Assembly: GCA_009885955.1 (NCBI GenBank) | Contig: VFJS01000068.1 | Coordinates: 62,001-126,000, forward strand | Direction of reading: 5' to 3' | Source: Spirochaetia bacterium | Lineage (GTDB): Bacteria; Spirochaetota; UBA4802; UBA5550 | Length of the DNA stretch: 64,000 bases | Shown: positions 1-64,000 of the stretch, one piece after another | Position numbering within the stretch: position 1 is the first letter of the stretch | Layout of the letters: each line of letters begins with the position of its first letter | Made by a program: the position numbers and the translations under genes | Notes under the pieces: generated by a model | The model's input: the letters and a program-made list of their open reading frames with translations, nothing else | Databases searched by the model: none | What the model was told of the DNA's origin: nothing

Positions 1-814
1 CTTTGCCGATGAGCTCTTCACCGTCATTTGCCAGCATGACTGTGCCGCATGTGGCAGTTGTGGCATCTTTTAGACGGTCATCGTTTGACTGGACCGCGGC
101 ACCGGGTTTGACCTCCCTGTTTTCAGCCAGTTCCACAATCCCCTTTGATTCAGTTGTTGAATCTCTGAGCCTCCGGTCATTTCCCTGGACAGCCACTTCC
201 GGGCTTTCCTCTCCGTCTTCTGCAAGTTCCACAACGCCCCTGGACAGGGTAGTCGCATTTTTAAGCCTCCGGTCATTCCCCTGGACAGCTACTTCCGGGC
301 TGTCCTCCCCGTCCCCGGCAAGTTCCACAATCCCCTTGTAATCTTCAGTCGCATCGCGCAGTCTCCTGTCATTTGCCAGTACCACGGAATCAGTACCGGT
401 ATCCCCGTTTTTTGAAAGCCTGCATATTCCATATGAGGTTACCGAGGCTTTTTTCAGCCTGGAATCGTTTCCAACCACAACGCCGTTTTCCGATTCTACC
501 ATGTCAGGGCAGAGCTTTACAATGCCGAAGCTGTCTACTGTGGCATGCTGGAGCCTGGAGTCATTGCATTGAACAGATACGCCCGATTTTATTTCCCTGT
601 CGTACCCCAGTCTTACAATGCCCGGTTTCAGCTCGGTTGCGGGTTTAAGCCTGGAATCCGATGCCTGCACTGCCGCTCCCGGTTTGTCCTGGCCGTCATC
701 GGCTAACTGGACGATTCCCCTGAATATCGTTGTTGAATCCTTAAGCCTGCTGTCGCTGGACTGGACTGCGGTTGCAGCCGAAATATCCCCGTCCTTTGCC
801 AGTTTTACAATCCC
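1..814 (-). repeat. Tandem 96-bp coding repeats
   Basis: Within the fibre-like gene the codons for GIV recur exactly every 96 bp from 814 down to 46, giving eight complete units and a truncated ninth. Units 6 and 7 (about 143-334) are the most alike in DNA, and share the run SPEVAVQGNDRRL. Units 3-5 are the most diverged. The exact spacing with no indel indicates expansion by in-frame duplication and selection to keep the 32-residue period. Confidence 0.9.
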
Positions 815-1708
815 TGCCTGGAAAATTGATGAGTGGGGCACCATGTTCCCGCAGTTATGGGTATGGGTCCGGCTTGAGAGCGAGGAATATATTTCCAGAA
901 TGGCCATTCTTATACAAAAATTTCCGTCATTCGATTTTACTGCCCTTGCGCTGATTTTCAGGTACCTTGCGTTGAATACATCAAAATTCCAGTTATACCG
1001 TATGTTTTTTTCCGCAATAAAATTCCTGGCCTCCATGAGTTCGGTCCAGATGCTGTTATCGATGCTTATCTCTATTTTAAAATTTTCCGGGAACCCTGAC
1101 TGCGAAGAGGCTGTAATAATACGGTGTATAGGAGTTATTTTTCCCAGGTCGATGTTGAGGGATTCCATTTCCGGAGAAGACTTTTTTTCTGATTCCCAGA
1201 AGGTGCTGATAGTATCATCAAACAGCAGTTCAGGGCCGTTTTTAGCATGAGAACTCGAAGCCTTAATTTCCCTTATCCCGGCGATACCGGCTGATATCTT
1301 TCCTATTTCGGAATAATACGCTGAGTTAACAGGCCGCATTTCGGTTATTATTATTTTAAGAAATTTCATCCTTACCAGGGGCAGATCAAGCCTGAATGAA
1401 GACGTATCAAGCTCCAGATTTTTTTCAGTGTGGATAATTTCCCAGGTCTCTGCATCAATGCCCGCTTCTATCCTGAAACTTAAAGGAAAGGTCATTGCCC
1501 CATTGGGTGAAGGCTCAATTTCGATGGTATCGATAAATTCGATTTCATCCAGTTCAAGTACAACATATTCAATTTCAGGGGCTTCTCTCCTGGCGCTGCT
1601 CCAGTAACCGGTTATTTTTAAGAGGTTTTCGGCCGCTGAGACCCCGTCAAACTGACTCGAATAATCTGCCAGTTTGTAATTGTATTCTCTCTTCGAACTG
1701 ATCTTCAT
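1..1708 (-). CDS. Discoidin-domain protein with tail-fibre-type 32-residue repeats (3' end beyond window)
   Basis: The reading frame is open from the ATG at 1708 to the window edge, about 569 codons without a stop, and AGGAG lies 6-8 bases before the ATG. Roughly residues 1-130 and 145-275 each look like an F5/8 type C (discoidin) beta-sandwich, a fold that usually binds carbohydrate or a surface ligand; the second carries the motif FNARYLKI. A THTHN stretch near residue 284 leads into repeats of the pattern GIVxLAxDGE...AVQxNDxRLxxAT. Eight full copies and part of a ninth are visible from about residue 299. Similar repeats occur in phage-type tail fibres and related surface proteins, so a binding or adhesion fibre is the best guess. 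No signal peptide is evident and no other phage gene is nearby. The lipoprotein gene at 1788-2342 lies just upstream on the same strand. The C-terminal domain, which would help decide function, is outside the window. Confidence 0.75.
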   Translation of the reverse strand, partial: MKISSKREYNYKLADYSSQFDGVSAAENLLKITGYWSSARREAPEIEYVVLELDEIEFIDTIEIEPSPNGAMTFPLSFRIEAGIDAETWEIIHTEKNLELDTSSFRLDLPLVRMKFLKIIITEMRPVNSAYYSEIGKISAGIAGIREIKASSSHAKNGPELLFDDTISTFWESEKKSSPEMESLNIDLGKITPIHRIITASSQSGFPENFKIEISIDNSIWTELMEARNFIAEKNIRYNWNFDVFNARYLKISARAVKSNDGNFCIRMAILEIYSSLSSRTHTHNCGNMVPHSSIFQAGIVKLAKDGDISAATAVQSSDSRLKDSTTIFRGIVQLADDGQDKPGAAVQASDSRLKPATELKPGIVRLGYDREIKSGVSVQCNDSRLQHATVDSFGIVKLCPDMVESENGVVVGNDSRLKKASVTSYGICRLSKNGDTGTDSVVLANDRRLRDATEDYKGIVELAGDGEDSPEVAVQGNDRRLKNATTLSRGVVELAEDGEESPEVAVQGNDRRLRDSTTESKGIVELAENREVKPGAAVQSNDDRLKDATTATCGTVMLANDGEELIGK

Positions 1709-1787
1709 GCGTAACTCCTGGTTTGTTGTTTTGTACAGCCGGCTTGCAGAGACACAGAGAAAAAAAACATATTTTCAGCAATAAACA

Positions 1788-2342
1788 TCAGATTAATTCC
1801 AGCTTGATAACAGGCTCAAAATATCCTTCAGAATTTGTTCCGTCTATGATTATCCTTTCGGGCTTTATAACCAGTTGTTTTTTCTCTTTATCTTTTAATC
1901 CGGATTTGAAAAGAAAAAAGGACTTCTGTGTTTTTATGAAGCCTGAATTGTAATTGATATTCTGGAGCGAATCCTCATTTTTCATTTCAATGATATTAAT
2001 CCTTATGTGGCCGCTGTCCTCAATTGTGTATACCCCTTTGAAAATTATGGCGCTGTATTTCAGGTAAATTACAACAATTGATTTGAAATTTTTGTTGAAG
2101 GTGAAGGAGTAGCCATAATCGTTTCCGTATGTCAGGTTCCACCTGCCGATGATATTTTTAACCGTAACCGGAATCAGGTCCATGTCATCTTCAGGGACAG
2201 CCGCCTTTTTTTTCTGGGTTTGTTGATTTTCAGCATCATCGCCGCCCTTCCTGGTACAGCAGGGGGCTGCAGATAAAATCGAAACAATGAAGAGTATTAT
2301 TATCCGCCTGAATATCAAATGTAAAACAGTATAATCTATCAT
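1788..2342 (-). CDS. Putative lipoprotein of unknown function
   Basis: I chose the ATG at 2342, which begins MIDYTVLHLIFRR; a longer frame would start at TTG 2372 without better support. A hydrophobic segment ends in SAAPCC, a loose spirochaetal-type lipobox, so the chain may be lipidated on a cysteine near residue 27-28. A short charged, glutamine- and lysine-rich linker follows, then about 130 residues predicted to be mostly beta strands, including YGYSFTFNKNFKSIVVIYLKYS. That pattern fits a small lipocalin-like or immunity-type barrel, but I do not recognise the family. The gene precedes the fibre-like gene by 79 bases on the same strand, so the two could be cotranscribed. Confidence 0.6.
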   Translation of the reverse strand: MIDYTVLHLIFRRIIILFIVSILSAAPCCTRKGGDDAENQQTQKKKAAVPEDDMDLIPVTVKNIIGRWNLTYGNDYGYSFTFNKNFKSIVVIYLKYSAIIFKGVYTIEDSGHIRINIIEMKNEDSLQNINYNSGFIKTQKSFFLFKSGLKDKEKKQLVIKPERIIIDGTNSEGYFEPVIKLELI

Positions 2343-2638
2343 GTATGTCAGTCTCCAGGGGCCGCTTCTCAACTTTAGATTTAATTATGTATATGCTTAT
2401 TAAATTTCAAACACTTTTTAAACATGTTCTCATGAATAATTCTGCCTTCAATATTGATATATAAATGTATAATTTGTATATTTTGAAGAGATAGGTATGA
2501 TAAAGATATTGAGATAAAGATGTCTGAAATGATTATTCAATCATCAAACGGCGCAAACTTTCTCAAATAGCCGGAAGTACACGGCTGGATATTAATGTGA
2601 ATATGCGCAAAAACAACATTATTTTATTTCTGACATCA

Positions 2639-3409
2639 TCAGGGTGCCATATGAACAGGGAGCTTGATACCGGTATGATCCATAAAGGCCTTTCCATGAT
2701 CATTGCCTGAGCCGTGATGAGCGGTGAATATGAATTTTATCCCTGCCAGTGATGCCAGTTTTTTTATTGAATCTACCTGGGTCTTTTCATCCATGTTGAA
2801 CAGCTTCACAAAAAGATCCGCTTTTCCGCTGCTCAGGCTTATTGTATCGCCAGTGAATAAATAGGTATCATTTACTATATAGCACATGGAACCGGGAGTA
2901 TGCCCAGGCGTGGAAATTCCCCTTACCTGTATGCCGGAGATAGCAGTCATGCTGTTATCTCTGAGCAAAGCATAGGATCCGGGAATTTTATTTCCGAAAA
3001 TGAGAAAGCGTTTGGTCCTGCCGTTAACCATATTCTCCTCTTTTTCAGACAGAAAAACCCTGGCATTTTTAAAGAGCTGAATGGAGGCTGTATGGTCTCC
3101 GTCTGAGTGGGTAAGAAAAACAGCAATCACCCTGTCGGGATCAATTCCCAGTTTTTTTAATTCCGGTTCAATAATTTTTTTATCATTGCCTGCATCAACG
3201 GCCACATACCCGTCAGCGCCCTTTATCAGGTACATATTGACAAATCCATCCTTAACTGCATATACTTCGCCTGTGACATTCTTTGTATCAATGGGCGCCA
3301 TAGATTTTGTTGCGCTGCTGAACTGGTACATGAAGACACCACAGAAGACCAGGATAACAGCGGCCATTGATGAAATGACTGTAATAATAATTTTATTCCG
3401 TTTTTTCAT
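2639..3409 (-). CDS. Membrane-anchored metallo-beta-lactamase-fold hydrolase
   Basis: A positively charged start and a hydrophobic stretch at about residues 8-28 anchor or export the protein. The rest is an MBL-fold domain: THSDGDH (metal site, with Asp where the second His of HxHxDH usually stands), STPGHTPGS (third metal His), FTGDT (bridging Asp) and FTAHHGSG (last His). The HxDxDH variant is found in many MBL-fold hydrolases, so an active enzyme is still plausible, but the substrate cannot be named. Length 256 residues is normal for the fold. GAGG of the ribosome site lies 6 bases before the ATG at 3409. The TIGR04076 gene lies 34 bases upstream on the same strand and may share its transcript. 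Confidence 0.85.
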   Translation of the reverse strand: MKKRNKIIITVISSMAAVILVFCGVFMYQFSSATKSMAPIDTKNVTGEVYAVKDGFVNMYLIKGADGYVAVDAGNDKKIIEPELKKLGIDPDRVIAVFLTHSDGDHTASIQLFKNARVFLSEKEENMVNGRTKRFLIFGNKIPGSYALLRDNSMTAISGIQVRGISTPGHTPGSMCYIVNDTYLFTGDTISLSSGKADLFVKLFNMDEKTQVDSIKKLASLAGIKFIFTAHHGSGNDHGKAFMDHTGIKLPVHMAP

Positions 3410-3443
3410 AAGATACCTCGATTATATTTTATACCAGCTAACT

Positions 3444-3719
3444 TTACCTTTCAGACCTGTCAAGCCTGATGGTGACTTCATTCTGAGGATCGGAACATTG
3501 AAAATGGGCCATATTACCCTGCCACCATGGGAGTTTCCCTCCGAACTGCATGGTTTGAAGTCCGGGGAATATCTGGTGATAAAAAAATCCGCACAGCCCT
3601 CCGGAGTCATAACAGCTTATTTCAAATGTATCGCCCACCTTGTGGCCGGTGCTGCAAACCCCCTTGGCCCCAGTAACCGTGGCTTTTATTTTATATCCTA
3701 TATCTCCGCCTTTTGTCAT
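3444..3719 (-). CDS. TIGR04076 family protein
   Basis: This 91-residue protein has the hallmarks of the TIGR04076 family: a start IKATVTGAKGVCSTGHKVGD, then a GGLCGFFYHQIFP-type stretch, a QFGGKLPW segment, and a closing FQCSDPQNEV before a basic tail. The conserved cysteines suggest metal or cluster binding, but the family has no established function. GGAG stands just before the ATG at 3719. It lies upstream of the MBL-fold gene on the same strand. Confidence 0.85.
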   Translation of the reverse strand: MTKGGDIGYKIKATVTGAKGVCSTGHKVGDTFEISCYDSGGLCGFFYHQIFPGLQTMQFGGKLPWWQGNMAHFQCSDPQNEVTIRLDRSER

Positions 3720-3842
3720 GATTATACTCCTCCAAAATTTTTATTCTAAGGGTTATGATAGCTGGGTACATTGAATTTGTCAAGAAAAGTGTTGTTTGAA
3801 AAGCTGATATTTGACTTAACTTCCATGGTATGAATATTCGCT

Positions 3843-3870
3843 CACGGATTTACACGGATAATCACGGATT
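3843..3870. repeat. Triple CACGGAT element, 10-bp period
   Basis: The heptamer CACGGAT occurs at 3843, 3853 and 3863, exactly one DNA helical turn apart, between the divergent TIGR04076 and queE genes. I recall similar 'cacggatt-tacacggat' strings dispersed in intergenic DNA of spirochaetes and deltaproteobacteria, so it may be the remains of a dispersed repeat. The alternative is a three-site protein-binding array controlling one of the flanking genes. Confidence 0.6.
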
Positions 3871-3947
3871 TTTTTATGAACAATTTTTTTCATTATTGTT
3901 CATGAGTTACTGTTTGACAATTAGTGCCAGTCAGATATTTATGAGCC

Positions 3948-4577
3948 ATGAAGATTAATGTAAACGAAATATTTTATTCCATCCAGGGGGAAACAACCAG
4001 GGCTGGGTTTCCATCGGTATTCATCAGGCTTTCAGGGTGCAACCTCTCCTGCCGGTACTGCGACACTGTTTATGCCCGCTCCGGCGGGGAGGAGATGGGC
4101 ATTGATAGGATTATCGAAAAGGTCAGGATATTCAAGTATCATGACCATATAACGGTAACCGGCGGTGAGCCGCTGATGCAGGAGAATGCATTATTACTGC
4201 TGTCGCGGCTTCTCCATGAAGGCTTTTCAGTCCAGGTTGAAACAAACGGCTCCATGAATCTCGCCGGAGTGCCTGCCGGCATAAGGAAAATCGCCGATGT
4301 GAAGACACCATCAAGCGGCGAGGAAGGCTCGTTCCTGATTGAGAATCTTAAATATATCGGCGCAATAGATGAGATAAAATTCGTCATATCCGATATGGCC
4401 GATTATGAGTTTGCAAAAAAATTCATGGCGGAGCATCTTAGAGAGACAAGGGCTGTAATAAATTTCTCCCCTGCCCATGGCGATATGCCGTGGAAAGATC
4501 TGGCAAATTGTATTCTTGCCGACGGGCTGAAGGTCAGGCTGAACCTGCAGCTCCATAAAATCATTGACATCAGGTAG
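3948..4577 (+). CDS. queE: 7-carboxy-7-deazaguanine synthase
   Basis: QueE is a radical-SAM enzyme that converts 6-carboxytetrahydropterin to 7-carboxy-7-deazaguanine in queuosine and deazapurine synthesis. The start NEIFYSIQGE is the family's substrate-binding opening. CNLSCRYC provides the three cysteines for the 4Fe-4S cluster, TVTGGEPLMQ is the GGE motif that binds the SAM amino group, and QVETNGS follows. Length 209 residues is typical. There is no strong ribosome site before the ATG. A second radical-SAM gene follows 7 bases later. No other que gene is in the window. Confidence 0.95.
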   Translation: MKINVNEIFYSIQGETTRAGFPSVFIRLSGCNLSCRYCDTVYARSGGEEMGIDRIIEKVRIFKYHDHITVTGGEPLMQENALLLLSRLLHEGFSVQVETNGSMNLAGVPAGIRKIADVKTPSSGEEGSFLIENLKYIGAIDEIKFVISDMADYEFAKKFMAEHLRETRAVINFSPAHGDMPWKDLANCILADGLKVRLNLQLHKIIDIR

Positions 4578-4584
4578 GTAAAAA

Positions 4585-5463
4585 ATGGAATATATTGGAA
4601 ATATCATAAGGCCGCCCAGTGAATCCCGGAGCATGATTATCCAGGTGACCGTCGGATGTTCGCATAACATGTGTACCTTCTGCGGTACCTATAAAGGGGT
4701 TGATTTCAGGCTGAAGGATATTGACGTTATAAAAAGGGATATAGACGAGGCATCGGGGTGCGGGTTTCCATTTGAGAGGGCCTTCCTTGCAGACGGCGAT
4801 GTCCTATCCATCCCCGCCAGTGTTTTGATTGATATCATCAGCCATATAAAAAAAAGAAATCCCGGAATACAGAAAGTCAGCCTTTATGGAAATACCAAAT
4901 CGATCCTGAAAAAGGATGTTAGTGAATTGAAGGAACTTGCCGGCGCGGGCCTCACCGGGCTCTATCATGGCATTGAGAGCGGCAACGAAGAGGTCCTCAG
5001 GAGAATAAAAAAAGGGGCCCTGCCCCGGCATATGATCCGGGCTGCCGCCAAGGTCATTGATGCCGGGATTACCCTGTCGCAGACCGTACTCCTCGGCATT
5101 GGAGGCGCTGAGCTGAGCTCCAGGCATGCGGCCGATACCGGTAAAATCCTCGGTGAGATGTCGCCCCACTTCGCATCTGCGCTCACGGTCATGGTTCTCC
5201 CCGGTACCGGGCTCCATGAGGATTTCATAAAGGGGAAGTTTGTACTCCCCGATAAATTCCAGCTTATTAATGAGCTCAAGATATTGATTGAAAACATGGA
5301 AGTCAGGCGGGACTGCTATTTCACATCGAACCACGCCTCCAATTATCTCCCCATAAAGGCGCGCCTCCCTGGAGAAAAAGAAAAAGCCCTGGCACTCATA
5401 CATAGTGTGATAAAATCGGGGAATGAAGGCCTTCTTAAGCCGGAATATTTACGGGCCCTGTGA
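4585..5463 (+). CDS. Radical SAM protein (COG1032-like)
   Basis: The protein carries the cluster motif CSHNMCTFC near residue 25, preceded by IIRPPSE and followed by FRLKD. The C-terminal segment YFTSNHASNYLPIKARLPGE is characteristic of a widespread but uncharacterised radical-SAM family. There is no cobalamin-binding domain. The reaction is unknown. Length 292 residues is normal for the family. AGGTAGGT precedes the ATG by about 5 bases, and the 7-base gap after queE indicates one transcript, which hints at a link to modified nucleosides or small-molecule radical chemistry but does not prove it. Confidence 0.85.
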   Translation: MEYIGNIIRPPSESRSMIIQVTVGCSHNMCTFCGTYKGVDFRLKDIDVIKRDIDEASGCGFPFERAFLADGDVLSIPASVLIDIISHIKKRNPGIQKVSLYGNTKSILKKDVSELKELAGAGLTGLYHGIESGNEEVLRRIKKGALPRHMIRAAAKVIDAGITLSQTVLLGIGGAELSSRHAADTGKILGEMSPHFASALTVMVLPGTGLHEDFIKGKFVLPDKFQLINELKILIENMEVRRDCYFTSNHASNYLPIKARLPGEKEKALALIHSVIKSGNEGLLKPEYLRAL

Positions 5464-5557
5464 CCTGTCATGAAAAATTTGAGTTGCAAAAATTTGGAAA
5501 AAAACCGGATGCTGTCTGAACAAAGAAATATTTTGTAAAGTTTTGGGGGGATTGATA

Positions 5558-5719
5558 ATGTATGATGAAATAACGGGCGCGGTGAAATTTATTTCCCAGG
5601 AGCTAAAAATAAATCCCGATACGGATAAAAGCAGGCTGATAGATGAAGCAAGTCAGAAATTCAATCTCACCCCGGTACAGACCGATTTCCTGGTGAATAA
5701 ATACATCCTGGGGGAATAG
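5558..5719 (+). CDS. 53-residue protein of unknown function
   Basis: The ATG at 5558 follows a very strong GGGGGGA ribosome site. The frame encodes MYDEITGAVKFISQELKINP and then a chain ending NKYILGE. The product is acidic to neutral, apparently all-helical (two or three short helices), and has no signal peptide or cysteines. It may form part of the queE transcript, starting 94 bases after the radical-SAM gene. I do not recognise a family. Support comes from the ribosome site and a plausible, soluble, non-repetitive composition. Confidence 0.6.
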   Translation: MYDEITGAVKFISQELKINPDTDKSRLIDEASQKFNLTPVQTDFLVNKYILGE

Positions 5720-5725
5720 AACTTT

Positions 5726-6259
5726 TTATTTTTTTATTATCTTTTCGATCTCCTCAATAATAATTTTTGAAAGCTCATTAAAATACTGAAAATAATCCTC
5801 CCTCCCTTCGGTAATAATATTCAGCTTTTCAAACCGGTCCTCCTTTTTAATGAAAAAAGATATTTCACACCTGTAGGCGAGCCCTTTTTTTATCTCCTTT
5901 TGCACCCTGCCGCTGCTGTCGGGATAGATTTTCCCGCTTATCCCATAGTCGGCATTAAGGCTTATTGTGTATTTTTTTATCTTGTCGATGCTTAATTTTC
6001 TCAGAGCATCTTCACCTATGACGCTGAATGCTTTTTCAAATTCCATGACCGGAACTATCGAATGGCCGTTGTCATGAAGGTCCCACAGAATTTTTTCACG
6101 GAGGATCCTGCTGTGTGTATTATTAATAAGCGTTGAATCGAAACCGAAAACAAGGAATTTTCCCCTTGCCTGATTCTCCGCCCATCCGCCTGTGATAAGT
6201 ATTAAAGAGAAAGCCGCAATCACTGATGCAAAATAACAATATGTTTTATTTTTTTTCAT
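5726..6259 (-). CDS. Exported protein of unknown function
   Basis: The start MKKNKTYCYFASVIAAFSLILITGGWA reads as a signal peptide with probable cleavage after WAEN or WA. The mature part, about 150 residues, includes ILREKILWDLHDNGHSIVPV and later YGISGKIYPDSSGRVQKEIK, which resembles the mixed alpha/beta fold of periplasmic proteins such as CsgG- or FlgO-like domains, but this is weak. It ends in a lysine-rich helix. It lies 18 bases downstream of the UDP-sugar pyrophosphorylase gene on the same strand, so probably the same transcript. Confidence 0.65.
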   Translation of the reverse strand: MKKNKTYCYFASVIAAFSLILITGGWAENQARGKFLVFGFDSTLINNTHSRILREKILWDLHDNGHSIVPVMEFEKAFSVIGEDALRKLSIDKIKKYTISLNADYGISGKIYPDSSGRVQKEIKKGLAYRCEISFFIKKEDRFEKLNIITEGREDYFQYFNELSKIIIEEIEKIIKK

Positions 6260-6277
6260 AAAAACCGCCGCGGCCCG

Positions 6278-7654
6278 CTATTCCAGGAAGACCCTGTCTG
6301 ATTCGGGGATTTTTATGGATGTACCGATATCATCCTCTTCAACTGCAAATAGCGGCGAGATCTCGAAGAGGGCATCTTTATCAGGCAGCTTTATCCCCCT
6401 TGATATGAGCCACTTCCTGTGCAGATCAGACATCAGTTTCCTGGCCGATTCAACTGAATCGACTCCGGCTGCATTTTTTACCGGGGCGAATTCCTCTTCC
6501 CTTGCTGTTTCAAAAACGATATTCCTGCCAGTCAGGGCAAGGGCATCGAATACAAATTTTTCAAATTTGAACCCGTCGATCTCCATGTATCTTCCGCCTT
6601 TGTAGGCCCTGATTTTTTTTCTTGCTGCATGAAAGGGGAGGGATATTTCATCTCCCCGTGTGATCCTGTTTATAAAATCAATGCTGAAGAGATGTATCGC
6701 AACGCTTCCCAGGCCGAATTTCATGCACCCCCTTTCATCTTTTGCGTACATTTTTTCCGGCGGGAGATCGGAGTATTCAACAATTCCCGTATTACCGTTG
6801 CTGAATTTTACAAAGACTCCCATCTTTTCCTCAGGGGAGACTTTTTTTACCCCTTTGCTGGAGATGTCCCCGTTTTTTTTCACATGGTAACCTATGAAAA
6901 CCGGATCAATGATTTTTACCAGGGGGTTATCAACCTGAAAATATGACAGGGTGTCAATACCCCTTTTCATCAGTGTGTCCAGCGCCCCAGATGTTGCAAG
7001 GGCTGTCAGGCTCCCGCCGTGGCCGTCGGGATTTTTAAAGATTGCCGAAACGGTTTCAAGTATCAGCTTACCGTCTGTGTCCAGTGACGGGACCAGGTTC
7101 TGCGGGAATATGAGTACATCTTTCCTGTCCAGGCCGAAGCAGCTGTTTTTTTCCAGGTAACTGACAGTCTCATGGTGGTTGAGCCTGGATGTCATGATGA
7201 GCCAGGGAATGGTAACTCCGTATTTTTTTGAATAGGCTAATATTTTTTCGCCGAAAATCGCGAAAAGAGTCTTTCCTGAAATGGGCCCTACGGGAAACAT
7301 TCCTTTCGGCCCTTCATAACCGAGCCTGGAGCCCTGGCCTCCAGCCACGACAAAGGCCGCCACTTTTCCTTTTTTTATATGTTCTATGCCGGCATGGCGC
7401 GCGTATTCATAATCCGATTTTTCCGCGGCTGTTGCAGGAATGGGAATAAAAGGTGATCCGGTGTAATCAAGGCCCGGAACGCCAATATTTTTTGTGAACA
7501 AATTTTTTATTACATTGAAATCGACTTCCGATACATCTGCCAGTAGTGCGGTTTTCCCCTTCGCGTCCAGGCTTTCCCAGTATTCAAAAATGTGATCCTG
7601 ACCGTTATCATAAACCTTTTTTATCAGTTCCTCATACCCCGTGAATGATATCAT
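6278..7654 (-). CDS. UDPGP type 1 family (UDP-GlcNAc/UDP-glucose) pyrophosphorylase
   Basis: The enzyme joins UTP and a sugar 1-phosphate to make a UDP-sugar. VVAGGQGSRLGYEGPKGMF (about residue 105) is the nucleotide-binding signature, and FQVDNPLVKIIDP (about 245) holds the metal-binding Asp region. The overall arrangement is that of the eukaryotic-type UAP1/UGP family, about 460 residues, rather than GlmU or GalU. I place the start at ATG 7654, because GGAGGT lies 5 bases before it; an in-frame ATG at 7666 would bury that site in the coding region. The preferred sugar (GlcNAc 1-phosphate is the commonest for this subgroup) cannot be read from sequence. It heads a two-gene unit with the exported protein at 5726-6259. 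Confidence 0.88.
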   Translation of the reverse strand: MISFTGYEELIKKVYDNGQDHIFEYWESLDAKGKTALLADVSEVDFNVIKNLFTKNIGVPGLDYTGSPFIPIPATAAEKSDYEYARHAGIEHIKKGKVAAFVVAGGQGSRLGYEGPKGMFPVGPISGKTLFAIFGEKILAYSKKYGVTIPWLIMTSRLNHHETVSYLEKNSCFGLDRKDVLIFPQNLVPSLDTDGKLILETVSAIFKNPDGHGGSLTALATSGALDTLMKRGIDTLSYFQVDNPLVKIIDPVFIGYHVKKNGDISSKGVKKVSPEEKMGVFVKFSNGNTGIVEYSDLPPEKMYAKDERGCMKFGLGSVAIHLFSIDFINRITRGDEISLPFHAARKKIRAYKGGRYMEIDGFKFEKFVFDALALTGRNIVFETAREEEFAPVKNAAGVDSVESARKLMSDLHRKWLISRGIKLPDKDALFEISPLFAVEEDDIGTSIKIPESDRVFLE

Positions 7655-7843
7655 TGGAACCTCCATTTAACGAATTTCACCATCAGTCTGAATGAATAAA
7701 AAAAAAATTCAACAATTAATTATAAAATCAGTCAATCCTGGTTAACATCGGGTTTTTTCAAAAACATATAAAAAAGAATTTTACAAAATATACAAATAAT
7801 ATATGATTGTTAACTTATCTCTTAACTGGTTTAATTGCTCTTT

Positions 7844-10522
7844 ATGAATTCTAAATATAGAAAAATAATGTCTGATTTTATAAGCTGGATCGGGAAACCG
7901 TCATCTGCTTTTGCCATTATTTCATCTTTCATCCTCATCATTATACTTTTTTCATGGAATATCCATGAAAATTTCAAAATTCAGATATTGTCGAGATACA
8001 GAGAAAATCTCCTGATTGTTGCCAGGTCCATCAGCAAGAATTTTGAGCAGGAGATAGATACCCATCTGAAATCTTTGGAATTAATCGGTTCCAATCCCTT
8101 TCTCCAGGAAGGTTTATTAAAGACAATGCCCGAAAGAGAATGGGATTTATCGCAATATCAAATTAAGGGATATTACGAGAGGCACAGGAATGACTTTGAT
8201 GCTGTTTACCTGCTAAACGCCGAAGGATATTTTATTTACCGGTATCCTCCCTACCCCGCTGACAAAAGTTATCCCAGGGATTTTTCTGACAAGGAGGGTG
8301 TTGCCAGGGTTATGGCCCTCAACAAGCCCTTTCTGACAAACATATTCCGGAATAATTACGGCAGCTACTCCATGTCAATTATTCATCCCGTATTCAAAGG
8401 GAAAATTTTTATCGGAATGATCAGGGCCATGATTAATATTAATAATATTTCCCGGCAATTCTTCCAGCCTTCAAAGGTTGGAAGCAGGGGGAATTTCCTG
8501 CTTTTTGATGACAGCGGGGTTATTTACTATCACCCTGATAAAACTCTCATTGGTAAAAGCATAAAGGATATCATTGATCCTTCTTCCTACGAAAATAATC
8601 CCGGCAGTCAGAAGCTGACAGGTGAATTGCTCAAGGGTACCGAGGGTTCGGGCATACATACGATGAGGGATCTCTTTCATGAAAAATCCCTGGTGGCATG
8701 GACCTATATTTCAAAGGACCCTGTTGTATCCGGTATAGCGAAAATCAGAATTAATATGATTGATCCCGGGAATCCGGGGAGATATCAGAATGATAAGGAT
8801 GCTCTCATCATAACCTATATGCTTGACAAGCTCATACCAAAAAAGGAGATTCTTTTTTCTCTCCCTGATTTGAATGAGAAAATCAAGGCACTTCTCAATA
8901 ATTACAGGCAGATCTCTGAAATTGAAATTTATGACAGCATATCCATGAAGAGCGGGTTAATGAAGGTGCTTCATAAAAAATGTGAGAATGACTACTGCTG
9001 GGATGTCTATAACGACAGATACTCCATTGCCGGCCACAATGCATTGAAAGTCAATGAGATCGAAGGCCCGGTGGTTGCCATCAATGAAAAGGAAATGCTG
9101 ATAACAGCCCCCATCCACGCGAGTACGGAAATATGGCCTTTGGCAGTGACGCTGCCCTATGATGATATTATAGGGCCGATAAATAAAAATGCATACAAGA
9201 TGGTATTTTTAAGCAGCCTGATTATTTTAATTATCATCATAGGTTCCCTGGTGTTCAGCTATTCAAAAAACCAGAAGTCAAAGATTGAAGACCAGGCAAA
9301 ACATCTTGCAGAGATAAATCTTAAGACAGAGGAACTCCGGAAAAGCGATCTCCTGAAAAATGAGCTTGAAGAGAAGCTGGTGAGATCTGAGAAAATGCAG
9401 GCCCTGGGACTTCTTGCAGGTGAAGTTGCCCATGATCTTAACAATGTGCTTTCAGGAATTGTAAGTTATCCTGATTTTCTCCTCAGTAAGATGGCCCCCG
9501 GCGACCCGATGAGGGACGACCTGGAAATCATCAGGAAATCGGGAGACAAGGCCGCTGCAATCGTCCAGGACCTGTTGACTCTGACACGACGGGGTGTTAT
9601 CAAGACATCCATTTTAAATCTGAATTCCATCATTCATGATTATCTATCATCCCCGGAGTATAAAAACATCAGGGAATCGTGTCCTGATATCATATTGAAA
9701 TTGAACCTGTACCCCGTTCTCGACAACATAACAGGATCGCATGTCCATGTAAGCAAGTGCATCATGAATATTGTTTCAAATTCCTATGAAGCGATTTATA
9801 CAGGAGGTGAAATTTCCATATCCACATCAAATCATATATTGACTGGCAGGGAAAGCTGTTTCGGCCAATCTCTTAAAGGATCCTATGCCGCAGTATCGGT
9901 TATGGATACAGGGAAGGGTATTGAACCGGATGATTTAAAGAAGATTTTTGAACCCTTTTATACGAGAAAAACAATGGGGAGGAGCGGTACCGGGCTCGGC
10001 ATGACCGTTGTCTGGGGCGTTCTGCTTGATCATAAGGGCCATATTGATATTGAGAGTTCCCCGGGGGCCGGGACTTCAATCACCCTGTATTTTCCTGTTA
10101 CCAGCGAGGAAATTGCAGATATAAAAAAGGTGAATCCCGTTGATATACAGGGGCGCGGGGAAAGGATCCTTGTCGTTGACGATATAGAGAGCCAGAGAAA
10201 AATTGGAAGCATCATTCTGTCTTCCCTGGGCTACTGGGTTGACACAGCAGCCAGCGGGGAGGAGGCTGTTGAATATGTTAAAAAAGTGAGGCCCGATCTC
10301 ATACTTCTGGATATGATCATAGCAGGCGGTATTGACGGGCTTGAGGCGTATAAGAGGATTCTTGATATCAATCCTCTGCAGAAGGTTATCATTGTAAGCG
10401 GTTTTTCCGAGACAGAGAGGGTTGCCAGGGCCCAGGAGCTTGGAGCAGGCGAGTATATTAAAAAACCCTATTCCATGGAAAAGTTAGGTTTGGCCGTGAG
10501 AAATGAACTCAAAAAGAAATAA
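7844..10522 (+). CDS. Cache-domain hybrid histidine kinase with receiver domain
   Basis: This 892-residue sensor kinase has one membrane helix near residues 21-40, a large periplasmic Cache-type ligand-binding region to about 445 (with DAVYLLNAEGYFIYRYPP typical of the fold), a second helix near 450-472, a short coiled coil, a HisKA domain with His at about 530 in EVAHDLNNVLSG, an HATPase domain (DTGKGIEP, GTGLGMTVV) and a C-terminal receiver (VVDD, Asp in LLDMII, VSG, IKKPY). The HDLNN sequence marks the HPK4-type group of kinases. It would autophosphorylate and pass phosphate to its own receiver, so output probably needs a separate phosphotransfer protein or regulator. None is adjacent. I chose ATG 7844 over the in-frame TTG at 7835. 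The ribosome site is weak. Confidence 0.92.
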   Translation: MNSKYRKIMSDFISWIGKPSSAFAIISSFILIIILFSWNIHENFKIQILSRYRENLLIVARSISKNFEQEIDTHLKSLELIGSNPFLQEGLLKTMPEREWDLSQYQIKGYYERHRNDFDAVYLLNAEGYFIYRYPPYPADKSYPRDFSDKEGVARVMALNKPFLTNIFRNNYGSYSMSIIHPVFKGKIFIGMIRAMININNISRQFFQPSKVGSRGNFLLFDDSGVIYYHPDKTLIGKSIKDIIDPSSYENNPGSQKLTGELLKGTEGSGIHTMRDLFHEKSLVAWTYISKDPVVSGIAKIRINMIDPGNPGRYQNDKDALIITYMLDKLIPKKEILFSLPDLNEKIKALLNNYRQISEIEIYDSISMKSGLMKVLHKKCENDYCWDVYNDRYSIAGHNALKVNEIEGPVVAINEKEMLITAPIHASTEIWPLAVTLPYDDIIGPINKNAYKMVFLSSLIILIIIIGSLVFSYSKNQKSKIEDQAKHLAEINLKTEELRKSDLLKNELEEKLVRSEKMQALGLLAGEVAHDLNNVLSGIVSYPDFLLSKMAPGDPMRDDLEIIRKSGDKAAAIVQDLLTLTRRGVIKTSILNLNSIIHDYLSSPEYKNIRESCPDIILKLNLYPVLDNITGSHVHVSKCIMNIVSNSYEAIYTGGEISISTSNHILTGRESCFGQSLKGSYAAVSVMDTGKGIEPDDLKKIFEPFYTRKTMGRSGTGLGMTVVWGVLLDHKGHIDIESSPGAGTSITLYFPVTSEEIADIKKVNPVDIQGRGERILVVDDIESQRKIGSIILSSLGYWVDTAASGEEAVEYVKKVRPDLILLDMIIAGGIDGLEAYKRILDINPLQKVIIVSGFSETERVARAQELGAGEYIKKPYSMEKLGLAVRNELKKK

Positions 10523-10622
10523 TTTTCCCTGACACTTGACGTTCATCTGTTTATGTATTACATTTTAAATGATAGATACATACAAATCCGTTATTTTTTC
10601 ATACCAAATGATTATAAATAAT

Positions 10623-10842
10623 GCCCTCACCCCCGGCCCCTCTCCCGGAATAGGGAGAGGGGAGAGTGTGAGATTTATAATTCATTAAAATATTATTATA
10701 TGTTCTTGGTAAACCTTTCATATTTATGAATAATTTTTTTTTGTTAATATTTTAATATTATTATTTTATTTAGGGATTGATATTATTTATTTTACAAGCC
10801 CTCGCCCTACCGGGAGAGGGAGCGCATAGCGCGGGTGAGGGC
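10623..10842. repeat. Inverted pair of REP-like palindromes (MITE-like)
   Basis: This 416-bp gap between the kinase and clpB holds two G/C-rich imperfect palindromes in AT-rich DNA. The element begins GCCCTCACCC at 10623 and ends with its complement GGGTGAGGGC at 10833-10842. Each end is itself a hairpin: CTCTCCC with GGGAGAG on the left, and ACCGGGAGAGGGAGCGC with its partner region on the right. The 120 bases between are AT-rich with no ORF. The arrangement fits a bacterial interspersed mosaic element or a miniature transposable element mobilised in trans. The flanking bases on both sides read AT, too short to call a target duplication. Confidence 0.75.
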
Positions 10843-10938
10843 ATTTCATTTATGAGACAGAATGTAACAACAATTTACAGCATTTGGAAATAATGCTTTA
10901 ATTATGATTTAAATGATATTCTTTATAGGAGATTCAAT

Positions 10939-13518
10939 ATGAGAACTGACAAAATGACATTAAAGGCCCAGGATGCATTGAACAGGGCTCAGAATATAGC
11001 AACCGACATGAACCATTACGAAATTCAGCCGGAACATTTACTGAAGGGCCTCATTGAGCAGGATAACGGAATGTTCATTTCCATAGCAGGGAAACTGGGG
11101 GTTTCCCTGGCAGATGTAAGCGCTGAACTCACAGAGGCCATGGGGTCGCTGCCGAGGCAGGTGGGGGCCGGGCCCGGCGGAGGGACAATGTCCCAGGCCA
11201 TGAGGGAGATTCTCAACAATGCATGGAACGAGGCGGTAAACCTGAAGGATGACTACCTCAGTACTGAGCACATCATCCTTGCCATGTCCTCCACCGGCGG
11301 CAGCAGGTCACGGCAGATACTGAACGCCCACGGATTTATACGGGAGAACCTTCTAAAAGTCCTCATGGACATCCGGGGGACCCACAGGGCCGACGGCGAG
11401 AATGCCGAGGAGAAGTATGATGCCCTGGAACGGTACAGTAACGACCTCACCAAACAGGCGAGGATGAACAAGCTTGACCCGGTCATCGGCCGTGACGAGG
11501 AGATCCGCAGGGTCATGCAGGTCCTCTCAAGGAGGACCAAGAACAATCCTGTCATCATAGGCGAGCCCGGCGTGGGCAAAACAGCCATCGTGGAGGGCCT
11601 GGCGCAGAGGATCGTGTCGGGCGATGTTCCTGAGAATCTGAAGAACAAGATGCTGGTGGCCCTTGACATGGGCGCCCTCATAGCCGGCGCCAAATACCGC
11701 GGTGAATTCGAGGAGCGCCTGAAGGCCGTGATAAAGGAGATCATCGATTCCCAGGGGAAGATTATCCTCTTTATCGACGAGCTCCATACGCTTATCGGAG
11801 CAGGGGCATCGGAGGGTTCCATCGACGCGTCGAACATGCTGAAGCCCGCGCTTGCCAGGGGGGAGCTCAGAAGCATCGGCGCCACCACGCTGAAGGAATA
11901 CCAGAAATACATTGAAAAAGACAAGGCCCTGGAGAGGAGGTTCCAGCCGGTGTATACAAAGGAGCCTTCCGTGGAGGATACCATAGCCATACTGCGCGGC
12001 CTCAAGGAAAAATACGAGGTTCACCACGGCGTGAGGATATCGGACTCGGCCGTGGTTTCTGCAGCCATACTGTCGGACAGGTATATCACCGACAGGTTCC
12101 TTCCGGACAAGGCCATTGACCTCATTGATGAATCGGCATCGCTCATCAAGATGGAAATCGATTCCATGCCCACGGAGATTGATGAGATCCAGCGGAAGAT
12201 CATGCAGCTCACCATTGAAGTGAAGGCCCTGTCCAAGGAGAAGGACGCCGCCTCCAAGGAAAGGCTGAAAAAGATCGAAGAGGAGCTTGCCAACCTCAAT
12301 GAGAAGAAGAACGGCCTCGTGGCGCTCTGGAAAAACGAGAAGGAGGCCATCACGCAGATCAGCGACATCAAGAAGAATATTGAACTTCTGAGGCAGGAGG
12401 AGCACCAGGCTGAAAGGGCCGGGGACCTTAACCGGGTCGCGGAAATCCGCTACGGGAAGATCGTGGAGCTTGAAAAGAAGCAGAAGGAGTTCAGCGGTAA
12501 GCTCAAGGAGATGCAGTCCAAGGGGACCCTTCTCAAAGAGGAGGTCACGGAACAGGAGATTGCCGCGGTGGTATCCAGGTGGACCGGGATTCCCGTGACC
12601 AAGATGCTCGAAGGCGAGAAGGGGAAGCTCCTGAAAATGGAAGAGACGATGAAAAAGAGGGTAGTGGGGCAGGATGAGGCCCTGGCGATAATATCAGATT
12701 CGGTGAGGAGGTCCAGGTCGGGCATCCAGGACCCCAACAGGCCCATCGGCACCTTCATATTCATGGGGCCCACGGGTGTGGGAAAAACCGAGACCGCGAA
12801 AGGCGTGGCCGAATTTCTCTTCAACGATGAAAAGGCGATTATCAGGATTGATATGTCGGAATACATGGAGAAGCATTCCGTTTCCAGGCTCATCGGGGCG
12901 CCCCCGGGGTACGTTGGGTATGATGAAGGGGGCCAGCTCACCGAGGCGGTCCGGCGCAGGCCCTATGCCGTGATACTCTTTGACGAGATTGAAAAGGCGC
13001 ACCATGATGTGTTCAACATATTTCTTCAGATATTGGACGAGGGGAGGCTCACCGATTCCAAGGGGAGGATAGTCGATTTTAAAAATTCCCTCATCATCAT
13101 GACATCGAACATTGGGTCCACGTATATCAGCGATTCCTCCATACCCATTGAAGAGAGGCAGAATGGGGTACTGGCTGAGTTGAAGCAGCATTTCAAGCCC
13201 GAGTTCATTAATAGGATCGACGAGGTGATAATCTTCAATCCCCTGAACGAGGATAACATCAAGGATATCATCAAGATCCGCCTTAATGAAGTTTCGCATC
13301 GTTTATTGGAGCGGGGGGTTCACCTGAAGTTTACGAAGAAGGCCATGGATTTTCTTTCAAAGGAGGGATATGATCCGCTGTTCGGGGCACGTCCATTACA
13401 GAGGGCCATCCAGAAGCACCTCCTGAATCCGCTGTCACGGCTCATTTTGCAGGGCGAGGTGCCAGAGGAGAGGGAGATGAAGATCGATTCCAATGGGAAG
13501 GAGATAATTATACAATAA
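10939..13518 (+). CDS. clpB: ATP-dependent disaggregase ClpB
   Basis: ClpB is a hexameric AAA+ ring that pulls proteins out of aggregates together with DnaK. It shows the N-terminal Clp_N repeats (about 1-145), the first ATPase module with GEPGVGKT near 207 and pore loop KYRGEFEER, a coiled-coil middle domain (about 400-525) that separates ClpB from ClpA/ClpC, and the second ATPase module with GPTGVGKTE near 610 and [13 protein letters not shown]. The 859-residue length is typical. TAGGAG lies 9 bases before the ATG. I see no CIRCE element upstream. A weak inverted repeat, AGCATT-7 nt-AATGCT at 10879-10897, stands 42 bases before the start. Its base composition is richer in G and C than its neighbours, as expected for a highly expressed gene. 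Confidence 0.98.
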
Positions 13519-13716
13519 AAAATATAATTATAGTTAAATTTTAATTAAATTGTAAACAATTTGTATTTATCTCTATTTCATCATGGATAACTTTGATTTT
13601 AACAGCACAATAAATTGAAAATTTTTTTTTATTTTTACTTGTTTTCTTTTTTAAGTGATATATCTTCATATTAAGTGAAACATAATTTTTTAATCTGAAA
13701 ATTCAGGAGGAATTTA

Positions 13717-14838
13717 ATGAAACGTTTTATAATATTCAGCATGATTGCATCTTTTATTATAGCAGTTGGGCTGAAAGATTTGAGTGCGGCAGGGGTTGTC
13801 AGTAGCAATGCACCTACATTCAATAGTGTAGATGCCGGTGGGCCAATTGACACATCTTTGAATTCAGCTTTTAATACAAGCTGGAGTACATTTCTTTCAA
13901 CGGTTGATCAAACAATTAAAGAGAATTGGAACAGCCAGAATAAATTGGCCAAGGGTCTGGGAAATGCAAATGCCTTTTCTTCCCAGGCCGCAAACCTGGA
14001 CGGCTACCAGGGATATGACCTTTTTGCCCTTATGGTCGGTTTCGGTATTGGAGCCCAGTATCCTTCAGACCTTAAGGATATTACAAAATCAGGGAATGCG
14101 ATTTCCCAGGACATTGAGAAAAACGGTGATGTCTATGCAGGTATCGGAGTCGGTGCAGCAGTCAACCTCGGTATTAATGCGAAATTAATCGGGCTCAATC
14201 ATTTTTATTTTAATGTTAAAATGGGGCAATACACCTATAATGCAACGGCAAACGGGAATGATATAAAAGCAAAAGTCTCAACCTTCGGTGTTGGAGTAAA
14301 CTACCAGTTTGTTACACAGAAAAACCTCCTTGCCAGCATGATTAAATGGAGGGGTATAAGCCTGGGCTCCGGGTTTCTTTACAATAGCAACCAGCTTGAT
14401 TTAACTGTTCAGGGACTTAGTAATATCACCCAGCCTATATCAAATGGATACTCAATGGTTCTATCTCCTGACATAAAGTTGGGTTGGGATGCCAAAACCT
14501 ATACCATTCCCTTTGACATAAACACATCTCTTCGCCTTCTCTGGATTTTTAATGTCAACGTGGGGGCAGGGGTTGACCTGATCTTTGGAAGTACGAATAT
14601 TAATATAGGCCAGACCAGTTATGTTACAGTTACTGGCCCTTCGGGAAATATTACCAATACTCCTGGAAAGGTGGTCATTGACGCTTCTACAAAAAATGTT
14701 GCACCTTCATTCATAAGGCCCAGGGTTCAGGCAGGAGTGGGTCTTGCTCTCGGACCTCTTACAGCGATTAACGCTCAGTTTACCTATTATATCCCCGACG
14801 GAGCCTATGTAGGGCTTTCAGCCGGCATCGTGTGGTAG
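13717..14838 (+). CDS. Outer-membrane beta-barrel protein candidate
   Basis: A signal peptide (about residues 1-25, ending LSAAG) is followed by about 350 residues rich in alternating hydrophobic strands with Gly, Asn and Tyr. Examples are VYAGIGVGAAVNLGINAK, FYFNVKMGQYTYNAT and RPRVQAGVGLALGPL. The last residue is Trp in GLSAGIVW, matching the C-terminal aromatic needed for outer-membrane insertion. It resembles spirochaetal surface proteins such as the Lsa36 type, but I cannot confirm that by eye. AGGAGGAA lies before the ATG. It has its own terminator at 14881-14906, so it is probably expressed alone and may be abundant. Confidence 0.7.
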   Translation: MKRFIIFSMIASFIIAVGLKDLSAAGVVSSNAPTFNSVDAGGPIDTSLNSAFNTSWSTFLSTVDQTIKENWNSQNKLAKGLGNANAFSSQAANLDGYQGYDLFALMVGFGIGAQYPSDLKDITKSGNAISQDIEKNGDVYAGIGVGAAVNLGINAKLIGLNHFYFNVKMGQYTYNATANGNDIKAKVSTFGVGVNYQFVTQKNLLASMIKWRGISLGSGFLYNSNQLDLTVQGLSNITQPISNGYSMVLSPDIKLGWDAKTYTIPFDINTSLRLLWIFNVNVGAGVDLIFGSTNINIGQTSYVTVTGPSGNITNTPGKVVIDASTKNVAPSFIRPRVQAGVGLALGPLTAINAQFTYYIPDGAYVGLSAGIVW

Positions 14839-14880
14839 AATTGAATAATTGCTGAAGAAAAGTTTATTGATCGAATAATG

Positions 14881-14906
14881 AAAACGGCGCCGGGAGGCGC
14901 CGTTTT
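14881..14906 (+). terminator. Rho-independent terminator after the barrel protein gene
   Basis: The arms AAAACGGCGCC (14881-14891) and GGCGCCGTTTT (14896-14906) pair perfectly over 11 bp around a GGGA loop and end in a T run. It sits 43 bases after the stop codon at 14838. Confidence 0.9.
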
Positions 14907-14978
14907 ATTAATTGATTATTTATCATGAATAATAAATTGTCTTTGACATTTTTTAATATTACCGGAATACTTATTTTC

Positions 14979-15140
14979 ATGGAAAGGATTTTCAAAATAA
15001 GTTCCAGCTTTGAAGAGGCTGAAAAATGGGAAATTGAACAGGAGATAAAGATGTCACCTGAAGAGAGGCAGGAAGCTGCCAGGATATTAAAAGAGAGATT
15101 TTATGGAAAAAATGCCCCTGACGTCAGGGACATAAAATAA
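14979..15140 (+). CDS. Small antitoxin-like orphan protein
   Basis: I start at ATG 14979, giving a 53-residue protein that begins MERIFKISSSFEEAEKWE and contains MSPEERQEAARILKERFYG and APDVRD. I recall closely similar small proteins in Leptospira and deltaproteobacteria encoded immediately before a nucleotidyltransferase gene, in toxin-antitoxin-like pairs. Here no partner follows: two bases after the stop an ATG opens a 12-codon frame that runs into the end of the ClpX-like gene. It may be a solo survivor of such a pair. Family assignment is from memory and uncertain. Confidence 0.65.
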   Translation: MERIFKISSSFEEAEKWEIEQEIKMSPEERQEAARILKERFYGKNAPDVRDIK

Positions 15141-15155
15141 ATATGGACCCCTTTA

Positions 15156-16637
15156 CTATTCCTTGTGATAATTATTCTTAATATACCTGCTCAGGTACCC
15201 TTCAGGATCAATAACCGCCTCTTCTGTTATGGTGAAGCTTTCCATGTTCATCAGCCGTATCCCGTGGAAATAGTCATGGAACTTCTCTTTGCATACATCC
15301 TGGACGTTTTTATTTTCCAGCTTTGTCAGCTCGTGAATTTTTGCTATTGCCTTGTTTTCAAATTCAAGAAAGATGCCATGCTCAATGAGGAATTCCTTCT
15401 GAAAATTTGATATCCCTTCGGCAAGGAGCATTTTGTCCAGCACCATGGAGGGATTATCTATGAGTTCTTTGTTCACATGGAGTTTTTTCAGATTTGTTGA
15501 CGGCAGCTTCTTTTCAAAGGAGATTAACATATTCTCAGCTACGCTCAGGAGCCCCCGCGCCCCTGTTTTTTCAAGAAAAGCCCTATCGGCAATTATCCTC
15601 AGCGCCTCATCGGCAAAATCGAGTTCAATTCCATAGGCCCTGAAATCGAGTTTCTTTCCGATGACAACGGTGCTGAAGTCATTTTTCAGGATCCTGTACA
15701 GCCCCTCTGTTGTGAGATGGTTAAGGACAACGTATACCGGAAGCCTCCCTACAAATTCCGATTCGAAACCGTATTCAATGAGGTCCTCGGTGCGGACTTT
15801 TTTCAGTGAATCCAGCTTGTCTTCACTGGATATCTTTACTTTATCGAATCCTATGGGCTGTTTGTTAATCCTTTTGTTTATTATTTTATCCAGGCCGTTG
15901 AACGCGCCTGAAACGATGAAAAGGATATTTCTCGTATTTATTTTTCTTCTTGTCACCTTGCCTGTTTTCTGGGCCTCCATGGCCGCCTCAACCTGGGATG
16001 CCAGGTCATGGGGGGTTTTGAGGTCAACCTCGGCCTCTTCCATGAGTTTAAGGAGGTTCCTCTGCACACCTGAACGGGAGACATCGGGGCCTGTAAAATT
16101 TCCCGTTGATGCTATTTTATCAATTTCGTCAATGTAGATAATACCATATTCCGCCCTTGATATATCGCCGTCAGCCTCATGTACCAGTTCTCTAACCAGG
16201 TCCTCCACGTCACCGCCCACGTATCCGGTTTCGCTGAATTTGGTGGCATCGGCTTTTACAAAGGGGACGCCAATCTTTTTGGCTATGAGTTTTATGATGT
16301 AGGTTTTTCCCACGCCCGTGGGGCCAATAAGCAGGATATTGCTTTTAATGTTTCCAACAAGCCTTTCATCCTCTGATAGGGATTTTTCAAGTTTCATCCT
16401 GTTGAAATGGGTGCAGACTTTGGTGGCTATAACCTCCACGGTCTTTTCCTGCCCAATGACATATTTATTAAGATACTTTTCAAGCTCTTCCGGTTTAATG
16501 TCAAAATTGAATTTGGATCTATAATTTTTATTACTCGGTTTTTCCCCTATGGACTCAGGATTCTGTTTAAGCTCTTCAGCATCGTTTTTCAGAAGCTCCT
16601 CTAAATTTTTTTCCGGATCAAAAGCTGGTTTTGTCAT
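15156..16637 (-). CDS. ClpX-like AAA+ ATPase lacking the zinc-binding domain
   Basis: The central part is ClpX-like: YVIGQEKTVEVIA (about 59-71), Walker A GPTGVGKT (105-112), pore loop GYVG (138-141), Walker B IIYIDEID (166-173), and the arginine-finger region EFVGRLPVYVVL. The N-terminus is a charged, glutamate-rich stretch with no CxxC pairs, so the ClpX zinc domain that recruits adaptors and substrates is absent. An IGF tripeptide (262-264) lies where ClpX carries its ClpP-docking loop. After the usual small domain (KTGARGLLSV) there is an extra segment of about 80-90 residues. The gene could encode a specialised unfoldase for ClpP with different substrate choice, or a free-standing remodeller. 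It is not the housekeeping clpX, which normally sits with clpP. No ClpP gene is in the window. Confidence 0.88.
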   Translation of the reverse strand: MTKPAFDPEKNLEELLKNDAEELKQNPESIGEKPSNKNYRSKFNFDIKPEELEKYLNKYVIGQEKTVEVIATKVCTHFNRMKLEKSLSEDERLVGNIKSNILLIGPTGVGKTYIIKLIAKKIGVPFVKADATKFSETGYVGGDVEDLVRELVHEADGDISRAEYGIIYIDEIDKIASTGNFTGPDVSRSGVQRNLLKLMEEAEVDLKTPHDLASQVEAAMEAQKTGKVTRRKINTRNILFIVSGAFNGLDKIINKRINKQPIGFDKVKISSEDKLDSLKKVRTEDLIEYGFESEFVGRLPVYVVLNHLTTEGLYRILKNDFSTVVIGKKLDFRAYGIELDFADEALRIIADRAFLEKTGARGLLSVAENMLISFEKKLPSTNLKKLHVNKELIDNPSMVLDKMLLAEGISNFQKEFLIEHGIFLEFENKAIAKIHELTKLENKNVQDVCKEKFHDYFHGIRLMNMESFTITEEAVIDPEGYLSRYIKNNYHKE

Positions 16638-16836
16638 ATTACATCCTTAACTAAAATTACAAAAAATGAAAAAAATAGATTTTTTCGATAACACTATGAT
16701 TTTTGAACATTATACGGATCAATTGTTACTGTTCATTTGTTGTATGAATATGTACACTCAATCTTCAGCAGTATATTAGCAAATAAATTTTTCATTTTTT
16801 TTGATAAAAAATTAAAAAAATGCTTGATTTATACTA

Positions 16837-16861
16837 AACAAATATATACTATATATTTGTT
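16837..16861. promoter_or_regulatory. 25-bp perfect palindrome
   Basis: AACAAATATATA and TATATATTTGTT flank a single central C at 16849. It lies in a 390-bp AT-rich gap between the divergent ClpX-like gene and the zinc-ribbon ORF, with no other coding sequence visible in that gap. A 12-bp perfect arm is unlikely to be chance even at this AT content, so an operator for a dimeric regulator is the best guess; it is 167 bases from the ORF start and 200 from the ATPase start. Confidence 0.5.
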
Positions 16862-17027
16862 GATTGGTTATTGAGATTTACTTTATCAGCATCTTTAAAA
16901 TATTAAGATTTTCATGAATAAAATATCAAAAATATCACAAATTTTAATTTTTTCAATTTTTTTGACTTATAAGGGATCCACTCATTTTAATTATTATAGG
17001 TTTCCTTATTAATATTAAAAATAAGTT

Positions 17028-17177
17028 ATGAATACATATGAGAAACATACAACACAGAATATGAATAATAGATTCCTTAAAAAAATCAGCAAATGTCCCG
17101 ATTGCGGAGATATTATGATACCTGAATCGGGATGTTTTTATTGCATACATTGCGGTTTCTCATTATGTGCCGTATAA
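17028..17177 (+). CDS. 49-residue zinc-ribbon protein resembling the NrdJ C-terminus
   Basis: A helical, charged first half is followed by CPDCGDIMIPESGCFYC, IHCGFSLC: cysteine pairs CPDC and CFYC, then C of HCG and a last C. This spacing and the GC-x-x-C-x-x-CG-x-S-x-C pattern match the zinc-finger tail of adenosylcobalamin-dependent (class II) ribonucleotide reductase, where it helps re-reduce the active site. Here it stands alone with its own ATG and no nrdJ nearby. The ribosome site is poor, so expression is uncertain. A second small ORF starts 26 bases downstream. Confidence 0.6.
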   Translation: MNTYEKHTTQNMNNRFLKKISKCPDCGDIMIPESGCFYCIHCGFSLCAV

Positions 17178-17203
17178 ATTATTACTATTTATGAAGGGAG
17201 TAT

Positions 17204-17434
17204 ATGAAAAATAATGCAAAAGAATCTTTCAATGCTATTCAAGGTAAATATGTATCTTTTTATGAGACTGACAGAGAAAAATCAGGAGATCGAGATTCGG
17301 TTAATAGAAAAAAATTATGTAAGAGTCGTGAAACCGATTTTAATACAGTCAGTTCAGTTATGAAAATTTTTAACGGAACCATAATAAAATGTTCCCAGGA
17401 GCCTGATTTTTATTATGATATTGTGAAATTTTGA
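17204..17434 (+). CDS. 76-residue protein of unknown function
   Basis: A strong ribosome site (GAAGGGAG, 3-4 bases before the ATG) supports translation. The chain is hydrophilic, starting MKNNAKESFNAIQGKYVSFY and ending EPDFYYDIVKF, with a basic central part and two cysteines. No family is recognised and no signal peptide is present. It follows the zinc-ribbon ORF closely and its stop codon lies in the left arm of the stem-loop at 17430-17504. Confidence 0.5.
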   Translation: MKNNAKESFNAIQGKYVSFYETDREKSGDRDSVNRKKLCKSRETDFNTVSSVMKIFNGTIIKCSQEPDFYYDIVKF

Positions 17435-17504
17435 ATAGGGCTGCCCCACTTTTTAAACCCAGAGTTTTATCCTCAAAGCCCGCCAAAAAACGGCCCTATT
17501 CAAA
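17430..17504. repeat. Long stem-loop with 12-bp arms
   Basis: TTTGAATAGGGC (17430-17441) and its exact complement (17493-17504) enclose 51 bases that are more G/C-rich than the surroundings. The left arm contains the stop codon of the 76-residue ORF. There is no T run, so it is not a classic terminator. It could be an mRNA-end structure, a small RNA or a miniature element inserted beside the tRNA. Confidence 0.5.
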
Positions 17505-17519
17505 TATACTATATATTAA

Positions 17520-17545
17520 AAAAGCGACATGACAGTGTCGCTTTT
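17520..17545 (-). terminator. Bidirectional terminator next to tRNA-Leu
   Basis: AAAAGCGACA (17520-17529) pairs with TGTCGCTTTT (17536-17545) around a 6-base loop. T runs follow in both directions. It ends the tRNA transcript read leftward and probably also the small-ORF transcript read rightward. Confidence 0.85.
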
Positions 17546-17549
17546 TTTT

Positions 17550-17633
17550 TGCCGAAGGGGGGACTTGAACCCCCACAGGGTTGCCCCCGGCGGATTTTGA
17601 GTCCGCTGCGTCTGCCAATTCCACCACTTCGGC
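17550..17633 (-). tRNA. tRNA-Leu (anticodon CAA)
   Basis: Read on the minus strand the sequence folds as a class II tRNA with a long variable arm. The acceptor stem is GCCGAAG with CTTCGGC. The anticodon stem GCGGA/TCCGC encloses loop CTCAAAA, giving anticodon CAA, which reads UUG leucine codons. The T arm GGGGGTTCAAGTCCCCC is complete. The discriminator base is A at 17550, and CCA is not encoded, so it must be added enzymatically. A terminator follows within 5 bases. Confidence 0.95.
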
Positions 17634-17804
17634 TTTTTTTTATGATTACATGTATCCTGAATCTATCCTGAATCAGGATTTCTATATAAGGGAACCTTGT
17701 ATTTTTTAATTTTCTGGTTATCTACAGGGTAAAAATATCAGTTAAAATCATAATCATATTTATTTTATCATAGAAAATTATGATTATTCAGAATAGTCAT
17801 AATT

Positions 17805-18221
17805 CTATTCAGGCTGGGGTATGTCATCTATCTCTATATATTTTCCCTTTGCCCTGGCAACGACCTTTCCCATTTCATTTTCAATTTCAGCCCTGTTCTC
17901 AATTACTTTTTTGCTTTTTTTTACATACCATCCGCGGATGTAAAGGTTCTCATTGATAAATGCCGGCTGAAGATATCTTATTGTCAGTTCACTTGTGAGG
18001 GCTATAATATCAAGGTATTTATTGACAGTTATCATAGTTTCGTCAAGAATTGCCGCTACAATTCCTGCATGGATCAGGTTTGGAGGCCCTTCCAACAGCT
18101 GATGGGCAACATATTCGCCATAAGCTGTCTTAGTATCGTCGTCAAATTCCAGTTTTAGCCGTAATCCAGATTCGTTGTCTGGACCGCAGCCGAAACATAT
18201 TTTATCTTCAAATTCAATCAT
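17805..18221 (-). CDS. PaaI-type hotdog thioesterase
   Basis: The 138-residue protein has the single hotdog domain of the PaaI/YbgC-like thioesterases that hydrolyse acyl-CoA or similar thioesters. CFGCGPDNESGLRLKL near the N-terminus is a frequent opening for this group. HAGIVAAILDETM holds the helix and Asp/Glu region that forms the active site with the partner subunit. TIRYLQPA marks the central strand. The substrate is unknown. The next gene upstream on the strand is the MshEN-like protein 46 bases away, with no functional link apparent. Confidence 0.85.
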   Translation of the reverse strand: MIEFEDKICFGCGPDNESGLRLKLEFDDDTKTAYGEYVAHQLLEGPPNLIHAGIVAAILDETMITVNKYLDIIALTSELTIRYLQPAFINENLYIRGWYVKKSKKVIENRAEIENEMGKVVARAKGKYIEIDDIPQPE

Positions 18222-18267
18222 AAAACGTTTTTTAAATATAAATGTCTGATTGTCAACAATTTTATGA

Positions 18268-18555
18268 TTACTTCTCCTTTTCCTTTAATTTTGACATTAT
18301 CATATCAACTTCATCCTGATCCAGCCATTCATCAACAAAGGCAATTTCGGCATTTGTTACCATTAGAAACATTTCAAGAGCCATAATGAGGTCTTCCCGT
18401 GTTAATACTCCCTGTGTAACCAGTATTTCCCCTATAAGCCTCTCAGGATTGTATTTTTGAAGATCCAGAGCATCATCGAGCTGTTCCCTGGTAATGATTT
18501 TATTATCAACCAGGAATTCCCCGACTTTCATCTCCTTGTTATTAGATAAGGCCAT
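18268..18555 (-). CDS. MshEN-like domain protein
   Basis: The 95-residue chain contains two matching halves, VGEFLVDNKIITREQLDDAL and IGEILVTQGVLTREDLIMAL, each with the pattern xGexLvxxgxIxxxqLxxAL. This is the repeated motif of the N-terminal domain of type II secretion and pilus ATPases (GspE/MshE), where it can bind cyclic di-GMP. Here the ATPase is absent, so the domain stands alone with an acidic helical tail. ATG 18555 is preferred because GGAG lies 8 bases before it; an ATG at 18567 is also in frame but lacks a ribosome site. It may be a free-standing second-messenger receptor or a scaffold. Confidence 0.7.
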   Translation of the reverse strand: MALSNNKEMKVGEFLVDNKIITREQLDDALDLQKYNPERLIGEILVTQGVLTREDLIMALEMFLMVTNAEIAFVDEWLDQDEVDMIMSKLKEKEK

Positions 18556-18695
18556 TTCCTTCTCCATAGTTGTAGATTGATATAATTAATGACATATTTT
18601 GCTGAAAAAGTCAAGTTCAAAATAGTATTCAGTTATTTTTATCATTTTTTTTATAACAATTTGCTAATCATTCTATTATTTTGTATATTGATGGG

Positions 18696-19325
18696 ATGAA
18701 TTTTAAAAAATACAATAATTATCTGATTTGTATAGGTATAGTATTTGTCTCTCTTATTTCTGTTTTAACCCTGGGGCAGGATGAGAGGAGATTTACATAT
18801 CTTGGTATTGAAAATTGCAGGTTATGCCATGATGAGAAAAATTTCATGAACCAGTATGCCATCTGGCTCTCATCTCCCCATGCAAATGCGGTTAAAATTC
18901 TGACAACGGATAAAGGGAGAAAAATCGGAGAATCAGCCGGCATCCAAAAGCCCGGGGAAAGTATTGAATGCCTCAAGTGCCATACAACCGGCGGAGGTGA
19001 ATCGGAATTAACAAAAAATGAAGGTGTCGGGTGTGAATCCTGTCATGGCCCGGGAAGCGGATACTCAAGCATCATGAATCATGTAGACCTGAGAAGCAGA
19101 AAATTAGGTTATGTGAAGGCAAAAAAATTCGGCATGTACCCGATTCTATCTTACGAGGATAATTTGCTTAAGAGGGAAAAGCTATGCAATTCCTGCCATA
19201 AAAAGGATAGGTACTGCTGGCCTGAAGACGTGGAGGGTATTAAAAGGCAGAAGATTACAATCCAGGTTATCGACAGCCTCAGGAAGGGGGACGTCAAGTT
19301 CTACCACTCGCTTCGAAAGAACTGA
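18696..19325 (+). CDS. Exported tetrahaem c-type cytochrome
   Basis: After an N-terminal membrane segment (about residues 10-26) the mature part has four CxxCH haem sites: CRLCH, CLKCH, CESCH and CNSCH. The spacing, with SSPHANAV before the second and VGCESCHGPG at the third, matches the cytochrome c554-type multihaem family, which carries electrons in the periplasm. A fifth histidine-rich stretch (FYHSLRKN) is at the end. No reductase or other haem gene is adjacent. I start at ATG 18696, not the TTG at 18681. Its last 32 bases overlap the convergent gene at 19294-20295. Confidence 0.88.
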   Translation: MNFKKYNNYLICIGIVFVSLISVLTLGQDERRFTYLGIENCRLCHDEKNFMNQYAIWLSSPHANAVKILTTDKGRKIGESAGIQKPGESIECLKCHTTGGGESELTKNEGVGCESCHGPGSGYSSIMNHVDLRSRKLGYVKAKKFGMYPILSYEDNLLKREKLCNSCHKKDRYCWPEDVEGIKRQKITIQVIDSLRKGDVKFYHSLRKN

Positions 19326-20295
19326 GGTTGTCTCTCCGGGGATTCACCCGCATCCACTTCAGCCCTTCAGCGAGAATAAGCGACTGCCTTAACAGGGAAA
19401 CCGCATGCAGCATTCCTTCATAGTTTTCTTCAGCAAGGATGTTCTTTGAATACAGCATATCTTTTTCATTCATATAAAATATCTGGCTCAATGTTTTTTT
19501 TGAATAATAGGCGCTGCTTTCGTAATCCGCGGATTTATTAAGGATATCGGTCACCGGTATTATTTTTTTTCTGAAAAGGAGATCCAGGAGATAGCTGTAG
19601 AGTTCCTCGTGGGACAGTATTACTTTTGTGAGCCTGTTAAGGCCTGAAACTATTTCATGGACAAATATTCCACGGGCCATGTCCTTGTACGAGATTACCG
19701 GGACCATCCGTATTTCCATGTCGTTGATTGTTTTTTTTATCAGATTTTTTATTGTAACCCTGTCAAATTCCAGGTTCAGGAGCACCATCTGCACGTTCTC
19801 TTTTTTCAGCAGTTTTTCAAAGGAATTGAAGCTGTCCATGAAGACAGGTGTAAATCCGAATTGCCGGATAATATTTCCCAGGTGCCTTGATGTGACAGGC
19901 TGTTTTTCAAAAATCGCGATTTTGCCTGTAGAAAAATCTTTAAGGGAATGGAGCGCTGTAATATAATTGATAATTCTTTCAGTATCTCCGGCACCTATGA
20001 TATCTGAGATCCCGTACTTCAACATGGTTTCCCTGACGCTTTCCGTCAAGGCGCCGGTGATAAAAATCAGCCTGCTTATATTCCCGAATGTTTCAGCTAT
20101 TTTCCCGAGCATAGATTCTTCAATGAAAGCGCCTTCCTTTGTTTCTATGAGTATATACTCCGGGGGGGATGACATTATATGGGTGAAATCGGCTTCTGAT
20201 AAGGGAAGACTGAAATTGGAAGTTGTTATTCCTCCAATACTGAAATTGATTCCGGGATTATATCCTGTATCTGATATGTAGGCTGCATTGATCAT
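19294..20295 (-). CDS. Protein with degenerate receiver-like domains
   Basis: This 333-residue soluble protein appears to contain two Rossmann-like modules. The second (about 125-250) reads like a response-regulator receiver: KIAIFEKQPVTSRHLGNIIR at the start, VQMVLLNLEFD where the phospho-acceptor Asp is expected (Asn instead), MVPVISYKD, and a helix LNRLTKVILSH. Loss of the Asp suggests a pseudo-receiver that signals without phosphorylation. The C-terminal 80 residues are helical. I recognise no named family. Its 3' end overlaps the cytochrome gene by 32 bases on the opposite strand. Confidence 0.55.
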   Translation of the reverse strand: MINAAYISDTGYNPGINFSIGGITTSNFSLPLSEADFTHIMSSPPEYILIETKEGAFIEESMLGKIAETFGNISRLIFITGALTESVRETMLKYGISDIIGAGDTERIINYITALHSLKDFSTGKIAIFEKQPVTSRHLGNIIRQFGFTPVFMDSFNSFEKLLKKENVQMVLLNLEFDRVTIKNLIKKTINDMEIRMVPVISYKDMARGIFVHEIVSGLNRLTKVILSHEELYSYLLDLLFRKKIIPVTDILNKSADYESSAYYSKKTLSQIFYMNEKDMLYSKNILAEENYEGMLHAVSLLRQSLILAEGLKWMRVNPRRDNLSSFEASGRT

Positions 20296-20407
20296 ATTAT
20301 GTCACATAAAATATATGACTCTTATTTTTAGTCAAATGATAAATGATAATATTTGAAACTTTGGTTTTCTGAGATACCGGGCGCCGGGGATGAATCAAAA
20401 ATGAAAA

Positions 20408-21226
20408 TTACAGGATAAGTAAAAATCTTCCACAATGATTGCATACTGATATATCTTCAGATTTTTTGATATGGGCAAGATAATTAGGGGCCAGGCCCAT
20501 GTGACATCCACTGCATGTCTCCTTTTCAAGTATTGCAAAGGAATTCTGGCATTTTTTTCTCATCTTTTCATAATAGGAGAGTGATTTTATATCTATCAGC
20601 TTGCGCAGTTCATTAATTTTGCTATTAAGTATGTCGGAAGTATCCCCTTTATCTAAAAGTTCATAGAGCCTGTCCAGCCTTATCAGGAGGTCCAGATTGG
20701 ATGAGGGGACGCCGGAAAGGTCGCCTGTATTGTAATCGTCATCTATTTTTCTCAGGGATATGCCGGCAAAATAAATATCAGTCTCCTTTTTTAGCTGTGC
20801 GTATATTTTTTTGGTGTTTGTAAGTTTTTCCAGCGCCATTCTCGTTTCAATATTTGAGAAGATCCGCGCTATCATCCCCACCAGGTAGAGGTATTTTGTG
20901 CTCAAGGTCGAGGGGAAGATGCTCAGAAGCAGAAACTTAACCGGATTTTTATCAAAGGATTCATACTCAATCCCTTTTTCAGAAATGGCGAAGATGGTCT
21001 GCAAGTCCTTCACGGAATCGGTCCTGGCATGGGGTATAGCCAGCCCGTGCCCAAGGCCTGTATTCTCCAGGGATTCGCGGTGGGCAACCTGAGCATAGAG
21101 CCTGCTTGCAGAAGTTATCTTGCCCAGCTCCTCCATCTTATCTATCATTTCCTTGATGACAAGCTGTTTTTCAGTATTTTTTAAAATAATAATATGCTCT
21201 TCTGGAAAAAAATTGTCAATATTCAT
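20408..21226 (-). CDS. PTS EIIA-type domain fused to a C4 zinc ribbon
   Basis: Residues about 1-150 form a fructose/nitrogen-type EIIA domain: RESLENTGLGHGLAIPHARTD carries the phosphorylatable His66. Residues about 165-272 are a helical region followed by CSGC (238, 241) and CNHC (262, 265), a C4 zinc ribbon like those of the DUF164/CdsZ-type proteins, with GLAPNYLAHI between the pairs. Fusion of an EIIA signalling domain with this ribbon is unusual. No EI, HPr or transporter gene is nearby. The protein probably acts as a regulator responding to PTS phosphate, with the ribbon binding nucleic acid or a partner. The ATG at 21226 has GGATGATCC upstream, only a weak ribosome site. Confidence 0.82.
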   Translation of the reverse strand: MNIDNFFPEEHIIILKNTEKQLVIKEMIDKMEELGKITSASRLYAQVAHRESLENTGLGHGLAIPHARTDSVKDLQTIFAISEKGIEYESFDKNPVKFLLLSIFPSTLSTKYLYLVGMIARIFSNIETRMALEKLTNTKKIYAQLKKETDIYFAGISLRKIDDDYNTGDLSGVPSSNLDLLIRLDRLYELLDKGDTSDILNSKINELRKLIDIKSLSYYEKMRKKCQNSFAILEKETCSGCHMGLAPNYLAHIKKSEDISVCNHCGRFLLIL

Positions 21227-21464
21227 AATGGATCATCCTTGGATTAATATATTTAATTTATTTTCATGCGTTCATTTGTCAAGGATTATGGCTGATTCAA
21301 TATAAAAAAAACAGTCTGCTGGGGTACCGTGATTTTAACTGTTATGGAAAATGCATGGCCATCTATTTTATCTTGACCTGCTGAACATTGAAATCAATCA
21401 TTATTTTTATAGTCTGATTTTTTTATAACATTGATAAATTTTCTGATTGGAGGAATTATAATAA

Positions 21465-22211
21465 TTGGCACGAAAAAGTTTTAATATCCAGGATTTTTTC
21501 AGGGGCGCCTGGACTTCCATAACCAGGCCCGGTGAATATTTTTCAGGCATCGATAAAGAGGGCGGCATTGGGGAATCCATTATAATTGCTGTTATTTTCG
21601 GTACCCTTGCCGGAATTATCAGTTTTGCAAGGGGCTCTGCCGTTATCGGAATTTCCGGCGGTATCATAGGAAGCATACTGGGCACCGGTCTGGGTTTGTT
21701 CATGTTTTTTGGAACTCTTCTGGGCGCAATGATCGCTCTCTATGCCGGCGGAGTCATCATCCTTCTCATTTCCGCAATATGCGGCGGCAGTACAGCCTTT
21801 GAAACAAATGTAAGAGTATCAGCCTCGCTCCTCATCATACTCCCGCTCAAAGCGCTTTCAGGATTAATTGCAGGGTATTACCCAAATGCCAACACCATCC
21901 TCTCCCTTGCAACTTCATTTCTGGGCATCTGGATGTTGTATCATGCCCTTGTGCATACGCTTGAATGCCGGAAAAGAATCTCGGGAATTGTTAGTGTCGC
22001 CCTCTCCTTCCTGCCGGTTTTGATACTCATGTCGGGATTAATCTGTTCAAAGGCTGTCAGGGAGATGACAAAAGATTTCAAACTTGACATAAAGCCTGAA
22101 ATGGAGAAATTTATGAAGGATTTTCCAAAGATGGATAAAGATTCTATCGATAGCATAGAATCTTTAAAAAAAATGCTGGAAGAAGCCCGGAAAAATCCCA
22201 AAATAAAATAA
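21465..22211 (+). CDS. Yip1-like integral membrane protein
   Basis: The protein has an N-terminal soluble part with the Yip1-type opening FFRGAWTSITRPGEYF, then four or five hydrophobic segments (about 38-60, 65-112, 125-145, 150-165 and 175-195) and a charged C-terminal coiled helix ending LEEARKNPKIK. Yip1-domain proteins of bacteria are poorly characterised membrane proteins. No ATG is available at the start; TTG 21465 is preceded by GGAGG 11 bases upstream. The M23 peptidase gene follows 72 bases later and may be cotranscribed. Confidence 0.72.
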   Translation: MARKSFNIQDFFRGAWTSITRPGEYFSGIDKEGGIGESIIIAVIFGTLAGIISFARGSAVIGISGGIIGSILGTGLGLFMFFGTLLGAMIALYAGGVIILLISAICGGSTAFETNVRVSASLLIILPLKALSGLIAGYYPNANTILSLATSFLGIWMLYHALVHTLECRKRISGIVSVALSFLPVLILMSGLICSKAVREMTKDFKLDIKPEMEKFMKDFPKMDKDSIDSIESLKKMLEEARKNPKIK

Positions 22212-22283
22212 TTTTCTACACATAAAACTCCGGCTCCTCGAAGATAAAAGAAGGGGTCATGAATGACTCCGGATGAGGGATCG

Positions 22284-23375
22284 ATGATTAAGAAACATTC
22301 AGCAATATTTTCAACTTTTGCATTAAGAATATTTTTGCTCTGCCCTGTAATGGCAATGCCGCTGTGTATCGCTTACGGGGAGAATGGCAAATCCGCGGGC
22401 AATGGAAATTCACTCCATCATGTATATATCCCGCCGGGATATTTACTGTCATCGGCAAAAAAGATTGAATTCATCCAGGGAAGCCTGCACATCCGGTTTT
22501 TTTCCAGGGAATTCTCACAGGGTGATGCCGTTTATGTTGAAATAGTAAACAGCGAAAAAGATGAAAGCGGCGCGGCATCCATAAATTTTTATTATGATGG
22601 AATTCCAGTTCCTGTCTCCAGGGCGGACTGGGGGTTCAGGGGATTTTTCGGAATTTCCCCGGAGGCAAAGCCTGGAAAAAAAAATGTATCAATCACCTAT
22701 TCAGCGAATGGGGGGATGATGACTCTTGCCAGGACCATAGACATTATAAAGAGTTCCTTTCCGGTATTTACCACTCCCCTTGACCTGGGCAAATTTTCCG
22801 ATACGAGGAAAAGGACAGATAAGGAGATTACGTTCATCAATGAGTCTGATATAAAAAAAAAGAAGGCCTTCGGCAGCAGGGGGCCTGATCGGATCGGCAG
22901 CATCATGTCTCATCCAAGGGATATACATTATATCACATCGTCGTTCTGGTCTACCCGCAGGTATATGCAGTACGCGGTAAAAAACGGGACAAAGGTGAAT
23001 GTCAGGACCACATCGAGTATTCACAAGGGCCTGGACCTGAGGGGTGAAACCGGAAATCCGGTCTATGCCCTGGCGGGCGGGACCATAGCCCTTGCAGAGG
23101 AGCTTTACTATGAGGGGTACATGGTAATCATCGATCACGGCAATAATATTTTTTCCTATTACATGCACATGAATGATGTCAAGGTGAAAAAAGATGATCC
23201 GGTAAATGGAGGGGACCTCATAGGCCATGTGGGTTCTACCGGGCAGTCAACCGCGGCTCACCTTCATGTATCACTGATCATCAGCGGGGCACAGATAAAT
23301 CCTCTCACTCTCCTTCATCTCCCGGTCAGGGACCTGGTTCAAGCAAGAAATGACAATGGCGGCAGGCAGAAATAA
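22284..23375 (+). CDS. Exported M23 (LytM-type) peptidase
   Basis: A signal peptide (residues about 1-32 from ATG 22284) precedes a beta-sandwich region that binds substrate or positions the enzyme, then a C-terminal M23 domain. The zinc residues are visible as HKGLDL (HxxxD), HGN and HLHV. With an intact HxxxD and HxH site it is probably an active cell-wall endopeptidase or a LytM factor. ATG 22284 is preferred because GAGG lies 6 bases before it and the basic start suits a signal peptide; ATG 22263 would add seven residues, two of them acidic. Confidence 0.88.
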   Translation: MIKKHSAIFSTFALRIFLLCPVMAMPLCIAYGENGKSAGNGNSLHHVYIPPGYLLSSAKKIEFIQGSLHIRFFSREFSQGDAVYVEIVNSEKDESGAASINFYYDGIPVPVSRADWGFRGFFGISPEAKPGKKNVSITYSANGGMMTLARTIDIIKSSFPVFTTPLDLGKFSDTRKRTDKEITFINESDIKKKKAFGSRGPDRIGSIMSHPRDIHYITSSFWSTRRYMQYAVKNGTKVNVRTTSSIHKGLDLRGETGNPVYALAGGTIALAEELYYEGYMVIIDHGNNIFSYYMHMNDVKVKKDDPVNGGDLIGHVGSTGQSTAAHLHVSLIISGAQINPLTLLHLPVRDLVQARNDNGGRQK

Positions 23376-23402
23376 TTAATGTTCATATTAATAGTAAAAC
23401 AG

Positions 23403-23431
23403 TTGACAAATATATTTTTTTCAGCAATTAT
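23403..23431 (+). promoter_or_regulatory. Candidate sigma70 promoter for the soluble cyclase gene
   Basis: TTGACA at 23403-23408 and AATTAT at 23426-23431 are separated by 17 bases. The pair lies 84 bases before the start of the gene at 23515. Confidence 0.45.
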
Positions 23432-23514
23432 TATATGGATGTCAGGCATATGCCGTGCTGCATATTGAAATTCAGCGATTGATGCCTGATAAATAAAAAA
23501 GCGACGGAGAACCC

Positions 23515-24144
23515 ATGGGATTCAAGAGATCAATTTTATCAGGCGCATCGGAGGACAGGTTTGAAAAATTAATCAGGGAGAGGCTCGAATCCGGGGCTGA
23601 TAAGGATAAGATCGATGAGAGGATCTGGGATCTCTTCGGTGAAGAGTGGTGCATCATGTTCACCGATCTTTCCGGATTTTCAAGGGGTGTGGCGAAGTTC
23701 GGGATAATACATTTTCTGCAGACCATTTATGAATCGGAGAGGCTCCTCATCCCGGTCATCGACGATTTTGACGGGATACTTTTAAAAGTGGAAGGCGACA
23801 GTTTTCTGGTATTATTCAAGAAGGTCTCCAAGGCTATACGGGCTGCCATTGAAATGCAGAAAATTCTCAATGTATACAATAAAGACAGGATAGACGTGGA
23901 AAAGGTGCTCCTCTGTGTTGGACTGGGGTATGACAGGGTCCTGAAAATAGGTGATACCGATGTCTATGGATCAGAAGTAAATGCAGCGAGCAAACTTGGC
24001 GAGGATACTGCCAAAGCGGGCGAGATCCTTGTCACTGATTCGGTTATGGAGAAGGCAGCTGACATGTCCGATATATCCTTTGAGAAATTAAAGGATATCC
24101 CCCCGGGTGCAAAAGGGGCGTACAGGATTATATATAAAATTTAA
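23515..24144 (+). CDS. Soluble class III nucleotide-cyclase-like protein
   Basis: The single domain shows the class III cyclase fold. Asp51 in FTDLSGF and Asp95 in KVEGDSF are the two metal ligands, Lys91 and Asp149 occupy the base-recognition positions typical of adenylate cyclases, and Asn156 is present in the segment DVYGSEVNAASKLGED. The arginine that normally stabilises the transition state, four residues after the Asn, is lysine (160). It may therefore be slow or regulatory. The protein has no membrane segment and is preceded by a short helical region. The ribosome site is modest (GCGACGGAG before the ATG). A promoter candidate is at 23403-23431. Confidence 0.8.
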   Translation: MGFKRSILSGASEDRFEKLIRERLESGADKDKIDERIWDLFGEEWCIMFTDLSGFSRGVAKFGIIHFLQTIYESERLLIPVIDDFDGILLKVEGDSFLVLFKKVSKAIRAAIEMQKILNVYNKDRIDVEKVLLCVGLGYDRVLKIGDTDVYGSEVNAASKLGEDTAKAGEILVTDSVMEKAADMSDISFEKLKDIPPGAKGAYRIIYKI

Positions 24145-24205
24145 GAGACTTATTAATTTCTGTTTTCCCGCCACGCTGAAATAGGCTATCAGATATAGTG
24201 CTGGT

Positions 24206-25060
24206 TCATGATGCCATTTTTTCCTTGGCCTTCAATAGGAGTTTTTCCGCTTTGCTGTTTTTCCCCTGAAAGATATAGAGCATGCTCAATTTAGTGTAGT
24301 CCTTGATTCCGGTAAAATCATCCAGGATTTTTTGTTCCAGCTTTTTGATCTCCCCATCAATGTTTTTTATCTCTTTGACCCTGTTCTCATAGGTAAGGCT
24401 TTCGAGAAAGTCCTTGAATTTTTCATATCCGGGCCTCGATTCAAGCGCTGCAGTGAGATGTTTTACCGCTTCGGGATATCTCCCGGTGAAATAGCAGCAG
24501 AAACCGTAATATTTTTCTATAAAAGCTTTATCTTCATAGGTGTCCTTAATGTTATCCAGGCATGCCAGGGCTTTATCATATTCCTTCCAGTCATAGTAGA
24601 TTGTCGATAGGAGGTAATTGGATTTGAGATGAAATCTGTCGTATCGTATGACCTCCATGAAATATCCTTCAGCCGATTTCAGGTCATTCATATTATAGTA
24701 TGTCAGCGCGGTGTAGAGGTTTCCTTCTATGTAGTTGCGGTCTTCGCACAGCGAATCCAGGAAATGCCTGAGGGCCTCACTGTACTCCTCCCGTTTATAA
24801 AACTCAACGCCAATGTTCAGGAGAATTTTATGGTTTCTTTTTATTTTCAACCCTTCGGCATAACATCCCATGGCCTTTATACTATCGCCCATCCCGGAAT
24901 AAATTTCACCAATGTTATTATATGCCTCTATAAACGAGGGATGAATCTCGATGGCCTGCCGGTATTTGTTAATTGCTGCCGTATAATCCTTTTTATTGGC
25001 CAGGTCAAGTGCCTGGTTATAAATGGCAACTGCTTCAGTAGGTATTGATCTGGTTTTCAT
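24206..25060 (-). CDS. Tetratricopeptide-repeat protein
   Basis: The 284-residue protein is built from tandem TPR helical pairs: AVAIYNQALDLANKKDYTAA, AYNNIGEIYSGMGDSIKAM, NIGVEFYKREEYSEAL, and three or four more to about residue 220, then a helical tail ending in another TPR pair (YIFQGKNSKAEKLLLKAKEKMAS). It has no signal peptide and presumably is a cytoplasmic interaction scaffold. It is transcribed alone, convergent with the soluble cyclase gene 61 bases away. Partners are unknown. Confidence 0.82.
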   Translation of the reverse strand: MKTRSIPTEAVAIYNQALDLANKKDYTAAINKYRQAIEIHPSFIEAYNNIGEIYSGMGDSIKAMGCYAEGLKIKRNHKILLNIGVEFYKREEYSEALRHFLDSLCEDRNYIEGNLYTALTYYNMNDLKSAEGYFMEVIRYDRFHLKSNYLLSTIYYDWKEYDKALACLDNIKDTYEDKAFIEKYYGFCCYFTGRYPEAVKHLTAALESRPGYEKFKDFLESLTYENRVKEIKNIDGEIKKLEQKILDDFTGIKDYTKLSMLYIFQGKNSKAEKLLLKAKEKMAS

Positions 25061-25423
25061 TGAAGTCCTTCGTTAATCTATCTTTTTAAATTATTATTGT
25101 ACAATGTTAAATATCGGAATAAAATCAAGCATATTAAAGTAGTTTCGTATTGCATAACTTGATATTTTCTAATAATTTTGTTCAAATTTTAGTATATCGG
25201 TTTATATCAAATTAAATTGTTAACATAGAATACTAAAAATGAATATTTTTTATAATGTGGATAATAATTAAATTGATGATTTTATAAAACCGACATATAT
25301 TATCTGTTAGTAAATAAATTTTTCATAATACCGAATAAAGTAGTTGACAGTTTTAAAATCAAAATTATTAATTTTGCTAATCTGAGATAATCAGTTATTT
25401 TAATTAAAAGCATGTAAAATTTT
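25061..25423. other. AT-rich divergent intergenic region
   Basis: This 363-base gap separates the divergent TPR and membrane-cyclase genes. It is very AT-rich, has no ORF above a few codons and no clear hairpin. It should hold both promoters but I could not fix them convincingly. Confidence 0.6.
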
Positions 25424-27100
25424 ATGAAAAAAGTCAGTAATACCAGGGTTATATCAGTTAGATTTAAAATTGTAGTTGTATTTGCATTGCTCATACTTCT
25501 TTCAAATTTATCTTCTAACTATGTAAATTTGATATTTAACAGGTCAGAGCTCTACAAGCTCATGAACCAGCTGTTGACCAAGGACCTGAAGAGCCTGTAT
25601 TCCTTCTGTAACAACCAATACCAGATTTATGAATTTGACAAGAATTTTGAGGGCTCCATCAAGAGCATTGAAGGCAGGGGCGTCCATGAGCTGAAGAACA
25701 ACAAGGCTGTATTCCTCGGGATAAAGCCTGATGGTACCATCCTTTTCCAATCATCGAAATTAGGTAAATTCACCACTTTCACCGATTCAAAAGTACTTTC
25801 TCACATGAACAGTGAGCTTCAGTCAAGTGTCCTGGAAGGCAACATGCAATTTTCCCTGAATAAGGAGAATTATTTCGGCCTTTACAAGTATAATTCAAAT
25901 TGGAAGGTATTCCTTATCAGGGCAGAGGAGATTAACGAATTCTACAGCGAATCACGGAAAATATTCACTGACATCAGTTTAATAATTATAGCAATAACTG
26001 CCGTAATTTCCATAATAGGAATTTTTATATTGAGGTACATCCTCAGGTTCATTGACATCATAACAACGGGAATCATGAAGATGGTCAAGAACCAGGAGCT
26101 GACCATTATAGAAATGAATGGCGCAACCAATGACGATATAACCTTTCTCGGGACTGCCTTCAACTCCCTTTCCAGTACCATTGACAATCTGGTCGGTATT
26201 TTCAGAAAATTTACAAACAAGGACATAGTCCTCAAAGCCTACCGGGAAAGGGAGGTTAAACTTGAAGGTACCAGGCAGGATCTGACCATATTTTTCACCG
26301 ATATCAAGAGTTTTACCTTCATAACCGAGACACTTGGAAACGATATTATTAAGCTTCTGAACCTCCACTATGACAGGACAATACGGGAGATAGACGCCCT
26401 TGATGGTGTTATCGGTTCCATTATCGGCGATGCATTGCTTGCAGTATTCGGGGCTATCCCCGGATCACCGGGGAACAAATCCTTCCAGTCAATTGCAGCC
26501 GCATACAAAGTCCATGAAGTTACAAAGTCGCTTAAGGATAAGATGACAAAGATCAAGAAAGATCTGGAAAAAGAACACGGAAAGATGACAAAAGAGGAGA
26601 ATGATGTGTTCAAGGCCGTTCTCCTTGAAGTGGGTGTCGGTATTGACGGCGGCGAGGTTTTTTACGGTACGCTCGGTTCATATGTGAGGATGACAAGCAC
26701 GGTTATCGGGGATACCGTCAATTCAGCATCAAGGCTTGAGGGGCTCACAAGATTTTATAAGGTTCCGGTCATCTGTTCAGAATATGTAAAGAACGATATA
26801 GAGAACAATGTAGATGATCACGGAATATATTTTCTTGAGCTGGATACTGTACTCGTGAAAGGCAAAACCGAGGGTAAAAGAGTTTACTGGGCAATTCCGG
26901 AAAAAGATTTAACCCCTGTTTTTAAAAAGAATATTGCAATGTACATATCCGGCCTTGCATTGTATTATGAAGGAGACTGGAAGGCTGCTAATAAAAAATT
27001 CAAGAGCTGCACCCTCCCGGCTGCGGATACCTTTAAAGAAAGGACAAGCACGCCTTGTCCGAAAAACTGGAATGGCATATGGGAAATGAAAACCAAATAA
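25424..27100 (+). CDS. Membrane class III nucleotide cyclase
   Basis: Two membrane helices (about residues 14-35 and 183-205) bracket a 150-residue extracytoplasmic sensor. A HAMP-like linker (IDIITTGIMKMVKN...) and the cyclase domain (about 285-500) follow. Metal-binding Asp is in FFTDIKSFT and in IIGDALLAVFG. VIGDTVNSASRLEGL carries the Asp, Asn and transition-state Arg. The residue four before the second metal Asp, usually lysine in adenylate cyclases, is Ser in GSIIGD, so nucleotide preference should not be assumed. It probably converts external signals to cAMP or cGMP. The next gene starts inside it (overlap 22 bases), so the two are translationally linked. Confidence 0.88.
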   Translation: MKKVSNTRVISVRFKIVVVFALLILLSNLSSNYVNLIFNRSELYKLMNQLLTKDLKSLYSFCNNQYQIYEFDKNFEGSIKSIEGRGVHELKNNKAVFLGIKPDGTILFQSSKLGKFTTFTDSKVLSHMNSELQSSVLEGNMQFSLNKENYFGLYKYNSNWKVFLIRAEEINEFYSESRKIFTDISLIIIAITAVISIIGIFILRYILRFIDIITTGIMKMVKNQELTIIEMNGATNDDITFLGTAFNSLSSTIDNLVGIFRKFTNKDIVLKAYREREVKLEGTRQDLTIFFTDIKSFTFITETLGNDIIKLLNLHYDRTIREIDALDGVIGSIIGDALLAVFGAIPGSPGNKSFQSIAAAYKVHEVTKSLKDKMTKIKKDLEKEHGKMTKEENDVFKAVLLEVGVGIDGGEVFYGTLGSYVRMTSTVIGDTVNSASRLEGLTRFYKVPVICSEYVKNDIENNVDDHGIYFLELDTVLVKGKTEGKRVYWAIPEKDLTPVFKKNIAMYISGLALYYEGDWKAANKKFKSCTLPAADTFKERTSTPCPKNWNGIWEMKTK

Positions 27101-28386
27101 AGAAGAAGGATTTAATTGAAAAAACCAAGTCGAGGTTTCTTCCGGCTGAAATAGTAGATATAGACAAGGATAAGATATTATATTCCTTGGATGAAGAATT
27201 TGCCAAGACAAAGAAAAACAAGAATTTATTGTTGTACCTCTTTATCCTGCTTTTCATCGGCGTGGTAGTTGCCGGCACCTTTTTTTATACTGATCACCTT
27301 AAAAAAAGAGACAAGGACATCAAGATTGATATAACCGATTTTGATGATCTCAGACTTAAGGATGTTCTTGATTCGGCAAGAAAAAAGGGAGACAATGCGG
27401 ATATAATTGCAGTACAGCTGCAGATATTTGAAATAAAAATGCTCGATGCAATTCTTGAGGTAAAGGAAAATCATCATAACCGGGAATTGAGCACTATAGT
27501 CCAGGGTATGGGGGAAAAGGAGACTGACGCAGCAATTAAGAGGATCAGGGATGAAGAAGTTAATGCAGTAAATGGAATCAGGCAAAAATATGCCGGTCTT
27601 ATAGCAGCAAAGAGAGCTGAACTCTACGCCCTTGAGAAGAGCAAAAGAGAATCAGAAAAAGTTGTTGAGAGCAAGGAAGTTTCCAATGAAGACCGCCTGT
27701 ATAAATTAAAAACAAGTCAGCTTAAATCGGTTCAGAATGAAGGTTCGCGCCTTCTCAAAGATTACGCGGATCGATATTCAAGGTATGTGACTAACAGGTA
27801 TAATCCCAATTTTAAATCCCAGGAACTGAATGGAGTAATAAATTCAAAATTTTATGAAGGAATTAAGCGCGGCGGGGATTTTGAAAATGATTACAGGGCC
27901 CTCTATAAAACAGAGAGAACTGATTATAACAGTGATTATATTAATATAAGAAAAAGGATTGAGAACCATGATAAGCTTGTGAAGAGGCTTCTCATGATTC
28001 CATACATCAACTCTGTATATCCCGCTCTTCAGATGATAGACCTTCTTTCAAAATCGATTTTTTATGAATATGAAAGAGATGTGAGGAGAAGGGATGGAGA
28101 AATTTCCAACTTCAAGTATGCCTTTGATTATATTCTTAATAAAAGGCCTGAAAACGGGTATATTATAGACACGCGGAATCCCGATAACATAGTAATACAC
28201 CTATACAAGGCCTACAGGGTCAAGAGCGGAGAAACTGCCCAGGTATTCAGGGACGATGATGATTACATCGGTAAAATTCAGTTTATAATGAGGCCCAGCG
28301 GTATGAGGGCTAAGGTCGTTGAAACTTCCGGCGACAAGAAGATAATGCCATTTGATAAAATATTATTTGAGGTAAAAAAAGATTAA
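27079..28386 (+). CDS. Membrane-anchored coiled-coil protein
   Basis: A basic N-terminal cytoplasmic part (about 55 residues) leads to a single membrane helix at about 57-76 (LLLYLFILLFIGVVVAG), then about 100-330 long charged helices with coiled-coil character, and a C-terminal small beta domain ending in VKKD. No catalytic motif is visible and no family is recognised. ATG 27079 is chosen over a TTG at 27055; it overlaps the end of the cyclase gene by 22 bases. The next gene follows after 22 bases and encodes an exported protein, so the three probably form one envelope signalling unit. Confidence 0.65.
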   Translation: MGNENQIKKKDLIEKTKSRFLPAEIVDIDKDKILYSLDEEFAKTKKNKNLLLYLFILLFIGVVVAGTFFYTDHLKKRDKDIKIDITDFDDLRLKDVLDSARKKGDNADIIAVQLQIFEIKMLDAILEVKENHHNRELSTIVQGMGEKETDAAIKRIRDEEVNAVNGIRQKYAGLIAAKRAELYALEKSKRESEKVVESKEVSNEDRLYKLKTSQLKSVQNEGSRLLKDYADRYSRYVTNRYNPNFKSQELNGVINSKFYEGIKRGGDFENDYRALYKTERTDYNSDYINIRKRIENHDKLVKRLLMIPYINSVYPALQMIDLLSKSIFYEYERDVRRRDGEISNFKYAFDYILNKRPENGYIIDTRNPDNIVIHLYKAYRVKSGETAQVFRDDDDYIGKIQFIMRPSGMRAKVVETSGDKKIMPFDKILFEVKKD

Positions 28387-28408
28387 ATTGATAATTTTAG
28401 GAGTTAAC

Positions 28409-29254
28409 ATGAAGAGAATCGGTTTTATTTTAATATTAATAATATTTATCTCATCACCGATATTTGCCTATGACTGGTCAAAACATAATATCAAGGTTGA
28501 AAATACAGAGTCAAAAGAGACAGAAACGATATTGACTTTGAAGGCAGAGGACAATACAGTTTTTAGTGTCCGTTTCAAGGATGATGTTGATGAAGTTGCT
28601 GCAAACAGTATACTGAAGCTCAATGCAGATTTCAGAAAATGGAAATACATGGAAGTAAAGAGCCTTGAATTTGTTGTTCAGAAGAATCTTATACAGACAA
28701 TTATAATACCGCAGAAATACAATTACATGGAAACAGATATTCTTCCTCACATACCTGCAGGTATGATGTTTGACTATACCGATTCTCTGGCCTACAACTT
28801 CAGGATAAATGCGGATAACAATTTCATTAGAATTGAAGGCGCATTTATCAATGAAAACATACTTGCAGAAAAAATTGTGAAGGCAATAAAAGATCCCATT
28901 TTATATCTCACAACTGATAATCCGAAATTTCTGCTCAGAAAAATTACTGATAATCAGAAGACACTTGAAGATTTGAAGAATGATTATCTAAAACTTTTAT
29001 CCGAACATAAAGATCTCATGGACAGGCATGAAAAATTAAAAAATGCTGTTATGACACTGCATAATACCGGGGTTTTTGGAATCGGTGTGAATGAAATTAA
29101 TAAAAGTCTAATACAGAAAATAATCAGTCTTAAAAAAGAGAATCCCAAGCTCACTAAAGATGAAATTGTAAAAGCGCTGGAAAAGGAAAAGATTGAATTT
29201 AAGAACTATGAAGTATTCCTTATATTAAGCGTTTATTATAACGAATTTAAATAG
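28409..29254 (+). CDS. Exported protein of unknown function
   Basis: The start at 28409 has TAGGAG 6 bases upstream and gives a signal peptide (MKRIGFILILIIFISSPIFA, cleavage near residue 20). The mature part is an alpha/beta domain to about residue 175, a short coiled coil around 190-215 (DNQKTLEDLKNDYLKLLSEH), and a helical end resembling a short EF-Ts/UBA-like or winged segment (LTKDEIVKALEKEKIEFK). I recognise no family. It closes the cyclase-coiled-coil-exported protein unit and is followed by a terminator-like hairpin. Confidence 0.62.
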   Translation: MKRIGFILILIIFISSPIFAYDWSKHNIKVENTESKETETILTLKAEDNTVFSVRFKDDVDEVAANSILKLNADFRKWKYMEVKSLEFVVQKNLIQTIIIPQKYNYMETDILPHIPAGMMFDYTDSLAYNFRINADNNFIRIEGAFINENILAEKIVKAIKDPILYLTTDNPKFLLRKITDNQKTLEDLKNDYLKLLSEHKDLMDRHEKLKNAVMTLHNTGVFGIGVNEINKSLIQKIISLKKENPKLTKDEIVKALEKEKIEFKNYEVFLILSVYYNEFK

Positions 29255-29270
29255 CCCGCAAAATATTTAT

Positions 29271-29318
29271 GGATGGCCACAGCGAACTGTTATTGTGTGA
29301 CCATCCAGTTATCTTTTT
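29271..29318 (+). terminator. Probable terminator of the membrane-cyclase unit
   Basis: GGATGG pairs with CCATCC and CACA with TGTG around a 14-base loop, with one mismatch between the two helices (29271-29306). TTTTT follows 6 bases later. It lies 16 bases after the stop of the exported-protein gene. Confidence 0.55.
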
Positions 29319-29504
29319 ATCTGCATAATTCAATCTTTTTTGCTTCAGGTTATTGTAAATAAATTGAATAGAATTCTATTTCTGATGCCTGCAGCAAATA
29401 TGATTTAAAGTTTTGACTCAATAGCGGATTGCCGGAATATTGATACCCTGATAATCACAAAATCCTTAAAATGGCAATAAATCAATTGAATCATGTATGG
29501 TTAA

Positions 29505-32081
29505 ATGATGATAAAACTGTTTAAGCGCATCGCGGAAATTGTAAAAGTTATCATCTTACATACTTCAAAAAATGTTAAAATCGAAAATTGTTACCTGGTT
29601 CTAACTATTGTTTTTCTAATTATTTTATCCCCTTCTCAATCCACTGCTGCTGTACCCATGAAAATAATCTCATCTGAAATGCATATGAATCTCGATTCGT
29701 ATATGGGGATGTACCGGGATACGGAAAAAAATCTGATGTCTGCAGATATTATTTTAATGAATAATGAAAATTTTTTTCCGGTAAATGGAATGGAACTTCC
29801 GGTAAGCCTGCTGTCATCTGATGTTTTCTGGATCAGATTCAGCATGGATAACAGACTTATTGTTGAACATGAATGGTATCTTGAAATTCCCAATCCTCAT
29901 CTTAAAAGCATTATACTTTATACATTTGATGAAAATTTCAGACTGATTGATGAAAGAAAATCCGGGAGCCGGTATAATTTTGACATGAGGGTTATTAGAG
30001 ACAGGAACTTTATATTTAAACTAACTGAAAAACCTCTGAAGATTCAGCATTATCTTCTCATGGTCCAGCCGGACCCATTTATGAAAATTAAGATTATTGC
30101 CTATTCTGCGGCTGAATTTCATGAGAGAAATAATATTTTGCCCGGAGTTGCGGGAATATTCTTCGGAGCGCTGTTTGCCCTGGTTTTATATAATCTTTTC
30201 ATTTTCATTGCCATAAGGGATCCAGGAAACCTTCTTTTTGTATTTTATTATTCAGCATTGACACTTCTTCACATCAGTTTGAGCGGTTTCGGGTTCAAGT
30301 ATGTATGGCCGGGGTTTCCCTGGTGGAACAGTATGTCTGTTCCTGTTTTCATAATTGCATGTCTCGTACTGTCTATTTTATTTATCAGTAATTTTCTCAA
30401 TTTAAAATCAAAAATTCCTGTAGCGGCCAGGATAATCAAAACACTCATAATAAGTTATTTAGTATTCTTCCCGTCTGTATTTTTTGCAGATCATGCTGTA
30501 GTAATCATCATATTTATTCTTATCATAATTGCTAATTTTATTTTTATCTCATATATGATCCTGAATATTGCTGTATTTGGTTTCCGTACGGGGAAATTTT
30601 TTCTTTTATCTTTCTGTTTTTTCTGTCTCAGTGTTTTAATTTATATTTTCAGATACTATTCTATCATCCCGGCCAATAATATCACAATGCTTATTTTTCA
30701 GGGAGCATCTTTGGTTGAAATAGTTACAATATCACTGGGCCTTGTGGACAGGATTCATATGAAAAAAGTGGAAACGGAATCCCAGAATATTGAGCTTGAA
30801 AATCTTGTGAATAAGAGGACAGAAGAACTCAATGCTGCCGTTACCCGCATGGAATGGAAGGATAAAATAATTCAGAGGGAACTGGACCTGGCTAAAAATA
30901 TTCAGTTGGGCATTTTGCCTGAGCTTCCATATAAAGGGAAAGGAATAAGAATTGATGCGATTTACAGGGCTATGAGCAAGGTAAGCGGAGATTTTTTTGA
31001 TATATTCTCAATGAGCGGCGGATATACCGGTGTTATTATAGGGGATGTTTCGGGACACGGGATGCCTGCCGCATTTATAACAGCAATGGCCAAGATAAAT
31101 TTTTCAAGCGCCATACAGAATAATCTGTTCCCATCGGATATATTCAGGGAAGTTAACACTAATCTTGTGAATATTATCAAGACTGATGATTTTTTGACAG
31201 CTTTTGCAGTAGTGATTAGCCCATCATTTGAAATAATATACGGCAATGCATCACATCTTTTGCCCATGCTGCTGAGGAAGAAGGATTTTTCCGTAAGCAG
31301 GCTTGATACTGACGGGCTGTTCCTCGGTGTCATGCCTGAGGCCAATAAGATGTTTACCGACGGAATGGACAGGATGGATTACGGCGACAGGCTCATCCTG
31401 TTCACTGATGGAATAACAGAATCAAAAAACATTCATAAAGAAGCCTTTGGGGAAGAAAGGCTGTCAAAGCTTCTCATAGGGACTGCATCTTTGGCTTTTG
31501 AAGATGCTAAAGATAAAATTTTTGCAGAATGGAACAGCTTCGTCAAAGGTGTGGAACAGTTCGATGATATATGCCTTGTCATGATAGAGATTGATCCTGA
31601 TTACAAGATGCTGGTCAGTTTCAGGGATGATGGATTTCGCTTGCTTGTTGAAGGGCAACTTGATGAATCAATAAAAATCCTCGGTGAAGCTCTTGATATT
31701 GACAACAATGATGAAAAGACACATTTATATCTCGGAGAGTGCCATTTGAAGAAGAGAAATTATCCTGAAGCAGTTGAACATCTCAACAGGTATCTTGCAA
31801 ACAATGATATTGACGGCAACGTATGGTTTCATCTTGCCCAGGCATATTTCAACATGGGAGATTCAATCATGGCTAACAGGGCGGCAATCAAGGCGTCGCA
31901 GATAAGGAGTGAATCTTCGGATGTACTTGTCATATCCGGCCTTTCACTTCGCGACCTTGGTCAGCATGATGAGGCTGAAAAGATATGGAAAAGGCTCCTG
32001 TCCCTTGAGCCTTATAATCCGCTAGCTCTGGCAGAACTCGATAAGATAAAAAGGATTAAAAATAAAACGGGCGGCATATGA
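29505..32081 (+). CDS. 7TM-DISM receptor with SpoIIE phosphatase and TPR domains
   Basis: A membrane segment is followed by a 7TMR-DISM extracellular domain (about 60-200), seven membrane helices (about 215-410), a short coiled coil, a PP2C-type SpoIIE serine phosphatase domain (about 465-700; ELDLAKNIQLGILPELPYKG, SKVSGDFFD, IGDVSGHGMPAA, FTDGITESK) and TPR repeats from about 715 to the end. The metal-binding Asp residues of the phosphatase are intact. Such receptors are frequent in Leptospira and feed anti-sigma or partner-switch pathways. No anti-anti-sigma gene is adjacent, so the target is unknown. The ATG at 29505 has only a weak ribosome site. A secreted protein gene follows 20 bases later. 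Confidence 0.93.
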   Translation: MMIKLFKRIAEIVKVIILHTSKNVKIENCYLVLTIVFLIILSPSQSTAAVPMKIISSEMHMNLDSYMGMYRDTEKNLMSADIILMNNENFFPVNGMELPVSLLSSDVFWIRFSMDNRLIVEHEWYLEIPNPHLKSIILYTFDENFRLIDERKSGSRYNFDMRVIRDRNFIFKLTEKPLKIQHYLLMVQPDPFMKIKIIAYSAAEFHERNNILPGVAGIFFGALFALVLYNLFIFIAIRDPGNLLFVFYYSALTLLHISLSGFGFKYVWPGFPWWNSMSVPVFIIACLVLSILFISNFLNLKSKIPVAARIIKTLIISYLVFFPSVFFADHAVVIIIFILIIIANFIFISYMILNIAVFGFRTGKFFLLSFCFFCLSVLIYIFRYYSIIPANNITMLIFQGASLVEIVTISLGLVDRIHMKKVETESQNIELENLVNKRTEELNAAVTRMEWKDKIIQRELDLAKNIQLGILPELPYKGKGIRIDAIYRAMSKVSGDFFDIFSMSGGYTGVIIGDVSGHGMPAAFITAMAKINFSSAIQNNLFPSDIFREVNTNLVNIIKTDDFLTAFAVVISPSFEIIYGNASHLLPMLLRKKDFSVSRLDTDGLFLGVMPEANKMFTDGMDRMDYGDRLILFTDGITESKNIHKEAFGEERLSKLLIGTASLAFEDAKDKIFAEWNSFVKGVEQFDDICLVMIEIDPDYKMLVSFRDDGFRLLVEGQLDESIKILGEALDIDNNDEKTHLYLGECHLKKRNYPEAVEHLNRYLANNDIDGNVWFHLAQAYFNMGDSIMANRAAIKASQIRSESSDVLVISGLSLRDLGQHDEAEKIWKRLLSLEPYNPLALAELDKIKRIKNKTGGI

Positions 32082-32101
32082 AGACCAAAGACGATTTATA
32101 A

Positions 32102-32719
32102 ATGATGAAAAGAAGTTTTATGATGGCATTGATTCTTTCACTGCTTTTATTCACTGCTAATGAAAGTAATACGGAAATCAAGGATCCAACGGGCCCTAAA
32201 ATACCTGAGGTAAAATTCAATTCGGGTGATAAAAAATTTTCTTACAATGTTATCATCGATTTCCAGGGGAAAAAAAGAGTGAAGGGCACAATTTTTTTTT
32301 CTGATGATAAAATTAGTATACCCAATTCCGGGCGGGATACATCAACGCCTATGAAGATTTCGGAAATTAGCTCCATCGATTTCCTCGAATGGGATATGAA
32401 GGAGTATAAGAAAAAGTCATACATGTTTATTCCGGTAAAAACAAGGATTAATCTTGAGAAAAAAGGGAGTTTTATCTGTGGGAAAAATATAAAGGATTTA
32501 AATTCAATTCTGTTTTCACTGGAAGAAGGCGGGGGGAACGGGTCTTTCATTTATTCAATTTTTTATGATTACTGGAATGGAAAACTGTGGAATAATTCCG
32601 GTTCAGACAAATACGATTATCCAAAAACCAATCCTCATGAAAGTACTCTTATCAGAGTGGAATTTGAAAAAAATGACTTCAGGGGATTTGATTTATTTGA
32701 TTTAATGAAAAAAAAATAA
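32102..32719 (+). CDS. Exported protein of unknown function
   Basis: The start MMKRSFMMALILSLLLFTANES reads as a signal peptide. The mature 180 residues are mainly beta with short charged loops; parts such as YNVIIDFQGKKRVKGTIFFSD suggest a beta-sandwich or PilZ-unrelated barrel, but no family is recognised. The frame ends in three lysines. It follows the 7TM/SpoIIE gene by 20 bases and may be in the same transcript. The weak ribosome site before ATG 32102 would fit translational coupling. Confidence 0.6.
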   Translation: MMKRSFMMALILSLLLFTANESNTEIKDPTGPKIPEVKFNSGDKKFSYNVIIDFQGKKRVKGTIFFSDDKISIPNSGRDTSTPMKISEISSIDFLEWDMKEYKKKSYMFIPVKTRINLEKKGSFICGKNIKDLNSILFSLEEGGGNGSFIYSIFYDYWNGKLWNNSGSDKYDYPKTNPHESTLIRVEFEKNDFRGFDLFDLMKKK

Positions 32720-32771
32720 TTGTTATGAAATATTTCAGGGCCAAATCGTCTAAAGGCTGGGCAAAAAAAAC

Positions 32772-32799
32772 TTGACAGATTAATATACATAGAAATATT
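32772..32799 (+). promoter_or_regulatory. Candidate promoter for the DUF4321/rpsB cluster
   Basis: TTGACA at 32772-32777 and AATATT at 32794-32799 are separated by 16 bases and lie 27 bases before the DUF4321 start codon. It could feed the whole cluster that follows. Confidence 0.4.
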
Positions 32800-32826
32800 G
32801 AATTTAATCGATGGTTCATAGTTATC

Positions 32827-33063
32827 ATGAAATTTGAAAGGGGTAATTTAGGATATTTTCTGGCTTTTATAATAATTGGAGCTATTCTAGGTGCATCTCT
32901 GGGGAATCTCCTGGTTAAATTATTTCCGGCCATCTCTTTTATTAAAGAAAATTTAACTGAACCTGTGGGATTTAATTTTGAAGTTGTAAGTTTCAGTTTA
33001 AAATTAAATTTTTCTGCTATAATCGGCCTTGTAACAGGTATTTTTATATTCAGAAAGGTTTAG
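32827..33063 (+). CDS. DUF4321 small membrane protein
   Basis: The 78-residue protein has two hydrophobic segments, GYFLAFIIIGAILGASLGNLL and a C-terminal SAIIGLVTGIFIF, with the pattern of the DUF4321 family. Function is unknown. It stands immediately before the rpsB cluster, separated by a 251-base leader. The ATG has no strong ribosome site. Confidence 0.78.
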   Translation: MKFERGNLGYFLAFIIIGAILGASLGNLLVKLFPAISFIKENLTEPVGFNFEVVSFSLKLNFSAIIGLVTGIFIFRKV

Positions 33064-33314
33064 GTCGCGCTCGCGACTATCAATTGCATCTTAAATATAA
33101 AAAGGTGCATATAACTAAATCGGCTTTTGCCGGTTGCCTCCATCCAAGTGAAAAGGCAATCGAATATTTTGAACAGGAACAGTTTCTGATTTTTTATAAT
33201 TTTTATAAAAAATCCGGGGAATAATTTTCTTTAGAGAAACTTCAGAATATCACTGTTTTATTTTAAATGCGCACGTATGGCGCAGAAATATTAAATGTTC
33301 AGGGGGTAATTTAA
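33064..33314 (+). promoter_or_regulatory. rpsB leader with stem-loops
   Basis: No ORF is visible. GTCGCG-CT-CGCGAC (33064-33077) forms a short perfect stem straight after the DUF4321 stop. Further on CGGC-TTTT-GCCG and the pair GTTGCCT/AGGCAAT (33122-33160 region) can fold. Because ribosomal protein S2 represses its own mRNA in several bacteria, these structures are candidate S2 binding sites. That role is an inference; I see no match to a named leader motif. Confidence 0.4.
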
Positions 33315-34169
33315 TTGTCAGTTGTATCTATGAAGGCGCTACTTGAGTCCGGTGTACATTTCGGACACCAGACGAGAAGATGGAATCCAAAAATGGTAAA
33401 GTTTATCTTTACTGCAAGAAACGGAATTCATATTATTGATTTACAGAAGACTATGCAGCGGATTAAGCTTGCATATCAGGCTATGAAGGAGATGTCTGAA
33501 AAAGGGGCTAAAGTTCTTTTTGTCGGAACAAAGAAGCAGGCACAGTCTGCCATAGTTGAATATGCCGAGAAGTGCGGCATGTTCTATGTATCGGAAAGAT
33601 GGCTGGGCGGGCTCCTTACCAATTTCAAGACTGTCAGCAATTCAATTCAGCGGCTTAAAGATCTGGAAAAAATGAGAGATATCGATTCATGGGATGCTGA
33701 AACAAAAAAGGAGAGGCTGGAGCTTCACAGGGAACTGGAGAAGAAAAACAAGGTTTTTTCCGGAATCAAACATATGGCAAAGCTGCCGGATGCGCTGTTT
33801 ATAATCGATCCAAAGAGGGAATCCATTGCTGTGAACGAAGCAAGAAAACTGGGGATACCGATTTTTGCAGTTGTTGATACTAATTGTAATCCCGATGAGA
33901 TCGATTACCCAATTCCCGGGAATGATGATGCCATCAGAGCCATATCACTCTTTCTGGATACCATGGCGAGGGCCATTATTGAAGGTCAGTCAGGCGGACA
34001 GTCCATTGATGAAACTGAGTCAATGGAACAGGTCGCATCAGATAATCCCGTTGTAGACGATGCTTCTGTGGAGATTAAAAAAGATGTCAAGGGCAGTGTT
34101 GAAGAAAGTGGCAAAGGCACCAAGGCCGGCCATACATCAACAGCAGAATATGATGAGGACGGCTGGTAG
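33315..34169 (+). CDS. rpsB: 30S ribosomal protein S2
   Basis: S2 binds the small subunit head and neck and is needed with S1 for initiation. The first residues [39 protein letters not shown] and [19 protein letters not shown] are diagnostic. The start is TTG 33315, in line with the family's N-terminus and with GGGGG just upstream; there is no ATG at this point. The last 50 residues are an acidic and glycine/lysine-rich extension ([16 protein letters not shown]...), longer than the E. coli protein. It leads the tsf-pyrH-frr-uppS-cdsA-dxr-rseP cluster. Confidence 0.98.
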
Positions 34170-34261
34170 AAAAATCTTTGACCTGGAATCAGCAAATGGC
34201 TCAATGCATCAATAATACTGTTGTAATTGAGCTTTAATAAAATTTGGTGGAGTGTAATCAA

Positions 34262-34858
34262 GTGGCAGAAATAACATCTGAAATGATAAAGGAACTCAGA
34301 TTAAAAACACAGGCAGGTATGCTCGACTGCAAAAAAGCCCTGGGTGAAACAGACGGTGATATGGGAAAAGCTGTGGAATTCCTCAGGAAAAAAGGGCTTG
34401 CCTCAGCTGATAAAAAGATGGGCAGGGAAGCAAAGGAGGGTATAATTAGTTCCTATATTCACGGCAACCAGAAAATCGGCGTATTGTTAGAGCTTCTTAC
34501 TGTCACCGACTTCGTGGCTAGAAACGCTGACTTTCAGAATCTCGCCAGGGAACTATGCATGCAGATAGCTGCGGGAAATCCCCTCTATGTCAGCCCGGAG
34601 GATATATCTAAGGAAGTAATAGATAAGGAGAGGGAGATATACCGGGAACAGATGAAGGATTCCGGCAAGCCGGCGCCTGTAGTGGAGAAAATTGTTGATG
34701 GCAAACTGGCAAAGTTTTACACCGATGTATGCCTGCTTGAACAGGAATATATTAAGGACCCGAAGGTCAAGATCAAGGATCTAATCAAGGAAAAGATCGC
34801 CATATACGGAGAGAATATTACAGTGGGAAAATTTGCAAGATATCAGATAGGATCATAG
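34262..34858 (+). CDS. tsf: Translation elongation factor EF-Ts (short form)
   Basis: EF-Ts exchanges GDP for GTP on EF-Tu. The start AEITSEMIKELRLKTQAGMLDCKKAL is canonical, with the UBA-like helix and the conserved GMLDCKKAL. ELLTVTDFVARN holds the TDFVA-type EF-Tu contact. At 198 residues it is the short form with one core subdomain, as found in Thermus and Leptospira. I choose GTG 34262, preceded by GGAG at 9 bases; a TTG at 34244 would add six residues with no support. Confidence 0.97.
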   Translation: MAEITSEMIKELRLKTQAGMLDCKKALGETDGDMGKAVEFLRKKGLASADKKMGREAKEGIISSYIHGNQKIGVLLELLTVTDFVARNADFQNLARELCMQIAAGNPLYVSPEDISKEVIDKEREIYREQMKDSGKPAPVVEKIVDGKLAKFYTDVCLLEQEYIKDPKVKIKDLIKEKIAIYGENITVGKFARYQIGS

Positions 34859-34861
34859 GTA

Positions 34862-35593
34862 ATGGTTCTAGGAGATTCCCTGGCTCAGACGGTTTACAGA
34901 AGAGTCCTCTTAAAGCTGAGCGGTGAAGCCCTGGCAGGCGAGAAGAAGACGGGCATAGATCCGGAAATTATCGCCCACATTGCAGGGGAGATAAAGGAGG
35001 TCCATGAAAGGGGCATTGAAGTTGCTCTTGTCATAGGAGCTGGAAATATATTCAGGGGTTCCCTCGGTGATAGCCTTGGGATCGACAGGGTTACCGCTGA
35101 CAATATGGGTATGCTTGCCACTGTTATGAATTCCCTCGCTGTCGGTGATATGCTGAATAAATTAAAGGTACCGGTAAAGGTAATGTCAGCCATTATGATG
35201 AATGAAATCGCCGAGCAGTATGTAATCGGGAAGGCGGATTCTTATCTTTCAGGCGGAGAAATTATTATCATAGCAGGCGGTACCGGGCATCCGTATTTCA
35301 CAACAGATACAGCGGCTGGATTAAGGGCCATAGAGCTCTCTGCGGATGTTATGCTGAAGGCAACCAGGGTGGATGGGCTTTATACCGGTGACCCGGAAAA
35401 GGATTCCGGTGCAAAGAAGATCACTTCAATAACATACATGGATGTCATCAGGAGAAACCTGAGAGTAATGGACATCACGGCAGTTTCCCTTTGCATGGAG
35501 AACCGCATGCCCGTAATAATATTTAATATGTTTGAGAAAGGATATTTGATAAAAATTGTGCATGGTGAGGATATTGGCACAAAAATATCATAA
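34862..35593 (+). CDS. pyrH: UMP kinase
   Basis: This amino-acid kinase-fold enzyme phosphorylates UMP to UDP for pyrimidine nucleotides. RVLLKLSGEALAG is the N-terminal phosphate-binding loop, VIGAGNIFRG and GGTGHPYFTTDTAA bind substrate, and ATRVDGLYTGDP the nucleotide. Length 243 residues is normal. It follows tsf after 3 bases, typical of the conserved cluster. The first ten residues (MVLGDSLAQT) are longer than in many homologues, so a slightly later start is possible. Confidence 0.97.
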   Translation: MVLGDSLAQTVYRRVLLKLSGEALAGEKKTGIDPEIIAHIAGEIKEVHERGIEVALVIGAGNIFRGSLGDSLGIDRVTADNMGMLATVMNSLAVGDMLNKLKVPVKVMSAIMMNEIAEQYVIGKADSYLSGGEIIIIAGGTGHPYFTTDTAAGLRAIELSADVMLKATRVDGLYTGDPEKDSGAKKITSITYMDVIRRNLRVMDITAVSLCMENRMPVIIFNMFEKGYLIKIVHGEDIGTKIS

Positions 35594-35608
35594 GGCAGGT
35601 ATTTTTTT

Positions 35609-36166
35609 ATGATAGAAGATATAATTACCGATTCTGAAGACAGGATGAAGAAGAGCATTGTGAATCTTCAAAAAGAGTTTTCAAAGATAAGGACTGGCCG
35701 GGCTAACCCTGCAATGTTTGACTCCATAAGGGTTGAAGTATATGGTACGCAGATGCCGCTTAACCAGGTAGCGACTATATCAGTTCCAGAACCCAGATTG
35801 ATTGTAATACAGCCCTGGGACAAGACAAACCTGGGTCCAATAGAGAAGACAATTCTGAAATCTGATCTATCGCTGAATCCGGCAAATGACGGAAACCTTA
35901 TTCGAATTCAGATTCCTGATCTCACCGAGGAGAGGCGAAAGGAGTATGTAAAGCTTGCAAAACAGAAATCTGAGGAATGCAAGGTTGCCATTAGAAACAT
36001 ACGGCGGGACGGGAATGACATGATTAAAAGCCTTGAGAAAGATAAGGATATATCAGAAGATGATTCAAAGGCTGCCTTTGCCAGGATTCAGAAACTGACC
36101 GATGCGTATATCGAGGATTCTCAGAAACTTACGGATAACAAAGAAAAAGACATTTTGAATCTGTAA
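35609..36166 (+). CDS. frr: Ribosome recycling factor
   Basis: RRF splits post-termination ribosomes with EF-G. The 185-residue protein shows the three-helix bundle and inserted beta domain with LQKEFSKIRTGRANPAMFD and NPANDGNLIRIQIPDLTEERRKE, all conserved. Position after pyrH is the standard order. The ATG at 35609 is preceded by AAGGCAGG. Confidence 0.98.
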   Translation: MIEDIITDSEDRMKKSIVNLQKEFSKIRTGRANPAMFDSIRVEVYGTQMPLNQVATISVPEPRLIVIQPWDKTNLGPIEKTILKSDLSLNPANDGNLIRIQIPDLTEERRKEYVKLAKQKSEECKVAIRNIRRDGNDMIKSLEKDKDISEDDSKAAFARIQKLTDAYIEDSQKLTDNKEKDILNL

Positions 36167-36171
36167 CAGTG

Positions 36172-36888
36172 ATGAATAAATATAAAAGTCTCATCAATCC
36201 GTCGAATATTCCTCATCATGTGGCGATAATAATGGATGGAAACGGCAGGTGGGCAAAAAGCCGATCACTTCCAAGATCGGAGGGGCATAAAAAAGGGGCT
36301 GATGTAATTGAGCCGTTAATGGATGCGGCAATTGAGCTTGGAATAAAAGCAGTTTCCCTTTATGCATTTTCAATTGAAAACTGGGTCCGGCCCAGGGTTG
36401 AGGTCATGGAGCTCTGGTCGCTCCTTGAATTGTATTTTAAAAATAATATTGAAAAGATTAAGGAAAAAAAAATCGGGATTCGCCATTCTGGAATGGAAAA
36501 AAAACTGCCTCCTTCAACGAGGAGAGTAATCAGGAATGCCGTTGAAGAGACAAGGGGAAATAAAAGATCAATTCTGAATTTCTGCATTAACTATGGAGGC
36601 AGGCAGGAGATTATTGAAGCAGTCAATACCTGGGCTGACGATAGGCGCTCAGGTGAAAAATTATCGATAAAAAAATTTGAAAAATATCTTTGTACGGAAG
36701 GCCTGCCCGAGGTTGACTTAATGATACGCACAAGCGGTGAATACAGGATCAGCAATTTTTTATTATGGCAGCTGGCCTATTCGGAACTCCTTTTTATGGA
36801 TGTCCTGTGGCCTGATTTCACTAAAGAGCATCTATATTTCGCTGTTTATGAATATCAGCAGAGGAAAAGGAGATTCGGAGGTATATGA
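36172..36888 (+). CDS. uppS: Undecaprenyl diphosphate synthase
   Basis: UppS is the cis-prenyltransferase that makes the C55 lipid carrier for peptidoglycan and surface glycans. HVAIIMDGNGRWAKSR (catalytic Asp and pyrophosphate-binding Arg), LYAFSIENWVRP, and the C-terminal LMIRTSGEYRISNFLLWQLAYSEL are all diagnostic. I prefer ATG 36172 over the GTG at 36169. The stop codon overlaps the cdsA start (ATGA), so translation is coupled. Confidence 0.97.
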   Translation: MNKYKSLINPSNIPHHVAIIMDGNGRWAKSRSLPRSEGHKKGADVIEPLMDAAIELGIKAVSLYAFSIENWVRPRVEVMELWSLLELYFKNNIEKIKEKKIGIRHSGMEKKLPPSTRRVIRNAVEETRGNKRSILNFCINYGGRQEIIEAVNTWADDRRSGEKLSIKKFEKYLCTEGLPEVDLMIRTSGEYRISNFLLWQLAYSELLFMDVLWPDFTKEHLYFAVYEYQQRKRRFGGI

Positions 36889-37772
36889 ACAAAAGCGGTA
36901 ATTCCACATTGAAGAGAATTATAAGCGCGGTATTGGGCCTGCCGATATATCTTTTCCTTATCATAACTGACAGCTTCCAGTCAATTCCGATACTTCTATG
37001 TTCTACTCTTATCTCCCTTATTTGCCTTTTTGAATTTTTCCAGATATCAGACAGGGGGGAGCATGGGCGCGCGTTTGTGAAAGCCGGCATGATTACCGGT
37101 ATCATCATCAACATCATTATGTATGTTTTTGCCTTCGGTAAGATATACGGTTATACAAAGTATATCCAGAGCTTTGATGCAAGGGTAATCATGTGTGTAG
37201 CAATCATTTTTACCATGATTATTCTTTCCCTCCAGCTTTTTACAAGACCGCTCAGGGGCGGAGTCTATTCCATATCAGTGACTATTTTCGGTCTTATGTA
37301 CATTGTACTTTTTTTTTCACATATCATTCTTATTAAAGCGCTGGCAAACGGGTTGTACTACCTTATTATGCTAAATGTTGTTATCATGATAAATGATGTA
37401 GCGGCATATTTCGGAGGGATATACTTTGGAAAGCACAAGACAAAATTTCCAGCTTCTCCGAACAAATCCTGGGAAGGCTATTTTTCAGGGTTGCTGTTCA
37501 GCATTATCGGCGCAATAATAACGAATCAGGTCTTTATATCCTTTTACAACAGGGCGCTTTTCAGTATCATCGAGGCCGCCCTGATCGGTATTTTTCTCGG
37601 CATTCTCGGATCCATCGGAGATCTGGTGGAATCTGCAGTGAAGAGAGACGGCTCCATAAAGGACTCAGGGTCCATAATCCCCGGGCATGGCGGGATGTGG
37701 GATGTTTTTGATGCAATGATTTTCACCATGCCGATATTTTATTATGCATTAGTCATGCTCGGCATACCTTAA
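36885..37772 (+). CDS. cdsA: Phosphatidate cytidylyltransferase
   Basis: CdsA makes CDP-diacylglycerol, the precursor of the phospholipids, in the inner membrane. The protein has about eight hydrophobic segments and ends with the family signature GDLVESAVKRDGSIKDSGSI followed by IPGHGGMWDVFDA. The last part differs slightly from the usual GGxLDRxDS, having WDVFDA. GGAGG lies 3 bases before the ATG, which is within the uppS stop codon overlap. Length 295 residues is normal. Confidence 0.95.
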   Translation: MNKSGNSTLKRIISAVLGLPIYLFLIITDSFQSIPILLCSTLISLICLFEFFQISDRGEHGRAFVKAGMITGIIINIIMYVFAFGKIYGYTKYIQSFDARVIMCVAIIFTMIILSLQLFTRPLRGGVYSISVTIFGLMYIVLFFSHIILIKALANGLYYLIMLNVVIMINDVAAYFGGIYFGKHKTKFPASPNKSWEGYFSGLLFSIIGAIITNQVFISFYNRALFSIIEAALIGIFLGILGSIGDLVESAVKRDGSIKDSGSIIPGHGGMWDVFDAMIFTMPIFYYALVMLGIP

Positions 37773-37778
37773 GGGACT

Positions 37779-38939
37779 ATGGTAAAAAGCATTACTGTTT
37801 TGGGCTCCACAGGTTCCATCGGGGCATCTGCATTAAAAGTTATCAGGTTCCTTGGCAGTGAGTACAGGGTTTTCGGGTTATCGTGCCGAAAAAATCTCGC
37901 TGTGCTGGAAGAACAGATAAAGGAATTCTGCCCGGAAATCGTTGCAATCTGTTCCAGAGATAAGGATGTTGAAATTGAAGCAGTCCGTATTATAAAGAAG
38001 TACCCGAAAACCCGGTTTATTATCGGCGAAGATGCAGCTGTAGATCTTGCCGGGTGTTCAGTAGATGTAATTGTTTCGGCAATTGTCGGAGCTGCCGGAT
38101 TAAAGCCGTCCCTTGAGGCGATAAAGTCATCTAAAAGGGTTGCGCTTGCGAATAAAGAGACTCTGGTAATGGCCGGTGACCTTTTCATTTCCGAAACTGA
38201 AAGAAACGGCGTGGAGCTTATCCCCGTCGATAGTGAACACAATGCAATTTTTTCCCTGGTAAGCAGGGTCCCTCATGAAGAGATTGAGAGAATAATATTG
38301 ACAGCTTCCGGTGGAAGTCTGAGGGAAATTGCAATTGAGGAGCTTCCCAATGCAACTCCAGGGATGGCTCTTAACCATCCAACATGGAGCATGGGGAGTA
38401 AGATAACAATAGATTCGGCAACCATGATGAATAAAGGCCTTGAAGTGATAGAGGCCCATCATCTTTTTAGTATGGGGTACGATAGAATTGATGTAGTTAT
38501 TCATCCTGAAAGTATTGTGCATTCCATGATAGAAACAATAGATGGGGCACTCTATGCTTCCCTCGGGATAGCTGATATGTGCCACCCTATCCTGAATGCC
38601 CTGAAGTATCCGAAAAAGGTCAGGAATGATTTCGGCAGACTTGATCTTGTAAAGGAGGGAAGGCTGAATTTTTTGGAATGTGATAAAAAAAGATATCCTG
38701 CCCTTGATTTATGCTATTCAGCAGGAATATCTTCCGGCACCATGCCTGCTGTTCTTAATGCGGCAAATGAAGTTGCAGTGGATGCCTTTCTAAATGAAAG
38801 GATATCCTTTTCTGACATTGTCAGAATAGTAGAGAAAACCATGGAGAGCCATAATAATATTTCCAATCCCGGGCTGGATGACATATTACATGCGGACATG
38901 GAATCTCGTGAAAAATCTAGAAGTTTATTATTGAGGTGA
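37779..38939 (+). CDS. dxr: 1-deoxy-D-xylulose 5-phosphate reductoisomerase
   Basis: Dxr catalyses the first committed step of the MEP isoprenoid pathway, using NADPH and Mn2+. The N-terminal VLGSTGSIGASAL binds NADPH. ALANKETLVMAG and PVDSEHNAIF are the substrate and metal site, and GMALNHPTWSMGSKITIDSATMM follows with the conserved NKGLE. 386 residues is normal. It sits 6 bases after cdsA and feeds the same polyprenyl chemistry as uppS. Confidence 0.98.
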   Translation: MVKSITVLGSTGSIGASALKVIRFLGSEYRVFGLSCRKNLAVLEEQIKEFCPEIVAICSRDKDVEIEAVRIIKKYPKTRFIIGEDAAVDLAGCSVDVIVSAIVGAAGLKPSLEAIKSSKRVALANKETLVMAGDLFISETERNGVELIPVDSEHNAIFSLVSRVPHEEIERIILTASGGSLREIAIEELPNATPGMALNHPTWSMGSKITIDSATMMNKGLEVIEAHHLFSMGYDRIDVVIHPESIVHSMIETIDGALYASLGIADMCHPILNALKYPKKVRNDFGRLDLVKEGRLNFLECDKKRYPALDLCYSAGISSGTMPAVLNAANEVAVDAFLNERISFSDIVRIVEKTMESHNNISNPGLDDILHADMESREKSRSLLLR

Positions 38940-38943
38940 TTGG

Positions 38944-40491
38944 ATGTTAACGTTAACGTATATAGTCTCAGCCGTGATACTGCTGGGGCTCTGCATTTTA
39001 ATACATGAGCTTGGACACCTTCTGGGTGGAATGATGGTGGGTATCAGGGCAAAGGTATTTTCCCTGGGATATGGCAAGGGATTTTTTAAGAAAAAATTCG
39101 GCGTTACTACATATCAGATTACACTAATTCCATTTGGCGGTTATTGCCAGTTCTATGGCGAAGAGCCGGGAGAGGAGAGAAAGGGGGAATCCTACGAGTT
39201 CCTTACTGCGCCGCCATGGAAAAGAATTCTTACAGTGGCCATGGGCCCCATCTTCAACCTCATTTTCGGTATTATTCTATTTTATGTGATGAACCTGACA
39301 GGATATACAAAAGAGACGAATAGGATTATCATTCCAGAGGAATTCAAGGTTGGAAATTATGTGTCTCCAGCGCACAAGGCCGGATTGAAAAATGGCGACA
39401 GGATTGTTGAGATAAACGGTAAAAAGATAATGGGTTTTACTGATATTCAGAGCAGTGTTATATTTTCAAAAGGTAAGGACCTTAATATTAAGGTTGAACG
39501 CGGGAGTGAAACGCATAATCTGATTGTGATTCCTTTTATGATGGATTCTTCCGGGAGATTTTCAATCGGGGTAATCCCCTACGGTGAAAGAGTCCTGGTT
39601 GCAGAACTGGTTGAAGGAAATGACGTTGCCGAAAGATCTGGAATAATGCTGATGGATGAAATCTCCTCGCTCGATGGCACCAGGATCAGCAGCCCCAGGG
39701 AATTTACAGAATACATTAAAACCAGGGCCAATGAAAAGATCAGGGTGAAACTTGTCAGGGGAGGTAAGGAGATTGAAAAAGAGATTACTCCCAGGGTTAA
39801 TAAAATTGTTCTTGTTGGAGATAATGCAGTGCTCGACTCTGTAAATACTTCAAGGGCAATTAAGAAAAAGTCATTAAAATTTAATGGCATATCCGTTGCA
39901 AATTACGATGACCTTCTCGCAAAAGTTGATGAAAACAGGGATAAAAATTCAATTATAGAATTGAGTATGCATGGAAGTGAAAAAAAGATTGAAGGTAAGG
40001 CAAAAGTGGAAACCAGGGGTTTTATTGGAATATATCCTGCCATTGCCCCTGAAATGGTTGATGTTAAATACGGCCCTGTAGATGGTTTCAAATATGCAAT
40101 AATAGAGCCTTATGAATTCATTGTTATGAATTTAAAGGGTCTGGGCATGCTTGTAACAGGGAAAATGGATGTGAGGGAAAATCTTTCCGGGCCAATCAGG
40201 ATAGCCAAAATTGCAGGCGAGGTTGCCTATTACAAAGGGATTGCAGCTTTCATAATTCTCATGGCAAAGATCTCAATAATATTGATGGTTATGAATTTTC
40301 TTCCTATACCTGTTGTTGACGGGGGGCACCTTGTATTTTTCATTATTGAGGCCATAAGAGGAAAACCGCTTAGTGAAAAGGTAATGGAAAAAATTCAAAC
40401 TTTCGGGGTTATTGCTCTCATATTGCTCGGTGTTTTTGTTATTATAAATGATATATCAATGCTTCCATTTATACAGAGGTTTTTGAATTAA
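38944..40491 (+). CDS. rseP: Site-2 (RseP-type) intramembrane metalloprotease
   Basis: The zinc site is HELGH in the first membrane helix (near 21-25), completed by the NFLPIPVVDGGH segment near the C-terminus. The middle contains two clear PDZ-type repeats (GLKNGDRIVEINGKKI and SGIMLMDEISSLDGTRI) and a third weaker one. Length 515 residues is longer than the 450 of E. coli, because of the third PDZ-like region. It cleaves membrane-anchored anti-sigma factors or signal peptides within the membrane. It ends the rpsB cluster, 4 bases after dxr, the same order as in other spirochaetes. Confidence 0.95.
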   Translation: MLTLTYIVSAVILLGLCILIHELGHLLGGMMVGIRAKVFSLGYGKGFFKKKFGVTTYQITLIPFGGYCQFYGEEPGEERKGESYEFLTAPPWKRILTVAMGPIFNLIFGIILFYVMNLTGYTKETNRIIIPEEFKVGNYVSPAHKAGLKNGDRIVEINGKKIMGFTDIQSSVIFSKGKDLNIKVERGSETHNLIVIPFMMDSSGRFSIGVIPYGERVLVAELVEGNDVAERSGIMLMDEISSLDGTRISSPREFTEYIKTRANEKIRVKLVRGGKEIEKEITPRVNKIVLVGDNAVLDSVNTSRAIKKKSLKFNGISVANYDDLLAKVDENRDKNSIIELSMHGSEKKIEGKAKVETRGFIGIYPAIAPEMVDVKYGPVDGFKYAIIEPYEFIVMNLKGLGMLVTGKMDVRENLSGPIRIAKIAGEVAYYKGIAAFIILMAKISIILMVMNFLPIPVVDGGHLVFFIIEAIRGKPLSEKVMEKIQTFGVIALILLGVFVIINDISMLPFIQRFLN

Positions 40492-40825
40492 TATTATTAC
40501 TTATGAATATTTTATACAAAAATGATATTGATTTTATCATAAATAATAGCATAAAATATTAAATGGATGTAAAATATTTAACATAAATATTTTAGTATAA
40601 ACTTTATTAATAATTATCATATATTAAAAATAATTTCAATTTCAAAATCATTTTCTTGACTTTTTTATATCGTCACTTATTTAAGAGATTATATTATTAG
40701 ATAATAACTAATTTATTTGCAAAACCGGTTTATACTAAAATGATAAAGAATATTTAAATTATTCTTATATTTTTAATGTATATGGCCGTGAATTAAATTA
40801 TAAACACAATTTTTTGGAGAAAAAA
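40492..40825. other. AT-rich intergenic stretch
   Basis: This 334-base gap is very AT-rich with no ORF. A possible -35 TTGACT lies near 40654 with no good -10 partner. I see no terminator for the rseP cluster. Confidence 0.5.
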
Positions 40826-41413
40826 ATGTTAAAAACAATTTTAATTATTTTGATATTCAGTTTATTTCTGATGGTCAACGGTGCAATGGCGCATCCCGGT
40901 AGGACTGATGGGGATAGCGGCCATTGGGATAGGGCAAATAATTCATATCATTATCATAAAGATGGAAAAGTAATACCAGGCAAACCGAAAGAACATGGAA
41001 TGAAAAACAAAGATAACACCGATGGATCGAAATCTTCAGAGAAAGACGAGCCAAAAACAAAAACCGGCACTGACAAAGATGCCGATAAGACTAAGGCGAC
41101 TCAAAAAAAGAAAAAGACTAATGGTAAGAAAAAAGATACTAAAGACAAAGATAAAAAAGATAAAAAGGATAAGAAAGATAAAAAAGGGGTGAAGAAAACC
41201 GAAAATGAGGGGAAGGGAGACCCAAAGAAAACCGAAATTGACGGGAAAGGGGACCCCAAGAAGACTGAAAAAAAATCGGGTCAGAAAAAAGGGACATCAA
41301 CCAAGAAAAGTGACACTAAAGGCTCAGAAAAAGGGAAATCTGATAAAAAGGAAACCAAAGAATCAAAAAAATCTCACGAATCATCAAAGGATTCTAAGGA
41401 CGACGATAAGTAA
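40826..41413 (+). CDS. Exported YHYH protein with lysine-rich tail
   Basis: A signal peptide (MLKTILIILIFSLFLMVNGAMA) is followed by HPGRTDGDSGHWDRANNSYH and HKDG, the short YHYH-type domain of uncertain function found in exported proteins. From about residue 55 to the end the chain is made almost entirely of K, D, T, S and G, with repeated KKDKK, KGDPKKTE and KKSD blocks. This low-complexity basic tail is likely disordered and could bind peptidoglycan, nucleic acid or anionic lipids. ATG 40826 has TTGGAG 7 bases upstream, so it is preferred to the in-frame TTG at 40814. Confidence 0.75.
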   Translation: MLKTILIILIFSLFLMVNGAMAHPGRTDGDSGHWDRANNSYHYHKDGKVIPGKPKEHGMKNKDNTDGSKSSEKDEPKTKTGTDKDADKTKATQKKKKTNGKKKDTKDKDKKDKKDKKDKKGVKKTENEGKGDPKKTEIDGKGDPKKTEKKSGQKKGTSTKKSDTKGSEKGKSDKKETKESKKSHESSKDSKDDDK

Positions 41414-41451
41414 GTTATAAATTATTTTTTTCACTGAACAGGGCGGATCAT

Positions 41452-42927
41452 TTATTGTATGGTGCCGCCCTCTTTTTTTGTCTTTTGCCTCTCTTTTTTT
41501 AGTATATTCAGCGCGTCAAAAACTATATCATAGCTATTGGAGGCATTCCAGAAGAGATATCCATAACCGCCCGATTTATCCGATGCATCAATCTGATCCA
41601 GTATATATTTTTCATCATAATTTGAGACTCTCCATCTGAATGCCTGAAGCCAGGGCCTTACCGTGATTTTTTTTGCAGATAGTGATAAAACTTTTTTAGT
41701 TCCCTCGAAAATAAAATAATATGGTTGATCTGCTGGATTTTCCCTGCCGTCAAAATTATAATCAAAATGGGATGGATATAACATTGGAGAAATTATATCA
41801 CAATACCTGGAGAGCGATTCAATTCGCTGGCCTGTAGAATTTATGTCAACCTCCTTGGCCCAAGCAACGACGCCGAATATATCAATGGAGAGAAGGGTCT
41901 GCATGGATGAAATCTTTTTATATGCCCGCTCCAGGAAATGTGTTATGACTTCCTCGTTTTTCATCTTGCCAAAGCTGTATGCGAATCTTGCATCATCTAA
42001 TTCACCTGAAGTGGGAAACCGTATGTAATCGAATTGAATTTCATCCACACCTATATCGGCAAGTTCTTCTGCAATGGCAAGATTATAGTCCTGAACTGTT
42101 TTGTTAGTAGGATCGCACCAGAGTTCCCTGCCGCCCCTCCATGGCTTCCCGGTTTTCCTGGACTGAATCGCCAGTGAAGGATCTCTGGCGTAGAGGAGCT
42201 GATCATGAAAAAGCGCTACGCGTGCAATGATAAAAATTTCATTTTCTCTCAGAACCCGGAGGAACATTTTTAAGTTGTCAATGCTTCTTTTTTCATCAGT
42301 ATCGTATTTTCTTACGAGCTCTGTCCTGCTTCTGTAATTTATGATCCCGGTGACATCTTTTGCATCGAAAACAATTGTATTTATTCCGAGTTCTTTGAAA
42401 TATGGAACCAATTTCTGAATGGACCTGCTTCCAGCAGTTATTCCGGTAAGATAGAGACCCCGGGAATAAATGACCTTCGGCCTGTTTTCCGGTTTGATGG
42501 ACAGTGTGTGGGATGGCAGGGGACGTGGAATCATTACATGATTATTTTTTGAAACCTGGGATCCATCGATACCGTTAATTTTTTTTATTCCTTTTATCAG
42601 CTCGGATTTAGAATGATATTCGGTATACCCAATCGCCATATCTGCAATTTCATTGATGCTTATTTTTTTGTTTGGCTGATATATAAGAGAGAAACAGGAA
42701 TGAATGAATCCATCTTCAAGCTTTATATATGATAGCCCGAAATTTTTAAATAGATCGGTATTGATTATTGTAAGATTTTCTTTTTTTGTATAACTCCCGA
42801 AATTTCGATGTAAAAAACTTCTCATGGAATCATTCAAATAGTGGAGTGAATCAAAATTCATTCTTACGATTACAAACGAAGCTATAATAAGGATAAAAAT
42901 GAAAATATTTTTTGTATCGGGTCTCAT
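41452..42927 (-). CDS. DUF4015 putative glycoside hydrolase
   Basis: An N-terminal hydrophobic segment (about residues 8-22) exports or anchors the protein. After an N-terminal region with a LysM- or SLH-like flavour, residues from about 165 form the DUF4015 TIM-barrel domain. KVIYSRGLYLTG opens the barrel, INTIVFDAKD and IARVALFHD are strand ends, and VDEIQFDYIRFPTSGE carries the acid residues typical of retaining glycosidases. Substrate is unknown. It is convergent with the YHYH gene with 38 bases between stops. Confidence 0.85.
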   Translation of the reverse strand: MRPDTKNIFIFILIIASFVIVRMNFDSLHYLNDSMRSFLHRNFGSYTKKENLTIINTDLFKNFGLSYIKLEDGFIHSCFSLIYQPNKKISINEIADMAIGYTEYHSKSELIKGIKKINGIDGSQVSKNNHVMIPRPLPSHTLSIKPENRPKVIYSRGLYLTGITAGSRSIQKLVPYFKELGINTIVFDAKDVTGIINYRSRTELVRKYDTDEKRSIDNLKMFLRVLRENEIFIIARVALFHDQLLYARDPSLAIQSRKTGKPWRGGRELWCDPTNKTVQDYNLAIAEELADIGVDEIQFDYIRFPTSGELDDARFAYSFGKMKNEEVITHFLERAYKKISSMQTLLSIDIFGVVAWAKEVDINSTGQRIESLSRYCDIISPMLYPSHFDYNFDGRENPADQPYYFIFEGTKKVLSLSAKKITVRPWLQAFRWRVSNYDEKYILDQIDASDKSGGYGYLFWNASNSYDIVFDALNILKKERQKTKKEGGTIQ

Positions 42928-43158
42928 GTATAGTATTACTCAGGTGTTTCCATTTAATAGTATATATTTATATCGAGGCAATTTTACAAAGTGATACGAT
43001 ATTTACAAATTTTTTTTATTTTTTATTGATTAAATAATCGGAATATTTATAATAACCGGTAATTTTACTTGAGCATAAAAAATATGAATTTCGATTCTCC
43101 ATTATGATTATTATTTTAAATTTATTTTTTAACCCCTTCACATGAAAAATGTATTTTT

Positions 43159-43953
43159 ATGAATTTAAACCTTAAATTGGCATCACTCGTCGGAAAAAAA
43201 GTAATTTCATACTGGGAAGGGATTGTAAATTTCAGAGATTTTTGTGTATCAATCATCCGGTCATTTCATTCCATGAAATACTTAAGATTCAGGTCCATCT
43301 ACAGAGTTATCATAAATCAGACTAAATTCACCGGAATTGATACTCTACCATTCATCATTTTAATTTCCATGATGATAGGCGGTACAATCATTATTCAGTC
43401 CATCACCCAGTTTCCGAAATTCGGAATTGAAGGATTTATTGGGAATCTGCTGGTCATTGTCGTAGCCAGAGAGCTTGGCCCGCTGGCAACCGGGCTTATT
43501 GTAATTACAAGATCCGGTTCGGCAATAGCAGCTGAAATCGCAACGCAGACTCAAAACAAGGAGATCCTTTCGCTTGAGATTATGGGAATTGACCCGATGC
43601 TGTATATTGTATTTCCCAGGATTATCGCTGCAGTTATTTCTCTGTTCTCATTGATGATTTTGTTTGATGTTGTTGCCTTTTTCGGAGGCTATATAATATC
43701 ACAGATGACCGTTTCCATCCCGATTGATGTTTTTTTTCAGACATTGCTTGATGCCTTCAGCCTCAATGACCTGATAGCCACATTATTGAAAAGTGTCAGT
43801 TATGGAATCCTTATACCGATAATATGCTGTTATTACGGTTTGAAGCCAACATCGAAATTTGAGGTTCCCATATATGTATCGAAGGCAGTGACGAGGACCT
43901 TATTTACCATTTTTATTATTAATGCTCTGATATCAGTCTTCTTTTATTTATAA
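43159..43953 (+). CDS. mlaE: MlaE/YrbE-type lipid ABC transporter permease
   Basis: The 264-residue membrane protein has the MlaE permease fold, including VARELGPLATGLIVITRSGS, AIAAEIATQ and NKEILSLEIMGIDPMLYIVFPRIIA, which are conserved signature segments for coupling to the MlaF ATPase. About five membrane helices are visible. It works with an MCE protein to move phospholipids between the inner and outer membranes. The MCE gene follows 76 bases later, but no ATPase gene lies between or beside them. Confidence 0.92.
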   Translation: MNLNLKLASLVGKKVISYWEGIVNFRDFCVSIIRSFHSMKYLRFRSIYRVIINQTKFTGIDTLPFIILISMMIGGTIIIQSITQFPKFGIEGFIGNLLVIVVARELGPLATGLIVITRSGSAIAAEIATQTQNKEILSLEIMGIDPMLYIVFPRIIAAVISLFSLMILFDVVAFFGGYIISQMTVSIPIDVFFQTLLDAFSLNDLIATLLKSVSYGILIPIICCYYGLKPTSKFEVPIYVSKAVTRTLFTIFIINALISVFFYL

Positions 43954-44029
43954 GCGCATATAAAAAATTTGTTGATTTTTTTGAACATGATTAACCTATT
44001 ATTGATAATGTTGATAACCGGGGTGCTCC

Positions 44030-44716
44030 ATGGTAAAATTTGAAAAAAATGAGATAAGAGTGGGGCTGTTCATTCTTATTCCCGGTATTATTCTTCTGAT
44101 ATTTACCACATTGAAACTTGGCTATTCAATAGCAAGTTCAACAATTGATATATACCTAAAAATTGATAGCCTTACATCTGTCAAAAAGGGGACTCCCGTT
44201 AAAATAAAAGGGTATACCATAGGCAGGGTTGTTGAACTTAAACCGGTATATAAGCCAACGCTGCATTTTCTTGCTACAATGAGGATTGAACGGGAAATAG
44301 AGCTATATGAGAACTGCTCAGCAGTTATCCTGAATCAGAATGTTATTGGCGACCCTGCAATTGAAATAAAAAATCCTGAAAAGAAGGGTGAGGCGCTCAT
44401 AAATCACGATATTATTGAAGGTATTGAATATGTGAATCTGGAAGCTGTTTTGCAGGATGTTCATCTGCTTCTTTCAACACTTACCGGAACAGTGAACATG
44501 TTCAAGGATATCACCATAGACAGCAGGAATAATTTAAGGGTTCTTGTATCAGATTTGTCAGTCAGTGTGAGAAAGCTGAAGGAAATTCTTGACGACTCTC
44601 AGAAGGATATAGTCACTCTCCTCTCCTCATTCAGGCAGACTTCGGAGGTTATGACAGAAATTTCCAAAGAATTTAAAAAGAATCCGATGAAATTTCTTTT
44701 TGAAGGCAAGAAGTAA
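44030..44716 (+). CDS. mlaD: MlaD-type MCE domain protein
   Basis: A single N-terminal membrane helix (about 13-31) is followed by one MCE domain (about 35-120) with GTPVKIKGYTIGRVVELK and AVILNQNVIGDPAIEIKN, then a helical C-terminal region of about 90 residues. MCE rings carry lipid in the periplasm. It is the partner of the adjacent permease. Length 228 residues is in the normal single-MCE range. Confidence 0.9.
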   Translation: MVKFEKNEIRVGLFILIPGIILLIFTTLKLGYSIASSTIDIYLKIDSLTSVKKGTPVKIKGYTIGRVVELKPVYKPTLHFLATMRIEREIELYENCSAVILNQNVIGDPAIEIKNPEKKGEALINHDIIEGIEYVNLEAVLQDVHLLLSTLTGTVNMFKDITIDSRNNLRVLVSDLSVSVRKLKEILDDSQKDIVTLLSSFRQTSEVMTEISKEFKKNPMKFLFEGKK

Positions 44717-44761
44717 TGATGTGTTATAATTTTTTGAAAATGATACTGTATATCAAAAATG

Positions 44762-45766
44762 TTAATGGGTACTGTTCTCTTTTTTTAAATTGATAAATTC
44801 TTTAATACGATAGGGCGCCTTGTTCTGGGATTCATGATATATTCTAATAAGGATCTCGGCGATAATACCTATTTGTATGAAAAGTATCCCAAGGATAATA
44901 AACATTACGGTGACAAGAAGGAATGGGTTCCCGGTCATGTTCCGGCCGGTAAAAAATTTTGCAAGTATTACATGGGCCAGGCTGAGGCAGCTCAGGAAGA
45001 GCAGAATCAAACCGGTCCCTCCGAAGATATATATGGGTTTCGTGGAATAGGATCCCATGAATTTAACTGTAATGAGGTCGAGCATGACCTTGAAAGTCCT
45101 TTTTATACCGTACTTCGAAACTCCGTACCTTCTCGGATGGTGCTTTACCGGAATTTCTGTAATACTTGCCCCTATCCATGAAGCATGAACCGGTATGAAT
45201 CTGTGCATCTCCCCATAGAGGCTCACCTGTCTCAGTATTTCACCTCTGTATGCTTTGAGGGAACAGCCAAGGTCATGGAGCTGTATTCCAGTAACTTTTG
45301 AAATCAGTTTATTTGCAATTTTTGATGGTATTCTCCTTGAAAACAATTTATCTTTACGTTCCTTTCTCCATCCGCTAACAACATCGTAGCCTTCTTCGAT
45401 TTTATCAAGGAGCCTTACTATATCCTCGGGATCATTCTGGAGATCGGAATCCATGAAGATTACTATTTCACCAGAAGAATAATCAATACCGGCCGACATG
45501 GCTGCAGTCTGGCCGAAATTACGCCTGAATATTATTAATTTGACATTTTTATCGGCAACGGCTATTTTCTTTAGCAGTTCTGTAGATGAATCGGTGCTCC
45601 CATCGTCTATGAATATTATCTCATAGCTTTTTTTCAATGGTTTCACAGCGCTTATAATAATTGCGTACTGCAGTTCTATATTATCTTTTTCATTAAATAC
45701 AGGGAGTATAATGGACAGGTATGGATTTTTCATCTTTTTTTTTATATGCTTTTTAACGGGATTCAT
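44762..45766 (-). CDS. GT2 family glycosyltransferase (DPM1/GtrB-like)
   Basis: The cytoplasmic GT-A domain (about 12-235) shows SIILPVFNEKDNI, the sugar-nucleotide site FIDDGSTD and FMDSDLQNDPED (DxD-like). HDLGCSLKAYRGEIL is typical of polyprenyl-phosphate sugar transferases. Two C-terminal membrane helices (about 245-268 and 285-308) anchor it. It probably transfers a sugar to a polyprenyl phosphate for later surface glycan or lipid A modification. CGGAG lies 6 bases before ATG 45766. No other glycan gene is adjacent. Confidence 0.9.
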   Translation of the reverse strand: MNPVKKHIKKKMKNPYLSIILPVFNEKDNIELQYAIIISAVKPLKKSYEIIFIDDGSTDSSTELLKKIAVADKNVKLIIFRRNFGQTAAMSAGIDYSSGEIVIFMDSDLQNDPEDIVRLLDKIEEGYDVVSGWRKERKDKLFSRRIPSKIANKLISKVTGIQLHDLGCSLKAYRGEILRQVSLYGEMHRFIPVHASWIGASITEIPVKHHPRRYGVSKYGIKRTFKVMLDLITVKFMGSYSTKPIYIFGGTGLILLFLSCLSLAHVILAKFFTGRNMTGNPFLLVTVMFIILGILFIQIGIIAEILIRIYHESQNKAPYRIKEFINLKKENSTH

Positions 45767-46040
45767 TCTAAGCTCCGGAATTTTGTTAATTTAAGGGATC
45801 AACGAATAATTAAATCAGCAGGTTCCCTTGAAGGCATCAATAAAAATAAGAATTATTAATATTCCAAATTTTGAAAGTCAGATTTTTATATGCCAATTTT
45901 TTTATATTTAAATATTTTTCATATTCCCTGTCAAATGGTAATTAATTTTTGTTTTTAAATTTTTTCATCTTGTGGAAAGGGTAATTCTTTGATTTATTCA
46001 TCGTTAAATTTTATAATAGGAATTACAGGAGCATATTGAA

Positions 46041-47102
46041 ATGAATGGTGATAAAGTCGAAAATGTTTTAGATGTTTTGGAGGAAGTATATCATCAGATC
46101 GCTTCTGTAATTCAGGGGATTAAGGAGAAGAGCGGGGCTATTGTTGCAGGAGTTCCATGCCCATTTATTCCTTATGAACTGTTAGCGTGCCATAATATTA
46201 TTCCGCTGATGATTCCGCCGCGTTTTTTCATGAACAAGTGTGCCGGCAGAGGTAAACATATTTCAAGTAATGATATGTATGATATTCTTATTTTTCCGGA
46301 AAAATGCTGCGGTAGAACAACAGGTACTATGTCCGGATCTCCCGGTTATATGTTTAAAAATCCACGGGGATATGGAGAAAGTTTTTTAATACAATTTCAT
46401 GATTCTATTGATAATCTTATGCAGGAAATTGCCAGGGATGGATTTAATGTTCAAGATAATGGCAATCTGGCTGAAAAAGCGCTGCTTTACAATAGTGTGA
46501 GAACAGCAGTCAGGAAAATCAGAGAATCAAAAAGGCAGGGGAATTCCTTCATTAAATTCAGCAGCTTGTACAGGATGTATGAATTTTCACTTTCCCTGCC
46601 CCCGGAAATCGTAATTCATTATCTTGATGAAATATCAGATCTTATGTCAGGGGAAATTGAAATGCCTCAAAAAAATCATATCAACCTGATGGTGTATTCA
46701 AGTTCAATCCCTGAATTTTTTCTGCTCGACGAAATTGAAAATACTGGATTTGTTATATATGAAGATGACCTGTGTAATGGAGGAAGATATTTTGATCTCT
46801 CTGTTGATCCTTTTTCAAAAACTCTTGATCACGACATCACAGAGTCATTTTCATGGAGTCCCGGCTGCCCCTGTACCAGGACAGCAATGGAGAGGTATGA
46901 ACTCCTCTATTCAATGATTAAGAAATTCAATATTGACCTGGTCTGTTTTATCAAAGATTTATCATGCCCGGAAAAAATTGAACACATAGATTTTCTCAGA
47001 AGGAAACTTATGAGGTCCTGCGTAGATTCGATAGTAATTAATTCTGATGGTCTTTTGTATGCCCTTGAAGTATATGGGAGGAAAACAGGCTTAAAGGGTT
47101 AG
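46041..47102 (+). CDS. 2-hydroxyacyl-CoA dehydratase (HgdB-type) subunit
   Basis: The protein resembles the D-component/HgdB family that holds a 4Fe-4S cluster in 2-hydroxyacyl-CoA dehydratases and benzoyl-CoA reductases. GVPCPFIPYELLACHNIIPL near the N-terminus, FPEKCCGRTTG, YEDDLCNGGRYFDL and WSPGCPCTR supply cysteines for the cluster. Length 353 residues is normal. No second subunit and no ATP-dependent activator (HgdC) lie nearby, so it may be one of the stand-alone homologues of unknown function. The ribosome site (ACAGGAGC) is good. Confidence 0.78.
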   Translation: MNGDKVENVLDVLEEVYHQIASVIQGIKEKSGAIVAGVPCPFIPYELLACHNIIPLMIPPRFFMNKCAGRGKHISSNDMYDILIFPEKCCGRTTGTMSGSPGYMFKNPRGYGESFLIQFHDSIDNLMQEIARDGFNVQDNGNLAEKALLYNSVRTAVRKIRESKRQGNSFIKFSSLYRMYEFSLSLPPEIVIHYLDEISDLMSGEIEMPQKNHINLMVYSSSIPEFFLLDEIENTGFVIYEDDLCNGGRYFDLSVDPFSKTLDHDITESFSWSPGCPCTRTAMERYELLYSMIKKFNIDLVCFIKDLSCPEKIEHIDFLRRKLMRSCVDSIVINSDGLLYALEVYGRKTGLKG

Positions 47103-47151
47103 CTCCGTGAAGCCCATTTACATGGACTCCACAGAGAAATTTCTAATACGG

Positions 47152-49095
47152 TTATTTGTTTTTGTATTTCAGGTAATCAATGGTGATATTAAAAGCTTCC
47201 TGTAAAAAGAGATCATTTTCAAGATCTACGACTTTTTTCTTTTTGTGAGAGGTATCTTTGAATTCATCCATTTTTTGTTTTTCAATATTAGATTCTTCCT
47301 TCAGGCTGATTGACTTATTTTTCAGCTGTTCTTTATACTTCCTGATTTTGGCCATTAGATCAATGAATTTTGAATTAGAGTTAATCCGCCTTGAGGACAT
47401 ATCTTTCAAGCTGGAAATTATTATTGGATTTACATCATAATATTTTTTGTAACTGGCGCTGGCTATTTTTACCCAGCTAAGCGGATATTTAGTCTTATTT
47501 TCGCCGATATCCCATATGGAGGTCATTGAGGGTATAATGATATCCGGTTCTATTCCGTTTAACTGGTTTGAAGATCCGGAAGGCTGATAAAATATATGAG
47601 TGGTAACTTTTACAGCACCCAGCCTGTTTCCAAGGGTATTATAGGACTGTACTGTCCCTTTCCCGAATGTATTGCCCGGGCCCAGTATCAAGCCCCTGTT
47701 ATAGTCCTTAATCGCGCCTGCAAGAATCTCAGAGGCGCTTGCGCTGAACTTGTCTATCAGCACTACTATGGGGCCGTCATAGAATATCCTGCTGTCTGTA
47801 TCTTCATATACCTGCGGCGCATGACGGCTGTCTTTAACCTGAAGAATGGGCCCATACTCTATGAATAGGCCAGCTATCTGTATGGCTTCATTTAAGAGGC
47901 CTCCAGGGTTCCCCCTCAGGTCGAGGATAATCCCTTTCACCCCTTTTTTTACCAGGGAATCAATATGCTGGCGCATGTCGCCGGCAGAACTTTTATCCCT
48001 CTGGGGATCCTTATAGAATGATGGAAGCCTTATATAGCCGATTTCGGCCTGGAAGTCATATTTTTTGGAGAGTAACACATCCGATTCCGCATCACTGTCC
48101 TGGAGCTTTATTTCCTCCCTGATAATCGGTATAATCATCCGGGCCGGTTTTCCGGCTTTGTCCGATTCCCTCAGGATTGTGAGGCGGACCTCAGTCCCCT
48201 GTCTGCCGCGGATTTTTTTTACTACATCCCTGAGGTCCATGTCAATGACATCGGAAGGTTCATCGCTTCCCTGGGATACGGCAATAATTTTGTCATTGGG
48301 TTTCAGCTTAATATTCTCAGGTAGTTTGTCTGATGCCCCGCCCGGTATAATCGATTCCACATGGACAAAGCCGTCTTCAGAACGCAGCCGTACGCCTATC
48401 CCTTCGAGCTTCAGTTCCATGGATATTTTGAAATCTTCATTTTCCTCTGCAGACATGTATGAGGAGTGGGGGTCCAGGGCCATGGTGAAGGAATTAATAA
48501 ATCGCTCCAGAATTTTTTCAGTTCCTATCTCTTCCATCCGTTTTTCAAGCAGGCTGTATTTTTTTGAAAGCTTTGTCTTGGCGTTTTCAATAGTTACACC
48601 GGAGGAAATATAATTAAGGAGCTGGAGTTTAATATTTTTTCTCCATCTCTCTTTCATGTCATTGTCATTGGTAGCATAGTCAACAGAATCCCGGTCCACA
48701 TCAATTTTTTCATCAAGATTGAAGTCATAGTTCATAGTGATCAGATTATTAAATAACTTCATGTTTTCCTTGAAGCGCCCTTTGTAAACATCAAATATCT
48801 GGTAAATTACCTTGAAGTTATTCGCAATGATGTAGTCGTCAATCATCTTGCTGTGTTTCATAAACGAATCAACATCAGATTTATGAAAAAAATATTTTCC
48901 ATAATCGAGAGTGTTTATATAAATATTAAGAATCCTTTCTGAAAGCATATCATCAAGATCATGGTATTGCACATGCATATCAAGAAACTGCCTGACCAGG
49001 AAAGGAACATCCGACTCCTTGAGGCCGGAGGATTTTTTGGAACAGGAGAATATGAGTATTATGGTGAAAAAAAATATTATCTGTTTTTTATGCAT
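47152..49095 (-). CDS. Prc-like tail-specific protease lipoprotein
   Basis: The signal peptide ends in LIFSC, a lipobox, so the protease is lipid-anchored. A TSP N-terminal helical domain (about 30-200; FLDMHVQYHDLDDMLSERIL) is followed by a PDZ domain (about 225-320) and the S41 catalytic domain. The nucleophile Ser is in KFSASASEILAGA and the general-base Lys in GNTFGKGTVQSY. Prc proteases trim periplasmic proteins from the C-terminus, and in some species act on peptidoglycan enzymes. Length 647 residues is normal. The gene stands alone. Confidence 0.93.
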   Translation of the reverse strand: MHKKQIIFFFTIILIFSCSKKSSGLKESDVPFLVRQFLDMHVQYHDLDDMLSERILNIYINTLDYGKYFFHKSDVDSFMKHSKMIDDYIIANNFKVIYQIFDVYKGRFKENMKLFNNLITMNYDFNLDEKIDVDRDSVDYATNDNDMKERWRKNIKLQLLNYISSGVTIENAKTKLSKKYSLLEKRMEEIGTEKILERFINSFTMALDPHSSYMSAEENEDFKISMELKLEGIGVRLRSEDGFVHVESIIPGGASDKLPENIKLKPNDKIIAVSQGSDEPSDVIDMDLRDVVKKIRGRQGTEVRLTILRESDKAGKPARMIIPIIREEIKLQDSDAESDVLLSKKYDFQAEIGYIRLPSFYKDPQRDKSSAGDMRQHIDSLVKKGVKGIILDLRGNPGGLLNEAIQIAGLFIEYGPILQVKDSRHAPQVYEDTDSRIFYDGPIVVLIDKFSASASEILAGAIKDYNRGLILGPGNTFGKGTVQSYNTLGNRLGAVKVTTHIFYQPSGSSNQLNGIEPDIIIPSMTSIWDIGENKTKYPLSWVKIASASYKKYYDVNPIIISSLKDMSSRRINSNSKFIDLMAKIRKYKEQLKNKSISLKEESNIEKQKMDEFKDTSHKKKKVVDLENDLFLQEAFNITIDYLKYKNK

Positions 49096-49214
49096 TTTAT
49101 TGGCTCCGGCATAGTATCTATTCTGAATGTATTATCAGAATAAAATTCAGGCATTTTAGTCAATAATAAAAAATGGCTGCAAAAAAAAATGGGCTCATCA
49201 TTCCTGCAGGGGTA

Positions 49215-50282
49215 CTATTTATTCGCTTTGCTATTGATGAAATCAATCATGCTGCGGATGTTCATCTGAATGGCTGCTGCGCCGATATGAACAGCTTCTT
49301 TCGGCATGCCGTACACTGCGCACGAGGCTTCATCCTGCGCAATCGTGTATGAACCGCTTTTCTTCATCTCCAGGAGGCCTTCTGCTCCATCCTTTCCCAT
49401 TCCCGTGCAAAGAATGCCGATTGAAGAAGAAGGAGCTGCAATGCTGACAGATTTAAACATAACATCCACAGATGGTTTAAACCTGTTCACCGGCGGGCCA
49501 TCATCAATTTTAACCATAAAATTTTTCCCGTCTTTTTTAAGCAGCATATGTTTCCCTCCCGGCGCAATAATGGCCATTCCCCTGAAAAGGCGGTCACCAT
49601 CTTCAGCCTCTTTGACAAGGATTTTTGATAGTTTGTTCACCCTCTCGGCATATTCGTAGGTAAATTTTTCAGGCATGTGCTGGGTGATAACAATTCCCGG
49701 GACATTTTCTGTAAGATTCGTCAGTATTTCTTCAATGACAAGGGTCCCGCCTGTTGATGCTCCAAGGGCAATAACAGTATCAGATTGCAGGGTGACCTTT
49801 TTTTCTATTTTCCCGGTGAATATGGAATCAATTCCGCTATTGTTACTCTGAGCAGATTTACTGATTCCCCTGTTGAATATTCTGGCGCTGCTCGCTATCA
49901 GAACTTTTTCAATAAGGGATCTGCTGAATTCAGCCATCTCGTCAGGCTCTCTGGATATCGGCTTACAGATGAAATCTATGGCCCCGAGCTGCAGAGCCCT
50001 TATGGTTTCCTTTGCCCCTTGTGATGTCAGGGAGCTTACCATGATCACGGGCATGGGATTTGAGATCATGATTTTGGATAGAAATGTAATGCCGTCCATC
50101 CTGGGCATTTCTATGTCAAGGGTGAGAATATCCGGTTTGGTTAATTTAATTTTATTCACAGCAATATACGGGTCCATAGCCGTTCCGACAACTTCAATCT
50201 TTGATGATTCGGACAGGATAGATTCCATCAGTTTTCTGGTTACCGCGGAATCGTCAATAATGAGGACTTTAATTTTATTCAT
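49215..50282 (-). CDS. cheB: Chemotaxis response regulator methylesterase CheB
   Basis: The N-terminal receiver has IIDDSAV, Asp56 in LTLDIEMP, and CKP. The C-terminal methylesterase domain carries the catalytic triad: Ser176 in LGASTGGT, His202 in TQHMPEKF, and an Asp in the CTGMGKDG segment. It removes methyl groups from chemoreceptors to reset adaptation. No cheR or other chemotaxis gene is adjacent; the only receptor-like gene in the window is at 57654-60044. Length 355 residues is normal. Confidence 0.96.
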   Translation of the reverse strand: MNKIKVLIIDDSAVTRKLMESILSESSKIEVVGTAMDPYIAVNKIKLTKPDILTLDIEMPRMDGITFLSKIMISNPMPVIMVSSLTSQGAKETIRALQLGAIDFICKPISREPDEMAEFSRSLIEKVLIASSARIFNRGISKSAQSNNSGIDSIFTGKIEKKVTLQSDTVIALGASTGGTLVIEEILTNLTENVPGIVITQHMPEKFTYEYAERVNKLSKILVKEAEDGDRLFRGMAIIAPGGKHMLLKKDGKNFMVKIDDGPPVNRFKPSVDVMFKSVSIAAPSSSIGILCTGMGKDGAEGLLEMKKSGSYTIAQDEASCAVYGMPKEAVHIGAAAIQMNIRSMIDFINSKANK

Positions 50283-50455
50283 AAATTTTTAAGGTATCCT
50301 TATTAAACATATTGAATATATGCATAATAATATGATTAATGAATAGCTTTTGTCAAGATTAAATGAAGAGCATTACTGTTTTACAAATATATTTTGAATT
50401 ATTTTTATTGACACTGCTGCGGGACTCTATTTTCATAACTTATTCGGGGGATTAG

Positions 50456-51916
50456 ATGCCAGAACAGAATATTCTGAATTACAGCCTTAGTGAACTATCA
50501 GATATGCTTGAAAATAAGGGGATTTCAGCGGTTGAAATCTCCTCTGCCTACCTTGGAATGTTCCGGAATCATGGGGGGAAAATTAATTGCTACATAACTG
50601 TCAATGAAGATATGGTAATTGCTGATGCCAGAAAATCTGATGAAAGGAGATCCGCCGGAAATGCGCTGTCCAGGTATGACGGGATTCCAATCGCGGTAAA
50701 AGACAATATATGCACACAGGGGGTCAGGACAACCTGCGCTTCCAGAATCCTTGAAAATTTTATCCCTCCCTATGACGCCACATCCTATGCAAAGCTGAAG
50801 GCTGCCGGATTTATTCTGTTTGGGAAAACAAACATGGATGAATTTGCCATGGGTTCATCAACTGAGAACTCGTATTTTGGCGTGGTAAAAAATCCTTATA
50901 ATACCGGGAAAGTCCCTGGAGGAAGCTCAGGGGGATCTGCAGCAGCGGTATCAGCCCGCATGGCGCCGGCAGCCCTCGGCTCAGATACCGGCGGTTCCAT
51001 AAGGCAGCCTGCGGCATTCTGCGGAGTCACCGGGATAAAGCCCACCTACGGAAGAGTTTCGCGATACGGCCTTGTTGCCTTTGCATCCTCCCTTGACCAG
51101 ATCGGCTCTTTCGGAAAGAATGTAGCTGATGCCGCTCTGCTCCTGTCCGCTGTTTCCGGGTATGATGAAAAAGATTCCACCTCGGTTGACCGGGAGATTG
51201 ATTTTGCCCCTGAACATATTACCGGTGATATCAAGGGGATGAAAATAGGGATCCCCGATGAATATTTTATAGGCTGTTCCGGAGAGATAACAGCAAAGAT
51301 AGGGGAAAAGGTTGAGTTGCTAAGGAAAGGCGGCGCCGATATAAGAAAAATTTCCCTTAAATATATCGATTATGCAGTTCCGGTTTATTACCTGATAGCA
51401 ACGGCTGAGGCATCTTCGAACCTGGCCAGGTATGACGGTGTCAGGTACGGATACAGGTCGCCCGGGGTTTCAGGCATAGATACCCTCTATAACCGGACAA
51501 GGAGTGAAGGCTTCGGCAAAGAGGTCAAGAGAAGGATAATCCTTGGTACCTTTTCACTCAGTTCGGGATATTATGACGCCTATTACCTGAAAGCCCTCAA
51601 GGGCAGAACATTGATAATTGAAGATTTCGTAAATGCCTTCAGGGAGGTTGATGCTATCATCACGCCTACCACAACGGCTACAGCCTTCGGAATCGGCGAG
51701 ATGTCCGGGAATCCCCTGCAGATGTATATGTCTGATATACTTACAATATCGGCGAACCTTGCAGGTATACCGGGGATTTCGGTCCCCATAGGACTTGACA
51801 GCTCCGGGATGCCCATGGGGCTGCAGATTATGGGGAACCATTTTAACGAGAGGGCAATCCTGAATGTGGGAAGCGCCGTGGAAAAAATCTGTGATCCTGT
51901 TAAACCTGAAATGTAG
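50456..51916 (+). CDS. gatA: Aspartyl/glutamyl-tRNA amidotransferase subunit A
   Basis: GatA releases ammonia from glutamine and passes it to GatB for amidation of misacylated Glu- or Asp-tRNA. The amidase signature Ser-cisSer-Lys triad is seen: Lys82 in VKDNIC, Ser157 in VPGGSSGGS, and Ser181 in SDTGGSIRQ. Length 486 residues is normal. TTGACA at 50408-50413 could be a -35 but the -10 is poor. GatB and GatC are not adjacent. It starts the densely packed run that extends to 55557. Confidence 0.97.
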   Translation: MPEQNILNYSLSELSDMLENKGISAVEISSAYLGMFRNHGGKINCYITVNEDMVIADARKSDERRSAGNALSRYDGIPIAVKDNICTQGVRTTCASRILENFIPPYDATSYAKLKAAGFILFGKTNMDEFAMGSSTENSYFGVVKNPYNTGKVPGGSSGGSAAAVSARMAPAALGSDTGGSIRQPAAFCGVTGIKPTYGRVSRYGLVAFASSLDQIGSFGKNVADAALLLSAVSGYDEKDSTSVDREIDFAPEHITGDIKGMKIGIPDEYFIGCSGEITAKIGEKVELLRKGGADIRKISLKYIDYAVPVYYLIATAEASSNLARYDGVRYGYRSPGVSGIDTLYNRTRSEGFGKEVKRRIILGTFSLSSGYYDAYYLKALKGRTLIIEDFVNAFREVDAIITPTTTATAFGIGEMSGNPLQMYMSDILTISANLAGIPGISVPIGLDSSGMPMGLQIMGNHFNERAILNVGSAVEKICDPVKPEM

Positions 51917-52337
51917 CATAGCAGCCGGGCTTCTCTTCATAATTCCGGGATGCTATTCTTATGATCCGGTAATCGTAAGGTACAGGATTCCGGTTCATGA
52001 AACGACAGTTAAAAAATCAGGTCCCCGTTATGTGATATTCAGGAACAAGAAATATTTTGCCGGAATGAGGGGTGGTACTTTCGTGTCTGGAATTAACAAC
52101 AATGGTGTGGAGCTTGCTCTGAGCGGGAAGTTTGCCGAGGCTGAAGTGCTTTTTATGAATGTGGTTGCTGAAAAGCCCGATGAACCGGCCGGTTACAATA
52201 ATCTCGGGATCATTTATGAAATATCCGGCAATGCAGTCAGGGCATTCGAGATGTATTCCTCTGCATGTATGAAGGATCCGGATAACCGGTATATGAGGCA
52301 TAATTTTTTAACATTCATGGACAGCCGCAGGGAATGA
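51864..52337 (+). CDS. Lipoprotein with a TPR-like pair
   Basis: The hydrophobic stretch ends in FIIPGC, a lipobox. The mature protein has a beta-rich N-terminal part (VRYRIPVHETTV...) and then a TPR pair (NNNGVELALSGKFAEAEVLF, AGYNNLGIIYEISGNAVRAF) that probably binds a partner. ATG 51864 overlaps the end of gatA by 53 bases and has GAGAGGG upstream; GTG 51891 is an alternative giving a shorter, less basic signal. The overlap implies coupled translation. No named family is recognised. Confidence 0.6.
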   Translation: MWEAPWKKSVILLNLKCSIAAGLLFIIPGCYSYDPVIVRYRIPVHETTVKKSGPRYVIFRNKKYFAGMRGGTFVSGINNNGVELALSGKFAEAEVLFMNVVAEKPDEPAGYNNLGIIYEISGNAVRAFEMYSSACMKDPDNRYMRHNFLTFMDSRRE

Positions 52338-52386
52338 GCCATTCAGGGACATATTGTATCCATCACGTAGCCAGGGGAAATTTCTT

Positions 52387-52983
52387 TTGAAATATATCAT
52401 GATGATAATCGTCATTTTGTTGTTCAATATCTCATGGGCAGCTGAAGGCGGGGTTGAAGAATTAAATTCAAAGCGCCTGCTCCTGGCAGCTGACAATAAA
52501 GGGCCTGTGAAACCGGGAGAGAACTTACCGGTAGATAATATCATGCCCAGAAAAAATAAACAGATTTCCATTATCACTGCCCTTGCGCTTGATCTGTCTG
52601 TTCCGGGCGGCGGGCACTTCTACCGCGGTGAATATGTAACCGGGGCTCTTTTTGCTGCAATCAAGTCTGCAGGAATATTTACAACATGGTATTTGTATGA
52701 TAAAAAGAGATCCGCAGAAAATGATTTTAAGGCTGAAAAGAGGCATGGGCGTCTCAGGGCCAGCGCTGATGGGGCCGGTATCAGGTACGACAGGGCTTCA
52801 CAGTATTATACATTTTCATTAATTTCATGCTTCATGGCTTATTTCGTATCGGCCCTTGTCAATTATAACGGAGTCATTAAAATCAGGGAGAACCAGTACC
52901 CGACTTTTGAAATCACCACCTTTATAAAAAACCCCGGGAGACCTGAAAATATTCTGTCACTGGGCTATGAATACAGAATCTGA
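52387..52983 (+). CDS. Membrane protein of unknown function (DUF5683-like)
   Basis: A signal segment (MKYIMMIIVILLFNISWA) precedes a region with ALALDLSVPGGGHFYRGEYV, a pattern found in small spirochaetal and bacteroidete membrane proteins of the DUF5683 type. Two hydrophobic segments follow (about 85-105 and 145-165). The start TTG 52387 has AGGGGA 8 bases upstream, whereas the TTG at 52354 has no such site. It overlaps the moaA start by 17 bases. Function unknown. Confidence 0.6.
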   Translation: MKYIMMIIVILLFNISWAAEGGVEELNSKRLLLAADNKGPVKPGENLPVDNIMPRKNKQISIITALALDLSVPGGGHFYRGEYVTGALFAAIKSAGIFTTWYLYDKKRSAENDFKAEKRHGRLRASADGAGIRYDRASQYYTFSLISCFMAYFVSALVNYNGVIKIRENQYPTFEITTFIKNPGRPENILSLGYEYRI

Positions 52984-53980
52984 AATGCTGAAAGATAATT
53001 TTTCCAGGGTGCATAACTATTTGAGGATTTCAGTGACTGACAAGTGCAACCTCCGGTGCAGTTATTGTATCCCGCCTGAAGGGGTTGAGTTTCTTTCTCA
53101 TGACGAGGTTATGAGAAATGAGGAATTTATCAGACTTATTAAAATTTTCGTGAGTATGGGAATAAATAAGATCAGATTTACCGGCGGTGAACCACTGTTG
53201 AAAAAAGGCTTTCCTGAAATGCTCACTGAGACAAGAAAGCTCTTCCCGAAACTTGAAATGTGCCTTACCACCAACGGGGTCTTCCTCTGGAAGCATATAG
53301 ATCTCCTGATAAAGTTAAATGTTAAGAAGCTTAATATAAGCCTCGATACCGTTTCCAGGGAGAGGTATGAAGCGATAACCGGTATTGATGCCTTCGATGA
53401 TGTCCACGCAAATATTGACATTGCCGAAAGGACAGGCTATTTTGATTTAAAAATTAATTGTGTTCTATTCAATGAAACTATTGATGAAATTGACAGGTAC
53501 CTTGATGTTTTCAAGGAGAGGAAACTCATGCTCCGTTTTATAGAAAGAATGCCCTTTACCACCGCCGGAGATGAAAGATTTGTGCCGTCCGAGGAACTTA
53601 TTGACGCGCTCAGGGACAGGGGTTCTTTGATCAGGGATGCCAGGTCGGACACTCAGGTCGCCAGAATGTTTGATTTCAGCTTCAAGGGCATCTATCCAAT
53701 GAAGATAGGAATGATATCACCCATATCCGACAAATTCTGTACTGCCTGCAACAGGCTGCGGCTGTCATCTGACGGAAACCTGAAAGCCTGCCTCCTTGGA
53801 GGCGGAACTGTTGATCTTAAATCGGCTGTCAGAAATGGTTCAGGGGATGATGAAATTATTGATCTGATCCGTTCATCAGTAAACCTGAAAGGAAGGGAGC
53901 ACGAAATGGAAGGATGTACTGAAAACGGCGGGTGCGCATCTATTAAAATAAAAAGCCCCATGTCAAAGATAGGCGGTTGA
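52967..53980 (+). CDS. moaA: GTP 3',8-cyclase MoaA
   Basis: MoaA is the radical-SAM enzyme that starts molybdenum-cofactor synthesis. The first 4Fe-4S cluster uses CNLRCSYC (Cys27, 31, 34), and the second uses CTACNRLRLSSDGNLKAC near 260-278. TGGEPLL binds SAM. The C-terminus ends in a double glycine, MSKIGG, which is catalytically required. It overlaps the previous gene and is followed by a small lipoprotein gene after 13 bases. Its usual partner moaC is not here. Confidence 0.96.
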   Translation: MNTESEMLKDNFSRVHNYLRISVTDKCNLRCSYCIPPEGVEFLSHDEVMRNEEFIRLIKIFVSMGINKIRFTGGEPLLKKGFPEMLTETRKLFPKLEMCLTTNGVFLWKHIDLLIKLNVKKLNISLDTVSRERYEAITGIDAFDDVHANIDIAERTGYFDLKINCVLFNETIDEIDRYLDVFKERKLMLRFIERMPFTTAGDERFVPSEELIDALRDRGSLIRDARSDTQVARMFDFSFKGIYPMKIGMISPISDKFCTACNRLRLSSDGNLKACLLGGGTVDLKSAVRNGSGDDEIIDLIRSSVNLKGREHEMEGCTENGGCASIKIKSPMSKIGG

Positions 53981-53993
53981 GTGAGGTGAAATT

Positions 53994-54206
53994 TTGTCTG
54001 TATCAGTAACAGGATTGTATCTTTCACTTATCATTCTGACATTATGCTTTACTGGATGCGGCAGGTTTCTGCCTGATAAACTCTCCCCGGAAGAGGAGCT
54101 TATTATGGATATGAGGAAAATTCTCATGGAATCGAATGAAAAAAACAGGGTAAAGAAATTTAATAAAACGGATAATCAAAATAAAAATTCGAGGATACGC
54201 ATGTGA
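53994..54206 (+). CDS. Small lipoprotein
   Basis: The 70-residue protein has a signal segment ending LCFTGC, a good lipobox at Cys22, then a short charged tail (LSPEEELIMDMRKILMESNE) predicted to be helical. Start TTG 53994 has GAGGTGAAA upstream. Its stop overlaps the GTG of the thioesterase gene by 4 bases. Such tiny lipoproteins may tether partners to the membrane. No family is recognised. Confidence 0.6.
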   Translation: MSVSVTGLYLSLIILTLCFTGCGRFLPDKLSPEEELIMDMRKILMESNEKNRVKKFNKTDNQNKNSRIRM

Positions 54207-54655
54207 ATGACATGGAAGGTTTTGAAATAAGGGTTGAGATACCGGTTGCATGGGGTGAAATGGATGCCCTGGGCCATGTAAACAATATATTTTATTTCAG
54301 ATATTTTGAAACTGCACGAATGAAGTATTTTGACCTGGCAGGCATCCTTGAAATGATGAGGGAAACAGGCATCGGCCCGATACTAGCTGAAACATCATGC
54401 AGGTTCAGGGCCCCTCTCCGTTATCCAGAAGTGATTTTTGCCGGGGCAAGGGTGAAGTCAATTGGAAAGTCGAGCTTTGTAATGGAATATATCATTGCAA
54501 GCGATACCCTGGGCACAGTTGCAACAGGTACCGGGGTCATCATAATGTATGATTACCGTTCAGGCGTTAAAGTGGATGTTCCGGTCATAACGAGGAAGGC
54601 CATAGAAATTATTGAGAAGAAGGGCATGCCGGGAGAAGGAGGATCGGATTTATGA
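54203..54655 (+). CDS. YbgC/4HBT acyl-CoA thioesterase
   Basis: WGEMDALGHVNNIFYFRYFE is the hotdog signature of the YbgC/4HBT family, with the catalytic Asp in MDALGHVNN. The single domain of about 135 residues would hydrolyse acyl-CoA. Start GTG 54203 overlaps the small lipoprotein stop (GTGA) and has GAGGA upstream. The stop overlaps the kinase start (ATGA) in turn. Substrate unknown. Confidence 0.88.
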   Translation: MNDMEGFEIRVEIPVAWGEMDALGHVNNIFYFRYFETARMKYFDLAGILEMMRETGIGPILAETSCRFRAPLRYPEVIFAGARVKSIGKSSFVMEYIIASDTLGTVATGTGVIIMYDYRSGVKVDVPVITRKAIEIIEKKGMPGEGGSDL

Positions 54656-55557
54656 TTCTTGCTGTTGGTGAAGTTCTTCTTGATATTTTCCCGGAATTTA
54701 CAAGAATCGGAGGAGCCCCGTTTAATTTTACCTTTCATCTTAAGATGCTCGGAATACCGTTCAGGTTTATTTCAAGAATTGGGGATGATGAAAATGGTGT
54801 TCTTGTCAGGGAAAAACTTGAACAATACGGGTATTCTTCCGGGGATATACAGGTTGATGACAGGCATTCCACCGGGAGAGTACTGGTAGAGGTCAATAAA
54901 CTTGGAGTCCCGTCATATATGATCCTTGAGGAGGTCGCATATGATTATATTTCAGTTGATGAAAATTTAAGGGATTGCCTGTCAGGCGATGTCGACATGA
55001 TCTATTACGGAACCCTATCACAGAGAAGCAGGGATGGATATGATACAATACAGTATCTTTTAAAGAATAAAAGTCCAAAGACGAAAAGTATTTATGATAT
55101 CAACCTGAGAAAGGGATGCTTAAATGAAAAGATCATTGTCGATTCGGTTTCCTCCTGCGATATACTGAAAATGAACAATGATGAACTGAAGGTTTTAAAA
55201 CTTATATCCGGCCGGAAGGACCCTGATGATTCTTTTGTTGTAAGCCTTATGGATGAATATTCCATTACAATGGTTGCAGTGACAAGAGGTGATCAAGGAA
55301 GCGCCATGTATGCAGAGGGAAAAAAATATTCTTCAAAGCCCGGAAAGGCGTTAAGCATAAAGGACACTGTAGGTGCGGGAGATGCATTTGCTGCAATTCT
55401 GGCCGTTGGTGTTCTTCAGAAGTGGGAACCCGATGTAATTCTGAAACATGCTTCTGCCCTGTCTTCGGCAATTTGCACCATTGACGGCGCTGTAACTGAG
55501 GATGATTCTTTTTATGAAAAAATCCGTAAGTCAATTAAGAGGACCTGGAATCATTAA
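54652..55557 (+). CDS. PfkB family carbohydrate kinase (fructokinase-like)
   Basis: The protein has the ribokinase fold: GEVLLDIFPEFTRIGGAPFN at the start (GG signature for sugar binding), and DTVGAGDAFAA near the C-terminus with catalytic Asp and the anion hole. Length 301 residues is normal. The opening GEVLLDIFPE resembles fructokinases, but the sugar cannot be proved. AAGGAGG precedes the ATG, which overlaps the thioesterase stop by 4 bases. It closes the operon begun by gatA. Confidence 0.88.
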   Translation: MILAVGEVLLDIFPEFTRIGGAPFNFTFHLKMLGIPFRFISRIGDDENGVLVREKLEQYGYSSGDIQVDDRHSTGRVLVEVNKLGVPSYMILEEVAYDYISVDENLRDCLSGDVDMIYYGTLSQRSRDGYDTIQYLLKNKSPKTKSIYDINLRKGCLNEKIIVDSVSSCDILKMNNDELKVLKLISGRKDPDDSFVVSLMDEYSITMVAVTRGDQGSAMYAEGKKYSSKPGKALSIKDTVGAGDAFAAILAVGVLQKWEPDVILKHASALSSAICTIDGAVTEDDSFYEKIRKSIKRTWNH

Positions 55558-55598
55558 ATAATGCAGTTACCTTTTTTATATGCGCAACTTAATGAAAA

Positions 55599-55943
55599 TT
55601 ATTCAGCGCTTCCCCTTCTATCTGTAATATACATGGGAATTTTTCCTGATCCATGGAAATCTTTCGTAAAAAAAAGCCAGCAATAGCAGTGGCCATACTC
55701 CTTCTGGTCCGGGCGGCAGTATTCACAGGGGCATATGATGTCTTTGTCCTCTTCCCTGATTCCCCTCGCCTCCCTGCATGGGCATGAGTAATAGCCATAC
55801 CTGTTATAGTTTTTGGCCAGGCCTTTCATGAGGATGTCTGTCAGATCAGCATCGGGGTTTTTTTCCCATCCCTGCTTTTCAGCTGTCATTGTCACAAATA
55901 GGGATGCATCATCCTGTGTTTTCGATTTATTCTTTTCTGTCAT
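55599..55943 (-). CDS. Ferredoxin-thioredoxin reductase catalytic-chain-like protein
   Basis: The protein has the CPC - CPCxxC - CxC pattern of the FTR catalytic subunit: CPC at 54-56, CPCEYC at 71-76 and CYC at 86-88, which hold a 4Fe-4S cluster and the redox-active disulfide. The N-terminal 45 residues are a helical extension. It would reduce a thioredoxin- or glutaredoxin-like partner with electrons from ferredoxin. I start at ATG 55943, which overlaps the glutaredoxin stop by 4 bases (ATGA) and follows AGGGA. No variable FTR subunit is present, as in many non-photosynthetic bacteria. Confidence 0.88.
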   Translation of the reverse strand: MTEKNKSKTQDDASLFVTMTAEKQGWEKNPDADLTDILMKGLAKNYNRYGYYSCPCREARGIREEDKDIICPCEYCRPDQKEYGHCYCWLFFTKDFHGSGKIPMYITDRRGSAE

Positions 55944-56245
55944 AACTGATCCCTGAGTTTCTCTTCCCATATCATTTTTACAAAACCCACAAGGAATTCA
56001 TCATTGGGAAGAACAAGGAAGGGATAGCCGATCTTTGTTTTGTATGTCCACTCAAGGCCGGTCTTTACATCGACCCTGATGCTGTAATCGAGCTCATCAA
56101 TATAGACATAACGGAATTTTATTGAATTTGTTTTGAGGAAATCCATTGCCAGTCTGCAGAAACCGCAGGTTGATAGGGCATACATGGTTATCTGCCCCTT
56201 GTCCTTCTGCCCGTCAACATCTGTGAATTTTATATCATATGCCAT
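55940..56245 (-). CDS. Glutaredoxin-like protein
   Basis: The 101-residue protein has the thioredoxin fold of glutaredoxins, with active-site CGFC (Cys27, Cys30) after MYALST. The cis-Pro is in IGYPFLVLP. It lies directly upstream of the FTR-type gene with translational coupling, so it is the likely electron acceptor of that reductase. Such pairs occur in several anaerobes and spirochaetes. Confidence 0.88.
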   Translation of the reverse strand: MAYDIKFTDVDGQKDKGQITMYALSTCGFCRLAMDFLKTNSIKFRYVYIDELDYSIRVDVKTGLEWTYKTKIGYPFLVLPNDEFLVGFVKMIWEEKLRDQL

Positions 56246-56409
56246 ATACTATCCTGATTTCTATTATTTTTTTGGATTATTAACATTTGCGTTTTTTCTG
56301 AAAGCTTAATGAAAAATCAGATGCTTCCTTAATTAAATTGTATTCATGCCGCTATGTAATAGTCTGATATAAATTCTTCCGGGATACAATTTTTTGCAAC
56401 AATTTTTTT

Positions 56410-57048
56410 TCAAGATACATATTTTTGAATTTCATTCATTATGTTATTTCTGGCCTTTTTTTCATAGAGTTCATAAAATTCATCTGTATAAAAAATGCGT
56501 TCTCTCCCGAGAAATTTTTCAAGGATATTTTTTCTTCCCTTATGATAATCTTCATCACAGAGCCATGAATATTCGTTCCTAATTGACCTCGAATACAAAC
56601 TGTATTTTTCCTTGTCTGTACCAAGAATTGACAGGTCACCATCGAGAAAAATTTTTGAATCGAAAGTATCATCTGAAGGGATATGGTTTTTAGTACTTAT
56701 TATCAGCTTTTTAGTCATCAAGATTAAATTTTCAGAAAATTTCAGGTTTGATAATACTCCTCCGGCATAGTCTGAACTTTTTTCCTCATTGTCGATTTTT
56801 GTTGTATCATAAATGATATCATGGTAGATGCACGCAAATGTCATGCTTTCCCGGTTATGGATCCGGTTTTCATACCCGTTCAGGATTTTTAAAAAATCAT
56901 CAATGTGCGTCAGGGTATGATAGAAGCGCCCCTTTTCTGAGTACCTGGAGTTGATATCAGACATAATAACATCAATAGTACCAGAGGCTACTTTTACTTT
57001 TGATAGAAAATCAGGAACATATTGATTCAGCAATTTTATAGTATCCAT
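56410..57048 (-). CDS. Predicted HD-superfamily phosphohydrolase (COG4339)
   Basis: YHTLTHIDDFL carries the first metal His, ACIYHDIIYD the HD pair, and FLDGDLSILG a conserved acidic stretch of this group. It is expected to hydrolyse a phosphate ester or nucleotide with a metal ion; the substrate is unknown. Length 212 residues is normal. It stands alone; the next gene to the right is on the opposite strand. Confidence 0.86.
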   Translation of the reverse strand: MDTIKLLNQYVPDFLSKVKVASGTIDVIMSDINSRYSEKGRFYHTLTHIDDFLKILNGYENRIHNRESMTFACIYHDIIYDTTKIDNEEKSSDYAGGVLSNLKFSENLILMTKKLIISTKNHIPSDDTFDSKIFLDGDLSILGTDKEKYSLYSRSIRNEYSWLCDEDYHKGRKNILEKFLGRERIFYTDEFYELYEKKARNNIMNEIQKYVS

Positions 57049-57220
57049 AAAAAATTTAATTTTTATTAAGCATATTCAATCATTTTGTAATACATGAAAT
57101 TAATATTTTCTTTTGTCCATGCATTATTTATTTTTGTTTCATAATTAATTGACGATAATAATTTTAAGAAAGAAAGTTTAAAAAATCGAAAAATAAGTTA
57201 TATTTTTTTTGATTTTATAA

Positions 57221-57249
57221 TTGACTTCTTTCATTTGTGAATGGATATT
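57221..57249 (+). promoter_or_regulatory. Candidate promoter and long leader for the cold-shock gene
   Basis: TTGACT at 57221-57226 and GATATT at 57244-57249 are separated by 17 bases. They leave a leader of about 130 bases before the ATG, a length usual for cold-shock mRNAs that refold with temperature. The 336-base gap 57049-57384 is otherwise AT-rich and without ORFs. Confidence 0.5.
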
Positions 57250-57384
57250 GATTTAAAATCATATGATTAAGCAGCAAAAACACTTCTAAAATCTTACCAG
57301 GAATTAAAGGTAATCTTCATAGTAGTATTTAAGCTGATCACAAAGGGTTTTATCCCGGAAAAAAAAATTTTAGGAGCAACAGTA

Positions 57385-57585
57385 ATGTTACAGGGAAAAG
57401 TTAAATGGTTTAACGGTCAGAAAGGTTATGGTTTTATTACCACAGCCGGAGAAGGTGATTTTTTTGTACACCACACGAGCATCATCGGAAATGGTTTTAA
57501 GACACTTGCAGAAGGCGCAGATGTGCAATTTGAAATTGAAAAAGGACCTAAAGGCCCCAAAGCTGTACAGGTTTCCGTTATATAA
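57385..57585 (+). CDS. csp: Cold-shock domain protein
   Basis: The 66-residue single OB-fold protein has both RNA-binding motifs, KGYGFIT (RNP1) and DFFVHH (RNP2), and the opening [11 protein letters not shown]. It acts as an RNA chaperone. TAGGAG lies 8 bases before the ATG. A long leader and a strong terminator mark it as monocistronic. No other csp copy is in the window. Confidence 0.97.
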
Positions 57586-57607
57586 CCAGTAAAAATCGTC
57601 ATATAAC

Positions 57608-57638
57608 AAAAAGCCCGGTTTTTTAAACCGGGCTTTTT
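57608..57638 (+). terminator. Terminator after the cold-shock gene
   Basis: AAAAAGCCCGGTTT (57608-57621) pairs with AAACCGGGCTTTTT (57625-57638) around a 3-base loop. It is symmetrical and also sits just beyond the stop of the convergent gene at 57654, so it probably serves both. Confidence 0.93.
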
Positions 57639-57653
57639 TATTAACAGGTTCAT

Positions 57654-60044
57654 TTATTGTTTATTTATATTTGTATCGAAAATTGTAACAATCTGTTTAA
57701 TCGAATTTTCAACAATCTGTATCGGACTTGATATACTGTCCTCTGATGCCATTTCCAGAATATCCGAAAGTTCTTTTAAGAAATCCAGAAAGAGATTAAC
57801 AATCTGTTCTATGGAATTGACCTGCTCATCCATTTTGGATATCTGCCCTTTCTGTTCGTCGATATCTTTTTTTGTTTCCTCTGCCAGGTTTCCGATCTCA
57901 CCGGCAACCACAGTAAAACCTCTTCCTTCTTCACCGGCGCGGGCGGCTTCGATCCTTGCATTTAAGCTCAAGAGATTTACCTGTTCATTGGTTGTCTCAT
58001 AATTTTTCAAACCTTCGCTCATTGCATTTTTTAGGCCGATAAGGATATTTTTTATGTTGGCCAGTTTTTTAATATCCCCCTGGCGTTCCAGAATTTTATT
58101 TCTGGCATTGATAATTTTTTCCAATTTATCCTGGGAAAGTTTAATGATCTCATTTAAATAGGGTATGGCTCTATCTATATTACCGTGCAATTCAGCCCTG
58201 ATTTTTTCCTCCTTTTCTCTTCTATCCAAATCAGTTCTGGCCCTTGTTTCATTCTCTTTTTCACGAATCACCCGCTGCGTGATATCTTCAAAAGTTACCG
58301 AAACGTCGCCGTCGGTTCCAGGAATAGCGCTGAATAAAGTCTGAATATGACGGTCCTCACCTTTTCTGGTCATAATGACAGACTGCTGCTGATGCTGCTG
58401 CTGTTCGATTGCGCTTTTTTTCATTTCAGTAAAAATGCCGGCCAGTTCACCAGGTACAAAATATGACAGAGCTTTTCCGATTACTTCATCTTCGATGGTT
58501 TTTTCCATAAACCGGTAAAAAGTGCGGTTACTCTGAGTGATTAATCCATCCCTGTTTAAAGTAATAATTCCTGCTGATAAATTATCCAGAAGCCTTTTAG
58601 TGGCCTCTGCCAGAGAAGTTGCTTTTTGATTGATCCCGCGGATATTTTTAGAATGTTTCTGCTGGAGCAGCCCTTCTCTTCTATTTTGGAGTATCGCAAG
58701 CCCTCTGAAATTTGCCATGTTTCTTCTGAAAAAATCGACTGTTATGCCTCCGCTGAAAACCAGTGTTATCAGTATTAGTATAGTTGTTTCATGACTAAAG
58801 CCTATTAAATTCCATAAAAATGCATTGATCGGATAAAATAATCCTGTAAGTATTATATATTTTGAATCATTCAGGATATTCAGAATAATATCTTTTTGGG
58901 TAAGGTTTTCCAGATGCTTGGTTAATTTGATGTTTTTTAAATATTTTTCAAAAATGGATAAATATTCATAAGATAAATCAAAATTAGATTTATCGGAATT
59001 GAAGATAATTATTTTTCCTGTTTCATTGCGCTGGATCCGGACATGTTTGGTGAAATAGCTGACTTTCTCGCCTTGTATGTCATGCATATATTGATTTTTT
59101 TCATTGACAATGAATCCTTCAGTGTCCATATGCCAGTGATGTCCATCAAATTCCAGGAGCTGGTCGGGCAGAATCGGGTATTCCAGGCTTTCAACCCTGG
59201 GTTCCAGCAGGGGTTCATTGATTTCCATGACACCGTATAAGGTGTTATGGGCAATGCGTACAGTATTCAGGAAAACAAGGCCCTGACGGTAAACCGATTC
59301 GATGTTCGGAGAATAGGTGATCCCGTCCTTTATCAGCATTTGAGGACGATTATATATTTCGGAATAATCCAGACGAGGCACATTATTATAAATAAAATCG
59401 ATTAAGCCGTTCCGCTCTTTTTGAGATTTTTTGATATATTTTGATTTACCGGTGGAGATGGTGCTGTTTTTGCCGGACTGCCATCCGACGAGGCGTATGA
59501 GTAAAGATAAAGGGAGATATTTCCTGGCCAGGGGTATTTTGCCGGAATAACTAAGTTCGCAATTACCGGCCTTCCGGCCGATCTGGTCCATCATATCCTG
59601 CTTTTCCTTGTAAGTTGCGTTCGGAAGAAGGTCCCAGAGACAATACAGCACAGCCATTTCCAGGAGGTATGAATTCATGAGATTTGGTTTTTGCTCCATC
59701 TCAGCAAGATGCTTTTCATTAAAACCAATCCGTTTAATTAATTTTTGGGCATATTTCGGGCTGTTGAGATCTATTTTTACATACTGGAGAGCGGTGTAGA
59801 TATAATTGTGCGCCCTGGATGGAACATTTTTATCCGGCTTTCCGAGATAAAATTCATTATCAAGTCCATACTTATGAACCATGTCAAGCAGGACCTGTGA
59901 TCTTTTCGCTATGATTGGGGCCGACCAGTCTTTTGAATTAACTGCATCATGGGAAATATTTTTATGTGTATCTCCCTGGCCAGGGGGAATATGGTTTTCA
60001 TCAGGAATTTTTATTGTATTCTGATTTAAAATGGTATTAGTCAT
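57654..60044 (-). CDS. Chemoreceptor-like protein with a novel N-terminal domain
   Basis: About 390 residues of unrecognised mostly helical, soluble domain ([15 protein letters not shown]..., [21 protein letters not shown], ...[14 protein letters not shown]) are followed by one or two membrane segments (about 405-450, including [17 protein letters not shown]), a PAS domain (about 490-595), a coiled coil, and a short MCP-type hairpin tip [21 protein letters not shown] near 700-720. The signalling hairpin is complete but short, and methylation helices are not clear. It may act with CheA-like kinases or as a stand-alone sensor. A glutamine-rich run (QQQHQQQ) lies near the PAS domain. CheB at 49215 is the only chemotaxis gene in the window. 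Confidence 0.82.
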
Positions 60045-60391
60045 AATGTTTCAAATCCTTTTTGTGAAATAAAATGGCGCGTTATATCAATGCTTAATTA
60101 ATAACTGACAAATTATTATATGATTGCAGATACAGTACTGTTTGTCAAGGAATTCAATTGTTGCATTGTTCAGATTCAGTAATTAAATTCTGTTTGCAAA
60201 ATATCATGGCTGGTGTGAGTTTCAATCACAATTATTTGGCTTGAAATAAGGTTAATATTTACAAAGTTTCAGTTTTTTACAACGAAATTTGAATCCTTGA
60301 GGATATGAATCAGAGGGAATGGTAGTAAATAATATCATACTTTTAGCATATGATTCACAGTTGCTGATTTTATATTTATTTGGAGGTATTT
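60045..60391. other. AT-rich intergenic region
   Basis: This 347-base gap lies between the divergent receptor-like and cupin genes. It is AT-rich with no ORF or strong hairpin. Promoters for both genes should lie here but none stands out. Confidence 0.5.
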
Positions 60392-60700
60392 ATGGCTTTC
60401 TGGAATTTAAATGATATTAAACTGGATAAGTTCCGGCCCGGTATCATGAGCCGTGCTGAATTCGGAAAAAATTTAATCATGGCATGCATGGAAATTGAAC
60501 AGGGGATGGATGACCCCGGGCATGAGCACAATTTTGACCAGAGCGGGATAATTGTTTCCGGCAGTATAGAGATGACTATCGGTAATGAGACAAAAGTCCT
60601 GGGCACAGGGGAATGCTATTTTATTCCGTCAGGGACCAGGCATGGCTGGAGGACCCGTTTTGGTTCAGCTAAAATTCTTGACATTACCATGCGGCAGTAA
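60392..60700 (+). CDS. Small cupin-domain protein
   Basis: The 102-residue protein is a single cupin barrel. GHEHNFDQSGIIVSGSIEMT holds the first metal-binding motif (HxH and, later, Gln/Glu), and FIPSGTRHGW the second with its His. A metal-dependent sensor, isomerase or dioxygenase role is possible; the substrate is unknown. GGAGG stands 5-6 bases before ATG 60392. The in-frame TTG at 60380 is inside that ribosome site and so is rejected. Confidence 0.85.
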   Translation: MAFWNLNDIKLDKFRPGIMSRAEFGKNLIMACMEIEQGMDDPGHEHNFDQSGIIVSGSIEMTIGNETKVLGTGECYFIPSGTRHGWRTRFGSAKILDITMRQ

Positions 60701-60761
60701 TGGTAAAATTTTTTGCAGCAGTCCGGTGTATCGTTGATGAAGAGGCGTATTGAATTATATC

Positions 60762-61520
60762 ATGAAAGATAGAATTTTTGTGATACTATTGGCTCTGTTT
60801 CTGGCTGCTGCTCCTTCACCGGGCTCTACCCCTGCAGTTAAAATAAAAGTTGTCGGTGATATGGAATTTGTTTTCATACATGGCGGCAGTTTTGCCATGG
60901 GCTCCCTGGAAAATGAGGGATCCGAAGATGAACATCCCCGGCATCCTGTAGACCTCCATTCATTCTGGCTGGGCAGGCATGAAGTATCACAGGAACAGTA
61001 TGAAAAAATTACGGGGAAAAATCCAAGCAGGTTCAGGGGAGTGAAAAGGCCGGTGGAAAATATTTCCTGGAATGATGCCAGGGAATTCACCATCAAATTC
61101 AGCAGCATGCATGGTATCGCGGCAAGGCTCCCCTATGAAGCTGAATGGGAATATGCTGCAAAAGCAGGGACACATACAAGATATTACTGGGGAGACGGCA
61201 TGGTTGGAAATTATGCCTGGTATAACGGGAATTCAGGAGGCGGGACCCGTGAGAACGGTTTAAAGAATCCGAACCAATGGGGCATCCACGACATTTCAGG
61301 AAATGTTTGGGAATGGTGTATGGACTGGTATGATGAAAATTATTATAAGTACAGCCCTTTAAAAAATCCCGCGGGTCCGGCTTCGGGCAGTTTCCGGGTA
61401 ATCCGGGGAGGCGGCTGGGACCTTAACAGCAGTTTTTTGAGGCATTCATTAAGGGACAGAAACCATCCGGGGAACCGGAACAGCGTTCTTGGATTCAGGA
61501 TTGTCCTGGAGGATCAGTGA
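60762..61520 (+). CDS. Exported SUMF/FGE-domain protein without the catalytic cysteines
   Basis: A signal peptide (about residues 1-21 of the ATG 60762 start) precedes the formylglycine-generating-enzyme fold: HGGSFAMGS, WLGRHEVSQEQYEKITG, RLPYEAEWEYAAKAG, GNVWEWCMDWY and RGGGW...LGFRIV. In true FGE the last region carries two catalytic cysteines; here that stretch is LNSSFLRHSL, with neither. The protein is therefore a SUMF-domain relative of a kind used in other secreted pathways or as a binding module. A TTG at 60750 is an alternative start. A terminator follows. Confidence 0.88.
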   Translation: MKDRIFVILLALFLAAAPSPGSTPAVKIKVVGDMEFVFIHGGSFAMGSLENEGSEDEHPRHPVDLHSFWLGRHEVSQEQYEKITGKNPSRFRGVKRPVENISWNDAREFTIKFSSMHGIAARLPYEAEWEYAAKAGTHTRYYWGDGMVGNYAWYNGNSGGGTRENGLKNPNQWGIHDISGNVWEWCMDWYDENYYKYSPLKNPAGPASGSFRVIRGGGWDLNSSFLRHSLRDRNHPGNRNSVLGFRIVLEDQ

Positions 61521-61545
61521 CAGACGCCAAGTCAAAATTCCGAAA

Positions 61546-61577
61546 AAAAAGGCTGCCCTGATTAGGACAGCCTTTTA
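61546..61577 (+). terminator. Bidirectional terminator between SUMF and lipL32 genes
   Basis: AAAAGGCTG and CAGCCTTTT form the outer stem, with a mismatch and a CC/GG inner pair around TGATTA. T and A runs flank it on both strands, so it can end both convergent transcripts. Confidence 0.85.
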
Positions 61578-61598
61578 GCTTTTAACATAAAGATTTGT

Positions 61599-62417
61599 TT
61601 ACTGGCCGGTAAATTTGTTATATGCGTCGCCAAGTTTTTTCTTCAGTTCTGCTTCTGCCGTTATTGCAAGCTTCTGCAGCTCAGCCGGGTTATTATGAAT
61701 GATTGGGCTCACTCCGCTTATTCCAGGAGGGAACATGACGCCAACGGATGCGGCAAACGAACCTTTTACATCGCCGGGTTTGTATGTTGTGAAGGCTATT
61801 CTATAGAGTCCTCTGAGCAGAAGTTTTTTGGTATCGATGTTTTTAAGATCATCCATGCTCTTCGGAGGGTTCGGCAGTTTTATCATCAAATTTGAATTGT
61901 ATTTAGAATGCCTTTTCTCTTCATAGGTGGAATCACCATCATCATCATCGCCAAGTTTCTGAATGGCGTTTTTAGAGCCGGCAACGATCTGGTCCGGCAT
62001 AATAGCTCCCATTCTTTCCACCCTTACCCAGGTATCAAACCAGTTGGGCATATTTTTTTCCGCATCGGTTGCAGCTTTGAATGTATCGCTTACCATGTCA
62101 TCTTTGCCTGGTTTTGCAATCTCACCCGTCGGAGAAATCATCCTTACATCCATCTCGGCTATTACGGCCGGGATCCATAGGTAGAGGTAATAGGCATTTT
62201 TTGATCCATCTACCATTCCATCGGGCGCTGTTCCGGGTTTGATAAATCCAAAGTAGTTAACTGTAGCCGGATATGGCAGTTCCTTTACCATAGTTTTCCC
62301 GGCAACTGTTGTTGAAACGGTGAAAGAGCTTTTTAAGGATGGCAGACCTGAAGCGCATCCTACCATAACACTGGCTATCACTGCAAGAGCCAGTATCAGG
62401 TTAAATTTGTTTTTCAT
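61599..62417 (-). CDS. lipL32: LipL32-family major outer-membrane lipoprotein
   Basis: This 272-residue precursor matches the family established for Leptospira LipL32 along its whole length. The signal peptide ends VMVGC, so Cys21 is lipidated. Conserved blocks include [101 protein letters not shown] and [20 protein letters not shown]. The acidic cluster DDDDGD at 157-162, which binds calcium in the leptospiral structure, is intact. The C-terminal helical tail differs from my memory of the leptospiral sequence. LipL32 forms an abundant surface coat that binds host matrix components in pathogenic Leptospira; that role cannot be assumed here. AGGGGAAC precedes the ATG and a strong promoter lies at 62460-62488, consistent with high expression. 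Confidence 0.96.
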
Positions 62418-62459
62418 ATTGTTCCCCTTATATTAATTATTTTTTGTTAATAAAGATTA

Positions 62460-62488
62460 ATAATAATTCATATTTTCCGGTTAGTCAA
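62460..62488 (-). promoter_or_regulatory. Strong promoter candidate for lipL32
   Basis: On the minus strand TTGACT (62488-62483) and TATTAT (62465-62460) are separated by exactly 17 bases, close to the sigma70 consensus. The -10 ends 43 bases before the ATG at 62417, which fits a short leader with a good ribosome site. Nothing else in the 371-base gap to the next gene resembles a second promoter for it on this strand. Confidence 0.65.
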
Positions 62489-62687
62489 TGAAAAAAATGA
62501 ATTATCAAATTTGATTATTGATGATATAATACTTTAATATTTTGATTCAGTCAATATAATTTTTTTTATGCCAATTAATTATTTGGGTATATTATTAGCC
62601 AGGAAAACATATCATATAGCTTTGATACGTAATGGTTTATAGAAAAATTAATAAAATACTAAATTTTTTTTGTTGTCAGAACAAAAA

Positions 62688-62716
62688 ATTAACAAAAATG
62701 TAACAATTTTGTTAAT
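62688..62716. promoter_or_regulatory. 29-bp inverted repeat upstream of the acyltransferase gene
   Basis: ATTAACAAAA (62688-62697) and its exact complement TTTTGTTAAT (62707-62716) flank 9 bases, 72 bases before the start at 62789. Its position and symmetry fit an operator for a dimeric regulator. It could affect the gene on either side. Confidence 0.5.
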
Positions 62717-62788
62717 TTTATGTTTGCATTTATAGCTATTTAAATTGTTTTTGTATTTATGAATTTTAGCATATTAATGGAGACTATC

Positions 62789-64000
62789 ATGCCCATATTG
62801 AAAAAATCAAGGTCCCTGAGAAAGGGATTTAAACTCATCGAGCCTAAGGAGCCTGAACTCTACAGGGAGCAATTCCCTTACGAGGAGGTGCCTAAGATTC
62901 TTTTTGATGGAATCATGGTGCCAAACTCCATTCCAGGAGATTTCTGGATTACAGATACCACATTCAGGGACGGCCAGCAGGCCAGGGCTCCATATACTGT
63001 TGAGCAGATTGTCGTACTCTATGAAATGCTGCACCGGCTTGGAGGCCCTAACCATGTAATCAGGCAGTGTGAATTTTTTCTCTATAGTGACAGGGACCGG
63101 CAGGCTATAGAGGGGTGCAGGGGAAAGGGCTTCAAATACCCTGAAATTACCGGATGGATAAGGGCAAATAAGGATGATTTCAAACTCGTGAAAGATATAG
63201 GGCTCAAGGAGACAGGGATACTGACATCTGTATCCGATTACCATATCTTTATCAAGCTTAAAAAAACACGTAAAAAGGCGATGGAGGAATACCTGGACAT
63301 AGTAAAAGATGCCCTTGACAAGGGTATAATTCCGCGCTGCCACTTTGAGGACATCACCAGGGCGGATATTTACGGGTTCTGCCTCCCCTTTGGTGAACAG
63401 CTCCTGAAACTGGCGGGCGACAGCGGCATGCCGGTAAAAATTAGGCTGTGCGACACCATGGGATTCGGAATTACCTATCCCGGGGCTGTTCTGCCCAGGA
63501 GCGTGCCCAGGCTTGTCAATGCATTTCACAATGAGCTTGGATATCCTTCTGAGTGGCTTGAGTGGCACGGGCATAACGATTTTCACAAAGTCCATATTAA
63601 TGGGACTACGGCCTGGCTCCATGGAATATCAGCCCTCAATACCTCGCTCCTCGGCTATGGGGAGCGTACCGGGAACTCACCGCTCGAGGGGGCCATCATT
63701 GAATATATCGGGCTGAAAGGCAACGCCAACGGAATTGATTTATCAGTCATAACCGAGATAGCTGATTATTACAAGAATGTTGTCCGCGCAGAGGTTCCCA
63801 GGAATTTCCCTTTTGTAGGAAATGAGTTCAACACTACAAGCGCCGGCATCCATGCCGACGGCCTGCTGAAAAGCCAGGAGATATACAATATTTTCAACAC
63901 GGAAAAGCTCCTGAACAGGCCGCTGAAGATCACGGTCACGGACAAGTCAGGGATAGCCGGTATTGCGCAGTGGCTGAACGACTTTTCGCGTTCCAAATCC
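62789..64000 (+). CDS. LeuA/homocitrate/Re-citrate synthase family enzyme (C-terminus beyond window)
   Basis: The frame is open from ATG 62789 to the window edge, 404 codons. GGAG lies 8 bases before the ATG. The enzyme is a DRE-TIM metallolyase: DTTFRDGQQARAPY carries the first metal Asp and catalytic Arg, FEDITRADIYGF, LCDTMGFGITYPGA and EWHGHNDFHK contribute metal ligands (HxH and Asp), and GERTGNSPLEG follows. The long LGGPNHVIRQ and LPRSVPRLV segments resemble the Re-type citrate synthases of anaerobes more than canonical 2-isopropylmalate synthase, but this is from memory. It condenses acetyl-CoA with an oxo-acid. The missing end would show whether a leucine-feedback domain is present. 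Confidence 0.8.
   Translation, partial: MPILKKSRSLRKGFKLIEPKEPELYREQFPYEEVPKILFDGIMVPNSIPGDFWITDTTFRDGQQARAPYTVEQIVVLYEMLHRLGGPNHVIRQCEFFLYSDRDRQAIEGCRGKGFKYPEITGWIRANKDDFKLVKDIGLKETGILTSVSDYHIFIKLKKTRKKAMEEYLDIVKDALDKGIIPRCHFEDITRADIYGFCLPFGEQLLKLAGDSGMPVKIRLCDTMGFGITYPGAVLPRSVPRLVNAFHNELGYPSEWLEWHGHNDFHKVHINGTTAWLHGISALNTSLLGYGERTGNSPLEGAIIEYIGLKGNANGIDLSVITEIADYYKNVVRAEVPRNFPFVGNEFNTTSAGIHADGLLKSQEIYNIFNTEKLLNRPLKITVTDKSGIAGIAQWLNDFSRSKS

Follow-up and report, generated by a model that had tools for sequence, protein, structure and literature searches.

Infectious Leptospira are marked by LipL32, a lipoprotein whose origin and function have long been puzzling: it is abundant, conserved and present in all infectious species, is absent from saprophytic Leptospira (PMC4758666), and yet is dispensable in the published knockout, which keeps virulence (PMC8951592). 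The abundant leptospiral protein binds calcium through D132, T133, D164, D165 and Y178 (PMC5566480), is ~98% identical among pathogenic species, and is encoded by a gene that deviates from the GC content of its genome (Gardiner et al., PMC4080168). LipL32 homologues outside Leptospira have been known since 2008–2014, from Pseudoalteromonas, Bacteroidetes and Treponema brennaborense (PMC4080168). Deletion of the homologue of Pseudoalteromonas tunicata cut attachment to extracellular matrix tenfold and lowered attachment to an alga, leaving attachment to polystyrene unaffected (PMC4080168). The nearest non-Leptospira relative that we found described in the literature was about 47% identical.

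A lipL32 gene outside Leptospira

We analysed a window of 64,000 nucleotides, the whole stretch to which the coordinates below refer, from a contig of a Spirochaetota metagenome-assembled genome (MAG). It contains one intact lipL32 open reading frame, single-copy in the host genome, whose ATG start lies behind a clear Shine-Dalgarno sequence. Its features are as follows.

61599..62417 (-): lipL32 gene, 272 aa (PF12103, NF038394, 70% identity to PDB 2wfk)
62355..62366 (-): lipobox codons M18-V19-G20-C21, from the sequence; predicted lipidation at Cys21
62031..62036 (-): putative calcium ligands D128 and T129 (leptospiral D132, T133), from the alignment and the ligand list of PMC5566480
61932..61949 (-): acidic DDDDGD cluster (D157-D162), including putative ligands D159 and D160 (leptospiral D164, D165), from the alignment
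61899..61901 (-): putative calcium ligand Y173 (leptospiral Y178), from the alignment; invariant in 20 homologues
61818..61871 (-): loop-alpha3-loop [18 protein letters not shown], residues 183-200, from the alignment
61608..61688 (-): extended C-terminal helix, residues 244-270, from the alignment and the AlphaFold2 model
62423..62429 (-): Shine-Dalgarno sequence AAGGGGA
62460..62488 (-): proximal of two promoter-like TTGACT-17-TATTAT sites, identified by consensus alone
62526..62554 (-): distal of the two TTGACT-17-TATTAT sites, likewise identified by consensus alone
61543..61577 (-): intrinsic terminator, 13-bp stem and U-run (-20.3 kcal/mol, z -4.1)

The sequence-only reading had recognised a LipL32 homologue here, and our searches confirmed that the gene encodes a true LipL32, with a resemblance far beyond chance. 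LipL32 (PF12103) was the only Pfam match (E = 5e-60), and a search of PDB sequences returned LipL32 chains exclusively (E ~ 1e-115). BLASTP aligned 250 residues with 2wfk (residues 20–265), of which 70.0% were identical and 82% positive. The NCBIfam LipL32 equivalog NF038394 scored the protein at 421.3 bits, above its curated cut-off of 300, whereas 10 further homologues from outside Leptospira, drawn from across the family, reached 121–218 bits. The length of 272 residues, the lipobox, the DDDDGD cluster and the differing C-terminal tail were all as that reading had described, and Cys21 aligns beside the leptospiral Cys20 site.

The gene apparently stands alone as a monocistronic unit. Upstream lies an intergenic region of ~340 bp with 18% G+C that holds both promoter-like sites, with identical hexamers; these paired sites, the strong Shine-Dalgarno sequence and the strong terminator would be indirect signs of high abundance of the protein. 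The diagnostic lipL32 qPCR primers and probe had 6 or more mismatches wherever they were placed on the window gene, and cross-amplification is therefore unlikely.

The neighbours of lipL32 comprise a SUMF (FGE-sulfatase) protein, a cupin and a PAS/MCP-signal protein, the last being the chemoreceptor-like protein of the earlier description, which had also correctly listed a multihaem cytochrome elsewhere in the window (cytochrome c554-type, 18681–19325). The N-terminal ~480 residues of the PAS/MCP-signal protein (57654–60044) had no Pfam match. The divergent neighbour starts at 62759 and continues beyond the window to contig position 126618; it fuses an HMGL-like (isopropylmalate/homocitrate synthase-type) domain to a C-terminal Cache/PDC-like sensor (L108:4759-6618), and homologues spanning both parts occur in genomes G057 and G077. 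A 271-aa minus-strand open reading frame at 62807–63622 was rejected as a gene, being a shadow of this HMGL-like/Cache gene. The closest homologue of the HMGL-like neighbour (62%) is in G057, where the only neighbour shared with the window was a cold-shock gene belonging to a common paralogous family, so that no empty insertion site could be recognised. No window neighbour gene was found beside LipL32 at other loci, apart from ubiquitous response-regulator domains and one match of 36 residues in L053, and the viral contigs, plasmids and phages searched contained no LipL32, so that no transfer vector was seen.

The host genome

The contig measures 138,759 bp and belongs to a Spirochaetota MAG of 4.77 Mb in 117 contigs (98% complete); lipL32 sits ~14 kb inside the contig. 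This MAG falls in a class of Spirochaetota, probably UBA4802 in GTDB, that differs from the class of Turneriella parva, which in GTDB also holds Leptospira; our comparison set included 1 genome of the host genus, 20 of its family and 46 of its class. In a 16S tree, which places the host through relatives because the MAG has no 16S gene, genes of the host family and order formed a clade sister to Turneriella's class (100/99).

Protein-coding genes agreed with this placement. GatA, encoded on the contig, was 60–68% identical to most of the host class, 50–53% to Leptospirae and 46% to G200, presumably Treponema brennaborense; GatA and MoaA also lie close together in many host-class genomes. Ribosomal protein S2 was 70–78% identical to family-mates against 62–67% to Leptospirae, with corresponding values of 77–79% (to G032 and G198) against 49–55% for EF-Ts and 73–77% against about 48–52% for RRF. 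The genes flanking lipL32 on both sides match the host class. The contig thus does not place inside Leptospira, and the earlier suspicion that the host genome is not Leptospira is confirmed. The genome size and sensory genes make it likely that the bacterium is not host-associated, and the lineage is apparently environmental. The Leptospira 16S primer LA matched exactly most host-class 16S genes (L083, L087-L090, L093, L094 and L096) and that of Turneriella (L097); we rejected this match as a placement marker, as the primer, though widely used, is not genus-specific.

Distribution and phylogeny

LipL32 proved not to be common across spirochaetes: PF12103 matches occurred in 7 of 393 Spirochaetota genomes and LipL32-type proteins in 2 of 46 genomes of the host class. 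Among the 48 Leptospirae genomes, those of Turneriella's class, Leptospira-type LipL32 was not found, and a family member of any type was present in one, from another subgroup. A family-profile scan of 84,980 species genomes yielded 69 loci, which belong to Bacteroidota, Ignavibacteria, marine Gammaproteobacteria, Spirochaetota and, in one case, Nitrospirota; the best was 48% identical to the window protein. The scan returned no Leptospira, though leptospiral LipL32 fits its patterns, and no Leptospira genome was recognised in the scans by phylum, class or genome name, so that these counts apparently cover non-Leptospira genomes. The rarity proposed by the sequence-only reading therefore stands for this form of LipL32 in spirochaetes, but its remark that few relatives are described elsewhere was overstated, given these 69 loci and the homologues published in 2008–2014.

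Two further observations concern the spread of the family. In Spirochaetes UWPOB_SPIRO2 (G011; L005/L008 and L031), two LipL32-family genes lie ~0.9 kb apart, and the second copy is very diverged, with 28% identity and a very long branch. A LipL32-family gene in a Thermodesulfovibrionales (Nitrospirota) MAG (L066, JAUXOF010000071.1) is nested among spirochaete copies, which likely reflects another transfer, or else misbinning.

The family tree and the BLASTP comparison proposed earlier both tied the window protein to Leptospira, represented in all comparisons by L. interrogans LipL32 from the PDB. In a tree of 67 proteins the two were sisters with support of 100/99, separated by 0.38 substitutions per site, and the next nearest proteins (Alteromonas, Pseudoalteromonas and Photobacterium) lay at least 1.3 substitutions per site away; with long branches removed, support for the pair was 100/100. 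No other relative found exceeded 48% identity with the window protein. The copy of a family-mate (G198/L053) was 35% identical and stood in another branch, and an AU test rejected a clade of it with the window LipL32 (p = 4e-6). Of the 20 homologues aligned, the window protein alone carries the 12-residue insert in the alpha-3 loop, which lies within [16 protein letters not shown]. The loop-alpha3-loop is where the pair agrees best, with 17 of 18 residues identical to Leptospira against 95 of 137 in the core. The C-terminal extension (GVSPII...), of leptospiral type, was without counterpart or shorter in nearly all other aligned homologues. Among the non-Leptospira copies found, the window LipL32 is the closest outgroup of leptospiral LipL32.

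Predicted structure and calcium site

An AlphaFold2 model of the window LipL32 (pLDDT 83) contained the C-terminal helix 244–270 and predicted the jelly-roll fold of 2wfk, 3frl and 2zz8. Foldseek returned LipL32 crystal structures as best matches (E = 1e-33), and the overlay on leptospiral LipL32 suggested earlier, made here by VIA-align, gave Z 25.9 with an rmsd of 3.0 A over 222 residues. Middling VIA-align matches to a calpain C2-like domain (Z 9.7) and a collagenase collagen-binding domain (Z 7.2) were set aside as functional evidence because they reflect shared architecture.

Aligned with leptospiral LipL32, the window protein keeps 5 of 5 published calcium ligands (D128, T129, D159, D160 and Y173), of which all except T129, itself nearly so, are invariant among 20 homologues. 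We regard calcium binding as putative, and the retention of the site over all phyla indicates that calcium-stabilised folding may be an ancestral property of the LipL32 family.

Origin of the gene

We propose, with a probability of roughly 0.7, that a true LipL32 in a non-Leptospira spirochaete serves as a calcium-stabilised coat or adhesin, and that one horizontal transfer links this lineage with Leptospira. The transfer, in either direction, would have taken place after LipL32 had gained the loop and the C-terminal helix, and a single such event is the simplest account. It is favoured because the 70% identity of LipL32 exceeds the 62–67% of S2 across the classes; with Turneriella and other Leptospirae standing in for Leptospira and one host genome, a MAG, LipL32 was nearer to Leptospira than S2, and far nearer than EF-Ts, UMP kinase, RRF, UppS and Dxr, were to Leptospirae. 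A lipoprotein acquired by descent would be expected to be less alike than 70%, as the 35% family-mate copy suggests. The GC content of leptospiral lipL32 reportedly deviates from that of its genome, and the window gene shows no such deviation; this tips the balance slightly in favour of transfer into Leptospira, or of an old arrival in the host lineage. It is possible, though we lean slightly against it, that the pathogenic-Leptospira lineage received LipL32 ready-made, already equipped with calcium site, alpha-3 loop and C-terminal helix, from a sister-class spirochaete living in the environment, or that both lineages received it from a common donor. If so, features now interpreted as serving host interaction, among them the loop credited with modulating TLR2 binding, would have evolved for another purpose.

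The same similarities could be explained by vertical descent, with LipL32 present in the ancestor of Leptospirae and the sister class, kept under constraint in infectious Leptospira and the host lineage, and mostly lost elsewhere. The sister relationship of the two classes in the 16S tree of relatives, the strong constraint implied by a loop identical at 17 of 18 positions, and a GC content and codon use ordinary for the contig all fit this history; we nevertheless consider it unlikely, because it needs many losses (a family member survives in 1 of 48 Leptospirae and 2 of 46 host-class genomes, and saprophytic Leptospira have none; PMC4758666), and because LipL32 is more conserved than S2 and other core proteins and the family-mate copy belongs to another branch. 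The native composition counts in turn against an assembly or binning artefact, in which a fragment of an undescribed Leptospira was joined to a MAG contig. Such an error would account for a gene closest to Leptospira in one genome only, a MAG of 117 contigs, but it is very improbable for a gene ~14 kb inside a contig, with class-matching genes on both sides and a product that differs by 30% from L. interrogans LipL32, compared with the ~98% identity among pathogenic species (PMC4080168). That the protein is an ordinary distant PF12103 homologue with no special link to Leptospira would suit a widespread, patchy family (the 69 loci; PMC4080168), and is scarcely credible in view of the sister support of 100/99, the equivalog score above its cut-off, the shared insert and the AU test.

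Function

In the proposed mechanism, Sec would export the protein, which would be lipidated at Cys21 and then placed in the outer membrane; Ca2+ at D128/T129/D159/D160/Y173 would lock the jelly-roll (C2-like or collagen-binding-domain-like) fold, and the locked fold would form an abundant coat on the envelope and also serve as an adhesin for extracellular polymers. A calcium-stabilised envelope coat or adhesin is the most likely function. L. interrogans LipL32 has, however, been argued to be subsurface (PMC3544172), and this location, together with the virulent knockout (PMC8951592), weakens an adhesin role. With protein and history unchanged, the role could instead be mainly structural and subsurface, in envelope stiffening or as a calcium reservoir. 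This reading, to which we give clearly the smaller share of our belief, draws on the argued subsurface location (PMC3544172), on unaffected virulence (PMC8951592) and on a calcium site invariant or nearly so family-wide, and is opposed by the loss of attachment to matrix and alga in the P. tunicata mutant (PMC4080168). The sequence-only reading suggested that LipL32 originally had a structural or calcium-related role and not one in virulence. This is plausible because the calcium site is kept family-wide, but no more than that, as the only non-Leptospira mutant indicates a role in attachment to biological surfaces.

Comparison with known LipL32 proteins

What is new here, as far as the literature searched shows, is that the outgroup nearest to leptospiral LipL32, complete with the loop supposed to mediate host interaction, occurs in an uncultured, apparently environmental lineage; our literature search turned up no paper that brought together LipL32, Spirochaetota and metagenome-assembled genomes. 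At 70% identity and from a sister class, this outgroup allows the tree of leptospiral LipL32 to be rooted and so makes its origin testable. It also shows which parts of LipL32 occur beyond Leptospira, and it is a natural counterpart against which calcium, matrix and TLR2 binding can be compared.

The window protein shares with L. interrogans LipL32 (2wfk, 3frl, 2zz8; NF038394) the fold (as predicted), the lipobox, the five calcium ligands, the loop-alpha3-loop insert and the C-terminal helix, at 70% identity over 250 aa. It differs in a host genome from another class, in having 3 residues fewer N-terminally and 1 fewer before the acidic cluster, in residue 156 (G, in place of the fifth D of Leptospira LipL32), and in its last ~15 residues ([14 protein letters not shown]). 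PtlL32 from Pseudoalteromonas tunicata and the proteins akin to it, compared here through Photobacterium (L009), Alteromonas KUL42 (L010) and Pseudoalteromonas 0303 (L011), likewise have the LipL32 family domain, an acidic DDDGD cluster, a TYEEKRH-like sequence and the calcium ligands, but these three are 46–48% identical to the window protein, lack both the 12-residue insert and the C-terminal extension, and, unlike it, fall below the equivalog cut-off (205–218 bits). The LipL32-like proteins of other Spirochaetota (G198/Zod_Metabat.271, GWB1_27_13 and Treponema brennaborense) share PF12103 and the core of the calcium site with the window protein, but are 35–41% identical to it, have an NDDSSE-type acidic loop and belong to other branches.
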